From a virus, in the IMG/VR virus record IMGVR_UViG_3300036835_000173, positions 1 through 39,880 of that record: a DNA stretch of 39,880 nt. One strand, given 5' to 3'. Shown piece after piece: positions 1 through 39,880 of this stretch. Under the pieces are notes generated by a model. The model was not told the origin of the DNA and did not search any database. It was given only the letters and a program-made list of their open reading frames with translations. How positions within the stretch are numbered: the first letter of the stretch is position 1; each line of letters opens with the position of its first letter. The position numbers and the translations under genes are program-made.

Positions 1-291
1 GAGTACCATGATACCAAGCACCAGCTGTTCATGCCGGCCGCGCCGCACAACGACAAGCTTCGCATCTGGCTTACGTCGGATGCGTTACCGCGACGGCACG
101 TTGAGATCATCAACTGCCCGGAGCGGGAGGACAGGGCGTCGGCCTACCGACGCCGCAACGAGATGATGGTCCACAACGCGACGGAACTGGTAGCGTTCGT
201 CCGTGAGCCGGAATTCTACAGATCCGGCGAGTGGATGACCATCAATATCGCACGCAAGGAAGGCGTGCCCGTAACGATCTACACTATCTGA
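1..291 (+). CDS. SLOG/Rossmann-like protein, 5' end cut by window
   Basis: The reading frame is open from base 1, so the start codon lies outside the window; an internal ATG at 31 is probably not the start. The visible 96 residues contain a pattern seen in SLOG/YspA-like and deoxyribosyltransferase-like Rossmann proteins: a RRRNEMMV helix, then ATELVAFV (strand), then a helix followed by GVPVTIYTI (last strand). Such domains bind nucleotides or nucleotide-derived ligands; the role in this phage is unknown. It heads a run of tightly packed small genes. The family call is based on fold pattern only and is tentative. Confidence 0.55.
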   Translation, partial: EYHDTKHQLFMPAAPHNDKLRIWLTSDALPRRHVEIINCPEREDRASAYRRRNEMMVHNATELVAFVREPEFYRSGEWMTINIARKEGVPVTIYTI

Positions 292-302
292 AAGGAAGCA
301 CC

Positions 303-545
303 ATGCACAGCATCAATCCGATGGAAATCGTAGTCGCAGATGACGGCTCGATCTGGAAGGTGTTCCGCGAGCGTCACGCGAACGGATGGACGGCTGTGGT
401 CGTCCAGACGGGAGAGATCAGCCCCGGGTTCAAGGGCGTCTGGTACTCGACGGCGTTGAACTTCGACACCGTCGTGACCGCGCCGCTCGCGTGGATTGAG
501 TCCTACGTGCGCAAGCTCCGCAAGGCGGGGTTGGCAGCAGCGTGA
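303..545 (+). CDS. Hypothetical protein, 80 aa
   Basis: Start ATG at 303 is chosen over an upstream in-frame ATG at 231 because it follows the purine-rich AAAGGAAG Shine-Dalgarno and sits just past the stop of the preceding gene. The protein begins MHSINPMEIV and alternates short hydrophobic strands with a C-terminal basic helix (YVRKLRKAGL). No family is recognised. It lies in a unidirectional operon of small genes typical of phage early regions. Confidence 0.6.
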   Translation: MHSINPMEIVVADDGSIWKVFRERHANGWTAVVVQTGEISPGFKGVWYSTALNFDTVVTAPLAWIESYVRKLRKAGLAAA

Positions 546-558
546 ACCTCAGAGGATC

Positions 559-747
559 ATGAGCTGGCAAGACTACCAGCCGCACTTCGACAAGAGCCAC
601 AATGCACCGGAGGGTCGTCTGACCCTCTGGTGCGAAGGCCCGAGGGGCGGCCCCAACTTCGCCGGGCACTTCACCCCGGACGAACTCGACCAACTCGCGC
701 TGGAGGCAATCCGTGCCGCCGAGCGCGAGCGGAACCACGACACATGA
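559..747 (+). CDS. Hypothetical protein, 62 aa
   Basis: Start ATG at 559 follows an AGAGGA ribosome-binding site 13 bases after the previous stop. The 62-residue product (MSWQDYQPHF start) has a charged C-terminal helix with DELDQLALEAIRAAERER. The stop overlaps the next start (ATGA), which supports both genes being translated. The function is not recognised. Confidence 0.6.
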   Translation: MSWQDYQPHFDKSHNAPEGRLTLWCEGPRGGPNFAGHFTPDELDQLALEAIRAAERERNHDT

Positions 748-941
748 AGAAGGGCGACCAATTCTGGTCAGGGGATCTGCTGATAACCGTGATGCGGGTT
801 AGCCGCTCTGATCCGCCGGACTGGGCGGACATCTTCGTCAGCCAGGCCCTGATCGGAGGCGGTCGCGCCGAGTGGACAAAGCGACAGCCCCTCGTGAACG
901 GGGACTTTTCTTTCAACACCGTCAAATTGGAGGACGAATGA
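744..941 (+). CDS. Hypothetical protein, 65 aa
   Basis: The ATG at 744 overlaps the previous TGA, and this gene's own stop overlaps the next start, so it is embedded in a translationally coupled chain. The 65-residue product starts MKKGDQFWSGDLLITV and looks like a small mostly beta protein. No motif or family is recognised. Confidence 0.6.
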   Translation: MKKGDQFWSGDLLITVMRVSRSDPPDWADIFVSQALIGGGRAEWTKRQPLVNGDFSFNTVKLEDE

Positions 942-1261
942 GTAGGATTATTCTGAGCAAGTGGCCTGATGGCCAAGACCGCGTTGTGGTCGGATGGGAT
1001 CACCCCGCCGGTGGCGCTTACTACCAGGAGTTCAACAAGGAGCCCGAGCCTGACGATAACGGCCACGTCGAGTGGCCCGACGACTGGCAGGAGATGCTGC
1101 GGTTCGACGGCTACATGCCGGGTATCCCGCTGGACGAGTTCCGCGAGCGTGTGCCCGAGGACTTGCGACCGCTTGTGACCGACGAGGTCATGGACCTAAT
1201 CCGTCAGCACGCCAAGGACCCTGACTCGGGCTTCCGCCGCGCGCCCATCGATCTCACGTGA
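938..1261 (+). CDS. Hypothetical acidic protein, 107 aa
   Basis: The ATG at 938 is preceded by a TTGGAGGACGA ribosome-binding site and overlaps the preceding stop by four bases. The 107-aa product is acidic and aromatic-rich (EWPDDWQEML) with an amphipathic C-terminal half. A longer upstream in-frame start at 872 would overlap the previous gene heavily and lacks this signal. No family is recognised. Confidence 0.6.
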   Translation: MSRIILSKWPDGQDRVVVGWDHPAGGAYYQEFNKEPEPDDNGHVEWPDDWQEMLRFDGYMPGIPLDEFRERVPEDLRPLVTDEVMDLIRQHAKDPDSGFRRAPIDLT

Positions 1262-1380
1262 TGACTGATCTCTGTAAGAACTGCGGCCACGCGCTGCCGA
1301 ATGCGGCAGGCCCGGGGCTGTACTGCCCCAATTGCGGCGAGCCCGTCGCCAAGCCAAAGCCCAAGCCGGAGGGCAAGTGA
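1261..1380 (+). CDS. Tiny zinc-ribbon protein, 39 aa
   Basis: A 39-codon ORF starts with ATG at 1261, sharing one base with the preceding TGA, and ends in a TGA that overlaps the next ATG. It has two CxxC knuckles (CKNC near residue 5 and CPNC near residue 24), then a Lys-Pro-rich tail (KPKPKPEGK). The spacing fits a rudimentary zinc ribbon such as the minimal zinc-ribbon domains at protein ends. Seamless coupling on both sides supports a real gene despite its size. It could bind nucleic acid or protein, but this is inference. Confidence 0.65.
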   Translation: MTDLCKNCGHALPNAAGPGLYCPNCGEPVAKPKPKPEGK

Positions 1381-1634
1381 TGGATCCTATGTATCTGGAA
1401 GAGTGCGTCCAGGAGGCGGAGGCGTTCCTGGACGCTGCGTATGCCGCTCAGCCCGCGCGCGGCGAGTTGATTGTCAATGGCCAGCAGTTCTCGCCGAGCA
1501 CGCGCGCCCTGCCCGGCGCCGACGTCATCTGGCGGCTGAGCGATGAGGAGGCCTGGGAGTTGTTCGAGTCTCGCATCGACGACAAGATCGATGAGTGCGG
1601 CTTCGTCTGGGACGACGGCAGGTTGCTAGCGTGA
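1380..1634 (+). CDS. Hypothetical acidic protein, 84 aa
   Basis: The ATG at 1380 overlaps the stop of the zinc-ribbon gene. The 84-aa product is acidic and helical at the N terminus (YLEECVQEAEAFLDAAY) and contains WRLSDEEAWELFESRIDDKIDE in its second half. It overlaps the next gene by four bases (GTGA). No family is recognised. Confidence 0.6.
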   Translation: MDPMYLEECVQEAEAFLDAAYAAQPARGELIVNGQQFSPSTRALPGADVIWRLSDEEAWELFESRIDDKIDECGFVWDDGRLLA

Positions 1635-2512
1635 CGGATCTGCCTAACATCCACTGCGGGCGCAAGGCATTCCTCGATGTGATGCGATTGCGACCTGAAG
1701 AAAAGCGCGAGCTTGAGGCTGACGCTTGGGCGGCCGGTTTCATCGGCGGACTGGCCAAGGTTCCCAAGCCCGTCGGTGGTGACGTTATCCGAATGACGAT
1801 GGATGATGAGCTTGCCCGCCAAGTCATCTGGTGCCAACTCAGCGCGGCGAATCCCGACAATGACGACTGGCAGCGGAAGGTCGCCGCATATGCCTGGCAC
1901 ATGCTGCGTGAGCGGATTGACGTCTGGGAGCCCGACCCGCAGATCTGGGCTGAGTTCAGCCCGCGCTGGATGATCGATATGGACCGGGCGGCAGGTAGCG
2001 GAGTTGGGGTCCTTGTCTATGACACATGGATCTCACCTTTTGAGCTAGAGCGCTATTTCATCAACCCCTGGATCCGCTGCCATTACTGGCTCACTCACGG
2101 CGCGCTTGGGAGGGCCGGATTGCCGGAGGACTGGTCCAGCCACATCGGCCCGGCCCTGAAGAATGCGCCCGGCAACGTGCATGAGTTACTGCGCTGGTAT
2201 GAATCACGCAAGTCGCATCCTGGCTTCGAGCCGTGCATGTTGGAATTGCCCGCGACTGACTTTGGGGACAGGGTCTTTTCCTGGAATGAGTTTCGCTTTC
2301 GCCAGGACCAAATCACACTGTTGAGCGTGGCGCTACTAGTGTTCCGCAATCAGCTCGGCAGCGGGTTGGTTGAAGTGGGGTTGAGAGGAGTGTGGCGACG
2401 CCTAATCAACCAACTTCAGCGCAAACTCTCCAATTTTCCGCCCAATTTTCTCGAAAAAGTGGCTCCGGCGATCGCGGTGTTGGATTCGCCAGGCGGACGC
2501 GGAGAGATGTAG
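1631..2512 (+). CDS. Hypothetical protein, 293 aa, last gene of the left operon
   Basis: GTG at 1631 overlaps the previous TGA (GTGA); an in-frame ATG at 1595 lies within the previous gene and is less likely. The protein is Trp- and Arg-rich, with patterns such as WAAGFIGGLAK near residue 35 and several W-x-P motifs in the middle. There is no signal peptide or recognised catalytic motif. The C-terminal third has a basic helix (GVWRRLINQLQRKL). It ends the operon, followed by the long non-coding region. Function unknown. Confidence 0.6.
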   Translation: MTDLPNIHCGRKAFLDVMRLRPEEKRELEADAWAAGFIGGLAKVPKPVGGDVIRMTMDDELARQVIWCQLSAANPDNDDWQRKVAAYAWHMLRERIDVWEPDPQIWAEFSPRWMIDMDRAAGSGVGVLVYDTWISPFELERYFINPWIRCHYWLTHGALGRAGLPEDWSSHIGPALKNAPGNVHELLRWYESRKSHPGFEPCMLELPATDFGDRVFSWNEFRFRQDQITLLSVALLVFRNQLGSGLVEVGLRGVWRRLINQLQRKLSNFPPNFLEKVAPAIAVLDSPGGRGEM

Positions 2513-2563
2513 GGAACATGCTTTCTGATGAGAGCCTTACGCGCGGGCGGCCGTTATGCGGGC

Positions 2564-2679
2564 GTAGGTCAGTAGGAGAGGAAAGATATACAGAGAAAAA
2601 GAGAGAGAGTGAGCAGGATAGCTATAGCTATACATCGGTCTATTTTTCGAGAGAGAGGGGGAGTGTTCTACTGACCTAC
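2564..2679. repeat. 12-bp inverted repeat framing a purine-rich tract
   Basis: GTAGGTCAGTAG at 2564-2575 is exactly complementary, in inverse order, to CTACTGACCTAC at 2668-2679. The enclosed ~92 bases are strongly purine-rich on the + strand (runs of GAGA) and contain the 14-bp palindrome ATAGCTATAGCTAT at 2618-2631. The arms could form a long-range stem or be paired protein sites. Confidence 0.55.
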
Positions 2680-2792
2680 CCGCGCGCGAGACAAGTGGGT
2701 GATTGTGGGGGATGGGCCGAAAATCGGGCCGGAATCCACATCGCAAATGGGTCGTGAGAGGACTGGATCTGTTTGTGACTCATCGACACTCA

Positions 2793-2828
2793 TGAATTTT
2801 TTCAAAAATTTTTTGAAAATTTTTTTTC
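2793..2828. repeat. AT-rich palindromic block
   Basis: An almost pure A/T stretch lies in GC-rich surroundings. Positions 2799-2808 (TTTTCAAAAA) and 2810-2819 (TTTTTGAAAA) form a perfect inverted repeat around one base, followed by eight T. It could be a DNA-unwinding element of an origin, a curved-DNA protein site, or a weak terminator. Confidence 0.5.
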
Positions 2829-2882
2829 ACGGAGGTCTCATCGTGGTTTTCATTCTGTGACGAGGTGACACTAACTGGATGA

Positions 2883-2900
2883 CGGTGTGTCGACACACCG
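2883..2900. repeat. 18-bp perfect palindrome, copy 1
   Basis: The palindrome is CGGTGTGTC followed by its inverse complement GACACACCG. Its 16-bp core recurs 46 bp downstream (2929-2946), which suggests a dimeric protein-binding site present twice. Confidence 0.6.
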
Positions 2901-2928
2901 GTTCCGGGTGGTATGACGCACCCCTAGA

Positions 2929-2946
2929 GGGTGTGTCGACACACCC
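2929..2946. repeat. 18-bp perfect palindrome, copy 2
   Basis: GGGTGTGTC is followed by GACACACCC. It shares the core GGTGTGTCGACACACC with the copy at 2883-2900; the centres are 46 bp apart, between four and five helical turns. A candidate operator or origin-binding site. Confidence 0.6.
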
Positions 2947-2971
2947 GCAGGCGGTGGCTTGATGCGCCGGA

Positions 2972-3015
2972 CTTCAGTCTGTCGATGATCCGCGCTTCAG
3001 TGCGTCGATGAACCG
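2972..3015. repeat. Two 21-nt imperfect direct repeats
   Basis: CTTCAGTCTGTCGATGATCC begins the first unit (2972-2992) and CTTCAGTGCGTCGATGAACC the second (2995-3015); they match at 18 of 21 positions. The repeat period is 23 bp. Confidence 0.5.
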
Positions 3016-3042
3016 GATGTCCAGAAATTGGGCCTCCGGGCA

Positions 3043-3062
3043 CGGGGTACATATGTACCCCG
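3043..3062. promoter_or_regulatory. GGGTAC palindrome, copy 1 (operator candidate)
   Basis: A perfect 20-bp palindrome with half-site CGGGGTACAT and its inverse complement ATGTACCCCG. Related sites at 3250-3265 and 4618-4639 lie upstream of the two paralogous twin-HTH genes, so this is a candidate binding site for one of those proteins or their regulator. Confidence 0.55.
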
Positions 3063-3140
3063 CATGATCTGAATTTCAGTAAATGTCGCGCGCGTCTAGC
3101 AATCTAGTAGAACAGCTGCCCGAGATTCAGAGTATTGACG

Positions 3141-3253
3141 ACCGTTCGTCGTGGTTTTCACGCCGTTGGCCCGCTTGTCGAGTAATTCCTACCGCTGAAC
3201 GTGTGTTTCATACCGCTCGGCGATGATATGCTACCGTTCGGCCGTTTTGGGGT
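3141..3253. repeat. Degenerate 21-bp repeat array (iteron-like)
   Basis: Units beginning (A/C)CCGCT or ACCGTT start at 3170, 3191, 3212 and 3233, exactly 21 bp apart. A further matching unit starts at 3141 (ACCGTTCGTCG). The conserved part is about ACCGYTCGKCG, followed by a T-rich second half. The regular period of two helical turns suggests cooperative protein binding on one DNA face, as in replication iterons or operator arrays. Confidence 0.5.
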
Positions 3254-3265
3254 ACAAATGTACCC
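3250..3265. promoter_or_regulatory. GGGTAC palindrome, copy 2 (operator candidate)
   Basis: GGGTACA and TGTACCC are separated by AA. The site lies about 94 bp before the ATG of the first twin-HTH gene and directly upstream of a GATAAT box (3289-3294) that could be its -10 element. If so, the site centre would be near -43, where a bound protein could act on RNA polymerase. Confidence 0.55.
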
Positions 3266-3296
3266 TCCTGTCCTCACCTGATCCGGCCGATAATAA

Positions 3297-3342
3297 GGGC
3301 GTAGGGCAGGGACAAGCCCCGCCCGCTACGCCCCTCAGGGGC
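3297..3342 (+). promoter_or_regulatory. Leader hairpins before the first twin-HTH gene
   Basis: GGGCGTAG (3297-3304) pairs with CTACGCCC (3326-3333). A second hairpin, GCCCC-TCA-GGGGC at 3330-3342, shares bases with the first, so the two are partly exclusive. The ribosome-binding site (CTGGAG) and ATG follow at once. This could stabilise the mRNA or modulate translation; it is seen only as sequence complementarity. Confidence 0.4.
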
Positions 3343-3358
3343 AGACTGGAGAATTACC

Positions 3359-3916
3359 ATGGCTCGTAAGACCACCCCCGCCGAGACCGTCGCGCCCGTC
3401 ACCCGGACGCGCCGGACGGCCGACCAGAAGATCAGCGACGGCCAGCGCGCCTACGAGATGCGCGAGGCCGGTGAGAAGTGGGTCCCGATCGGCCAGGCGC
3501 TCGGCTACGGCGACAACGGGGGCATCCCCGCCCGCGAGGCGATGTACGCCTACATGGCCGCGAACGGCCTCCTCAAGACGATCGACCCGACCGATCACGA
3601 GGCGATCGTCAAGGCCAAGCGCGGCGACGTCGGGTGGGCCGCCCTCTCCGCCCAGACCGGGCTGAAGGTCAGCGACCTCAAGGCGATCGTCCGGAACGCC
3701 GACCAGTCGCTAGTCGACAAGGTCGACGGCGTCAAGAACGCGCGCACGTACGGTCGCGACGATCGCGGTGCCGACGGCCACGGCGCGGAGCGCGCGGAGG
3801 CCGGACGCTACACGGTTGTCCGGCGGCCGGAGATCGCCAAGGCCGCCGACCAGCGCCGGAAGCCCGCCGCCAAGCCGCGCACCCGCCGCACCCGCAGCGC
3901 CCGCAAGGCCGCGTAG
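3359..3916 (+). CDS. Twin-HTH basic DNA-binding-like protein A, 185 aa
   Basis: ATG at 3359 follows ACTGGAGAATTACC. The protein has a short basic N terminus and two helix-turn-helix-like units. The first (about residues 30-65) has REAGEKWVPIGQALGYG then PAREAMYAYM. The second (about 80-110) has KRGDVGWAALSAQTGLKVSDL. A conserved NARTYGR stretch and a very basic tail (PRTRRTRSARKAA) follow. It is paralogous to the protein encoded at 4721-5401, with the same domain order. Codon use is almost entirely G/C-ending, suggesting high expression. A role as regulator, origin-binding or DNA-organising protein is inferred; no named family is recognised. Confidence 0.7.
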   Translation: MARKTTPAETVAPVTRTRRTADQKISDGQRAYEMREAGEKWVPIGQALGYGDNGGIPAREAMYAYMAANGLLKTIDPTDHEAIVKAKRGDVGWAALSAQTGLKVSDLKAIVRNADQSLVDKVDGVKNARTYGRDDRGADGHGAERAEAGRYTVVRRPEIAKAADQRRKPAAKPRTRRTRSARKAA

Positions 3917-3927
3917 TCAGAAGGTCC

Positions 3928-3953
3928 GCCCGCCCGGCGGGTGCCGGGCGGGC
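3928..3953 (+). terminator. GC-only hairpin, possible terminator
   Basis: GCCCGCCCGGC (3928-3938) pairs perfectly with GCCGGGCGGGC (3943-3953) around a GGGT loop, just after the stop of the preceding gene. There is no T run after it, so it may be a partial terminator or an mRNA 3'-end stabiliser. Confidence 0.5.
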
Positions 3954-3985
3954 CAACCCTCCCATCCCTAGCTGAAAGGTAGACA

Positions 3986-4351
3986 ATGAAGCTGACTCTG
4001 ATCATCGCCGCGCTCGCGGCCTCCTCGTGGAGTTTCGCCTTCACGGAGGTTGCGGCCGCCAAGCCGCTCGTGTGCTGGAGTGAGGCGCACCCCGGGTGGA
4101 CGGAGACGCTGTGCGGTACGCCCGCCCAGCGCGCGGCCTCGCCCCGCGTCACCGCCTGCGGGGCTGAGGATGGTCCGACCTGGACCTGGTCCCGGTGCGG
4201 CGACGGACGCCGTGGCGTCGTGACGATGTGGGGTACCCCCAAGACCGTCGACTGCCGCCACCTCCGCGATCTGATCCGGCAGGGCGATCTGGATCCGCAC
4301 ACGCCGTGGCTCCGTGGCGACTACTCGTGCGGGAGGCGCCATGCCCGCTGA
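3986..4351 (+). CDS. Secreted Cys-containing protein, 121 aa
   Basis: ATG at 3986 follows CTGAAAGGTAGACA. The N terminus is a clear Sec signal peptide (MKLTLIIAALAASSWSFAF, then TEVAAA with likely cleavage near AAA-KP). The mature part has about six cysteines and many Trp/Gly residues (VCWSEAHPGW, DGPTWTWSRCGDG), fitting a small disulfide-bonded exported protein. It sits between the two twin-HTH paralogues and overlaps the next gene by 11 bases. No family is recognised; action outside the host membrane is inferred from the signal peptide. Confidence 0.65.
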   Translation: MKLTLIIAALAASSWSFAFTEVAAAKPLVCWSEAHPGWTETLCGTPAQRAASPRVTACGAEDGPTWTWSRCGDGRRGVVTMWGTPKTVDCRHLRDLIRQGDLDPHTPWLRGDYSCGRRHAR

Positions 4352-4520
4352 GCCCTTCAAGGTTCCAGTCCGGTGGTACGTCGGCGCGATCCTGATCCCG
4401 ATCCTTGGCGTCGTGCTGGCTATCGTCGCGCTGGCCAAGGGCGCTGTGGGCCCTGGCCTCGCGCTTGGCCTCACAAGCGCGCTCGCGTGGATGGCAGCGC
4501 TCGTGATGTTCGGCTTCTGA
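4341..4520 (+). CDS. Small membrane protein, 59 aa
   Basis: ATG at 4341 follows GGGAGGCGCC and overlaps the upstream gene. The protein has two hydrophobic segments, roughly residues 13-33 (VGAILIPILGVVLAIVALA) and 38-58, joined by a short KGAVG turn. It resembles small two-helix phage membrane proteins (holin-like or superinfection-exclusion type) but no family can be named. It is far from the endolysin, so a holin role is only possible. Confidence 0.6.
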   Translation: MPAEPFKVPVRWYVGAILIPILGVVLAIVALAKGAVGPGLALGLTSALAWMAALVMFGF

Positions 4521-4617
4521 TGTACGAGAAAGCGGTCATTTATGGCCGTTTTCTTGGTGCTTTTGGATCCGCCTTCCCCCAGCATCCATCACCCAACCTA
4601 ATACTCTACTTTCCAGT

Positions 4618-4639
4618 CCAGGGTACAAATATACCCTGG
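4618..4639. promoter_or_regulatory. GGGTAC palindrome, copy 3 (operator candidate)
   Basis: Half-sites CCAGGGTA and TACCCTGG flank CAAATA. The core GGGTACAAAT-TACCC differs from the copy at 3250-3265 at one base. Its centre lies about 63 bp before the transcription start predicted for the promoter at 4655-4685, a usual place for an activator site. Confidence 0.55.
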
Positions 4640-4654
4640 CAATCGCACGCGCTC

Positions 4655-4685
4655 TTTAGGTTGCATTTAGGTTTGGGAGTAGACT
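4655..4685 (+). promoter_or_regulatory. Promoter candidate for twin-HTH gene B
   Basis: CTCTTTAGGTT is followed about 25 bases later by the -10-like TAGACT (4680-4685). A near-copy of this arrangement, CTCTTTAGGTT then TAGAAT, occurs at 33637-33671 before another operon, suggesting a shared promoter type. The predicted start near 4692 leaves a ~29-base leader with an AGGAGG site. Confidence 0.45.
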
Positions 4686-4720
4686 AGAGAAGTCAAGCAA
4701 CCTAGGAGGTTCCAGTCCAC

Positions 4721-5401
4721 ATGAGTCCCGCACCACGCAGAGGCAGGGCCAAGCCCACGGAGGATGCCCCGGCAGCCGCCACCACGTCACGTCGGCGTGG
4801 GCGTGCCAAGCCGGAGACTCCGGCTGAGAGCAACGGCGACGCAGCTGACGCAGAAGACGCCACTCCCGTCGCACGCGCGAAGTACACCCCCGAGCAGCGC
4901 CTGGAGATGGGCGAGCAGATCGCCGGCATGCGCGACGAGGGCACGCCCTGGCTGGAGATCGCTGAGGAGCTCGGTCTGTCCGGCGGCGTGCCTGCCCGGC
5001 AGATGATGAACGAGTACCTCGCATCCACCGACCCCGAGTTCAGCCTCGACCCCGATGCCGACGACTTCGCGGAGACCATCGTGGAACTCCGCGATGACGG
5101 CACCGGCTGGGGTGAGCTCCAGGCCCGCTCTGGGCTGAGCAAGGCCGAGCTTGTCGAGGTGTACACCGAGGCCGGTGGCGAGATGGCTGAGGGCCGCGTC
5201 TACAGCAACGCCAAGACCGGCAACGTCACCCACAAGATCGGCCCCACGCGCTCAGCGAGCGACAACGGTGAGGCAAGCGACGAGGAGCAGGAGGCTCCGG
5301 CACCTAGGCGCGGTCGCGGCCGCCGCCAGGCGCAGGCTCAGGAGGAGGCCCCCGCTCAGCCCGCACCCGCCCGCCGTGGTCGGAGGCGCGCAGCCAAGTA
5401 G
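4721..5401 (+). CDS. Twin-HTH basic DNA-binding-like protein B, 226 aa
   Basis: ATG at 4721 follows CTAGGAGGTTCCAGTCCAC. Paralogue of the protein at 3359-3916. A basic/Ala-rich N-terminal arm (residues 1-50) is followed by HTH-like unit 1 (MRDEGTPWLEIAEELGLS, then GGVPARQMMNEYL) and unit 2 (LRDDGTGWGELQARSGLSKAEL). Then come GRVYSNAKTG and a low-complexity Arg/Gln/Pro tail ending RRGRRRAAK. The matching order of units, the GVPAR/GIPAR motif and the basic tails show common descent. It is the last gene before a terminator. Sequence-specific DNA binding or chromatin-like packaging is inferred. Confidence 0.7.
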   Translation: MSPAPRRGRAKPTEDAPAAATTSRRRGRAKPETPAESNGDAADAEDATPVARAKYTPEQRLEMGEQIAGMRDEGTPWLEIAEELGLSGGVPARQMMNEYLASTDPEFSLDPDADDFAETIVELRDDGTGWGELQARSGLSKAELVEVYTEAGGEMAEGRVYSNAKTGNVTHKIGPTRSASDNGEASDEEQEAPAPRRGRGRRQAQAQEEAPAQPAPARRGRRRAAK

Positions 5402-5449
5402 CTCTGGATCACCCCCAGAGAGTCCTGCTCGCTCCCTCACCCCGGGAGC
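5402..5449 (+). other. Two hairpins after twin-HTH gene B
   Basis: CTCTGG (5402-5407) pairs with CCAGAG (5415-5420). GCTCCC (5431-5436) pairs with GGGAGC (5444-5449). Both have seven-base loops and precede the stronger terminator hairpin at 5465, making three in a row. Confidence 0.4.
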
Positions 5450-5464
5450 GCCAGGGCGGCGATT

Positions 5465-5490
5465 GGCCCCCACATGGGGGCCTTTCGTTT
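5465..5490 (+). terminator. Rho-independent terminator
   Basis: GGCCCCC and GGGGGCC form the stem around ACAT, followed by TTTCGTTT. It lies in the intergenic gap after the second twin-HTH gene and separates it from the packaging operon. Confidence 0.7.
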
Positions 5491-5617
5491 GCCCCTTGTG
5501 CCACCCCATCTGCGAAAAAATCCTGACCCCTGAACAGCACGAGTCTCATGTCGCGCTCGGCCCTATGCGCCTACGTACGCGCGCGGGTACTAGGGCAACA
5601 AACCGGAAAAAAGTCAC

Positions 5618-5646
5618 TTGACTAATCACACCCGCTCCGCTAGACT
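5618..5646 (+). promoter_or_regulatory. Sigma-70-type promoter giving a leaderless terminase transcript
   Basis: TTGACT at 5618-5623 and TAGACT at 5641-5646 are separated by exactly 17 bases. The start ATG is at 5653, where transcription from this -10 box would be expected to begin, and no Shine-Dalgarno precedes it. Leaderless mRNAs are common in actinobacteria. Confidence 0.6.
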
Positions 5647-5652
5647 CCCTCC

Positions 5653-6087
5653 ATGCCGAAGGGCGACCTGGAGCGGTTGCGGCGGGACCCTCAAGCTGAC
5701 CCGATCACTCAGCTGCTCTACTCGACCCTCCACACGCGGCAGGCACTTGACCGGCTGGACCTGGCAATTGATCGCGCCTTCCCGGAGCCTGATGATCCGC
5801 GTGACAGCGATGAGTTTTACTTCAACCCGACTGGCAAGGGTCTGTTCGAGTTTCAGGCCCAGCTGCGCGAGCAGTTAGCCAGGCTGGCCTCCAAGTACGT
5901 CAGTCTCGGCATCGAGGAGCGTCAGATCAAGCAGATCGAGGATTGGTCAAACATCCTCCTGCCGCTCTTCACGGCCTTGATGGAAGACCCAAACTTGCGC
6001 CTGACTCGGCGTCAGCGCAGGGAACTCCCTGCGGCAGCCGAGCGAGCACTCACGGTGCTCGAAGTCCCCAGAGAGACTGCAGCGTGA
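5653..6087 (+). CDS. Putative small terminase subunit, 144 aa
   Basis: A helical protein of 144 residues directly upstream of, and overlapping by four bases, the large terminase gene; this is the usual place for the DNA-recognition subunit of the packaging motor. It begins MPKGDLERLRRDPQADP and has a central helical region (QAQLREQLARLASKYVSLGIEERQIKQ) and a basic segment (LRLTRRQRREL). No canonical HTH is obvious. The ATG is set by the leaderless promoter just upstream. The assignment depends mainly on position and size. Confidence 0.6.
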   Translation: MPKGDLERLRRDPQADPITQLLYSTLHTRQALDRLDLAIDRAFPEPDDPRDSDEFYFNPTGKGLFEFQAQLREQLARLASKYVSLGIEERQIKQIEDWSNILLPLFTALMEDPNLRLTRRQRRELPAAAERALTVLEVPRETAA

Positions 6088-7697
6088 CCCGGGCACCCTC
6101 CTCCCCTGGAGTCACGATCCCTCCGCGGGCTCCAACCGGACTGGGCGCAAGCATCCGCCGGTCCATGGAGGAACGCAGAGCCTCACACCGCTGGATCCGC
6201 AATCCTGTCGGGTGGACGATCAATCGGGCTCGTGCCCACCCGTACTCAAAGCAGCGCGAGATCATGAACGCGGTCGTCCGCCATCGTCGAGTGAGTGTCC
6301 GCTCCGCTCACGACACGGGCAAGTCATGGTCCGCGGCTGACCTGACGGCGTGGTGGCTTGACGTCCACCCGATTGGCTCCGCGTTCGTGGTGACGACGGC
6401 TCCCACCGCGCCGCAGGTCGAGGTCATCCTCTGGCGGGAGATTCAGCGCGTCAAGAACAAGGCCAACCTCCCCGGCCGCATCACGTCGGGCAACATCCCC
6501 AAGTGGAAGACAGCCGCCGACGAGATCATCGCCTACGGGCGCAAGCCCGCCGACCTGAAGTCCCAGGACGAGGCGTCTCAGGCCTTCCAGGGCATCCACG
6601 CTCGTTACATCCTCGTGATCTTGGACGAGGCGTGCGGCATCCCTGAGTGGCTCTGGAACGCCGTCGAGACCATCGCCACCAACCGCTATGCCCGCGTGCT
6701 CGCAATTGGCAATCCCGATGTGCCCGATACGCCCTTTGCTAAGACGCACCAACCGCACTCCGACTGGCACAAGATCAAGATCAGCGCCTTTGATACGCCT
6801 GCCTACACTGGCGAGCCTGTCCCCGAGAGCCTGCTCCTTGACCTTGTGTCCCCAGAGTGGGTCGAGGCGCGCGCCAAGGACTGGGGCGTGGAGAGCCCAC
6901 TTTACACATCCAAGGTTGGGGCTGAGTTCCCAGAAGTTTCTGAGGAGACGCTCATCCACCCGCGTCTGATCCAAGAGGCGCAACTACGTGATCTCTCCGG
7001 CGTTGCGATCAACATCCCGGGCTCATTTGGACTGGATGTGGCGCGCTTTGGGCGCAACGAGACTGTCTGCTACCGCAACCGTGGTGGCTATCTGCGCCGG
7101 GAGTTCGGCTATCACAAGCAGGATACGATGGTGACTGCCGGGCGCGCGATCCGCGTGCTCAATACCGTCAAGGCATCATTGGCGGGCGTCTACATGGTCA
7201 TTGACACCATTGGCGTCGGCGGTGGCGTCTATGACCGCATGCGCGAGCAGAACTTTCCCGTCATCCCCTTCGTCGCATCCGAGTCCCCATCAACCCCAAC
7301 GGGCAAGAAGCGGTTTGTGAATCGGCGGGCCGAGCAGTGGTGGGCCTTCCGCAAGCAGTTTGAGGCGGGGCTGATTGATCTCCCCTCAACCGACGAGGAC
7401 GATAAGCTGATCGCCCAACTCGGCAGCATCAAGTACTTCATCCGCTCCGACGGGCGCATTCTCGTTGAATCCAAGGAGGACATGGAGGCGCGTGGCCTAC
7501 CATCCCCGGACCGGGCTGATGCTGCGATGATGGCGTGCGTCCGGCCGTTGCCGCAAGCCGGGGAGTTCACGGTGCCTGATGCTAAGCCGGACTGGATGCT
7601 GACGCAACTCGGCACCAACGCGGGCTTCCTGACTCTTGGCAGCGACGAGATCCTCAAATCCCTGACCGGCGACCTGCTCGCAGGGAGCAAGTGGTGA
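6084..7697 (+). CDS. terL: Large terminase subunit (packaging ATPase-nuclease), 537 aa
   Basis: GTG at 6084 overlaps the upstream TGA; the in-frame ATG at 5943 lies inside the upstream gene and is rejected. The ATPase domain shows a Walker A-like RSAHDTGKS (residues 73-81), Walker B ILVILDEA (176-182) and a coupling-type AIGNP (207-211). The nuclease half has the expected acidic residues: D318 in GLDVARFG, D374 in VIDTIGVGGG and D479 in RADAAMM. Length is normal for the family. The enzyme translocates DNA through the portal and cuts it at packaging. Confidence 0.93.
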   Translation: MTRAPSSPGVTIPPRAPTGLGASIRRSMEERRASHRWIRNPVGWTINRARAHPYSKQREIMNAVVRHRRVSVRSAHDTGKSWSAADLTAWWLDVHPIGSAFVVTTAPTAPQVEVILWREIQRVKNKANLPGRITSGNIPKWKTAADEIIAYGRKPADLKSQDEASQAFQGIHARYILVILDEACGIPEWLWNAVETIATNRYARVLAIGNPDVPDTPFAKTHQPHSDWHKIKISAFDTPAYTGEPVPESLLLDLVSPEWVEARAKDWGVESPLYTSKVGAEFPEVSEETLIHPRLIQEAQLRDLSGVAINIPGSFGLDVARFGRNETVCYRNRGGYLRREFGYHKQDTMVTAGRAIRVLNTVKASLAGVYMVIDTIGVGGGVYDRMREQNFPVIPFVASESPSTPTGKKRFVNRRAEQWWAFRKQFEAGLIDLPSTDEDDKLIAQLGSIKYFIRSDGRILVESKEDMEARGLPSPDRADAAMMACVRPLPQAGEFTVPDAKPDWMLTQLGTNAGFLTLGSDEILKSLTGDLLAGSKW

Positions 7698-7997
7698 GTG
7701 GATCCTGGCACCTGGATAGCAATTGTGACCGGGATCATCGGGCTGGCTGGCCTGATCTTTACGGCGCTGCGCTACAACAGGGACGACTCGACGGCAGTTG
7801 TGTCGCAACAGTCCACGATCCTGAACAACATGAAGGAGCTCAACGACGAGCTTCGTCAGACAGCGACGGACCTGCGTACGGAGCGCGACGAGTTGAAGGG
7901 ACAGGTTCGGGCGCTCAGCGCGCAGGTCGAGCAGCTCACCAACCAGGTGAGCCGTTTACAGCAGAGCGTGGACGACCCTCATGGTTCAAATACCTGA
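7698..7997 (+). CDS. Membrane-anchored coiled-coil protein, 99 aa (lysis candidate)
   Basis: The GTG at 7698 directly follows the terminase stop, with AGGGAG upstream. There is one N-terminal transmembrane helix (about residues 6-24, WIAIVTGIIGLAGLIFTAL), then a long heptad-rich coiled coil (about 35-92, ending VEQLTNQVSRLQQSV). This layout fits a membrane-tethered coiled-coil protein such as a holin partner or spanin-like element, and an endolysin lies 2.1 kb downstream. It overlaps the next gene by 17 bases. A lysis function is inferred from context only. Confidence 0.6.
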   Translation: MDPGTWIAIVTGIIGLAGLIFTALRYNRDDSTAVVSQQSTILNNMKELNDELRQTATDLRTERDELKGQVRALSAQVEQLTNQVSRLQQSVDDPHGSNT

Positions 7998-8787
7998 CTA
8001 TCCCGATCAACTTCTGGAGGCTGCCAAGAAAGCCGACGCCGATCAGGCAAATCGCACTCACAAGCGGTTCATTATCACCTGGGCCGCTATTGCGCTCGTT
8101 TCCATCGCAGCTAGTGCGAGCGTCATTCTCTCCGGCGTTGCTCTCACTGAGCAAACTCACCAAGCTCAACAGACCGCTAACCAGGCCAAGACGACCAGTG
8201 ACGACACTGTCAAGTATCTGCGCGGAGAACAAGGCATCCCTGGTGTCCCTGGGACGAATGGTGTTGAGGGCACCCCTGGACTTCCAGGCGCCACTGGTGA
8301 GCCGGGGACGCCCGGTGAACGTGGTGATCAAGGGCCAAAGGGTGACTCCGGCCCAGTTGGTGCTCAAGGGCCTGCTGGCATCGCGGGCCAGCCAGGCGCT
8401 CAAGGCACACAAGGCGCAGCTGGCGAGCCAGGCGCGAAGGGCGCGACAGGAACGAAGGGCCCAAAGGGTGATGAAGGACCACAGGGAGAGCGCGGTCCAG
8501 TGGGTGCAACTGGCGCACCAGGACCGGCGGGTCCATCAGGCACTACAAGCACAACGGCGGCGTTTGCCACATCCGAGAACACACCAGCGGACGTCAAATC
8601 GGCAAATGCTGTGTGTCCGGAGGGATCGGTCGTGATCAGCGGTGGATTCATCTTGCTCGGTCCGCCAAGCATCAACATCACCCTCAGCGCGACGGCCAAC
8701 AATGGCTGGCTCATCAACGCCCAAGAAACAACTCCGCTCGCCACTGACTGGGCCATCCAGGCAGTCGCGCTCTGTGCTCCATCATGA
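7981..8787 (+). CDS. Membrane-anchored collagen-like protein, 268 aa
   Basis: An N-terminal charged stretch precedes one transmembrane helix (about residues 31-52). A short polar stalk follows, then about 35 Gly-X-Y triplets (about residues 82-187) and a C-terminal domain (190-268) bounded by C212 and C265 (VCPEGSVVISGGF, then AVALCAPS). That Cys-flanked domain is of a type often found in exported actinobacterial proteins. It could be a host-surface or virion-associated trimeric fibre. Overlaps on both sides place it in the terminase-endolysin operon. Its position outside the structural tail block is unusual. Confidence 0.75.
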   Translation: MVQIPDYPDQLLEAAKKADADQANRTHKRFIITWAAIALVSIAASASVILSGVALTEQTHQAQQTANQAKTTSDDTVKYLRGEQGIPGVPGTNGVEGTPGLPGATGEPGTPGERGDQGPKGDSGPVGAQGPAGIAGQPGAQGTQGAAGEPGAKGATGTKGPKGDEGPQGERGPVGATGAPGPAGPSGTTSTTAAFATSENTPADVKSANAVCPEGSVVISGGFILLGPPSINITLSATANNGWLINAQETTPLATDWAIQAVALCAPS

Positions 8788-9158
8788 GCAAAACCGCCAA
8801 AATTGATCTGCTCCCCGACCGCCTCGATCTGGCGCTGTACGCGGGCGATGGTGCGACAATCCAACTGCAGATCACCGACGCCGACGGCAATTCGCTCGAT
8901 GTTTCGGGTGAGATCAAGGGGCAGATTCGGCAGCAGCGAACCGACACGGATGCGCTCGCGGACTGGACCGTCGACATGACGAATGCCCCGGATGGCTTCG
9001 TGATGATCAGTCTGACCGGTGATCAAACGGCCAGCCTAATGACGGTGAATGGCAACCAATTCAAGGGCGCCTGGGACGTGCAGTGGACGCCTGAGAATGT
9101 TGAGCCGGTAACACTGCTGCAGGGCAACGTCACGTGCGATGAAGATGTCACAAGATAG
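8784..9158 (+). CDS. Beta-sandwich structural protein, 124 aa
   Basis: The ATG overlaps the preceding stop (ATGA). The sequence has an Ig/BppU-N-like pattern common in phage fibre-associated proteins: [25 protein letters not shown], then [10 protein letters not shown], then WDVQWT. It is followed at once by a collagen-like fibre gene, so it may form part of the same appendage. Catalytic residues are not expected. Family assignment is by pattern only. Confidence 0.55.
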
Positions 9159-10122
9159 CGCTACCGTCACCGTGCAGGCAACGCCAGAGATTCTGGTGAA
9201 GGCCGCGCCCGCTCAAATCATCGTCACGCAGGGCAAGAACGCAGGTCCGCCAGGTCCACCAGGCGATCCGGGTCCACCGGGCGATCCTGGCGCCAAGGGT
9301 GACCCCGGTCCGCAGGGCGATCCAGGCATCAAGGGCGATCCTGGTCCACAAGGCGATCCTGGCCCGCCCGGCGGCAGCACCAGTTTGTTCTCGTATCAGT
9401 TCTCGACGAACACTAATGAGCCGCCGACCGGCAGCCAGGTGCGCCTGAACGCTGCAGATCAACATGCTGCGACCAAGCTTTGGGTCAAAGATCCCACAAA
9501 CGATGGCTTCGACGCCAGTTGGCCCCTTAGCCTGATCGATGTCGGAAACGACTTGGTTCTGCAAGACAAGGACGATTCGACCAAGTACCAGCACTATAGC
9601 GTGACCGGCCCGTCGATAGACAAGAGCGGTTACTTTGAAGTTCCAGTCAACTGGGTGTCTGGCGGCTCCGCACTCACGTCGCAAGCCATTGAAATGGCCA
9701 TCATTCAGAAGGCCGCAAGTGATGGCGGAGATGGTGGTGGTACGGTCCCCGTCAACTTGCCGGCCGACTGGGCGTATGGCACTTGGGCGGCAATGACCAA
9801 CGATCCCGGCATTGAAGTCGATCCGGATCACGACTGTGAAGTCAAGATTCTGGTCAAATCGACCATTGCCGACCTATCCGGATCGCTCACGGAAGTGTTC
9901 CTACTCGTTTCGCCAGATGGCAGCTCATCCTGGGTCGCGGCTGATGCAGTGCGTCGTATGCGTCAGGGCAGCAGCGGTGCCGGCTCCTGGATTTATGACG
10001 ACACGCTTGTCGCGTCCGTCCCTGCGGGCGGGTATGTCAAGGTCGGCGTGAATTCAGCGTCCGGCGGCGCATCTGTGGGACCGGGCGTCTACAATTGGGC
10101 CTCAAAGCGGGTGCTCTCATGA
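9139..10122 (+). CDS. Collagen-like fibre protein, 327 aa
   Basis: ATG at 9139 (a second ATG at 9145 is also possible) overlaps the preceding gene by 20 bases. A short beta N terminus precedes about 14 Gly-X-Y triplets (residues 36-79, rich in GPPGDP). A beta domain (80-190) carrying Asn/Asp-rich strands follows, then a Gly-rich linker and a C-terminal beta domain (about 205-327). This is a typical trimeric phage fibre design for capsid or tail decoration. Its location between terminase and portal suggests a head fibre or an accessory appendage. Confidence 0.7.
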
Positions 10123-11174
10123 GTGACCATTACGACCAACTGACGTCGACCGAGCAATGCTACTGGAACTGCTACACGCGCCTGCGCCAACTCTCGGACT
10201 GGGCTGGATTCACAGACGCGCAGGATCAGGAGCGGCAAAAGGCGCGCGATTGGCTCGTCAACCAACGCAAGTTCATCTGGCGGTGTGCTGAGGGCAAGGA
10301 GCAGCCCGAGTACAAGCCAGGGTGGGACATCAATCAGCGCCAGGCGCGCTACGACCAGCTCAGCGACGATTCGCTCAACACGGGCAGTCCGCACAATCTC
10401 TGTCAGCTTCCCACGGATGGGGATATGACTGACTATGAGAAGGTCACCATCTCTGAGCGCGAGATGTGGTGGAATCTGTCCTCGGTCGATGATTGGACGA
10501 AGCAAGCCAGGCAGCATAATGCCGACGCGCTCACACAGCAACGCAAGCAGTTGTGGCATCTTGGCGAGGATGAGGGCTGGGACAAGAACAACCGCAAGAA
10601 GCGTTACAACAACCTCTGCATCGCCACGAAATACGGCACGCCATACTCGGACTGGCAGAAGGGTCATAACGATCACACCGGGGAGCCAGTCAGCGGCGGC
10701 AAGTCCTCGCGCTCCAAGTGCAAGGATTGGCTCGATAGCTACCTGGGCGTCAATGAAAACCCCAGTGGCTCAAACAGGGGCTCGCCGCAGCCGAGCAAGT
10801 GGCAGGAGCGGGTGTATGGGGAGGATGGTGTTCCATGGTGCGCATGCTTCGCTGGTTGCTCGGCCTGGGACAATGGCGTTTCAGGGTCCGTGACTGCGAG
10901 CGTCGGCAACAACACACAGATGGCCAAGAAGGGCCAAGGCATCTACAAGGGCTGGACCAACGACCCGAGCAAGGTTCACGCTGGCGACCACGCCTTCCTC
11001 GGCGACGACCATACGGGGGTGATTTACGACCGCGACAACGGCATAACAGTAGAAGGTAACACGAGTCCCGGCAGTGAAGGCTCTCAGTTCAATGGCGGGT
11101 GCGTTGCCAAGCGACAGCGGGGCTGGAGCGCATGGACGGCAGGATTCGGACTGGTGAGGTTCCCCGATGACTGA
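10119..11174 (+). CDS. CHAP-domain endolysin with two N-terminal repeats, 351 aa
   Basis: The ATG overlaps the preceding TGA. The C-terminal half (about residues 197-351) is a CHAP amidase/endopeptidase: [14 protein letters not shown], catalytic Cys in VPWCACFAG (C241 or C243), His in DDHTGVIYD (H298), and acidic/Asn partners in VEGN (312-314). The N-terminal part has two related Trp-rich units (about 9-85 and 110-172). Both have a QRK-W core and an RYxxL end, suggesting duplicated wall-binding domains. It cleaves host peptidoglycan at lysis. The N-terminal domain is not one I can name. Confidence 0.8.
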
Positions 11175-11325
11175 TCAGCAGCGAGAGCCAGGCAGCGATG
11201 AACAGATGGGGCCAGAGCGCCTGAAGACGATCCAAGATCGCCAGGACCTGGAGGACGCGCGCTGGATCGAGGAACAGCGCAAAGTGGAAACACAACCTAC
11301 GACAGATGAGGAACAGAATGACTGA
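11167..11325 (+). CDS. Small hydrophilic protein, 52 aa
   Basis: ATG at 11167 lies within the end of the endolysin gene, preceded by GGTGAGG, and the stop overlaps the next start. The 52-residue product is Gln/Glu/Asp-rich and helical (LKTIQDRQDLEDARWIEEQR). Coupling on both sides supports it; no function is recognised. Confidence 0.5.
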   Translation: MTDQQREPGSDEQMGPERLKTIQDRQDLEDARWIEEQRKVETQPTTDEEQND

Positions 11326-11563
11326 GACACCCGAACAGCCCGCCGAGGGCACCGACGAGGGCACCGACGAGACCACGGACGAGACCACCAACGGCGAGCA
11401 GGCTGACGATCACGGCGTCGACAAGATGGCCGACGACGCTGGCGATCCGACCAAGTACGGCGAGCCAGGTCACCCGGCCCCCACGATGCCAGCGGTGCCG
11501 ACGGAAGGTGACGAGGATGAGGAGGATGACGACGAGGATGAGGAGGATGACGACGAGTCCTAG
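11318..11563 (+). CDS. Highly acidic small protein, 81 aa
   Basis: ATG at 11318 is preferred over 11306 because GATGAGGAAC lies at good spacing and it overlaps the previous stop. The protein is mostly Asp, Glu, Thr and Pro, with a C-terminal Asp/Glu run of about 20 residues. Such proteins can act as DNA mimics, scaffolds or chaperones for basic partners; no family is recognised. It precedes the head operon. The DNA is correspondingly repetitive (GAGGATGAC units at 11514-11560). Confidence 0.6.
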   Translation: MTETPEQPAEGTDEGTDETTDETTNGEQADDHGVDKMADDAGDPTKYGEPGHPAPTMPAVPTEGDEDEEDDDEDEEDDDES

Positions 11564-11569
11564 TCGCAC

Positions 11570-11602
11570 GGTGCCATCAGCCCTGGGCGCTGGTTAGGCA
11601 CC
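11570..11602 (+). other. Two-level hairpin before the portal gene
   Basis: GGTGCC (11570-11575) pairs with GGCACC (11597-11602), and CAGC (11578-11581) with GCTG (11589-11592) inside it. There is no T run, so it is more likely an mRNA structure or processing site than a strong terminator. It occupies most of the 72-base gap between operon blocks. Confidence 0.4.
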
Positions 11603-11635
11603 TTGGAACCGTCATGATAGAGGGACAGTGAAACC

Positions 11636-13861
11636 ATGGGAGCAGGCATCGGAACAGACTCGTTTGATATGGCGCCGACGTCAGAAATCGGTCGTGGCGT
11701 TAGCTCCGTCTACGAGTTCACCGGCCTGCTCCCGTGGGGCCAGTGGCAGGACGACGTTGAGAAGGCGCCAGATCTGCAGTGGCCCAAGTCGGTCCAGATC
11801 TACGACCAAATGCGGAATGACAGTCAGTGCCAAGGACTGTATCTCGGGGCCACGGCGGCGATCCAGCGCTACATCTGGTACATCGACCCGAATGACTGTC
11901 CGACGCAATGGGTCAATCTGCTAGCCGCCGACTTGAACCTCCCGGTCGGGCTGGACGCTGCCAAGCAGGCACACGAGACTGGACAGAAGCGCGGCGCGCT
12001 GCGGACGGACAATCGCTTCTCGTGGTACAACCACTTGCGCGATGCGCTCAAGGCCATGTACTATGGCTACTACTACTTCGAGCAGAGTGGCGACATTGTC
12101 GCCGATGGTCCAGGCGGGCGGCTGCGCTGGGCTCTGCGTAAGCTCGCCCCTCGGCACCCCCGGACGATCACGGAGATATGGGTGAATGATGATGGCGGCC
12201 TTCTGTTCGTGAAGCAGGGCTACGGACTAGGGGCCAGGGAGGCGCGGATGCTCGGGATGCCTGTGGGGGCTCCTGAGATCCCGATTGATCGGATGGTCTG
12301 TTACGTCTGGGACCAGGAACCTGGTAACTGGGTCGGCCGGAGCATCTACCGTCCGATGTACCGGAACTATCTGATCAAGGATCGGCTTCTGCGTGTAGAC
12401 GCAATCAAGCATGAACGCAACGGTGTGGGCATGCCGATTGTGGAGGCACCTGAGGGAGCGAGTGGCCCTCAGATCCAAGAGCTTGACCGGATGGCGCAGG
12501 AGTACAAGGTCGGAGAGCGTGGCGGTGGCGCTCTACCGTTCGGAGCAAAGCTGACCCTTCAAGGAACCCAGGGCGCGCTCCCCGACACGATTGCCTCGAT
12601 GCGCTTCCAGAATGAGGAAATGGCGCGCAGCCTCCTCATGATGTTCTTCCAACTTGGCCAGACCGACACTGGCTCGCGCGCGCTGGGTGAGAGCTTCATC
12701 GATTGGTTTTCGCTTCAGCAGGAGATGATCGCCGATTGGATCGTCTCTGTCGATAACCCGCACCTGATCGGCGACTGGTGGCAATGGAACGTTGATCCCA
12801 ACACCGACCACTTCCCGCTGCTTGCCTACTACAAGGATGAGAGCAGCCAGGTGCGTGTGAATGATTTTCGTGGGGCCGACATGCCACAAGAGCTTCAACA
12901 GCCTCAACAGCAGGCGTCCCGCGCTCGCCTGCCGAGGCGTGCGTCGTCCAGTCCCGACGCACGAGCGGGCATGCCATCCCTGCCCGTAGGCGGAGCGGCA
13001 GGCGGCAACAACGGGCATGAGACCCTCGAACCTCCTGGTCTCGTGGCTCTGGCTCCTGCCGCTCCGGCATTCCCATGGGTCGAGCAGCAGCCCGCCTGGC
13101 CGTATAGGCGGCAGCTATATGACCATGAAATCCAGGCTGCGATGAGTCCGCAGCAACTGGACGAAATGTTCAGTTCTGCGATTGACGAAGTCGTTCACTA
13201 CTGGATGACGGCGGTCAGACCGTCCCAGCTGGCCGAGATCAACTCCGGCCTGTCTCAAGTCTCGACCAAGGATCTGGAGAAGCTGGTTCAGGTCAGCGTC
13301 TCACCCCTGGGCGCTGAGGAGTTGTTTGCCCGTCTGAAGGTGGCGACCCAGGAGGCGGTGGCTGAGGCGACAAAGGAAGTTGTCTCACAAGGTCAGCCGC
13401 CTCCGGTCGTCAATTGGGATGCAATTGACGCAGACTTGCGCTCAAGAGCAACCGCGATGGCAGATGTGATGGCATCTGAACTCGGCGATGCAGCCGGGAG
13501 GACCGCGCTGAGGAGAACGTCGGACGTGATCACGTCGCAGACGCTCGCTGATGAAGTGACTGGTGAGCTCTCACAGACATCGGAATCCACCATTTCTGAA
13601 CGCTTGGCCGGAACAGTTCAGGCTGCCGTGAACACTGGGCGCCTAGCAGTTTATGACGCCACCGAGCGGCAGCCTGATTTGTTCGCCAGCGAGATCCTGG
13701 ACCGCAACACCTGCCGCAATTGCATCCAGGTTGACGGGATGCGGCTGACTCGTGAAGATGCTGCTCGGCTCTATGCCTCGGGCGGCTACGTCAACTGTCT
13801 TGGCCGGGATCGCTGTCGCGGTACGGTCGTGGCAACCTACTCAACAGGAGTGTTCCCGTGA
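11636..13861 (+). CDS. Portal protein fused to MuF-like C-terminal domain, 741 aa
   Basis: ATG at 11636 follows GAGGGACAGTGAAACC. Residues 1 to about 420 form a Mu gp29/DUF935-like portal (DRMVCYVWDQEPGNWVGRSIYRP; LLMMFFQLGQTDTGSRALGESF), the DNA entry ring at one capsid vertex. After a Gln/Pro/Ala linker (about 425-500) comes a helical region and a MuF-like end (about 600-741). This has the Cys pairs NTCRNC (C693, C696) and C721/C727, as in the minor head protein of Mu. Most phages encode the two parts separately, though fusions exist. Confidence 0.85.
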   Translation: MGAGIGTDSFDMAPTSEIGRGVSSVYEFTGLLPWGQWQDDVEKAPDLQWPKSVQIYDQMRNDSQCQGLYLGATAAIQRYIWYIDPNDCPTQWVNLLAADLNLPVGLDAAKQAHETGQKRGALRTDNRFSWYNHLRDALKAMYYGYYYFEQSGDIVADGPGGRLRWALRKLAPRHPRTITEIWVNDDGGLLFVKQGYGLGAREARMLGMPVGAPEIPIDRMVCYVWDQEPGNWVGRSIYRPMYRNYLIKDRLLRVDAIKHERNGVGMPIVEAPEGASGPQIQELDRMAQEYKVGERGGGALPFGAKLTLQGTQGALPDTIASMRFQNEEMARSLLMMFFQLGQTDTGSRALGESFIDWFSLQQEMIADWIVSVDNPHLIGDWWQWNVDPNTDHFPLLAYYKDESSQVRVNDFRGADMPQELQQPQQQASRARLPRRASSSPDARAGMPSLPVGGAAGGNNGHETLEPPGLVALAPAAPAFPWVEQQPAWPYRRQLYDHEIQAAMSPQQLDEMFSSAIDEVVHYWMTAVRPSQLAEINSGLSQVSTKDLEKLVQVSVSPLGAEELFARLKVATQEAVAEATKEVVSQGQPPPVVNWDAIDADLRSRATAMADVMASELGDAAGRTALRRTSDVITSQTLADEVTGELSQTSESTISERLAGTVQAAVNTGRLAVYDATERQPDLFASEILDRNTCRNCIQVDGMRLTREDAARLYASGGYVNCLGRDRCRGTVVATYSTGVFP

Positions 13862-14217
13862 ACATGAGCGCAATCGTGACCGATCAGACTGCAAGGACAG
13901 TCTCGGTCAACGTGACGTTCGATCCGGTGCTCGACGGAGCCGACAAGCCTTGGAAGGTTGACTGGGGCGACGGCACCGTGCAGTCAATCGCCGTCGGCAC
14001 GCATCAGGGCACCCACAGCTACGCGGCTGATGGTGAATACATCGTTGAGACTCAGGATCTCAACGGCGACACTCGACTGCACCAGAGGGTGCTGGTCGGC
14101 AACGAGCCGTTCCCCGTCTGGGACCCCGAGAAGGTTCAGCCCACGCCGGCAGAACGTCAGGCGCGGAAGCGCCAACAGATCGCCGCCATGGGCTACGCCA
14201 AGAGGTACATCGGGTGA
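13858..14217 (+). CDS. PKD-like beta domain head protein, 119 aa
   Basis: GTG at 13858 overlaps the portal stop; ATG at 13864 is an alternative. Residues 10 to about 80 match the PKD fold: strand, then WKVDWGDGT, then THSYAADGEYIV. A Pro-rich linker and basic C-terminal helix (ERQARKRQQIAAM) follow. Such domains serve in protein or surface contacts on phage heads. It lies between portal and protease, so a capsid decoration role is plausible. Confidence 0.6.
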   Translation: MNMSAIVTDQTARTVSVNVTFDPVLDGADKPWKVDWGDGTVQSIAVGTHQGTHSYAADGEYIVETQDLNGDTRLHQRVLVGNEPFPVWDPEKVQPTPAERQARKRQQIAAMGYAKRYIG

Positions 14218-14221
14218 TCTG

Positions 14222-14365
14222 ATGCCGGCGCGGTCTCAACAGCAGCGGAAGTGGGCGTTCGGCGTCAAGGGTGCAGCCTGGGCACGTCGGCATCACTTCG
14301 ACAACAAGGGCAAGCTCCCCAAGCGGGTGCGGGCCAAGAAGCGCAAGCGCAGGCGACGGCGCTGA
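14222..14365 (+). CDS. Very basic small protein, 47 aa
   Basis: ATG at 14222 follows the preceding stop by four bases, and the stop overlaps the next ATG. The 47 residues include about 20 Arg/Lys, ending in a KKRKRRRRR run, with a WAFGVKGAAWARRHHF N-terminal half. Placement between portal and protease suggests a packaged or DNA-associated head peptide; it could also be a ribosomal-like or structural peptide. Function unknown. Confidence 0.6.
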   Translation: MPARSQQQRKWAFGVKGAAWARRHHFDNKGKLPKRVRAKKRKRRRRR

Positions 14366-14520
14366 TGGGTCTGCTGCTCATCGTTTTCGGCGTCGTTCTC
14401 ATGGCGATCGGCTACAGCTTGATCGGATTGATCCTGCTTGTTGTCGGATTGATCCTGCTGTTTGCTCCTGGACCATTCTATGGCTACGGATACTGGCGGG
14501 ATCGGCGAGGGCCGCGCTGA
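14365..14520 (+). CDS. Two-helix small membrane protein, 51 aa
   Basis: The ATG overlaps the preceding TGA, and its own TGA overlaps the next ATG. Two closely spaced hydrophobic helices (about residues 2-18 and 20-36, rich in Leu/Ile/Val/Gly) are followed by an aromatic, basic tail (PFYGYGYWRDRRGPR). It looks like a hydrophobic hairpin peptide that could be a holin-like or virion membrane-active protein. Being sandwiched between capsid genes is unusual. Confidence 0.6.
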   Translation: MGLLLIVFGVVLMAIGYSLIGLILLVVGLILLFAPGPFYGYGYWRDRRGPR

Positions 14521-16097
14521 TGTCTTCTGTGATCTACGCGGCCGCAGCGGCAACCATCTCGATGGCCGAGTTGGTGGATGTGGAGGGTGTCGAGATTGTC
14601 CAGACTGGTATCGAGTATCCACTCGCATCCGGGCCGCGTACGTTCACAGTCGATGATCTGGACGACATCGTGTCGTCGCAGGATGACCCCGCCGTCAAGA
14701 CTCCGCGGTTGAAGTTGGGTCACGAGGCGGATATTGGCATCCTCGAGGATGGCCAGCCTGCCATCGGTACCCTTCAGAATCTTGTGCTCGATCAAGATGG
14801 GCATCTGGTTCGCGGTAACTACACGCAGATCCCCGAGTGGCTTGCTCGGGTACTACCAAGCGCATACCCAGCGCGCAGCATCGAGGCTGCGACTGGTGTC
14901 GAAACTCCAACCGGACATCACTGGCGAGTGGTCTTGACAGATCTAGCGCTGCTTGGCGTCGTATGGCCCGGCGTCTCAACGCTGGACGACATCAAAGCGC
15001 TGTACTCAACGGATGGTCCGGATAACGTCAGAGTGCTATCAACGAGAGGGGAGGTAGAGGCAGTGTTTGGCGCAAGCCTCGCCGCGTCTGGTCGGATTGC
15101 CGGCCAGGTGGATGTGGACGAGATTCTGCGCTCATACCGCGAGCAGAAGTCGCCCGATCAGTTCTGGTGGTGGGTTCGCTCGATGTACATGGACCCGAAC
15201 GAACTGATCGTGGAGGACGAGGACAGCGGTGAGCTGTATCGAGTCCCCTACACCGTCAGTGGCGAGAAGGTGGATTTCCAAGATCCCATTCCCGTCAAGA
15301 TCAAGTACGTAGACAAGCCCAAGCCCAAGGAGAAGGAAGCAGCCGCTCTGGCCGCAACCGCCGCCTGGGAGAGCCTACATCCAACGGCTCGTCGCAGGGC
15401 ACTCTACGCCACACGAGAGGAGTTCAACCGAGTGGGCGCGACGACCACTGAGTTCGACCCCATCGCGCTTCGCAATGCGCTGGGGCTGGAAGATGACGCG
15501 ACTGACGAGGAAGTGCAGGCAGCACTCGGCGCAGCCGGGTTTGTCGCACCACCCGGTCAGGAGCAGCCGTCTGGACCGGCGCGTGCGCCGGCAGCGGAGC
15601 AGCCCGGGACATCACCCGCGGGCACGGCGGCCACACCGCCGGTCGCTCCCGACAACCAGGCGCCTGCGGGGCCGCAAGACCCTGCGGTCGAGCAGCCCAC
15701 GACGTCACCCTCCACGACACCCACCGAGCCCGTTCAGGCTGCCGATGGCACCGTCCGGCTCGATGCGGAGACATACCGTACCCTCATGACGGGCGCCCAG
15801 CATGGCACGCAGGCGTTCGCCCGACAGACCAGGGAGGATCGCGACCGCGTCATCGTCGATGCCGTGGCCGACGGCAAGATCCCACCGAGTCGGGCTGAGC
15901 ACTGGGAGCAGGCCTGGGAGCGCGATCCCGAGGGCACACGGACGCTACTGACGGCGTCCGTCGAGCAAGGCGGATTGGCAGCCGGATTGCTGCCGGTCGG
16001 CGACACCATCGGAGCAGAGCACCCGACCGAGGATCTGACCGTCGAGGCATATCCCTCGGAGTGGCTGCCTGAGGTTCAGCAGAGGAGGCAGGGCTGA
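14520..16097 (+). CDS. Capsid maturation protease with scaffold domain (Mu I-like), 525 aa
   Basis: ATG at 14520 overlaps the upstream stop. The N-terminal protease-like domain has His68 in LKLGHEAD and Ser120 in YPARSIEA, the spacing expected of a phage prohead serine protease. A long Pro/Ala/Thr-rich linker (about residues 350-425) leads to a helical C-terminal region (about 430-525, DAETYRTLMTGAQHG; GKIPPSRAEHWEQAWERDPEG). This resembles the C-terminal scaffold part of Mu protein I. It would guide capsid assembly and then cleave scaffold and itself. Length and position just before the decoration and capsid genes agree. Confidence 0.8.
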   Translation: MSSVIYAAAAATISMAELVDVEGVEIVQTGIEYPLASGPRTFTVDDLDDIVSSQDDPAVKTPRLKLGHEADIGILEDGQPAIGTLQNLVLDQDGHLVRGNYTQIPEWLARVLPSAYPARSIEAATGVETPTGHHWRVVLTDLALLGVVWPGVSTLDDIKALYSTDGPDNVRVLSTRGEVEAVFGASLAASGRIAGQVDVDEILRSYREQKSPDQFWWWVRSMYMDPNELIVEDEDSGELYRVPYTVSGEKVDFQDPIPVKIKYVDKPKPKEKEAAALAATAAWESLHPTARRRALYATREEFNRVGATTTEFDPIALRNALGLEDDATDEEVQAALGAAGFVAPPGQEQPSGPARAPAAEQPGTSPAGTAATPPVAPDNQAPAGPQDPAVEQPTTSPSTTPTEPVQAADGTVRLDAETYRTLMTGAQHGTQAFARQTREDRDRVIVDAVADGKIPPSRAEHWEQAWERDPEGTRTLLTASVEQGGLAAGLLPVGDTIGAEHPTEDLTVEAYPSEWLPEVQQRRQG

Positions 16098-16528
16098 TGA
16101 CCAACACCACCAACCTTGCTGTTCCTTACTACGAGCCCGGCAGTCGCATCACCGGCCGTGCTACGACAACCAAGGTCATCGGCAAGACCTTCGTGGAGAT
16201 TGCTGCCACGAAGGACCCTGGCTCTCGTGGCCTGGAGCCTGACCCCGGCGGTTCGGGCGGCAACGTCCGGATCAAGCCGGCAGGTGCCGCGTCAGCCAAG
16301 GTGTTCGGCGTTGCCGAGCATGACGCGGAAGTCGGCTACACGACGACCGTCTTCACCGACGGCTTCGTGGTTCCGATTACAGCGGCGGTCGCTCTGAACG
16401 CCGGAGACAACGTCACCCCAGCAGCGGGCGGGCAGGCCGGCAAGGCCGCCGATCGCGCATCTGGCTATGGCCTCTGTTTGGCCGACACAGCCGTCGGCCA
16501 GGATGCCGTCGTCTTGCTGAGGCTCTAG
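16097..16528 (+). CDS. Capsid decoration/stabilisation protein (DUF2190-like), 143 aa
   Basis: The ATG overlaps the protease stop. The sequence shows the small beta-barrel pattern of head decoration proteins: KVFGVAEHDAEVG, then VTPAAGGQAGKAA, then YGLCLADTAVGQDAVVLLRL. The position directly before the major capsid gene is typical. It likely binds the outer capsid surface and stabilises the shell. Confidence 0.75.
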   Translation: MTNTTNLAVPYYEPGSRITGRATTTKVIGKTFVEIAATKDPGSRGLEPDPGGSGGNVRIKPAGAASAKVFGVAEHDAEVGYTTTVFTDGFVVPITAAVALNAGDNVTPAAGGQAGKAADRASGYGLCLADTAVGQDAVVLLRL

Positions 16529-16543
16529 GAGGGAGGTGAGGGA

Positions 16544-17617
16544 ATGTACAGAGGAGTGACAGAACGACAGCTGGAAGCCTTCTGCCGGTACGAGGGTCTG
16601 CTTCGCGGATCCAACCGGCAGATGCAGGCCTGGGCGCAAGCGGCCATCGCCGCCAACCGTCCTGGGGCCATCGAGCGTCGGCGCCAGGCCCAGCAGCATC
16701 AGGGCGGTCGCCGTCGCATGCAGGCTGCCACGACGTACCCGATGCCGACGACGCACCCGTTGGGTCCGCCGACGGTTAGCGGCACGTCCATCACCGTCCC
16801 GACGATGCTCGCTCAGCCGACGCGCATCACACGGATGATCATGGATCTGACGCAAGAGCGATTCATCGCGGATCGCATCTTCGCGTCGGGTGGCGGAGTC
16901 ACCGGCGGCGCAGTCGTCTACGACAGCGTTCAGGAGAATGAGCTGTACACGAACAGGGATGTCGAGCAGGTGGCCCCTGCCGGCGAGTTCCCGCTCGTGA
17001 CCAGCGAGCAGCTCGTGCCGAATGTCGCTGAGGTGGAGAAGTGGGGCGGCAAGACGTTCGTGACCGACGAAGCTCGGGATCGCAACGATGTCGCTGGATT
17101 CACTCGCCTCATGCGGCAGCTGGCCAACACCATCGTCCGCAAGCTCAACCAGCGGGCGATGAACACCCTCAACGGGGCCATCGCCGACGGCAGCCGTGAC
17201 GTTCTCGGCAACAACTGGTCCACGTACAATCCTGAGACGGACCCGCCTCAGGACAGCCCTGCCTACGATTTCGGCCGCGCAAACATGCAGGCTGAGAACG
17301 AGGAGATGGGGATCGACTACAACCTGTGGCTCATCAACCCGCAGGAGTCGCTCGCCCTCACCGCCATCTACGGACCTGCCCTCGGCGCGCCCGGGATGCC
17401 CTCGTTCTACAGCAGCCCGCGTGTGACTGCGGGCGAGGCGTACGCGGTGGCTGAGCGTCAGGTCGGGCAGATGCGGACTGAGAAGCCGCTCGGCACTGAG
17501 ACCTGGCGGGAGCAGAAGACAGAGCGGACGTGGGCGCAGTCCAGCGTGCGGCCGCTCTGGTTCGTGGACAACAAGTTCGCGATCCTGCACTTCAAGGGCC
17601 TGGACGGGACTCCGTAG
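16544..17617 (+). CDS. Major capsid protein, 357 aa
   Basis: ATG at 16544 follows an excellent AGGAGGGAGGTGAGGG site, as expected for the most abundant virion protein. A helical basic N-terminal arm (1-60) is followed by the HK97-type capsid pattern (PTMLAQPTRITRMIMDLTQ; FVTDEARDRNDVAGFTRL; RKLNQRAMNTL). Size and location after protease and decoration genes agree. It forms the icosahedral shell; the basic arm may be cleaved during maturation, though no cleavage site can be proved here. Confidence 0.88.
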   Translation: MYRGVTERQLEAFCRYEGLLRGSNRQMQAWAQAAIAANRPGAIERRRQAQQHQGGRRRMQAATTYPMPTTHPLGPPTVSGTSITVPTMLAQPTRITRMIMDLTQERFIADRIFASGGGVTGGAVVYDSVQENELYTNRDVEQVAPAGEFPLVTSEQLVPNVAEVEKWGGKTFVTDEARDRNDVAGFTRLMRQLANTIVRKLNQRAMNTLNGAIADGSRDVLGNNWSTYNPETDPPQDSPAYDFGRANMQAENEEMGIDYNLWLINPQESLALTAIYGPALGAPGMPSFYSSPRVTAGEAYAVAERQVGQMRTEKPLGTETWREQKTERTWAQSSVRPLWFVDNKFAILHFKGLDGTP

Positions 17618-17618
17618 C

Positions 17619-18074
17619 ATGGCCCCGGTCACGATCAAGCACGCTCAGTTTCTGTACTACACGGAATCTGAGTACACAGACCCCAAGACTGGCGAGCAGA
17701 AGACACGACTCAGTCGACACATCGCCATGCGGGGTCAGACAGTCGACATCCCGCGCGACGAAGATCAGGAGCGCGGGGAGACAACTGGTGCTTTCATGAC
17801 CACTGCTGACACGATCCCGGCGGACGAGGTGGCTGAGGATGAAGCCACCTCTGAGCCGCCGCTTGAAAGCAGTGAGCTCGACTTCAGCAACCAGGATGAG
17901 CTGGTGGCCTACCTCAAGGACAGCAAGCCGACGGTCGTTGCTACGGTAGCGCTCGCCGACAATGATCCTGAGAAGGCCGAGGCACTCATGGATGCTGAGG
18001 AGATAGCCTCTGGCGGGCAGCCGCGCGCCGGAGTCATGAACGGCCTGCAGAAGATCCTGGACGCAGAGGAATGA
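17619..18074 (+). CDS. Head-associated hypothetical protein, 151 aa
   Basis: ATG at 17619 directly follows the capsid stop, and the stop overlaps the next start. The N-terminal half is beta-like (VTIKHAQFLYYTESEY). The acidic middle leads to LVAYLKDSKPTVVATVALADNDPEKAEALMDAEE, a pattern seen at the C terminus of short actinophage proteins between capsid and connector genes. Likely a head or connector accessory; no biochemical role is claimed. Confidence 0.6.
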   Translation: MAPVTIKHAQFLYYTESEYTDPKTGEQKTRLSRHIAMRGQTVDIPRDEDQERGETTGAFMTTADTIPADEVAEDEATSEPPLESSELDFSNQDELVAYLKDSKPTVVATVALADNDPEKAEALMDAEEIASGGQPRAGVMNGLQKILDAEE

Positions 18075-18583
18075 ACGGAACGCGCCCGCATCCCGACGAG
18101 TGGTATCCCACCGTTGAAGAGGTGGGTGCCTTCCTTCGCGCCCGGACCCAGGACGACGACGATCAAGAGATCGGTGTCTTCAACGAGGACACACGTCCGA
18201 CAGACGATGAAGTTGAGATGTTGATTACAAGGGCTGCCGGCGTGATATATGGAACTGTCGGCAGCCCTGACGACTGGACATGTTCTTCAGCAGATGATCT
18301 TCGCGATCAAGCGAAGTACTGGATCATCATGCTGGTCTGTATGCTGATCGAATTGTCGTACTTCCCTGAGCAGGTTCGCTCGGATCGGTCAGCGTTCCAG
18401 GGCTACAAGGACTTGTGGGATGATGACACGGTTGGCTTCAATGTCTTCCGTGAATCAGCAATCGCGTGTGGCGGCACCGGGACTGGGCCGGATGATGGAA
18501 CTGGCGGTGGGGCGCCAGGTTGGCCCGCATGGGACTTCCCAGTTGACATCGGCGGCATGGTCGGGTGGCAGACGAGATGGTAG
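18071..18583 (+). CDS. Head-tail connector/adaptor protein, 170 aa
   Basis: The ATG overlaps the previous stop. The N-terminal pattern YPTVEEVGAFLRART then TRPTDDEVEMLITRAAGVIYG fits gp6/gp15-type connector proteins that form a ring under the portal, with a helical bundle to about residue 125 and a Gly/Trp-rich tail. Its position as first gene after the capsid proteins supports it. Confidence 0.7.
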   Translation: MNGTRPHPDEWYPTVEEVGAFLRARTQDDDDQEIGVFNEDTRPTDDEVEMLITRAAGVIYGTVGSPDDWTCSSADDLRDQAKYWIIMLVCMLIELSYFPEQVRSDRSAFQGYKDLWDDDTVGFNVFRESAIACGGTGTGPDDGTGGGAPGWPAWDFPVDIGGMVGWQTRW

Positions 18584-19023
18584 GCACCCGCTTTCAAGTC
18601 AAGACGTACGGCGCACGCATCGTGCAGCGCAAGCTGCTGAGTTTGGCTAACGCTGCTGAGGACTTACGCCCTGCGTGGCCGGCCGTCACTGAGGTGGCGG
18701 CAAAGGGGATCGACAACTCATTCAAGCGACAAGGACCTGGATGGGCACCCCTGCGAGACAAGACGGTCCGCAGCCGCATCGCTGAAGGTTATCCGCCCGG
18801 ACCGATCCTCACCAAGTCCCGCAAGCTGCGTGACAGCCTGACGATTCATCCGAGCTTTACTGGGACAGCTTCGACGTTGGAGATCCTGACTGACGTCGAA
18901 TACGGCAGATACCACATGGAGGGGACGAGCACAATGCCGGCTCGTCCCATTCGCATTTCGGTGTACTACCAGAAGATGATGAGCCGTGTGATCCGTGACC
19001 GATTGAAGGCAGCGTATGCCTGA
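18565..19023 (+). CDS. Virion morphogenesis/tail completion protein (Mu gpG-like), 152 aa
   Basis: GTG at 18565 overlaps the previous gene; ATG at 18577 is an alternative start. The pattern PGWAPLRDKTVRSR, PILTKSRKLRDSLT and RYHMEGTSTMPARPI is typical of the phage virion morphogenesis family, which closes or completes heads and tails. Size (about 150 aa) and order agree. It lies between connector and tail-terminator-like genes. Confidence 0.75.
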   Translation: MADEMVGTRFQVKTYGARIVQRKLLSLANAAEDLRPAWPAVTEVAAKGIDNSFKRQGPGWAPLRDKTVRSRIAEGYPPGPILTKSRKLRDSLTIHPSFTGTASTLEILTDVEYGRYHMEGTSTMPARPIRISVYYQKMMSRVIRDRLKAAYA

Positions 19024-19735
19024 TCTGTATCCAACTCGCACAGAGTTCCCTGAGCTGCTATATGGCGCGCTGCTCGGGCAGCACTCTGTTGACGATGCAA
19101 TCGTCGGGATGATCAAGAAGTGGCAGTACGATTATCTTCACGAGGTTGCACGACAAAGCGGTGAGAGTTTTGACAGGCTCGTTCCATTCAGATCGTTCCG
19201 TGTTGCGACCGACATGGAGAACATGCCGGAAGATCAGCACCCCGGTCTCATCATCACCACTCCCGGCCTTGTTGATCCGCCCGCCAAGATGGCACTTGAC
19301 GGTCGGACTGGCAAGGCGTACAAGGGTGTCTGGCAATACGATCTTGGCGTCCACATTGCCGCCAAGGGTCGCAAGGAAGTAGCCAGCCCTCGAGCCATCC
19401 GACTCGCCTCGCTGTACGCGACGGCCATTCGCGGCATCATGATCCAGCAGCGCGATGTGCCGCCGGAGGGCAAGGGCATCCTCGGCATGATTGACTGGTT
19501 CGATGAGAGGCCGAGCGGGCTGGAGTCAGATGCTGACAGGACGACGTGTCTGTACATTGCGTCGTTCTATGTTGAAGTGCTCGATGTAACAACTTGGGGG
19601 ACAGGTCCGATTGAACCCCAGTGGCGTCCCGATCCCGATGATCCGGACGAGCCAACCTGGCCCGTGTCGGAGTTGGCTGAAGCAGATGTCGTCAAGGTTC
19701 CGATTGAGGAGCCGCTACCAGAAGGGAGTGAGTAA
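19016..19735 (+). CDS. Neck/tail-terminator-like protein, 239 aa
   Basis: ATG at 19016 overlaps the previous gene by eight bases; the TAA shares its last A with the sheath ATG. The central region has beta strands and a long helix (GVWQYDLGVHIAAKGRKEVASPRAIRLASLY), as in tail terminator or neck proteins that cap the tube. The acidic, Pro-rich C terminus (PDDPDEPTWPVSE) is variable. Assignment is by position and pattern. Confidence 0.6.
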   Translation: MPDLYPTRTEFPELLYGALLGQHSVDDAIVGMIKKWQYDYLHEVARQSGESFDRLVPFRSFRVATDMENMPEDQHPGLIITTPGLVDPPAKMALDGRTGKAYKGVWQYDLGVHIAAKGRKEVASPRAIRLASLYATAIRGIMIQQRDVPPEGKGILGMIDWFDERPSGLESDADRTTCLYIASFYVEVLDVTTWGTGPIEPQWRPDPDDPDEPTWPVSELAEADVVKVPIEEPLPEGSE

Positions 19736-21192
19736 TGCCGCGACCTGGCGTTGACGTCAACATTGTTGACGAATTCATTCCGGGTCAGGCCATCCTCGAT
19801 CCCGGTCAGTCGTTCATGATCGGGTTGACGGAACGCGGGCCGGTGGGCGTCGCAGGGACGCTCCACTCGTCACAGCAGCTCGACAAGATGTACGGCGCAA
19901 GGACGGCCGACTCAGCTGAGCTGATGGACAGCGGACACGCGTTCTTCAACGAGGGCGGATCAACCCTGTATATTTCCAGAGGCACCGGGCCAGCGGCCGT
20001 GTCTGCTACTGGTGACCTTGGCGATTTGACGATCACCGCCAAGGGGCCGGGCGTCTGGGGCAACAAGCTGGTCATCACCGCGACAGCTCCAGGCGGCTCC
20101 CTCAGCGACGTCGCTGCCGGCTCGTCCAGTGACTACCGCGTCCTCCAGGTCGAGGACGATGGAGTGGTCGTGGAGCGATCCACGATCCTCAAGACGGTCG
20201 ATGATGCCGTTGCCTGGTCGGTCGACAGCGGCTACATCAACGTCGCGATCACCGATCCGGACGATCCATCGCCCCAGCTGCCTGATGTTGATGACAGCAT
20301 CGCGCTTACTGCCGGGGCTGACGATCAGCAGTGGAGCGGGGACATCGCCGCCGCTGCGCTGCAGGCATTCCCGTACAACCTCGGTCCCGGTCAGGTCTCT
20401 GCGCCGGGTCGCGCAGATGTCGACACCTGGACGGCAATCGGCGCGCATCTCCTCGCGATGCACCGAGTTGGGATTCCCGACCTGTCCAAGACCAACGACC
20501 CGACGGTGCTCGCGTCGGAAGTCGGCACTATCTGGACGATCCCCGGTTCGCGCCAGATGCTCCCATGCGGCTCGTGGCTGAACTACCCGTACGACACGAA
20601 CCCGGCAACGGTCGTGATTCCGTACTCGGGCATGCAGTCCGGCCTCATCGCTCTGGCCGATGCGGCGAACGACCCATCCATCGCAGCGGCCGGGGCTGAC
20701 GGCATCAGCCGATATGCCCTTGGGCTCACGGATCAGTTCACGGACGCTGACCGTGAGGAGCTCAACGATCTGGGCGTCTGTCTCGGCAAGGAGATATTCG
20801 GTCAGGTTCGGACGTACGGCTACAGGACGGGTGCCGGCCCTGATGAGAAGAACTGGATGTTCTTCCAGGAGTCGAGGGTGGTCATGATGATCGCCCACGA
20901 ATGCGACGCGGTCATGGAAGAGTACGTCCTCAAGACCATCGACGGGCACAACCATCTGTTCGCGAAGGTCAATACCGCCTGCACGGGCGTCTGCCAGAAG
21001 TATTACCTGGCGAACGCGCTCTACGGCGACACACCGGGCGAGGCGTTCAAAGTCGACACTGGCCCCGGCATCAACACGATCGACACGATCAAGAAGGGCT
21101 GGGTCCTTGCCCAAGTCCTGGTCAAGACGAGCCGCCAGGCGGAGTGGATCGTCATCAACCTGATCAAGAAGCCCATCGAGTCCGCCTTCTGA
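19735..21192 (+). CDS. Contractile tail sheath protein, 485 aa
   Basis: ATG at 19735 follows GAAGGGAGTGAG. It begins PRPGVDVNIVDEFIPGQAIL, and has GPGVWGNKLVITATA near residue 103 and AIGAHLLAMHRVGIPDL near 240. The C-terminal sheath core ends WIVINLIKKPIESAF. These are the hallmarks of contractile sheath proteins, which polymerise around the tube and shorten to drive it through the cell envelope. Length is standard. This gene makes the phage a myovirus. Confidence 0.9.
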   Translation: MPRPGVDVNIVDEFIPGQAILDPGQSFMIGLTERGPVGVAGTLHSSQQLDKMYGARTADSAELMDSGHAFFNEGGSTLYISRGTGPAAVSATGDLGDLTITAKGPGVWGNKLVITATAPGGSLSDVAAGSSSDYRVLQVEDDGVVVERSTILKTVDDAVAWSVDSGYINVAITDPDDPSPQLPDVDDSIALTAGADDQQWSGDIAAAALQAFPYNLGPGQVSAPGRADVDTWTAIGAHLLAMHRVGIPDLSKTNDPTVLASEVGTIWTIPGSRQMLPCGSWLNYPYDTNPATVVIPYSGMQSGLIALADAANDPSIAAAGADGISRYALGLTDQFTDADREELNDLGVCLGKEIFGQVRTYGYRTGAGPDEKNWMFFQESRVVMMIAHECDAVMEEYVLKTIDGHNHLFAKVNTACTGVCQKYYLANALYGDTPGEAFKVDTGPGINTIDTIKKGWVLAQVLVKTSRQAEWIVINLIKKPIESAF

Positions 21193-21205
21193 GGAGGTGA
21201 TGTGA

Positions 21206-21625
21206 GTGCCTGATCCAACACGTCAAGACACCTGGCTCGTGACTCTCGTTTTGGAGGGTCGCGACCTGGGCATCTGGGACAAGAAGTCCGGTGGCGAGAT
21301 CGACTCGGACGAGAACAAGTACCCGCCAGGCGGCCTGCAGGCCGAGATCAGCCTCGGAGGGCACAAGACGTATGGTGAGCTCACGATGAGCCGCTACTAC
21401 GACACCCAGCGAGATCACCCGATCTTTGGCTGGTTCCATTCCCAGGTCGGAGCAGGTCGCGGAGCCATCGGCATGACGCCGCTCGACTTCCATGGCAATC
21501 CGACCGGGGCGCCCATCGTTGCCGGCGGCACGCTCAAGACGTACACGCCGCCTGAGGTGGACAACGAGTCCGGCGATGCCGCGCTCGTGGAACTGGCCTT
21601 CACCCTCGACACGTACTCGCCCTGA
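21206..21625 (+). CDS. Tail tube protein, 139 aa
   Basis: GTG at 21206 lies seven bases after a strong GAGGAGGTG site. The small beta protein has GGLQAEISLGGHKTYGELTMSRYYD and ends ALVELAFTLDTYSP, a pattern of XkdM/T4 gp19-type tube proteins. It directly follows the sheath, the standard order. It forms the inner tube through which DNA passes. Confidence 0.85.
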   Translation: MPDPTRQDTWLVTLVLEGRDLGIWDKKSGGEIDSDENKYPPGGLQAEISLGGHKTYGELTMSRYYDTQRDHPIFGWFHSQVGAGRGAIGMTPLDFHGNPTGAPIVAGGTLKTYTPPEVDNESGDAALVELAFTLDTYSP

Positions 21626-22158
21626 TGGTTGAGATCGTCACCGGCGGGTCGCTCGACGCACCTAAGCCTGAGCCGGAGGGCAGCACGGATGCTGCTCCTG
21701 GCTCACTCATCTCACGCATCCGCAAGGCGGCAGCGCGTCAACAGCAAGAGACAATCAAGGACTTCGCTGTCGGCGGAGCCTTTGGTGAATGGTTGATGAT
21801 TCGGTACAAGCCTCTCGCGCCTGAAGTGATGGATCAGTTCCTGCTTCAGCAGAAGGAGGATACACCGGCGATTCAGCTCAATATGGACATGATGGCGCGT
21901 GCGTGTATCGCCGTCGTCGGTCATGATCCCAACACGGGTGAAAAGGAGATCCTGCAGGATGAGCTTGGGCCGGTGCTTTTGGAGCATCGGTTGGCAGTGG
22001 CGCTTGCGCTACCAATCCCTACAGGCGCCAAGCTGACTGCGCGTGAGGTCATTTCGATGCTGTTCGGGCAGAACGGGATTGCCATCGGCGCACACGGTGA
22101 CCAGGTTTCCGAGTGGATGAAGAATCCGCAAGGTGAAGATGACCTGGGGGAAAGTTAG
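21625..22158 (+). CDS. Tail assembly chaperone (upstream, unshifted product), 177 aa
   Basis: The ATG shares a base with the tube stop. It is a mixed helical protein (ISRIRKAAARQQQETIKDF; GEWLMIRYKPLAPEVMDQFLLQQK; MDMMARACIAVVGHD) located between tube and tape measure, where lambda G-like chaperones lie. The gene ends EDDLGES-stop right after a GGGGGAA slip site, and the -1 frame continues for 72 codons. So two proteins are expected, this one and a 248-aa fusion. Confidence 0.8.
   Translation: MVEIVTGGSLDAPKPEPEGSTDAAPGSLISRIRKAAARQQQETIKDFAVGGAFGEWLMIRYKPLAPEVMDQFLLQQKEDTPAIQLNMDMMARACIAVVGHDPNTGEKEILQDELGPVLLEHRLAVALALPIPTGAKLTAREVISMLFGQNGIAIGAHGDQVSEWMKNPQGEDDLGES
22146..22152 (+). promoter_or_regulatory. 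-1 programmed frameshift site GGGGGAA
   Basis: Zero-frame codons are CTG GGG GAA AGT TAG. The -1 frame has a TGA at 22140-22142 and is open from 22143, so slippage is confined to 22143-22158; the only slippery run there is GGGGGAAAG. The P-site GGG re-pairs perfectly after a one-base slip. Confidence 0.8.
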
Positions 22159-22370
22159 CCGGTCAATGGATTGAGGTTCTAGCAGTCGGCGGACTGATCG
22201 GGATAAGTCCGCTACACTTGCTCAGAGTCGATCCCATTGAACGGGGCATACTAATAGCAACCATCTTGGAGGCTCAGAAGATTAGAGAGCAGTGGGATCG
22301 CGGTCTTGCTCAGACAGTGATTTATGAGTACGCAGAGGCCGTGAGACGAGGACGCAAGAGACAGCGCTAA
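22152..22370 (+). CDS. Tail assembly chaperone frameshift extension (lambda GT-like), 72 codons
   Basis: After a -1 shift, reading continues AAG TTA GCC GGT CAA TGG ATT and runs to TAA at 22368-22370, adding 72 residues to 176 from the upstream frame. The extension is helical and basic at the end (ILEAQKIREQWDRG; AVRRGRKRQR). It has no usable start of its own, which is why simple gene calling misses it. It abuts the tape measure start (shared A). This fits the tail chaperone pair that holds the tape measure during tube assembly. Confidence 0.8.
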   Translation, partial: KLAGQWIEVLAVGGLIGISPLHLLRVDPIERGILIATILEAQKIREQWDRGLAQTVIYEYAEAVRRGRKRQR

Positions 22371-24127
22371 TGGCAGATACAATCATCACCGTACTGAAGC
22401 TAATGGGCCAGCGGTCCTATGTGTCCGGGGTTCGTGCGGGGGCGGTTGAACTTGGCAAGCTGGACGTCGCAAGCGACTCTGCTAGCAAGCGTGCTCGAAT
22501 CCTCGGAGCGTCAATTGCGGGACTGGCGACTCCTTTCAATATCGCTTGGGCTGCTGCTAAGCCTCTGACGGCCGGCCTGGCAACGCTTGGCACGATGGCG
22601 GCAGTTACAGGTCTGAAGTTCGATGCCGGGATGGAGCAGGCGCAGATCGGCATGAAGACCCTTCTCCGCAACGGAGATGAGGCGCGGAAGGTCGTCAAGG
22701 ATGTCCGTGACTTCGCGTTGCGGGCTCCGCTGTTTGGCGTGCAGGAAATGGTGAAGTCGGCGCAGCAACTGATTGGTACCGGGTTCGAGGCCAAGAAGAT
22801 CGTGCCGACTCTGACAGCCTTCTCGGACACGCTGTCTGCCCTCGGCCGCAACCCTGAAGATCTGCAGCGGATGACCTACGCATTCATGCAGATGTCGGCC
22901 AAGGGTCAGATTAGTGCTGAGGAATTGCGCGGGCAGCTTGGTGAGATTTTCCCGGCAACTAAGCTGCTCGCGCGCGGCATGGGCATCTCCATGAAGCAGC
23001 TCAACAAGCAGATGAAGAAGGGCGCAATCAAGAGCGCAACCGCCCTTCCGATTCTGCTCAGAGAGATGAACAAGGAGTACGGCGGGGCGACGCAGAAGCA
23101 GGCTCAGACGTTCAATGGTATGCTTGCGAACTTGAAGGAGGGCGCGAAGTACACTCTGGGCATCATGTTCAAGCCGTTGTTCGCAGCGCTCAAAAAGGAT
23201 GTGTTCCCGGCGCTGAACTTGACGATGGGGCAGATTCAGAGCTTCTGGTCCGATCAGGCGCTCACAACTAAGCAGAAGTTGCAGTTTACGGCTCAGTCGA
23301 TTCGTACCAATCTCGGACCGCTTGCATCTCAGATTGGTCAGAAGATCAAGGAGGCAGATCTTGGCAAGCGCATAACTGATGCAATTGATTACGCACTTCC
23401 GATCATCATCACCAAGATTGGCGATGCAGCGCCTAAGGCTGCGAAGGCATTTGCGAAGGCGTGGTGGGAAGCTGATGTTTGGGGCAAGCTTTTCATAGGG
23501 TTGGGTCTTGCCTCGAAGCTCGGGATCTTCAGTGCTCTTGGTCGTTCTGCGTCAGATAAGTTCGTTGATTCATTTATTGGCAAGGGCGGGAAGGGCGGTG
23601 GTCTTGCTGGTGAAGAGACGAAGGGTCGATTCAAGACTCTGGGTAAGGGTCTTGGAGCGGCAATTGCTGTTGGTATTATCCTTGGTTTGGTTCTGACGTA
23701 TAAGGATCAAATTGCGGACGCCATGTCCAGTATGTGGGAATACACTAAGGACAAGGCGAGCAAGTTTGGTGCCATCGGCAAGGGTATCATGAAGGTTCTT
23801 GGCGGTCAGAGTCAAGCTCAAATCACGGGGCGAGACAAGAAGCAGAAGAGCATTCCCCTACCATCGCGGAAGGGATACACTGGACTCCCCGGCATTGTTG
23901 GGCATCAGCAGAGCGGCGGCTGGGCCTCGGGCTGGAACATCGTCGGCGAGCGTGGTCCCGAACTCGTGAAGATGCCGAACCGCTCGTATGTGTATCCGAC
24001 GGGCACGATGCCGCCGGTGTCAATGCCGTCAATCGGAATTCGCACAACCGTGCCTGTGATCATCCGCAACCGCGAGATTGCTCGTGCAGTTGCGGACGAT
24101 ACGGCTGATGTGATGGCGAGGACCTGA
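22370..24127 (+). CDS. Tape measure protein, 585 aa
   Basis: ATG at 22370 shares a base with the chaperone extension stop. The N-terminal region has the tape measure pattern LKFDAGMEQAQIGMKTLL, VVKDVRDFALRAPLFGVQEMVKSAQQLIGTGF and GQISAEELRGQLGEIFP. The middle holds hydrophobic helices (about residues 365-460), and the C terminus shows WNIVGERGPELVKMPNRSYVYP, typical of the family end. It sets tail length. At 585 residues it is short, which predicts a short contractile tail. Confidence 0.88.
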   Translation: MADTIITVLKLMGQRSYVSGVRAGAVELGKLDVASDSASKRARILGASIAGLATPFNIAWAAAKPLTAGLATLGTMAAVTGLKFDAGMEQAQIGMKTLLRNGDEARKVVKDVRDFALRAPLFGVQEMVKSAQQLIGTGFEAKKIVPTLTAFSDTLSALGRNPEDLQRMTYAFMQMSAKGQISAEELRGQLGEIFPATKLLARGMGISMKQLNKQMKKGAIKSATALPILLREMNKEYGGATQKQAQTFNGMLANLKEGAKYTLGIMFKPLFAALKKDVFPALNLTMGQIQSFWSDQALTTKQKLQFTAQSIRTNLGPLASQIGQKIKEADLGKRITDAIDYALPIIITKIGDAAPKAAKAFAKAWWEADVWGKLFIGLGLASKLGIFSALGRSASDKFVDSFIGKGGKGGGLAGEETKGRFKTLGKGLGAAIAVGIILGLVLTYKDQIADAMSSMWEYTKDKASKFGAIGKGIMKVLGGQSQAQITGRDKKQKSIPLPSRKGYTGLPGIVGHQQSGGWASGWNIVGERGPELVKMPNRSYVYPTGTMPPVSMPSIGIRTTVPVIIRNREIARAVADDTADVMART

Positions 24128-24834
24128 TGCCGAGTCGGAGACTGAATCCCTTCCCTGACGGTCAAGTCCCTGCTGGCTTCGTGCGGATCTGGTGCGACGA
24201 ACCGGACCTGGCGATCCAGGAGCGCTTTGGGGCAGAGCTTCCAAAGATCACTACGGATGAAGGGCCGTGGGATGTTGTTCCGCGTGCCAATCAGGTCTCA
24301 ATGACGATTCCTAAGGGCATGGGCCCTTGGCGTCTTGACCTCAACATATTGATCGACGGACTCAAAGAGCAGAAGGGGCAAGAGATCAAGATCGGCAAGC
24401 TGTACGATTGTTGGCGCGGCACCAAGAAGTCGCCGCCCGGCATTCTACATGTTGCCGGTCTACCTGAAGTCGATCCGAGCATGGAATGGGTGATCGACAC
24501 AATCGACCAGGGTGACTATCTGCGGCGCAACGACATGCACCGCATTCGGCAGGATCTGACGATTCACTTCATCGAGTACGTTAGCCCGCAGTACTTGCCG
24601 ATGGCTAAGGGTGCGTTGATGGGTGCCAAGAAGGCAACCGTTGTGACGCTCAAGGTCAAGCGCGGAGACACGCCAGCGACGATTGCGCGACGGCGCGGCG
24701 TGAAATGGACAACGCTCCGCGAGTTGAATCCGGGGGTGATCTACAAGGCCAATCAGAACTTGCTTGACGGATCGAAGATCAGAGTGCCGGCCAAGAAGGA
24801 CAGCAACGCGAGTCAATCGAGCAGAACGAAGTAA
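24127..24834 (+). CDS. LysM-containing baseplate hub/tail protein, 235 aa
   Basis: ATG at 24127 overlaps the tape measure stop. The N-terminal 160 residues form a beta-rich domain (PRANQVSMTIPKGMGPWRLDLNILIDG). The C-terminal LysM domain (about residues 172-226) has LKVKRGDTPATIARRRGVKWTTLRELNP and ends IRVPAKK. Proteins of this type (XkdP/gp53-like) join tube to baseplate and touch peptidoglycan or the hub. The position directly after the tape measure is standard. Confidence 0.82.
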   Translation: MPSRRLNPFPDGQVPAGFVRIWCDEPDLAIQERFGAELPKITTDEGPWDVVPRANQVSMTIPKGMGPWRLDLNILIDGLKEQKGQEIKIGKLYDCWRGTKKSPPGILHVAGLPEVDPSMEWVIDTIDQGDYLRRNDMHRIRQDLTIHFIEYVSPQYLPMAKGALMGAKKATVVTLKVKRGDTPATIARRRGVKWTTLRELNPGVIYKANQNLLDGSKIRVPAKKDSNASQSSRTK

Positions 24835-26888
24835 TGGCAGCCACAGCCGTAGCTCGGGCAACAAAGTCGCCCTCCTGGGACCCCGTTGGATGGGAGGCTT
24901 CCGTTTGGCGAAATAAGGCTGAATGGAAGAAGTGGGAACTTGTCGGCATGAAGCCGGACTACACGGTTGATGATCTGATCCTGAATTGGGTCGATAAGCG
25001 CGTCACGGATCTCAACATCAAGGCCGCCATCACAGGCGTTCATTTCACGCGCTCGATGGATCAGGCTTCGACCTTCGAGATCACAGTCCGCGATCCCAAC
25101 CAGCGCATCTTCAGCGTTGCAGCCAAGCGCGTCCGCGCCAAGAAGATCCCTCCAGGTGGCATCAACAAGAAGACAATGGAGGGCGTGATCGACATCGATG
25201 AGGCATGGGAGCCGATCCTGCCTCCAACGATGCTAGGGCGCGCGGCTGAGGTTGAGGTTGACACGGTGGTGTTCCGCCTCGTCGGCGTCAAGTACCAGTA
25301 CGTCACTGCCGAGTCGGTCCTGACCTTCGAGGACAGGACGATCTACTGGCTCAGGCGCAAGAAGGGCATCGAGCGGCGCTCAAGCCGGAGTGACGCGACG
25401 CGGGCTGAGTTCATTCTTGCGCTTGTTCGGGAGATCAAGTCTTGGACTGTGCCGTTTGTCTGCCCCGAACTCCACGTCAAGCAGCCCATCGGGAAGACGC
25501 AGGAGCCAGACAATAAGGTCACGCTTCAGTCTGGAACTGGACGGGCAGGCTTCTCGGGCCATGATCTCAAGATCAAGGGCAAAACGGCGCAGGCCGATCA
25601 GATCCGTAATGCCGACGAGGTTTTGACGCAAGCCAGTCAGGCAAACGGGGCTGATAAGCGCAGCGTAACTGCCTGTATGGCGGCGGTCATCGTTGAGAGT
25701 CAGGTTCGCAATCTGCGGAAGGGCGATCGCGACTCATTGGGCATTCTACAAGTTCGTGTCTCAACATCGGGTAGCTCACAGAAGAGCCTTGACATTGACT
25801 GGTGCGTTGACCAATTCATGACCAAGGGTTTCTGGGGCAAGGGCGGCGCAGTTGAAGTCGCCAAGAAGCATCCCAACGAGACAATTGGCTGGATCGCACA
25901 GCAGGTCCAGGGCTCGGGCAACCCCGGTGCCTATGACAAGTATCTGGACGAGGCCGAGGCATTTGTCTCAGCCTGGCAAGGTGGGTCGCTACCGGACAGC
26001 GGCGGCGGCACCTATCGCAAGAGCTTCCAGTACACACGCGACAAGGATGAAGACAGCTGGACGTGCATCCAGCGGCTCGCCGATGAGGTTGCATGGCGTT
26101 GCTTTATGGTAGGTAACGCGATGTACTATATCAGTGAGGAGGATTTGTACCGGCAGCGTGTGCGCTACGTCGTTCGGCCTGATAGCTCCTACTTGCTCGA
26201 CATGTCGTATGATGTGGACTGGGGCAAGCCGGTCAGCGAGGCGACGCTGACTGTTGATCTGAATCAGTGGGGTGCGCCGCCCGGTTCAGTTATTGAGTTG
26301 GATGGGTTCGTGATTCCTGACGGGCGCTGGATTGTTTCACAGGTTGATCGTGATTGGTTCAGCCCGGTCTGCGATATCACAATCAAGACGCCAGGGCCAT
26401 CCAAGAAGGAGCCTGCGACCACTCTTGAGACGCGCAACCAGTCGCAGGTCGATCCCTGGCTCGATGTTGATGCTGACTCGAAGTCGGGCAAGTTGTACCT
26501 TGAGTGTCAGCGCATCTCCGACAATGCGTCGAGCTACGTGTATGGCGGCTCGCACGGGAAGCCACTCAGCCAGGTGGCGTCCAACGACCACATGGACTGC
26601 TCGTCGTCCTGCTCGTTGGCGCTGTATCGTGCCGGGATGTTTCATGGGCAGACTGCGATCACATCCGGCGAGTTTGCAAGCTCTTGGGGTCAGCCTGGCA
26701 AGGGCAAGCACTTCACAGTCTGGGCGAATAATGGTCACGTTTGGATCGAGTTCCATGGGATCGGCGAGGCCAAGCGCTTTGATACATCGGCGCACGGTGA
26801 TGGCAAGTCCGGCGACGGCCCGCATCTTCGTAGCACGCCGCGAAATGACCAAGGCCGCTTCACGGCACGACACTGGCCGGGTGCATGA
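24834..26888 (+). CDS. Baseplate hub with SLT-like and NlpC/P60-like lytic domains, 684 aa
   Basis: The ATG shares a base with the previous stop. Residues 40-215 and 395-520 are a split tail-hub scaffold (VHFTRSMDQASTFEITVRDPNQ; YTRDKDEDSWTCIQRLADEVAWRC). Between them is an SLT/lysozyme-like domain (about 275-382): CMAAVIVESQ with E288, then GDRDSLGILQVR, then GWIAQQVQGSGNPGAYDKYLDEA. The C terminus (about 555-684) is NlpC/P60-like: HMDCSSSCSLALYRAG with C589, and NGHVWIEF with H635. It would form the tail tip hub and locally digest peptidoglycan in two ways during entry. Confidence 0.85.
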   Translation: MAATAVARATKSPSWDPVGWEASVWRNKAEWKKWELVGMKPDYTVDDLILNWVDKRVTDLNIKAAITGVHFTRSMDQASTFEITVRDPNQRIFSVAAKRVRAKKIPPGGINKKTMEGVIDIDEAWEPILPPTMLGRAAEVEVDTVVFRLVGVKYQYVTAESVLTFEDRTIYWLRRKKGIERRSSRSDATRAEFILALVREIKSWTVPFVCPELHVKQPIGKTQEPDNKVTLQSGTGRAGFSGHDLKIKGKTAQADQIRNADEVLTQASQANGADKRSVTACMAAVIVESQVRNLRKGDRDSLGILQVRVSTSGSSQKSLDIDWCVDQFMTKGFWGKGGAVEVAKKHPNETIGWIAQQVQGSGNPGAYDKYLDEAEAFVSAWQGGSLPDSGGGTYRKSFQYTRDKDEDSWTCIQRLADEVAWRCFMVGNAMYYISEEDLYRQRVRYVVRPDSSYLLDMSYDVDWGKPVSEATLTVDLNQWGAPPGSVIELDGFVIPDGRWIVSQVDRDWFSPVCDITIKTPGPSKKEPATTLETRNQSQVDPWLDVDADSKSGKLYLECQRISDNASSYVYGGSHGKPLSQVASNDHMDCSSSCSLALYRAGMFHGQTAITSGEFASSWGQPGKGKHFTVWANNGHVWIEFHGIGEAKRFDTSAHGDGKSGDGPHLRSTPRNDQGRFTARHWPGA

Positions 26889-27220
26889 TGCCTGAGCTAG
26901 CCAAGCTGTTCATGAAGCAGTCACCAGGTCTAGCTGTTGATCAGCAGATCGTGGATGGGAAGATCTGTGAGCGGTCGGATGGCATGTACGTCAAGGTCGA
27001 CGATAGTCAGGCGCTCTGGGGACCTGTCGTCGGCGGGACCGGGCTGGATGAGGATTCACAGGTTTGTGTTGCGGTTGCGCAGGATGGAACGATCTATGTG
27101 ATCTATCCCGGCTCGGGTGCGGGGCAGGGCGACTGCTGTCAGAACATCGACGGCGGCAAGCCTGACACAGTCTACGGCGGCATGTGTAATGTTGACGGTA
27201 ACGGCGTGGTGAGAGACTGA
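26885..27220 (+). CDS. OB-fold-like baseplate spike/hub protein, 111 aa
   Basis: ATGs at 26885 and 26888 are both possible. The pattern DGKICERSDGMYVKVDDSQALWGPVVGG, then SQVCVAVAQDGTIYVIYPG resembles the OB-fold of tail spike/hub proteins. It has several Cys near the C terminus (GDCCQN; GGMCN) that might bind metal or form disulfides, as needle tips often do. It follows the hub gene. The spike role is inferred. Confidence 0.6.
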   Translation: MMPELAKLFMKQSPGLAVDQQIVDGKICERSDGMYVKVDDSQALWGPVVGGTGLDEDSQVCVAVAQDGTIYVIYPGSGAGQGDCCQNIDGGKPDTVYGGMCNVDGNGVVRD

Positions 27221-27858
27221 TGGCACAGATCATTCAGATGCGCCGTGGGACTGCCGCCGAGTGGACCGCCGCCGATCCGCTCCTGGCTGAAGGTGAGATC
27301 GGAGTTGAGAAGGATACCTTCAAGTGGAAGGTTGGCGACGGGCTCAAAGTCTGGCATCTGCTCCCGTACGTCACTGGCGCGAAGGGCGACAAGGGCGATC
27401 CCGGTTCACCAGGCCCGGCGCTGAACTGGAAGGGTGCATTCTCAGCCACTACGGCATACGCCAAGAACGATGGTGTTTCCTACAATGGGTCGAGCTACCT
27501 TGCGACAGCAGCAACGACCGCCGGTACGTTGCCGCCCAACGCTCCCTGGCAGGTTGTTGCCGAGAAGGGTGCAACAGGATCGCAAGGCCCCAAGGGTGAT
27601 AAGGGTGACCAGGGATCGCAGGGCATCCAGGGCGTTCAGGGCGTCAAGGGTGATAAGGGCGACACAGGCGCGCAAGGTCCGCCGGGCACACCGCTCGTTC
27701 CGGTCTCATCACTACCCGATCCTGCCCTATCCGTGCCGGGCCAGATGGTTCTCTACAACGGCTATCCCTGGTTCTACGACGGCGTGAAGTGGCAGCAGGT
27801 TGGCGTCGGCACTGGTGGCTCCAAGTCGTTCGCATTCTTCATGGGAGATGGTGATTGA
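27220..27858 (+). CDS. Collagen-like tail fibre with carbohydrate-binding-like module, 212 aa
   Basis: The ATG overlaps the previous stop. The N terminus IQMRRGTAAEWTAADPLLAEGEIGVE is the conserved attachment start of many phage fibres. A short collagen stretch (GDKGDPGSPG) is followed by WKGAFSATTAYAKNDGVSYNGSSYLA, a CBM5/12-like chitin/carbohydrate-binding motif. More Gly-X-Y repeats (about 122-160) and a small Tyr/Trp-rich end (YNGYPWFYDGVKWQQVG) follow. It likely forms a trimeric receptor-binding fibre. Confidence 0.8.
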   Translation: MAQIIQMRRGTAAEWTAADPLLAEGEIGVEKDTFKWKVGDGLKVWHLLPYVTGAKGDKGDPGSPGPALNWKGAFSATTAYAKNDGVSYNGSSYLATAATTAGTLPPNAPWQVVAEKGATGSQGPKGDKGDQGSQGIQGVQGVKGDKGDTGAQGPPGTPLVPVSSLPDPALSVPGQMVLYNGYPWFYDGVKWQQVGVGTGGSKSFAFFMGDGD

Positions 27859-28166
27859 TGCCTGAAGACTATAAGATCCTGGCCCAAGGCAACAATATCG
27901 CGAGCGGCAACATCTACACTGTGCCCACCGGGGCTGATGCCATCATCAAGCAGATCAGCATTGTGCCTGTCACGACCGGGGGCAGCTTTCGCGTCAATGC
28001 CGCAGGTCGGCCGCTGATCCCGCCGATCACGCTTGGAATCGGCGAGTGGGCTGAATGGGAAGGCAGTCTTGCGATTGGCGACGCAATGATTGTCTACCTC
28101 GGCAACCTCACTAATCCGACCGGTGGCTTCGACTACATCGTGTCGGGCGTGGAGATTACTCCGTGA
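27858..28166 (+). CDS. Small beta fibre-accessory protein, 102 aa
   Basis: ATG at 27858 is preferred to a TTG three bases earlier; it overlaps the stop of the previous gene. The sequence (IYTVPTGADAIIKQISIVP; EWEGSLAIGDAMIVYLGN) has a beta-sandwich rhythm seen in phage structural lugs and fibre knobs. It lies between fibre genes. No enzymatic motif. Confidence 0.6.
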   Translation: MPEDYKILAQGNNIASGNIYTVPTGADAIIKQISIVPVTTGGSFRVNAAGRPLIPPITLGIGEWAEWEGSLAIGDAMIVYLGNLTNPTGGFDYIVSGVEITP

Positions 28167-29155
28167 GTCCGCTGCGCGTCTATACCAAGGATGGCCTCCC
28201 CAAGGGCTCCGATCAGCTTGTTGTTCCGGCGGCGATGGATGGGTGGCACGTTGTTGGAGATGCAGCAACGGGCCTCGGTACGGCACTTGCAAATTCTTGG
28301 GCGCAAGTTGCCGGATTTGCTACCGTTGGATTCCGCAAATTCCCAACTGGGGTCGTTCGGTTGCGCGGGGCGATCACGGGCGGGACTGCCGGAGGGACGA
28401 TCTTCACCTTGCCGCTTGGTTGGCGGCCTCCGGCTCGTGTCGAGTTTCCGCCCGCTGGTTCTCCGCCAGGACCATCTCCGCCAACTGGCATGACTGTTTT
28501 GGCAGACGGATCTGTCATTCCGTCAAGCTCGCAGGGCACCACGCGAATCACTCTGGATGGCATTGAATTTGATACGGAATCCGTCAGCCAGCAGGTTGTA
28601 CCAGTTGGCGTTTACACACCGCCACCAGTAGTCACTTCTCTTCCGACAACCGGACTGTACGACGGGATGGAAGTGTACTACGCGGCGGATATCGCCAATG
28701 GCGTGAAATGGCATCTGCGCTATAACTCGGCGGGGCCTGCTGGATTGAAGTGGGAAGTTCTCGGTGGGACTCCTCTTGTGGCCGAGTCCATGGCGCAGAA
28801 TTTTTTCAACGGAATGACCCCTAATGCTTGGGGGTCAATTACTAGCGATCCGACAATCGTGCCTACGCTTTCTGGCGAATACAATCTGGAGTGCGTGGCC
28901 ACTCTAAACATCAGCGTCGCAGCGTCAACGATGCTAGGGATTCAGGTAAACAATGTAGACCCAATTCTTGGCCAAAACGTTGCATATGGGTACCCAGGCG
29001 TGGTGAGTGGCGCACAGAACTATAAGAACCAACGAAAGGCGCAGGTAAATGCTGGATCAACATTGAGGCCGCGCTATCAGCATAATGGCGCTAGTAGTGG
29101 CAATATGGGCGGGTCTGCTATTAGCCTCAAGGTGATGCCTGTGAGGGTCGGATGA
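28163..29155 (+). CDS. Tail fibre/receptor-binding protein, copy 1, 330 aa
   Basis: GTG at 28163 overlaps the previous TGA. It shares with the next gene the start SPLxVY, the segment AMDGWHVVGDAATGLGT (about residues 24-40), and YDGMEVYYAADIANGVKWHLRYN (about 168-190); it also ends MPVRVG. The C-terminal third (about 210-330) looks like a beta-rich head domain. The DNA of this last third has visibly more A/T than the baseplate genes. Likely a paralogue pair with different binding specificities. Confidence 0.7.
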   Translation: MSPLRVYTKDGLPKGSDQLVVPAAMDGWHVVGDAATGLGTALANSWAQVAGFATVGFRKFPTGVVRLRGAITGGTAGGTIFTLPLGWRPPARVEFPPAGSPPGPSPPTGMTVLADGSVIPSSSQGTTRITLDGIEFDTESVSQQVVPVGVYTPPPVVTSLPTTGLYDGMEVYYAADIANGVKWHLRYNSAGPAGLKWEVLGGTPLVAESMAQNFFNGMTPNAWGSITSDPTIVPTLSGEYNLECVATLNISVAASTMLGIQVNNVDPILGQNVAYGYPGVVSGAQNYKNQRKAQVNAGSTLRPRYQHNGASSGNMGGSAISLKVMPVRVG

Positions 29156-30150
29156 GTCCGCTAACTGTATATGATGCACAGGGTCGCGCCAAGCGTGCCA
29201 ACTTGTCGATTGCAAATCCTGTCACAATGGATGGCTGGCATCTCGTCGGCGATGCTTCAACCGGACTGGGGACTACATTCACTTCTGGATGGAGCAATTA
29301 TAACGCGGCAACTGAGGAGGCTGCCGGATTCCGCAAGGACCTGTTCGGGCACGTCAGCTTCAAAGGTCTGGTAACTGCTCCTGCACCGACTTCAATTGCA
29401 TGGACGATGCCGGCTAACTACCGGCCCGTCAAGACTGCGCGCTTTGTTTGTGCGCACAGTGCGGGCTTTGCTTTGGTCCAAATTCTGGCCGATGGCTCAG
29501 TTCAGTTCTACAACATCGGCGCGCCGTACACGAGTGCTGCCGGCGGGTGGCTGGATCTATCAGTTGTCGAGTTTGATACGCAGCTTGTTACAGCATATCC
29601 GGCGGGACCGCAGGGACCGCCCGGGCAGCCTGCGATCCGAGTCACATCGCTGACGGCCGGAGTTGGCGGCATGCCGGCAGTGATCTACGACGGCCTTGAG
29701 GTGATGTATCAGGCGGACATTGCTAATGGGATCGAGTGGCATCTCAAGTTCAACGCGAGCATCACGGGCGCATACAAGTGGGACGTTGTCGGAGGTTCAC
29801 CACTTGAGATCAATGATGACTCGAATCTCACGTTGAATAACAACTCGTGGACCAATGGTCCCACGATGATTCCTCCGCTCGCGGGCATCTACAGCATCGA
29901 GATGGATGCCAATATGTACTTCACAAATGCCGTTGGCACCCATCAATTACAGATAATCACCGGCGGCAATCAATATGTCTACGCAACGCAATCTTCACAA
30001 GCAGTCGGGATGGCTGTCTCAGTTAGCGCGAGTGGCCGCCGTAAGACTTTGACTGCGGGACAGATCTTGCAACTCCAATACTTTGTTCCCGGTTCAGGCG
30101 GAGTTGCTCGTTACCGTAACACATCACTTATGCCGAGTAGGGTGGGATGA
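29152..30150 (+). CDS. Tail fibre/receptor-binding protein, copy 2, 332 aa
   Basis: The ATG overlaps the stop of copy 1. Shared segments are TMDGWHLVGDASTGLGT (about 25-41) and YDGLEVMYQADIANGIEWHLKFN. A short collagen-like GPQGPPGQP occurs near residue 152. The C-terminal domain differs strongly from copy 1 and ends MPSRVG. It reads as a tandem duplication followed by divergence of the binding part. Confidence 0.7.
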   Translation: MSPLTVYDAQGRAKRANLSIANPVTMDGWHLVGDASTGLGTTFTSGWSNYNAATEEAAGFRKDLFGHVSFKGLVTAPAPTSIAWTMPANYRPVKTARFVCAHSAGFALVQILADGSVQFYNIGAPYTSAAGGWLDLSVVEFDTQLVTAYPAGPQGPPGQPAIRVTSLTAGVGGMPAVIYDGLEVMYQADIANGIEWHLKFNASITGAYKWDVVGGSPLEINDDSNLTLNNNSWTNGPTMIPPLAGIYSIEMDANMYFTNAVGTHQLQIITGGNQYVYATQSSQAVGMAVSVSASGRRKTLTAGQILQLQYFVPGSGGVARYRNTSLMPSRVG

Positions 30151-30386
30151 TGGAACCACTAGAGCAAATGCGCGAATGGGGCTACGATGTTCAGCAGAGC
30201 CAGGAAGTCGAGGGTGTGCCGATCTGGCACATTGGCGGGCACGGCATGACAACGTACGTGCGCGATGACGACGCAGAAGGACTGGCCACACTTTCAGATC
30301 CCGAGGCGCATGAGGCGCGCGTCGCCTGGGAGAACATGACTGACGAGGAACGCGCCGCCGCGCTCCAGGAGCAGATGAATGGATAG
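30147..30386 (+). CDS. Hypothetical acidic protein, 79 aa
   Basis: ATG at 30147 overlaps the fibre stop; it overlaps the next gene by eight bases. The 79-residue acidic protein has a beta N-terminal half (VPIWHIGGHGMTTYVRDDDAEGL) and a C-terminal helix (DEERAAALQEQMNG). It may be a fibre chaperone by position, but no family is recognised. Confidence 0.6.
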   Translation: MMEPLEQMREWGYDVQQSQEVEGVPIWHIGGHGMTTYVRDDDAEGLATLSDPEAHEARVAWENMTDEERAAALQEQMNG

Positions 30387-30717
30387 CATCCCGCATCTCG
30401 CCTGGCCGATTCGCTTCACAGACACGGGGCAGTACGTGACTGTGCAGCAAGACACGGATGACGAAGTTGCCCAGTGCGTCGGAGTGCTCGTTTCCTACCT
30501 GCGCGGGTTCCGCATCGAGCGCCCGGACTTCGGCATCTTCGATCCCACCTTCAATGTTCAACCAATCGACACTTCCGACATCGGCAAGGCCTGTGCGATC
30601 TTCGAGCCGCGCGCTGACGTCGATTTGGAAGAATACGATGACCCGAATGACCGAGGCAAGACAACCGTCCGGCTGAGAGTCACCGTTCCCACCTCTGACG
30701 AACTTCCGCAGGAGTAG
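30379..30717 (+). CDS. Baseplate wedge protein, gp25/W-like, 112 aa
   Basis: ATG at 30379 overlaps the previous gene. The pattern IPHLAWPIRF, then DTDDEVAQCVGVLVSYLRGFRIERPDFGI, then VRLRVTVPTS matches the T4 gp25/P2 W family, the lysozyme-like wedge protein that starts sheath assembly. Position just before baseplate J supports it. Confidence 0.78.
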   Translation: MDSIPHLAWPIRFTDTGQYVTVQQDTDDEVAQCVGVLVSYLRGFRIERPDFGIFDPTFNVQPIDTSDIGKACAIFEPRADVDLEEYDDPNDRGKTTVRLRVTVPTSDELPQE

Positions 30718-30720
30718 CAG

Positions 30721-31944
30721 ATGTCCGACCAGGGATACGTTCAACTTGATCTGATTGGCGACTTCGACTCGCTGACCGACATTGGCGTCGGCTACATGGA
30801 GGACGTCATCCCTGGATGGGAGTACAACGCCTCCAGCCCAGACTCGGTGCTGATCGAGGGATCGTCGCAGATCGGCTCTGAGGTCATCGATCAGGCAGCG
30901 CAAGTGCCGCCTGAGGCGATGATCTATATCGGCACGACGATCTACGGCATCCCAATCCAGCAGGGCACGCCGGCAGTCGCGCCAGCCGTCATCACCTTTG
31001 CCGACGACACCGGTCCGGTCGTGGTCCAGGCGCAATCGCAGGTCGGAGTGCCGCATCCCTCGGGCACACCGCTCATCTTCTTGACCGACCGCGATCTGGT
31101 AGCGCCGTCCGGCGGCGGGGACATTTCCTTTCAGCTTGTGGCGCTTGACGCCGGACTCAATGGCAATGGGGCATTTGGCGACTGCGATCTGGTAGAGCCC
31201 GTCGATGGTGTCGAGAGCATCGTTGCGGATACCGCCGTCAACGGCACGGACCCTGAGACTCCGCAGCAGTACCTCGACCGGCTGACAGATACGCTCACAC
31301 TGCTCAACACGCACCCGATCTTGCCATCGGATCACGCGAAGCGCGCCCGTCACATTCCGGGTGTTGGACGGGCAACGGCCATTGACCTCTACATGCCGCC
31401 GGCAACAGCCGAGCCGGTTGGGGACATCGATGCTCCTGAGTACGATCCCGACGGCGCAATCGACGTGCCGCGCTGCACCACGGTTGCTATCACAGATGTG
31501 AACTTTGAGGCGCCATCTGCCGATCTGAAGCAAGACGTGTACGCAGATCTGGATGCGAACCGTGAGGTCAACTTCCTCAACTACGTGATCGGTCCGACGT
31601 ACACCACCATCGATGTGCAGGCCGTCGTTGTGCCCTACCCGGGGTTCAGCGATCAGGACGCAATCGACGGCGCAACCGGCATGGTTCAGACTTGGCTCGA
31701 TCCGGCCAACTGGGGAGCGCCGCCAGGTGCCGGTTCTGGCGAGGGCGTCGAGTGGGCGAACGACAACACCGTCTGGTTGTATGAGGCCGTGGACTGGCTC
31801 AACCGTGGCGGCGGTGTCTATCGCGTCAAGTCGGTGCAGATGCGGATTCCGCCAAATGCCTTCGCGGCCGCAGATATCGCATTGCCCGGAATCGCACCGC
31901 TACCACAAGCGGGCACAATCACAATCACGGCAGCCGAGTCCTGA
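30721..31944 (+). CDS. Baseplate J-like protein, 407 aa
   Basis: ATG at 30721 follows GCAGGAGTAGCAG. The N-terminal region and the segment FQLVALDAGLNGNGAFGDCDLVEPVDGVESI, then GTDPETPQQYLDRLTDTL and RARHIPGVGRATAI are classical for baseplate J (P2 gpJ/T4 gp6). It forms the wedge ring that triggers sheath contraction. The C-terminal third is beta-rich (YTTIDVQAVVVPYPGFSD). Confidence 0.85.
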   Translation: MSDQGYVQLDLIGDFDSLTDIGVGYMEDVIPGWEYNASSPDSVLIEGSSQIGSEVIDQAAQVPPEAMIYIGTTIYGIPIQQGTPAVAPAVITFADDTGPVVVQAQSQVGVPHPSGTPLIFLTDRDLVAPSGGGDISFQLVALDAGLNGNGAFGDCDLVEPVDGVESIVADTAVNGTDPETPQQYLDRLTDTLTLLNTHPILPSDHAKRARHIPGVGRATAIDLYMPPATAEPVGDIDAPEYDPDGAIDVPRCTTVAITDVNFEAPSADLKQDVYADLDANREVNFLNYVIGPTYTTIDVQAVVVPYPGFSDQDAIDGATGMVQTWLDPANWGAPPGAGSGEGVEWANDNTVWLYEAVDWLNRGGGVYRVKSVQMRIPPNAFAAADIALPGIAPLPQAGTITITAAES

Positions 31945-32561
31945 TGGATCAGCCCGTCCACACCCCACTCGGGCTGAGATTGCGGCAGCGCACTCAGCCC
32001 ATGGCGCAACGCGACGCTGACTATAACTTCGCGCACGCCTACTTGTGCGAGGGCATGATGCGGCCCTGGGCGCAGGTGGCTGAGGTTGTTGACCCGCCCG
32101 ATCCGTGGCCGCCGTGGTCACCAATCTTCAATGTCGATATTTGCCCGGATTGGGCGCTGCCGTGGCTGGCGCAAATCGTCGGCATTATCTTGCCATCAAG
32201 CATCAGCCCGACGGATGCACGAACGGTAATGAAGGCCCTCTCGAACATGGCGCGGGGCGGGCCGGATGCAATCAAGACAGTCGCGGGTCTGTTCTTGACC
32301 GGTAGCAAGAGCATGTTCTTCCGCGAGCGGGATGGCGGAGATGCATATGTCCTGGAGATTGTCTCGCTCAACAACGAGACTCCTGATCCATCTGCAGTGC
32401 GGCGGGCAATCCTGACGCAGAAGCCGGGCGGCATCGTCCTGAACTATCGGACCGTGGATACGTGGGATCACGAGGCGCTGGCTTCGTACCACTATCTTCA
32501 CAAGAACCTTCACGGCTTATATCCAACACATCGCGATCTGAAGAGGGGGCCGGTCGCATGA
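31944..32561 (+). CDS. Baseplate/tail protein gpI-like, 205 aa
   Basis: The ATG shares a base with the J stop. The helical protein has DWALPWLAQIVGI near residue 70, a PTDARTVMKALSNMARGGPDAIKTVAG helix pair and LTQKPGGIVLNYRTVDTWD near the end, as in P2 gpI/Mu-type proteins that complete the wedge and anchor fibres. Gene order W-J-I is the classical one. Confidence 0.78.
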   Translation: MDQPVHTPLGLRLRQRTQPMAQRDADYNFAHAYLCEGMMRPWAQVAEVVDPPDPWPPWSPIFNVDICPDWALPWLAQIVGIILPSSISPTDARTVMKALSNMARGGPDAIKTVAGLFLTGSKSMFFRERDGGDAYVLEIVSLNNETPDPSAVRRAILTQKPGGIVLNYRTVDTWDHEALASYHYLHKNLHGLYPTHRDLKRGPVA

Positions 32562-33280
32562 CCTACCTCAGCGGCAGAACTCCTGTTCTTGGCCTGCCGT
32601 ACTCGACGCCGGATGACGACGTTGACGTAGCGCAGGAAGAGCAGGCCATGATGGAAGCCATCGAGAGCATGATGCTTACCCGCATCTTCGTGATCGGTGA
32701 GATGCGGATCTTCGCCGGTGGTCCGCCGGATGCGAAGTGGCTTCAGGTTCTTGGACAGATCCTGAATCGCTCTGACTATCCCGAGCTAGCCGCCAAGCTC
32801 GACACGACCTGGAACACGGGCGGTGAGACAGCAGCACAGTTCCGGCTCCCAACGACCAACGGCCGTGCTTTGGTTGGGGCTGGACCGGCGCAGACGGGAG
32901 TGACCGCACGACCCGTCGCCACTCGCTGGGGCGTCGAGGCCATTGCGCTGTCGGTCGCACAGCTGCCATCGCACAATCATACGCTCCACGATCCGGGGCA
33001 CGCTCACAGCGTGTATGATCCGGGCCACAACCACGCTGTGTCGTCTTCGATTCCTGACTTCTCGATGAGTATTGGCGGCGGTGGGGTCGGTATGCTCTCG
33101 GACAACGCAGGTGCGCCGTGGCGCTATAACGCGCCAATCTCAATTGGGCTTGCCGGGACTGGTATCAGCCTCTATGGATCGGGCACGGGCGTTTACATTG
33201 ACGCCGTCGGCGGCACTCAGAACCACGACAACACGCAGCCATCGCTGGCCGTGCCTGTCTACATCTACGCGGGGAGATAG
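32558..33280 (+). CDS. Tail-collar-domain fibre protein, 240 aa
   Basis: ATG at 32558 overlaps the gpI-like stop. It contains a phage collar pattern: GEMRIFAGGPPDAKWLQVLGQILNRSDYPELAAKL, then FRLPTTNGRALVGAG. A repetitive His-rich segment follows (LPSHNHTLHDPGHAHSVYDPGHNH), typical of collar proteins where His pairs bind metal. The C-terminal part is Gly-rich beta and ends VPVYIYAGR. Likely the distal part of a short fibre. Confidence 0.82.
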   Translation: MTYLSGRTPVLGLPYSTPDDDVDVAQEEQAMMEAIESMMLTRIFVIGEMRIFAGGPPDAKWLQVLGQILNRSDYPELAAKLDTTWNTGGETAAQFRLPTTNGRALVGAGPAQTGVTARPVATRWGVEAIALSVAQLPSHNHTLHDPGHAHSVYDPGHNHAVSSSIPDFSMSIGGGGVGMLSDNAGAPWRYNAPISIGLAGTGISLYGSGTGVYIDAVGGTQNHDNTQPSLAVPVYIYAGR

Positions 33281-33282
33281 TC

Positions 33283-33543
33283 ATGATCAACGTCCATATG
33301 TCAATCAACTTCGTGGCCGAGGACAAGAGCCACGCTGACGCTCTCGTCAAGGCACTTGACCTGCCAGTCGGCGCAGTTGTCAATACGGTCGTCAGCGAGA
33401 TTCTTGAGGACCATACAGGCACGGTTCAGCAAGACGGTAGCATCGTGCAGCCAACGCACGATCCGGGCATCGAGGAGCCCACGCCGCAAGGCGAGCAGAT
33501 CGTGCAGCCTGATACACCGGGGGATGCTCAGCCTACTCCTTGA
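33283..33543 (+). CDS. Hypothetical protein, 86 aa
   Basis: ATG at 33283 lies three bases after the collar stop with GGGGAGATAGTC upstream. The N-terminal half (VHMSINFVAEDKSHADALVKALDLP) looks like a small alpha/beta unit. The C-terminal half is Pro/Glu/Gln-rich and disordered. No family is recognised. Confidence 0.55.
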   Translation: MINVHMSINFVAEDKSHADALVKALDLPVGAVVNTVVSEILEDHTGTVQQDGSIVQPTHDPGIEEPTPQGEQIVQPDTPGDAQPTP

Positions 33544-33634
33544 TGGGGCTGATGGCCTCATCGTCCTGGCAGTTATAGTTTGGGCAGCCATCATTGCCGT
33601 TCTTGTTGTTCTATACGACAAGATGCGGCGATGA
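33524..33634 (+). CDS. Single-helix membrane peptide, 36 aa
   Basis: ATG at 33524 follows CCGGGGG and overlaps the previous gene by 20 bases. The product starts MLSLLLDGADG, then has one strong hydrophobic helix (LIVLAVIVWAAIIAVLVVLY) and a basic end (DKMRR). The composition is hardly chance, but the start is uncertain. It could be a small holin or membrane regulator. Confidence 0.45.
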   Translation: MLSLLLDGADGLIVLAVIVWAAIIAVLVVLYDKMRR

Positions 33635-33639
33635 TCCTC

Positions 33640-33671
33640 TTTAGGTTCGCTTTATGAGGCTAGGGTAGAAT
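33640..33671 (+). promoter_or_regulatory. Promoter candidate for the post-tail operon
   Basis: CTCTTTAGGTT followed by TAGAAT (33666-33671) is a near-copy of the arrangement at 4652-4685. The predicted start near 33678 falls on the first base of the inverted repeat listed next. It would drive the small genes from 33766. Confidence 0.45.
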
Positions 33672-33677
33672 CGAGTC

Positions 33678-33736
33678 GGCGCGAGAGGCGGGGGGTTCAC
33701 GCTTAGTCTTGGGAGGCGAGTGTGATCTCTCGCGCC
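33678..33736 (+). other. Inverted repeat at predicted mRNA 5' end
   Basis: GGCGCGAGAG (33678-33687) is the exact inverse complement of CTCTCGCGCC (33727-33736), with a 39-base loop. If transcription starts near 33678, the mRNA would begin inside a 10-bp stem, which could protect its 5' end or regulate the downstream gene. Confidence 0.45.
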
Positions 33737-33765
33737 AAATAATTGTAGGCAAGGACTGGAGAAAG

Positions 33766-33948
33766 ATGTCTGGCTGGGATGCCTTCGACCGTGAGGATTT
33801 GGTCGACAATACGGACTATCAGAATGAGGTTCGCTGGGGAGGCGATCCACGTTCCGATGAGGAGATCAAGGAGGCAGCGTACAGGGAACTGGACGATGAG
33901 TTCATTCCGTACGACGGTGACGATTTCGAGGAGGATGAGCAGGATTGA
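33766..33948 (+). CDS. Acidic small protein, 60 aa
   Basis: ATG at 33766 follows GGACTGGAGAAAG. The 60-residue product is strongly acidic, ending DDEFIPYDGDDFEEDEQD. It is the first gene after the promoter and leader hairpin, and its stop overlaps a TTG start. No function is recognised; acidic proteins of this size can be DNA mimics or inhibitors. Confidence 0.6.
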   Translation: MSGWDAFDREDLVDNTDYQNEVRWGGDPRSDEEIKEAAYRELDDEFIPYDGDDFEEDEQD

Positions 33949-34136
33949 CGAATGAACTCTCAGCGCGTGAGAAGCGACTCAACGGTCAGGCGATGGCACG
34001 TCTGTACCGTGAGTACACCGAGCGTGAGCTGAGGCGGCTCCTATACATCTACCGCGAGACTGGCAATCTCTCAGAGGTGGTCGGGGCTGAGAACAAGCGT
34101 GCGATCAAGCGCGCAGTGAACTACAAACTGCTGTAA
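33945..34136 (+). CDS. Basic helical protein, 63 aa, TTG start
   Basis: TTG at 33945 overlaps the preceding TGA, with GAGGAGG about 10 bases upstream. The product is Arg/Leu-rich and helical (REYTERELRRLLYIYRETGN). It ends with a possible HTH-like segment (LSEVVGAENKRAIKRAVNYKLL). A DNA-binding role is possible but unproven. Confidence 0.55.
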   Translation: MTNELSAREKRLNGQAMARLYREYTERELRRLLYIYRETGNLSEVVGAENKRAIKRAVNYKLL

Positions 34137-34142
34137 GGACTG

Positions 34143-34358
34143 ATGATGAAGCACATGAGTGATTTCGAGCGGAAGCTCAGCGCGGAGCTTCTGGATCACA
34201 GGAAGCGACTGGAGGAAGAGCACCTGGAGCGTGTCGGTCGGATCAACGCGGCGCTCCGTGAGCTGAACATCCCCGAGGGCCGCATTCAGAAGCGGCCGCG
34301 TATGGAGATGCGGGTGTCTGTGGGGAATCGCGTCATCGAGGAGCGGCTCGCGGCCTAG
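34143..34358 (+). CDS. Coiled-coil small protein, 71 aa
   Basis: ATGs at 34143 and 34146 both follow AAGGACTG. The product is one long charged helix (ERKLSAELLDHRKRLEEEH) followed by a basic beta-like end (KRPRMEMRVSVGNRV). No family is recognised. Confidence 0.55.
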   Translation: MMKHMSDFERKLSAELLDHRKRLEEEHLERVGRINAALRELNIPEGRIQKRPRMEMRVSVGNRVIEERLAA

Positions 34359-34412
34359 GTTCCGCGCCTCTCACGGGATCATCCGTAGTCATGCCGTACT
34401 CATCTTCTAAGG

Positions 34413-34441
34413 CTGAGTCCTAGGAATTCCGGGCGGATAGT
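34413..34441 (+). promoter_or_regulatory. Weak promoter candidate
   Basis: CTGAGT (34413-34418) and GATAGT (34436-34441) are 17 bases apart in the 103-base gap before the next gene, with AGGTGGG and GTG following at 34451-34464. Plausible but only moderately close to consensus. Confidence 0.3.
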
Positions 34442-34461
34442 ACCCGACTAGGTGGGACATT

Positions 34462-34713
34462 GTGGCTAGGAAGAAGAACAGGCGCGCCGTGTTGCTGTTG
34501 CATCGGCAAGAGCAGGCTCCGTGGATGTACTATTCGCGTTGGGCGCCACACCTCGATGAAGATGGACTCTACGCGGTCCGCTCAAACACTTATGGCGATG
34601 TGATGCGACGCTACCCCAAGAAGCGTTATGACCGCGCTCAAGCCTTTGCCGATCTCCTCAATCGTGAGGAGGTCAATGCGGCCATTCGAGTTGCCGCTAG
34701 GCAGGGAATATGA
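34462..34713 (+). CDS. Basic hypothetical protein, 83 aa
   Basis: GTG at 34462 follows AGGTGGGACATT. The protein has a basic N terminus (ARKKNRRAVLLLHRQ), a central strand region and a helix (RYDRAQAFADLLNREEVNAAIRVAARQ). It overlaps the next gene by four bases. Function unknown. Confidence 0.55.
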   Translation: MARKKNRRAVLLLHRQEQAPWMYYSRWAPHLDEDGLYAVRSNTYGDVMRRYPKKRYDRAQAFADLLNREEVNAAIRVAARQGI

Positions 34714-34916
34714 AGAAACGACCACAAGGAGAGTTTCACAAGCAACTACCGATGTTCAAGATGGAGTACACCGGCGCGGGCTGGATGCGTGTTGAGTGTC
34801 CTCGATGTGGAGGCGTCGCTTGGGTTAGACGCGGACCTTGGCTCCACTCGATGCGCAACCGCCATTTGGTAGCTCGCGGCTGTACGTACTGCATGAAGGT
34901 CAGCCGAGTCGTGTAG
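34710..34916 (+). CDS. Zinc-ribbon-like protein, 68 aa
   Basis: ATG at 34710 overlaps the previous stop. CPRCGG (about residues 30-35) and CTYC (about 58-61) are spaced as in zinc ribbons; the intervening stretch is basic (RRGPWLHSMRNRHLVARG). Likely a small nucleic-acid- or protein-binding protein. Confidence 0.55.
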   Translation: MKKRPQGEFHKQLPMFKMEYTGAGWMRVECPRCGGVAWVRRGPWLHSMRNRHLVARGCTYCMKVSRVV

Positions 34917-35008
34917 GGAGAAAGGAGAGCACACCTGGACAACCAATGGGGCTATACCGAAGTCACGTAGGTGGCCCCGGCTATCCAAGGAAGCTATCAA
35001 AGGAAGTT

Positions 35009-35446
35009 ATGAAGGTCATTTCTGTTGTTTCGATTCTCATGTTCGCAGCCCCGGCAGTCGCGTTCGCCCAGGTTGCCGAGCATAACGTGGCAAGTAGTAA
35101 GCGTCACGTGAACTACAGGCACGACGGGTGCAACACTCACCGTTGTGACCGCAGGATGGACAAGAAGTCGCACCTTGCGACGCTCCACAAGTGGTGGAAG
35201 ACAACTTTGCCCTACAGGGCCTGGTTGCGATCTACCCGGATGTGCGAGTCAGGAGGCAACTACCGCACTAACACAGGCAATGGTTTCTACGGCGCCTACC
35301 AGTTCGTGCTCAGCACCTGGTGGGCGGCCGGAGGGCATGGGTATCCCCATCTCGCCGAGCCGCTGGAGCAGGACTACCGCGCAGTGCGCTGGCGGCAAAT
35401 GATCGGGAACCCGCACTCGCCAGGAGGTTGGCCTGTTTGCGGGTAA
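35009..35446 (+). CDS. Secreted Rpf-like transglycosylase, 145 aa
   Basis: ATG at 35009 follows AAAGGAAGTT. There is a signal peptide (MKVISVVSILMFAAPAVAFA, cleavage after AFA or AQV) and a short basic linker. A resuscitation-promoting-factor/lysozyme-like domain (about residues 66-145) follows: WLRSTRMCESGG with catalytic Glu, then GFYGAYQFVLSTWWAAGGHG, and the ending GNPHSPGGWPVCG with the disulfide Cys. This family cleaves actinobacterial peptidoglycan. As an exported protein it would act on the wall from outside, unlike the cytosolic endolysin and the tail hub. It supports an actinobacterial host. Confidence 0.82.
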   Translation: MKVISVVSILMFAAPAVAFAQVAEHNVASSKRHVNYRHDGCNTHRCDRRMDKKSHLATLHKWWKTTLPYRAWLRSTRMCESGGNYRTNTGNGFYGAYQFVLSTWWAAGGHGYPHLAEPLEQDYRAVRWRQMIGNPHSPGGWPVCG

Positions 35447-35473
35447 GTCACTGACATAGCTCAACAAACGTGG

Positions 35474-35514
35474 GCCGGGCGGTGAGAGGTTCCCCAATTC
35501 CCCAGCCGTCCGGC
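35474..35514 (+). other. Weak intergenic hairpin
   Basis: GCCGGGCGG (35474-35482) pairs with CCGTCCGGC (35506-35514) with one G-U pair and a 23-base loop in the 83-base gap after the transglycosylase gene. It may be a weak terminator; nothing else is seen in this gap. Confidence 0.3.
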
Positions 35515-35529
35515 TCACATAAGGGGATC

Positions 35530-35913
35530 ATGGATAAGAATCACGACAAACGACTCGAATACACCCGTGATGAGTTATTGGAACTCGCGCTCACCGATAA
35601 TCCGCTCAAGCGCTTGATGCTGGCGACCGTGGACTGGGCGCCGTTTCAGCATCTCGAACTCGCGGGCCAACTGAAGATGTCCGGCGACGAGATGGTTGCG
35701 GCTTCTAATGAGTGGCGAGAATCTCACGACACATCAAAGATGCCGTCTATGCATCTGGAACTCGACGCGGCCGCTCGCAAGGCGGCGGAAGCGGCGACCA
35801 AGGCGCTGATCGAGGCGGCCGAGGCGGCATTTCAGCTCTACCGCGTCACGTCGCTCTGCGACTGTCAGCAATGCAAGGCAAGACGTCAGCGTCGGAACGC
35901 AAAATCAAACTAA
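35530..35913 (+). CDS. Hypothetical helical protein, 127 aa
   Basis: ATG at 35530 follows AAGGGGATC. The protein has a charged helical N terminus (KRLEYTRDELLELALTDNPLKRLMLATVDW), an Ala-rich helix (AARKAAEAATKALIEAAEAAFQLY) and an end with CDCQQC (Cys pair, possible metal site). It overlaps the helicase gene, suggesting coupled expression. Function unknown. Confidence 0.6.
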   Translation: MDKNHDKRLEYTRDELLELALTDNPLKRLMLATVDWAPFQHLELAGQLKMSGDEMVAASNEWRESHDTSKMPSMHLELDAAARKAAEAATKALIEAAEAAFQLYRVTSLCDCQQCKARRQRRNAKSN

Positions 35914-37736
35914 CGTTCAGGACGCCAACGACCAAACAATGGTGGACCGGAGGTATGAACTGTCACGTTGAAATAAGCGACGACGGAAAGAAGCTGGACG
36001 TCCACTTCCGCTATTCGCAAGAAGGGCTCCATGCTATCCGCAAAGTGCATGGATCGAAGTTCGTCCCCAAGGAAGATGGTGGGCCGTACTGGACGATCCC
36101 GCTCGACTTCAATTGCGCGCGGCAGTTAGGGCGCTCTTTCGAGACAGAGATTGGTCCCAAGGCGCTAACATGGGCGCGAGCCGAGCGCCGCAAGGCACGG
36201 AACCTGGATGCGATTGCGCTTGCCGACGATGCCAAGCTGGTGCGGCTCCCGGAGGTCCTGCCCGGTCTGGCTGAGTTCTTGCGACCATATCAGCGCGCGG
36301 ATGTGGCCTTCATGGCGACGAGTAACAAGCTCAACGCCAATGAGCAAGGACTGGGCAAAACCGTCGAGGCCATTGCGGCCGTGTTCGAGGCTGGACTGGA
36401 CGAGGGGCCGCAAATGATCATTGCGCCCAAGACTAGCCTCTACACAGTCTGGAAGCTAGAGCTTGACGAGTGGGTTGGCGATCCTGTCTACATTCTCTCG
36501 GGCGATACAACTCGTGGGGAACTGGACACCATTTTGGGTAAGATCCTCGCACACCAGCGACGACGTGAGCCGTTCTGGTTTGTGACGACCGCAGCTCAAG
36601 TGCGAAAGGGGCTGCCGGCGCTGCTCGCGAAGATGCGATGGAAGACAGTCATCGTGGATGAGTTCCACAAGACCGGTCTGACGAACGTATCCGGAGATCA
36701 CTCAAAGGGTACCAAGTTCGGCCGTGACTTCCGCAAGGTGAAGCGCGAGCGTCTGTTCCTTGTCTCGGGTACGCCGATGGGCGGTAAGCCAATCAAGCTG
36801 TGGGGCTGTTTGCACCACATGGAGCCAAAGATGTTCACCTCGAAGTGGCGGTGGGCGCATACTTGGCTCGACGTTGATGAGGGCTACGGCGGTCATCCGA
36901 TCATTGGCGGTCTGCGTGCTGACGTATTTGATGAGTTCTATCCGGCGCATGCTCAGTGGATCGTCCGCCGTCTGAAATCTGAGGTGCTGCCCGAGCTACC
37001 GGCTAAGCAGCGAATCAATGTGCTCTGCGAGATGTTGCCGGCGCAACGCAAGCAGTACTTGAAGATGGAGCGCGACGCCGAGATCAGAATTGAGGAGCAC
37101 AGACTGACAGCCGTCGGCGTGTTGGCTGAGTACACACGTCTCAAACAGTTTGCATCAGCCGAGCGCTCGATCGCTACCAGGCTCAAACGCAACGGTGATG
37201 AGGAGGTTCGACTCATTCCGATGGCCTCGGGCAAGTTCGAGTATCTGGTCGAGAGACTGGATGAGGTTGGTATTCGGCCAAAGGATGAAGAGGGCGATGC
37301 CGTTGCAGTCGTCGCCAGTCAGTCGCGTGAGATGGTGGACTGGGTAGCATTCCAACTAAACAAGATCGGAATCAAAACTGAGAAGATCACCGGTAAGATC
37401 AGCGCCGCTGAGCGCGCAAGCCTCGTCAAACGGTTCCAGACTGGGGTCAATAGCCCTCGCGTCGTTGCCGTTACTACTACAGCTGGCGGAGTCTCAATCA
37501 CCTTGGACCGGGCAGACACGGTTCACATTCTTGACGAAACATGGGACCCTGACGATCAGGAACAGCTGGAAGATCGAATTCACCGCATCTCGCGCATCCA
37601 CCAAGTAACTGCCTACTACTACCGTTCCATCGGAACGATTGAGGAGAAGATTCACGAGGCAACTGAGGGGAAGGCTGTGACGACGAAGAACGTCATGGAC
37701 ATTCACAGACAAATCTTCAAGGACTACAATGGCTAG
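35871..37736 (+). CDS. SNF2-type helicase/ATPase, about 621 aa
   Basis: ATG at 35871 is chosen, giving a 43-base overlap; an in-frame ATG at 35712 would add a low-complexity shadow of the upstream gene, and the ATG near 35955 is another option. N-terminal beta domain (about 20-110), then motif I NEQGLGKT (K163), motif II DEFH (263-266), motif III LVSGTPM (about 298-303), and the C-terminal helicase half with TTTAGGVSITL and DQEQLEDRIHRI. This matches SNF2/SMARCAL1-like DNA translocases found in phages, likely acting in replication, recombination or remodelling. Confidence 0.85.
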   Translation: MQGKTSASERKIKLTFRTPTTKQWWTGGMNCHVEISDDGKKLDVHFRYSQEGLHAIRKVHGSKFVPKEDGGPYWTIPLDFNCARQLGRSFETEIGPKALTWARAERRKARNLDAIALADDAKLVRLPEVLPGLAEFLRPYQRADVAFMATSNKLNANEQGLGKTVEAIAAVFEAGLDEGPQMIIAPKTSLYTVWKLELDEWVGDPVYILSGDTTRGELDTILGKILAHQRRREPFWFVTTAAQVRKGLPALLAKMRWKTVIVDEFHKTGLTNVSGDHSKGTKFGRDFRKVKRERLFLVSGTPMGGKPIKLWGCLHHMEPKMFTSKWRWAHTWLDVDEGYGGHPIIGGLRADVFDEFYPAHAQWIVRRLKSEVLPELPAKQRINVLCEMLPAQRKQYLKMERDAEIRIEEHRLTAVGVLAEYTRLKQFASAERSIATRLKRNGDEEVRLIPMASGKFEYLVERLDEVGIRPKDEEGDAVAVVASQSREMVDWVAFQLNKIGIKTEKITGKISAAERASLVKRFQTGVNSPRVVAVTTTAGGVSITLDRADTVHILDETWDPDDQEQLEDRIHRISRIHQVTAYYYRSIGTIEEKIHEATEGKAVTTKNVMDIHRQIFKDYNG

Positions 37737-37914
37737 GGGTAGACGACCAACTCAACCGCCTCCGCCACCAAGCGGCTTGCCGCCGAATTTCGTACAGCAG
37801 CGGGACCGCGAGGTGACGCGACTCTGTCATGCCTTGACGTACTTTGTTGAGCGGGCTGCGGAGGCGCTTGACATCTTGATTGAACAATTGGAGGAAGAAA
37901 GGGAGGGTTCATGA
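37729..37914 (+). CDS. Small coiled-coil protein, 61 aa
   Basis: ATG at 37729 overlaps the helicase end by eight bases. A Pro-rich N terminus (PTQPPPPPSGLPPN) is followed by a helix that includes LCHALTYFVERAAEALDILIEQLEEER. It overlaps the next gene. No family is recognised. Confidence 0.55.
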   Translation: MARGRRPTQPPPPPSGLPPNFVQQRDREVTRLCHALTYFVERAAEALDILIEQLEEEREGS

Positions 37915-38669
37915 AGGGATATGTCGCGGCAATCGCCGTAACAATCAGCCTGGTGGCCGTGGGGAGCGCGAGCGCGGACGCAGGGAAGCAGTGGGTCTGT
38001 CACGGTCACGGCGACGACACGTTCGACCTGATCGATGTGCCGACGGGCTCCAACTACTTCAAGCAGCACGACCGCAACAAGGACAAGGAGCCTAGCGACG
38101 ATGGCCACGGGCATAAGACGTGCGGCAATCCTGAGGAGCCGCCGACGCCGCCAATGACTGGCAAGCTCCAGTTCTCGCTGGTCGAAGCGAGTTGTCCTGC
38201 AGATCAGATCGGCGTGCCGGGATTCACGGTCACTGAGATGACCTTCCAGGATGGCGAGGAGACTGACGAAGAGACCATCTTCGAGTACCCGACGACATGC
38301 ATCCCGATGCCCGTTGCCGGCACGCCTGGGCCTGCTGGCCCCGCCGGTCCCGCTGGAACTCCAGGAGTGGGCGGGACTGCCGGTCAGCCTGGCGATCAGG
38401 GTAAGAGCGTCAAGCGCTGCAAGTCCAAGCGGTCGGTCACTATCACGCTGCCCAAGTCATTCAAGGGCGCCAAGTCCGTGACGGTGACGATTGGCAGCAA
38501 GGTCAAGAACGTCAAGGTCAACGGCGGCAAGGTGAAGGTGAGCTTCAAGGGCATCCGTGAGGGCTCAGCCGCCGTCCGCATCAAGAAGGGCAAGCTTCAC
38601 TTCGTTAGGCAGTACGCTGTCTGCAACGAAGGTGACTTGACCGGGATCAACGTTCCGGTCACCGAGTGA
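37911..38669 (+). CDS. Secreted collagen-like protein with C-terminal beta domain, 252 aa
   Basis: ATG at 37911 follows AAAGGGAGGGTTC. Signal peptide MKGYVAAIAVTISLVAVGSASA, cleavage near ASA-DA. A Cys/His-rich segment (WVCHGHGDDTFDLID, resembling short bacterial surface motifs) leads to a Pro-rich part and a brief Gly-X-Y stretch (about 139-163, GPAGPAGPAGTPG). The final basic beta domain (about 165-245, RCKSKRSVTITLPKSFKGAK; KLHFVRQYAVC) has a Cys at each end. That last domain resembles repeats in exported Solirubrobacterales proteins, which hints at the host group. Confidence 0.72.
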   Translation: MKGYVAAIAVTISLVAVGSASADAGKQWVCHGHGDDTFDLIDVPTGSNYFKQHDRNKDKEPSDDGHGHKTCGNPEEPPTPPMTGKLQFSLVEASCPADQIGVPGFTVTEMTFQDGEETDEETIFEYPTTCIPMPVAGTPGPAGPAGPAGTPGVGGTAGQPGDQGKSVKRCKSKRSVTITLPKSFKGAKSVTVTIGSKVKNVKVNGGKVKVSFKGIREGSAAVRIKKGKLHFVRQYAVCNEGDLTGINVPVTE

Positions 38670-38685
38670 AGTACCCCAACACAAC

Positions 38686-38702
38686 GGCGCCACAATGGCG
38701 CC
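38686..38702 (+). other. Small hairpin before secreted protein gene
   Basis: GGCGCCA and TGGCGCC pair around CAA, six bases before the AAAGGAG ribosome-binding site of the next gene. It may modulate translation; there is no T run. Confidence 0.35.
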
Positions 38703-38716
38703 AGAAAGGAGCGACA

Positions 38717-39223
38717 ATGCGTCGCTTGCTGTGCCTGGCCGGACTCTCGGCCATGCTGCTGATCCCGGCCGGGGCGTCCGCCCAGGCTCCCACTCTGGAC
38801 CAGTCGGGGGCGCAGACCGCCACCGGCAACTACGTCCAGCGGAACGCGCGGAGCATCATCGACGCGCAGGGCAGGGCGAGCCTGGATGCCCCGGCGGATG
38901 TGCCGGCGTGCGTGCAGCAGACCTCTGCGCGCATCCCGAGGTTCTACTGTCTGTTCTCGGCAGACATCAGTGACCGTGTGTTCCTCGGGTTCTCACGCGT
39001 CCACATCAGCAGCACCCGTGGCGGGCCGAACCCTCCGCACCACACGAAGATCGTGCGGAAGTTCCGGGTGAGGCACTTCCACTGCGTCGGTGTCGTTCAG
39101 GTCCGCGCTGGGTTCTTCAGGCCCAACGTGACCCTGGTTGCCAAGGACTGCATCCAGGGACGCAGCACCTTCGACACCGGCCCGTCTGACGACGCGGCTC
39201 CGGCTCCGACGGCAGCTGCCTGA
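38717..39223 (+). CDS. Secreted protein of unknown function, 168 aa
   Basis: ATG at 38717 follows AGAAAGGAGCGACA; an upstream in-frame ATG/GTG is not needed. Signal peptide MRRLLCLAGLSAMLLIPAGASA, cleavage near ASA-QA. The mature protein has about five Cys (VPACVQQ, FYCLFSA, HFHCVG, KDCIQG), suggesting disulfides, and a Pro/Ala-rich tail. The GC-ending codon use is strong. No family is recognised. Confidence 0.65.
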   Translation: MRRLLCLAGLSAMLLIPAGASAQAPTLDQSGAQTATGNYVQRNARSIIDAQGRASLDAPADVPACVQQTSARIPRFYCLFSADISDRVFLGFSRVHISSTRGGPNPPHHTKIVRKFRVRHFHCVGVVQVRAGFFRPNVTLVAKDCIQGRSTFDTGPSDDAAPAPTAAA

Positions 39224-39229
39224 TCCAAC

Positions 39230-39279
39230 TGAGAGCCCCGGCGTGGTTTCTAAAGTGGGGGCCGACGCCGGGGCTCTCA
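39230..39279 (+). terminator. Large hairpin, terminator-like
   Basis: A 15-bp perfect stem (TGAGAGCCCCGGCGT at 39230-39244 with its inverse complement at 39265-39279) encloses a 20-base loop in the gap after the secreted protein gene. No T run follows, so it may be a terminator of actinobacterial type or an mRNA-stabilising element. Confidence 0.5.
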
Positions 39280-39298
39280 CACTACTAGTGGAGGCAAT

Positions 39299-39679
39299 AT
39301 GAGACAAGCAATCGCGTTGGCAGTCTGCCTGCTGCTAGGGTGCGCGGCATTCGCCATCGCCGACAAGGTGGAGCCTGTAACTCAGCCGATTGCGGCCAAG
39401 GCCAAAGTCAAGACTGTGCGCGGACCGCGCGGCAAGACCGGCAAGACCGGCAAGCGCGGCCCTCAGGGCGACCCCGGACCGCCTGGTGATCCTGGACCGC
39501 AGGGGAATGATGGCGCGCCCGGTCAGGATGGGGCTCCCGGGCAGGATGGCGCTCCCGGCGCAGATGGTCAGGATGGGGCTCCCGGACCTGCGTGCCCTGC
39601 TGGTGCAACTGCGACCCAAGAGACGGTGATGCTCGATGGCGGCGGAACGGCCAAGGCCGTGCTTTGCGTCGTGCCGTAG
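39299..39679 (+). CDS. Secreted collagen-like protein, 126 aa
   Basis: ATG at 39299 follows AGTGGAGGCAAT. Signal peptide [21 protein letters not shown], with LLGC near the end that could also be a lipobox. After a basic linker, about 15 Gly-X-Y triplets follow (about residues 51-96, [10 protein letters not shown] and [10 protein letters not shown]). The short C-terminal part has two Cys (PACPAGA; AVLCVVP). Probably a small trimeric exported or lipid-anchored fibre. Its mature end resembles that of the protein encoded at 7981-8787. Confidence 0.72.
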
Positions 39680-39687
39680 GAGGCGTC

Positions 39688-39867
39688 ATGCAGCGATGGG
39701 CGATAACTGTCAAGGAACTCGTTGAGCGGACATACATCGTGTATGCGACTTCCCCTGGCGAGGCAATTGAAACGCTCCAAGAGGGCATTTTCACGAAAGT
39801 GGAGGATAGCGACGGGACGATTCAGGAAGTCCTCAGCGTGGGTGAGGCCCCGGAACTCCCGGAGTGA
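39688..39867 (+). CDS. Hypothetical small protein, 59 aa
   Basis: ATG at 39688 follows TAGGAGGCGTC, which overlaps the previous stop. The protein begins MQRWAITVKELVERTYIVYATSPGEAIETLQ, an alpha/beta pattern resembling small phage proteins that repeat a WxIxVxELVxxTYxVxAxSxxEA core. No function is assigned. Confidence 0.6.
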   Translation: MQRWAITVKELVERTYIVYATSPGEAIETLQEGIFTKVEDSDGTIQEVLSVGEAPELPE

Positions 39868-39880
39868 GGCCTTTAGCTAC

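Follow-up and report, generated by a model that had tools for sequence, protein, structure and literature searches.

Two paralogous twin-HTH proteins and their shared promoter elements: a probable self-controlling switch at the early/late gene boundary of an uncultured phage

Results

The locus and its genomic setting

The stretch of DNA analysed here (the window) is a 39,880-base IMG/VR virus record from an uncultured phage. Its large terminase subunit is ~42% identical to TerL of the Arthrobacter Amigo phages and known head, portal and tail gene families are represented, so the sequence points to a tailed phage whose hosts are probably actinobacteria. We compared it with two close relatives, B (contig 3300036857_000084) and C (3300036857_000036), each of which has one partial near-duplicate contig. 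The identical ends of B and C (26 and 110 bases) make both maps, of ~56.2 kb, effectively complete. Genes for an exonuclease, primase-helicase, DNA polymerase, thymidylate synthase and pyrophosphatase are present in genome B; an integrase was not seen among its scanned proteins. A terminase scan added two distant relatives with ~70% identical TerL, D (L137) and E (L136), the latter analysed over 15 kb.

The genes at the locus are as follows:

3359–3916, + strand: P0001, a basic-tailed twin-HTH protein of 185 aa and pI 10.2
3986–4351, + strand: small, probably exported protein with a hydrophobic stretch at its N terminus (signal judged by eye); a relative is found in D too
4341–4520, + strand: small predicted membrane protein (by eye), with a homologue in C
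4721–5401, + strand: P0002, a 226-aa twin-HTH protein with an acidic HTH core and basic RGR-rich tails
5653–6087, + strand: probable small terminase subunit (TerS) preceding TerL, without a recognisable N-terminal HTH; phrog_3678 matches its C-terminal part
6084–7697, + strand: large terminase subunit (TerL), which places the phage near actinophages

The P0001/P0002 pair sits where the replication/small-gene half of the genome meets the packaging half with the terminase and structural genes. A twin-HTH gene lies immediately 5′ of the terminase genes in the window and in B, C, D and E.

P0001 and P0002 are paralogues with two predicted HTH units each

P0001 and P0002 are 33% identical over 110 aa (BLASTP, E = 1e-17) and have a G(I/V)PAR motif in common. 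The window, B and C each carry exactly two copies of the family. AlphaFold2 models, built from six aligned sequences only, have six helices in both proteins, arranged as two three-helix HTH-type units, with disordered, basic tails. P0002 was modelled confidently (core pLDDT ~90 or more; helices 57–72, 77–84 and 89–103, then 116–125, 130–137 and 141–150) and P0001 with moderate confidence (core pLDDT 82–88; helices 21–36, 41–48 and 55–68, then 80–88, 93–100 and 104–114). A preliminary description had read the two proteins as basic-tailed paralogues with two HTH-like units apiece, and these comparisons and models bear it out.

The two units of P0002 resemble each other in sequence, with a score reached by 0 of 1000 shuffles. 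We detected no such resemblance between the units of P0001, where 567 of 1000 shuffles reached the score, and the "two units" of this protein thus rest on the structure model. Over both HTH units P0002 has a net charge of −17, and its second predicted recognition helix, SKAELVEVYTEA, is acidic, which raises doubt that both units bind DNA. Given this acidic core, "twin DNA binders" overstates the evidence if applied to both proteins; a DNA-organising or cofactor role of P0002 is possible.

Twin-HTH homologues number one in phage D and at least one in phage E (a single one within the 15 kb examined). Both have Lys/Ala-rich tails. At the level of sequence a gene duplication is visible, with one copy in D, at least one in E and two in the window's group.

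The pair has no strong match to a named family

Among 50,697 deposited phage records we found no convincing homologue of P0001 or P0002, even with a core-only query at E = 10, and bacterial genomes yielded none; a weak match in L197 was rejected as a homologue as it covered one HTH unit only. No Pfam family scored above its cut-off, and scans to E = 5 did not match either protein to the Mu Mor/C activator family, HTH_3 (lambda CI/Cro type), Lsr2 or HU; the D and E homologues had no Lsr2 or HU match at E up to 1. P0002 and its orthologues weakly matched PHROG 686 (HTH DNA binding protein; E = 4.4e-5, positions 23–61 of 76) and PHROG 645 (E = 5e-4), in both cases over the first HTH unit only, and neither PHROG matched P0001 or the D and E homologues.

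The nearest PDB structures to the first unit of P0002 were 1zx4 and 2ntz (Z 6.0–6.4) and KorB (Z 5.2), over 42–45 residues, a range common among HTHs. The structural neighbours are generic HTH proteins of the ParB/KorB/VirB/resolvase kind, and a Z of ~5–6 shows the fold type and no function. ParB, KorB and VirB bind palindromes, but P0002 has no sequence match to them and lacks an N-terminal ParB/CTPase domain, as its HTH core begins at about residue 55 after low-confidence sequence and Pfam gave no match. Foldseek searches of PDB and viral structures returned nothing below E = 0.001, and PDB sequence matches to the profile (SH3 proteins, best E = 0.076) were judged to be chance. Assignment of P0002 as the small terminase subunit is unsupported, with a separate TerS-like gene between it and TerL; no long coiled-coil region is predicted in its model. 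Amigo gp20, annotated as a "DNA binding protein" 5′ of the terminase, is no visible relative; judged by eye, it has one HTH and, after it, a long helical region. By these sequence tests neither protein has a strong match to a named family, in agreement with the preliminary description, although their working would resemble known phage activator/repressor circuits.

GGGTAC palindromes lie 5′ of the paralogous genes

The DNA elements around the two genes are as follows:

2553–2691, + strand: long hairpin-forming leader element, fold z-scores −4.6, −4.1 and −5.0 in three phages
2884–2945, no strand: three GGTGN8CACC sites (2884, 2907 and 2930) 23 bp apart, with a degenerate fourth at 2953
3043–3062, no strand: palindrome 1, CGGGGTACATATGTACCCCG, perfect over 20 bp (core 3045–3060)
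3140–3243, + strand: direct repeats, core (T)ACCGYTSGGCG, at ~3140, 3161, 3190, 3211 and 3232, mostly 21 bp apart
3250–3265, no strand: palindrome 2, GGGTACAAATGTACCC
3289–3294, + strand: −10-like GATAAT of the P0001 gene in block CCGATAATAAGGGCG, without a −35
4525–4556, + strand: intrinsic-terminator-like hairpin 5′ of the second unit, retained by B, with paired changes, and by C (by eye)
4618–4639, no strand: palindrome 3, CCAGGGTACAAATATACCCTGG, core 4621–4636 in a longer inverted repeat
4680–4685, + strand: −10-like TAGACT of the P0002 gene, without a −35
5465–5482, + strand: intrinsic-terminator-like hairpin closing the second unit
5618–5646, + strand: consensus-like late promoter TTGACT-17-TAGACT 5′ of the terminase genes, conserved in B and C

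Allowing up to 3 mismatches, we counted six strand matches to the palindrome, versus 0.44 expected, and no shuffle reached six. The three palindromes listed in the preliminary description, at 3043, 3250 and 4618, are therefore real. In the complete genomes B and C the motif (≤ 1 mismatch) was found only 5′ of the P0001 and P0002 genes and nowhere beyond the promoters of this pair. All three close phages retain palindrome 2; in C one of its end bases differs and its right half reads TACCG, the core of the direct repeats. Palindrome 1 is present in the window but not in B or C and has no clear promoter of its own. Absence of the palindromes from relatives keeping both genes had been named as evidence against the proposed pair, and this is what we see in part: C retains palindromes 2 and 3, but B has lost palindrome 3. 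The P0002 promoter of B has a different inverted repeat, CGAACGCACGTTCG, at 61.5 bp; some such repeat arises in 8% of shuffles. Phages D and E have no GGGTAC palindrome and keep a single twin-HTH gene (one found in the 15 kb of E).

A host regulon was rejected, as 84,980 genomes contained 47 scattered exact matches with no recurrent taxon. The palindrome occurred in 52 stretches among 2.9 million viral contigs, where only loci of the window's group encode P0001/P0002 relatives. The inspected stretches outside the group, which include one shared site recovered repeatedly, lie in unrelated sequence, and a general phage motif was likewise rejected.

Promoter spacing and transcription units

The distance from palindrome centre to −10 is 31.5 bp at the P0001 promoter of the window, B and C; at the P0002 promoter it is 51.5 bp in the window and 41.5 bp in C. 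With the start assumed to lie 7 bases past the −10 hexamer, palindromes 2 and 3 are centred at −43.5 and −63.5, matching the activator-like distances of ~43 and ~63 bp proposed earlier. The 10-bp steps fit a factor that needs one helix face, a regularity that was noticed post hoc in few, related promoters with assumed start sites. Of eight promoters having a TACC(C/G), seven place the last one 18, 28, 38 or 48 bp 5′ of the −10; in phage E the nearest half-site is at 43 bp, outside the 10-bp series. The CGATAATANGGG block occurs once per genome in the window, B and C, always at the P0001 promoter.

The terminator-like hairpins at 4525–4556 and 5465–5482 frame P0002 as a separate single-gene unit. 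The palindrome is absent from the late promoter of the terminase genes, so the twin-HTH protein, if it is a late activator, would not act there via that motif.

A wider promoter module precedes P0001

Across the three close phages 82% of the noncoding block 3081–3360 is invariant; the P0001 gene reaches 71% and the spacer next to the block 16%. The 21-bp autocorrelation of the block's direct repeats was matched by 0 of 2000 shuffles. A small ORF in this block (from ~3084) was rejected: its reading frame changes from phage to phage, and in the window an in-frame stop lies immediately 5′ of the repeat (by eye). GGTGN8CACC occurs exactly three times in each of the window, B and C and nowhere else in these genomes, and TATGAC lies inside the middle site of the array. 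A match to this array in contig 3300024256_000064 (L034) proved to be an unrelated simple repeat. The arms of the leader hairpin differ in sequence between the window and B/C, with the long stem preserved, and Rfam gave no match in 2400–5700.

Upstream of the twin-HTH gene of phage E lie a pair of GGTGN8CACC sites with 23-bp spacing, three TACCG repeats exactly 21 bp apart and CCGATAATAGGGGCG; E thus retains the wider module, with its unique CCGATAATANGGG block. When we followed the triple TACCG repeat in 76 newly fetched loci, the other elements were also present in that of E only. In phage D the −10 block is found 5′ of the twin-HTH gene as CCGATACTTAGGGCG and also, as CCGATAATACGGG, 5′ of a different gene in the P0001 slot. 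The half-site TACC(C/G) is common to the palindrome and the repeats. Since D and E lack the palindrome, it is most simply seen as a feature of the window's lineage added to an older promoter module. The preliminary description had overlooked these more widely shared elements, namely the 23-bp GGTG array, the 21-bp TACCG repeats and the CCGATAATANGGG block.

Discussion

The locus, judged by its sequence, is probably a small, self-controlling genetic switch of an undescribed kind at the early/late gene boundary. We tentatively favor an autoregulated, phage-specific family of twin-HTH, DNA-associated proteins in which P0001 activates itself and P0002 ahead of the late genes, and give this reading somewhat less than an even chance. 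From the computed paralogy, predicted folds, DNA elements and their conservation we infer half-site recognition, the sign of the effect and the function of P0002. The TACC(C/G) half-sites would be recognised by a twin-HTH protein, of the two most probably P0001, which is basic, both as 21-bp direct repeats and in the head-to-head arrangement of the 16-bp palindrome. When bound to the palindrome this protein would substitute for the absent −35 and recruit host RNA polymerase to the −10. P0001 would thereby raise its own expression and turn on P0002 immediately ahead of the late genes (terminase and structural). P0002 in turn would act late, either on phage DNA by means of its basic tails or on polymerase or packaging proteins by means of its acidic core. 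The 23-bp GGTG array could be where a repressor of a second promoter binds. If this is right, the locus would represent an undescribed protein family and operator code for the early/late boundary in an uncultured phage group; its sites are short and well defined, which makes the activation model directly testable.

Activation is suggested because the palindromes exceed chance and lie only 5′ of the pair's genes in two complete relatives, and because the promoters have a −10 without a −35, with palindromes placed in 10-bp steps. The regular TACC(C/G) spacing in seven of eight promoters, the C palindrome ending in TACCG, the conserved noncoding block, the matching module at the E gene and the lack of a host regulon argue in the same direction. 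Against it stand the B P0002 promoter and phages D and E, which have no palindrome, the off-series half-site of E, the terminase promoter without a site, and the strongly acidic HTH units of P0002. The self-regulating pair of the preliminary description thus stands in part: paralogy, predicted HTH folds, confined palindromes and helical spacing agree with it, whereas the acidic P0002 core and the palindrome losses do not.

A close known parallel is phage Mu, whose Mor protein binds an inverted-repeat element of 16 bp, centred at −43.5, which stands in for the −35 at Pm (PMC4390567). The locus has in common with Mor/C and Pm a 16-bp inverted repeat, palindrome 2 at −43.5, a −10 without a −35 and a small phage protein; in sequence, and with assumed starts, an inverted repeat near −43 thus takes the place of the −35 as in Mor/C promoters. 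It differs in that P0001 and P0002 match no Pfam activator and have two HTH units per chain and basic tails, in the extra 21-bp direct repeats, and in that the putative sites are on the promoters of the regulator itself and its paralogue.

The same sites could serve autorepression, with a twin-HTH protein limiting its own synthesis like many phage repressors and plasmid partition or regulatory proteins. The sites track only the family's own genes, and the best, weak structural neighbors of the HTH units are ParB and KorB, the latter a repressor. The GGTG array, with TATGAC in its middle site, is spaced like multi-operator repressor regions, and its three palindromic sites ~23 bp apart over a possible promoter are similar to lambda-type three-operator regions, but no CI/Cro-like gene was found nearby. 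We consider autorepression unlikely, since the palindromes lie 5′ of the −35 region and not over the −10/+1, and the missing −35 fits activation better. We rate as rather unlikely that P0001 and P0002 are DNA-organising or packaging-linked (nucleoid-associated or small-terminase partners), with tails and non-specific binding being what matters and the sites belonging to another phage or host regulator. Their RGR-rich or, in D and E, Lys/Ala-rich tails resemble HU/H1-type proteins, and those of P0001 and P0002 share with HU/Lsr2/H1-like proteins a basic, disordered, low-complexity character; the core, however, is HTH-type and has no Pfam Lsr2 or HU match. That a twin-HTH gene adjoins the terminase genes in all five phages, that the probable TerS lacks an N-terminal HTH and that the acidic P0002 core speaks against plain operator binding would suit such a role, but in distant phages, too, the promoter module accompanies the twin-HTH gene, P0002 and TerS have a terminator-like hairpin between them and the palindrome has no host regulon.

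It is very improbable that the hub of hairpin, AT-rich stretch and 23-bp and 21-bp arrays acts as an origin of replication or as a partition site, with P0001 as its initiator or binder and the promoter likeness secondary. The 21-bp direct repeats are iteron-like and the region is large and noncoding, with an AT-rich run in the window and C; this run is absent in B, the repeats are fixed relative to the conserved −10 block in the window, B and C, and a primase-helicase and polymerase are encoded elsewhere in the phage genome.

Within the favored autoregulated activation, a bolder version, which we regard as distinctly doubtful, would have one family reading one half-site, TACC(C/G), in two geometries. 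The duplicates would have split into a basic, sequence-specific regulator, P0001, and a late P0002 with an acidic core and basic tails that organises DNA or modifies polymerase, giving a self-priming early-to-late switch unlike described phage switches.

Elements flanking the twin-HTH and terminase genes

The sequence ATGTCGCGC occurs twice in the window, at 3083, upstream of the twin-HTH gene P0001, and at 5548, upstream of the terminase genes. Both positions are kept in the close relatives B (contig 3300036857_000084) and C (contig 3300036857_000036), and B carries one additional copy. Inspection by eye places the ATG of the probable small terminase subunit, TerS, about 7 bases past the end of the late promoter −10 in all three phages (window 5618-5653), and this short distance suggests that TerS mRNA from this promoter would be leaderless.

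A long hairpin with a polypurine loop is predicted at 2553-2691 and also in B and C, with folding z scores of −4.1 to −5.0 across the three. The outer stem differs in sequence between the window and B/C, yet a long stem is retained. At 2884-2968, GGTGN8CACC sites with 23-bp spacing form an array resembling lambda operators; TATGAC lies within the middle site.

Genes in more distant relatives

In phage E, the twin-HTH frame apparently starts with ATT (L136:279-281), aligned with the ATG of phage D; either the gene uses an uncommon initiation codon or the sequence is wrong at this point. Phage D has a different gene in the P0001 slot:

L137:1667-2110, unrelated 147-aa protein, preceded by a similar promoter block

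This protein had no Pfam match; judged by eye from an EVK motif, it is possibly nuclease-like.
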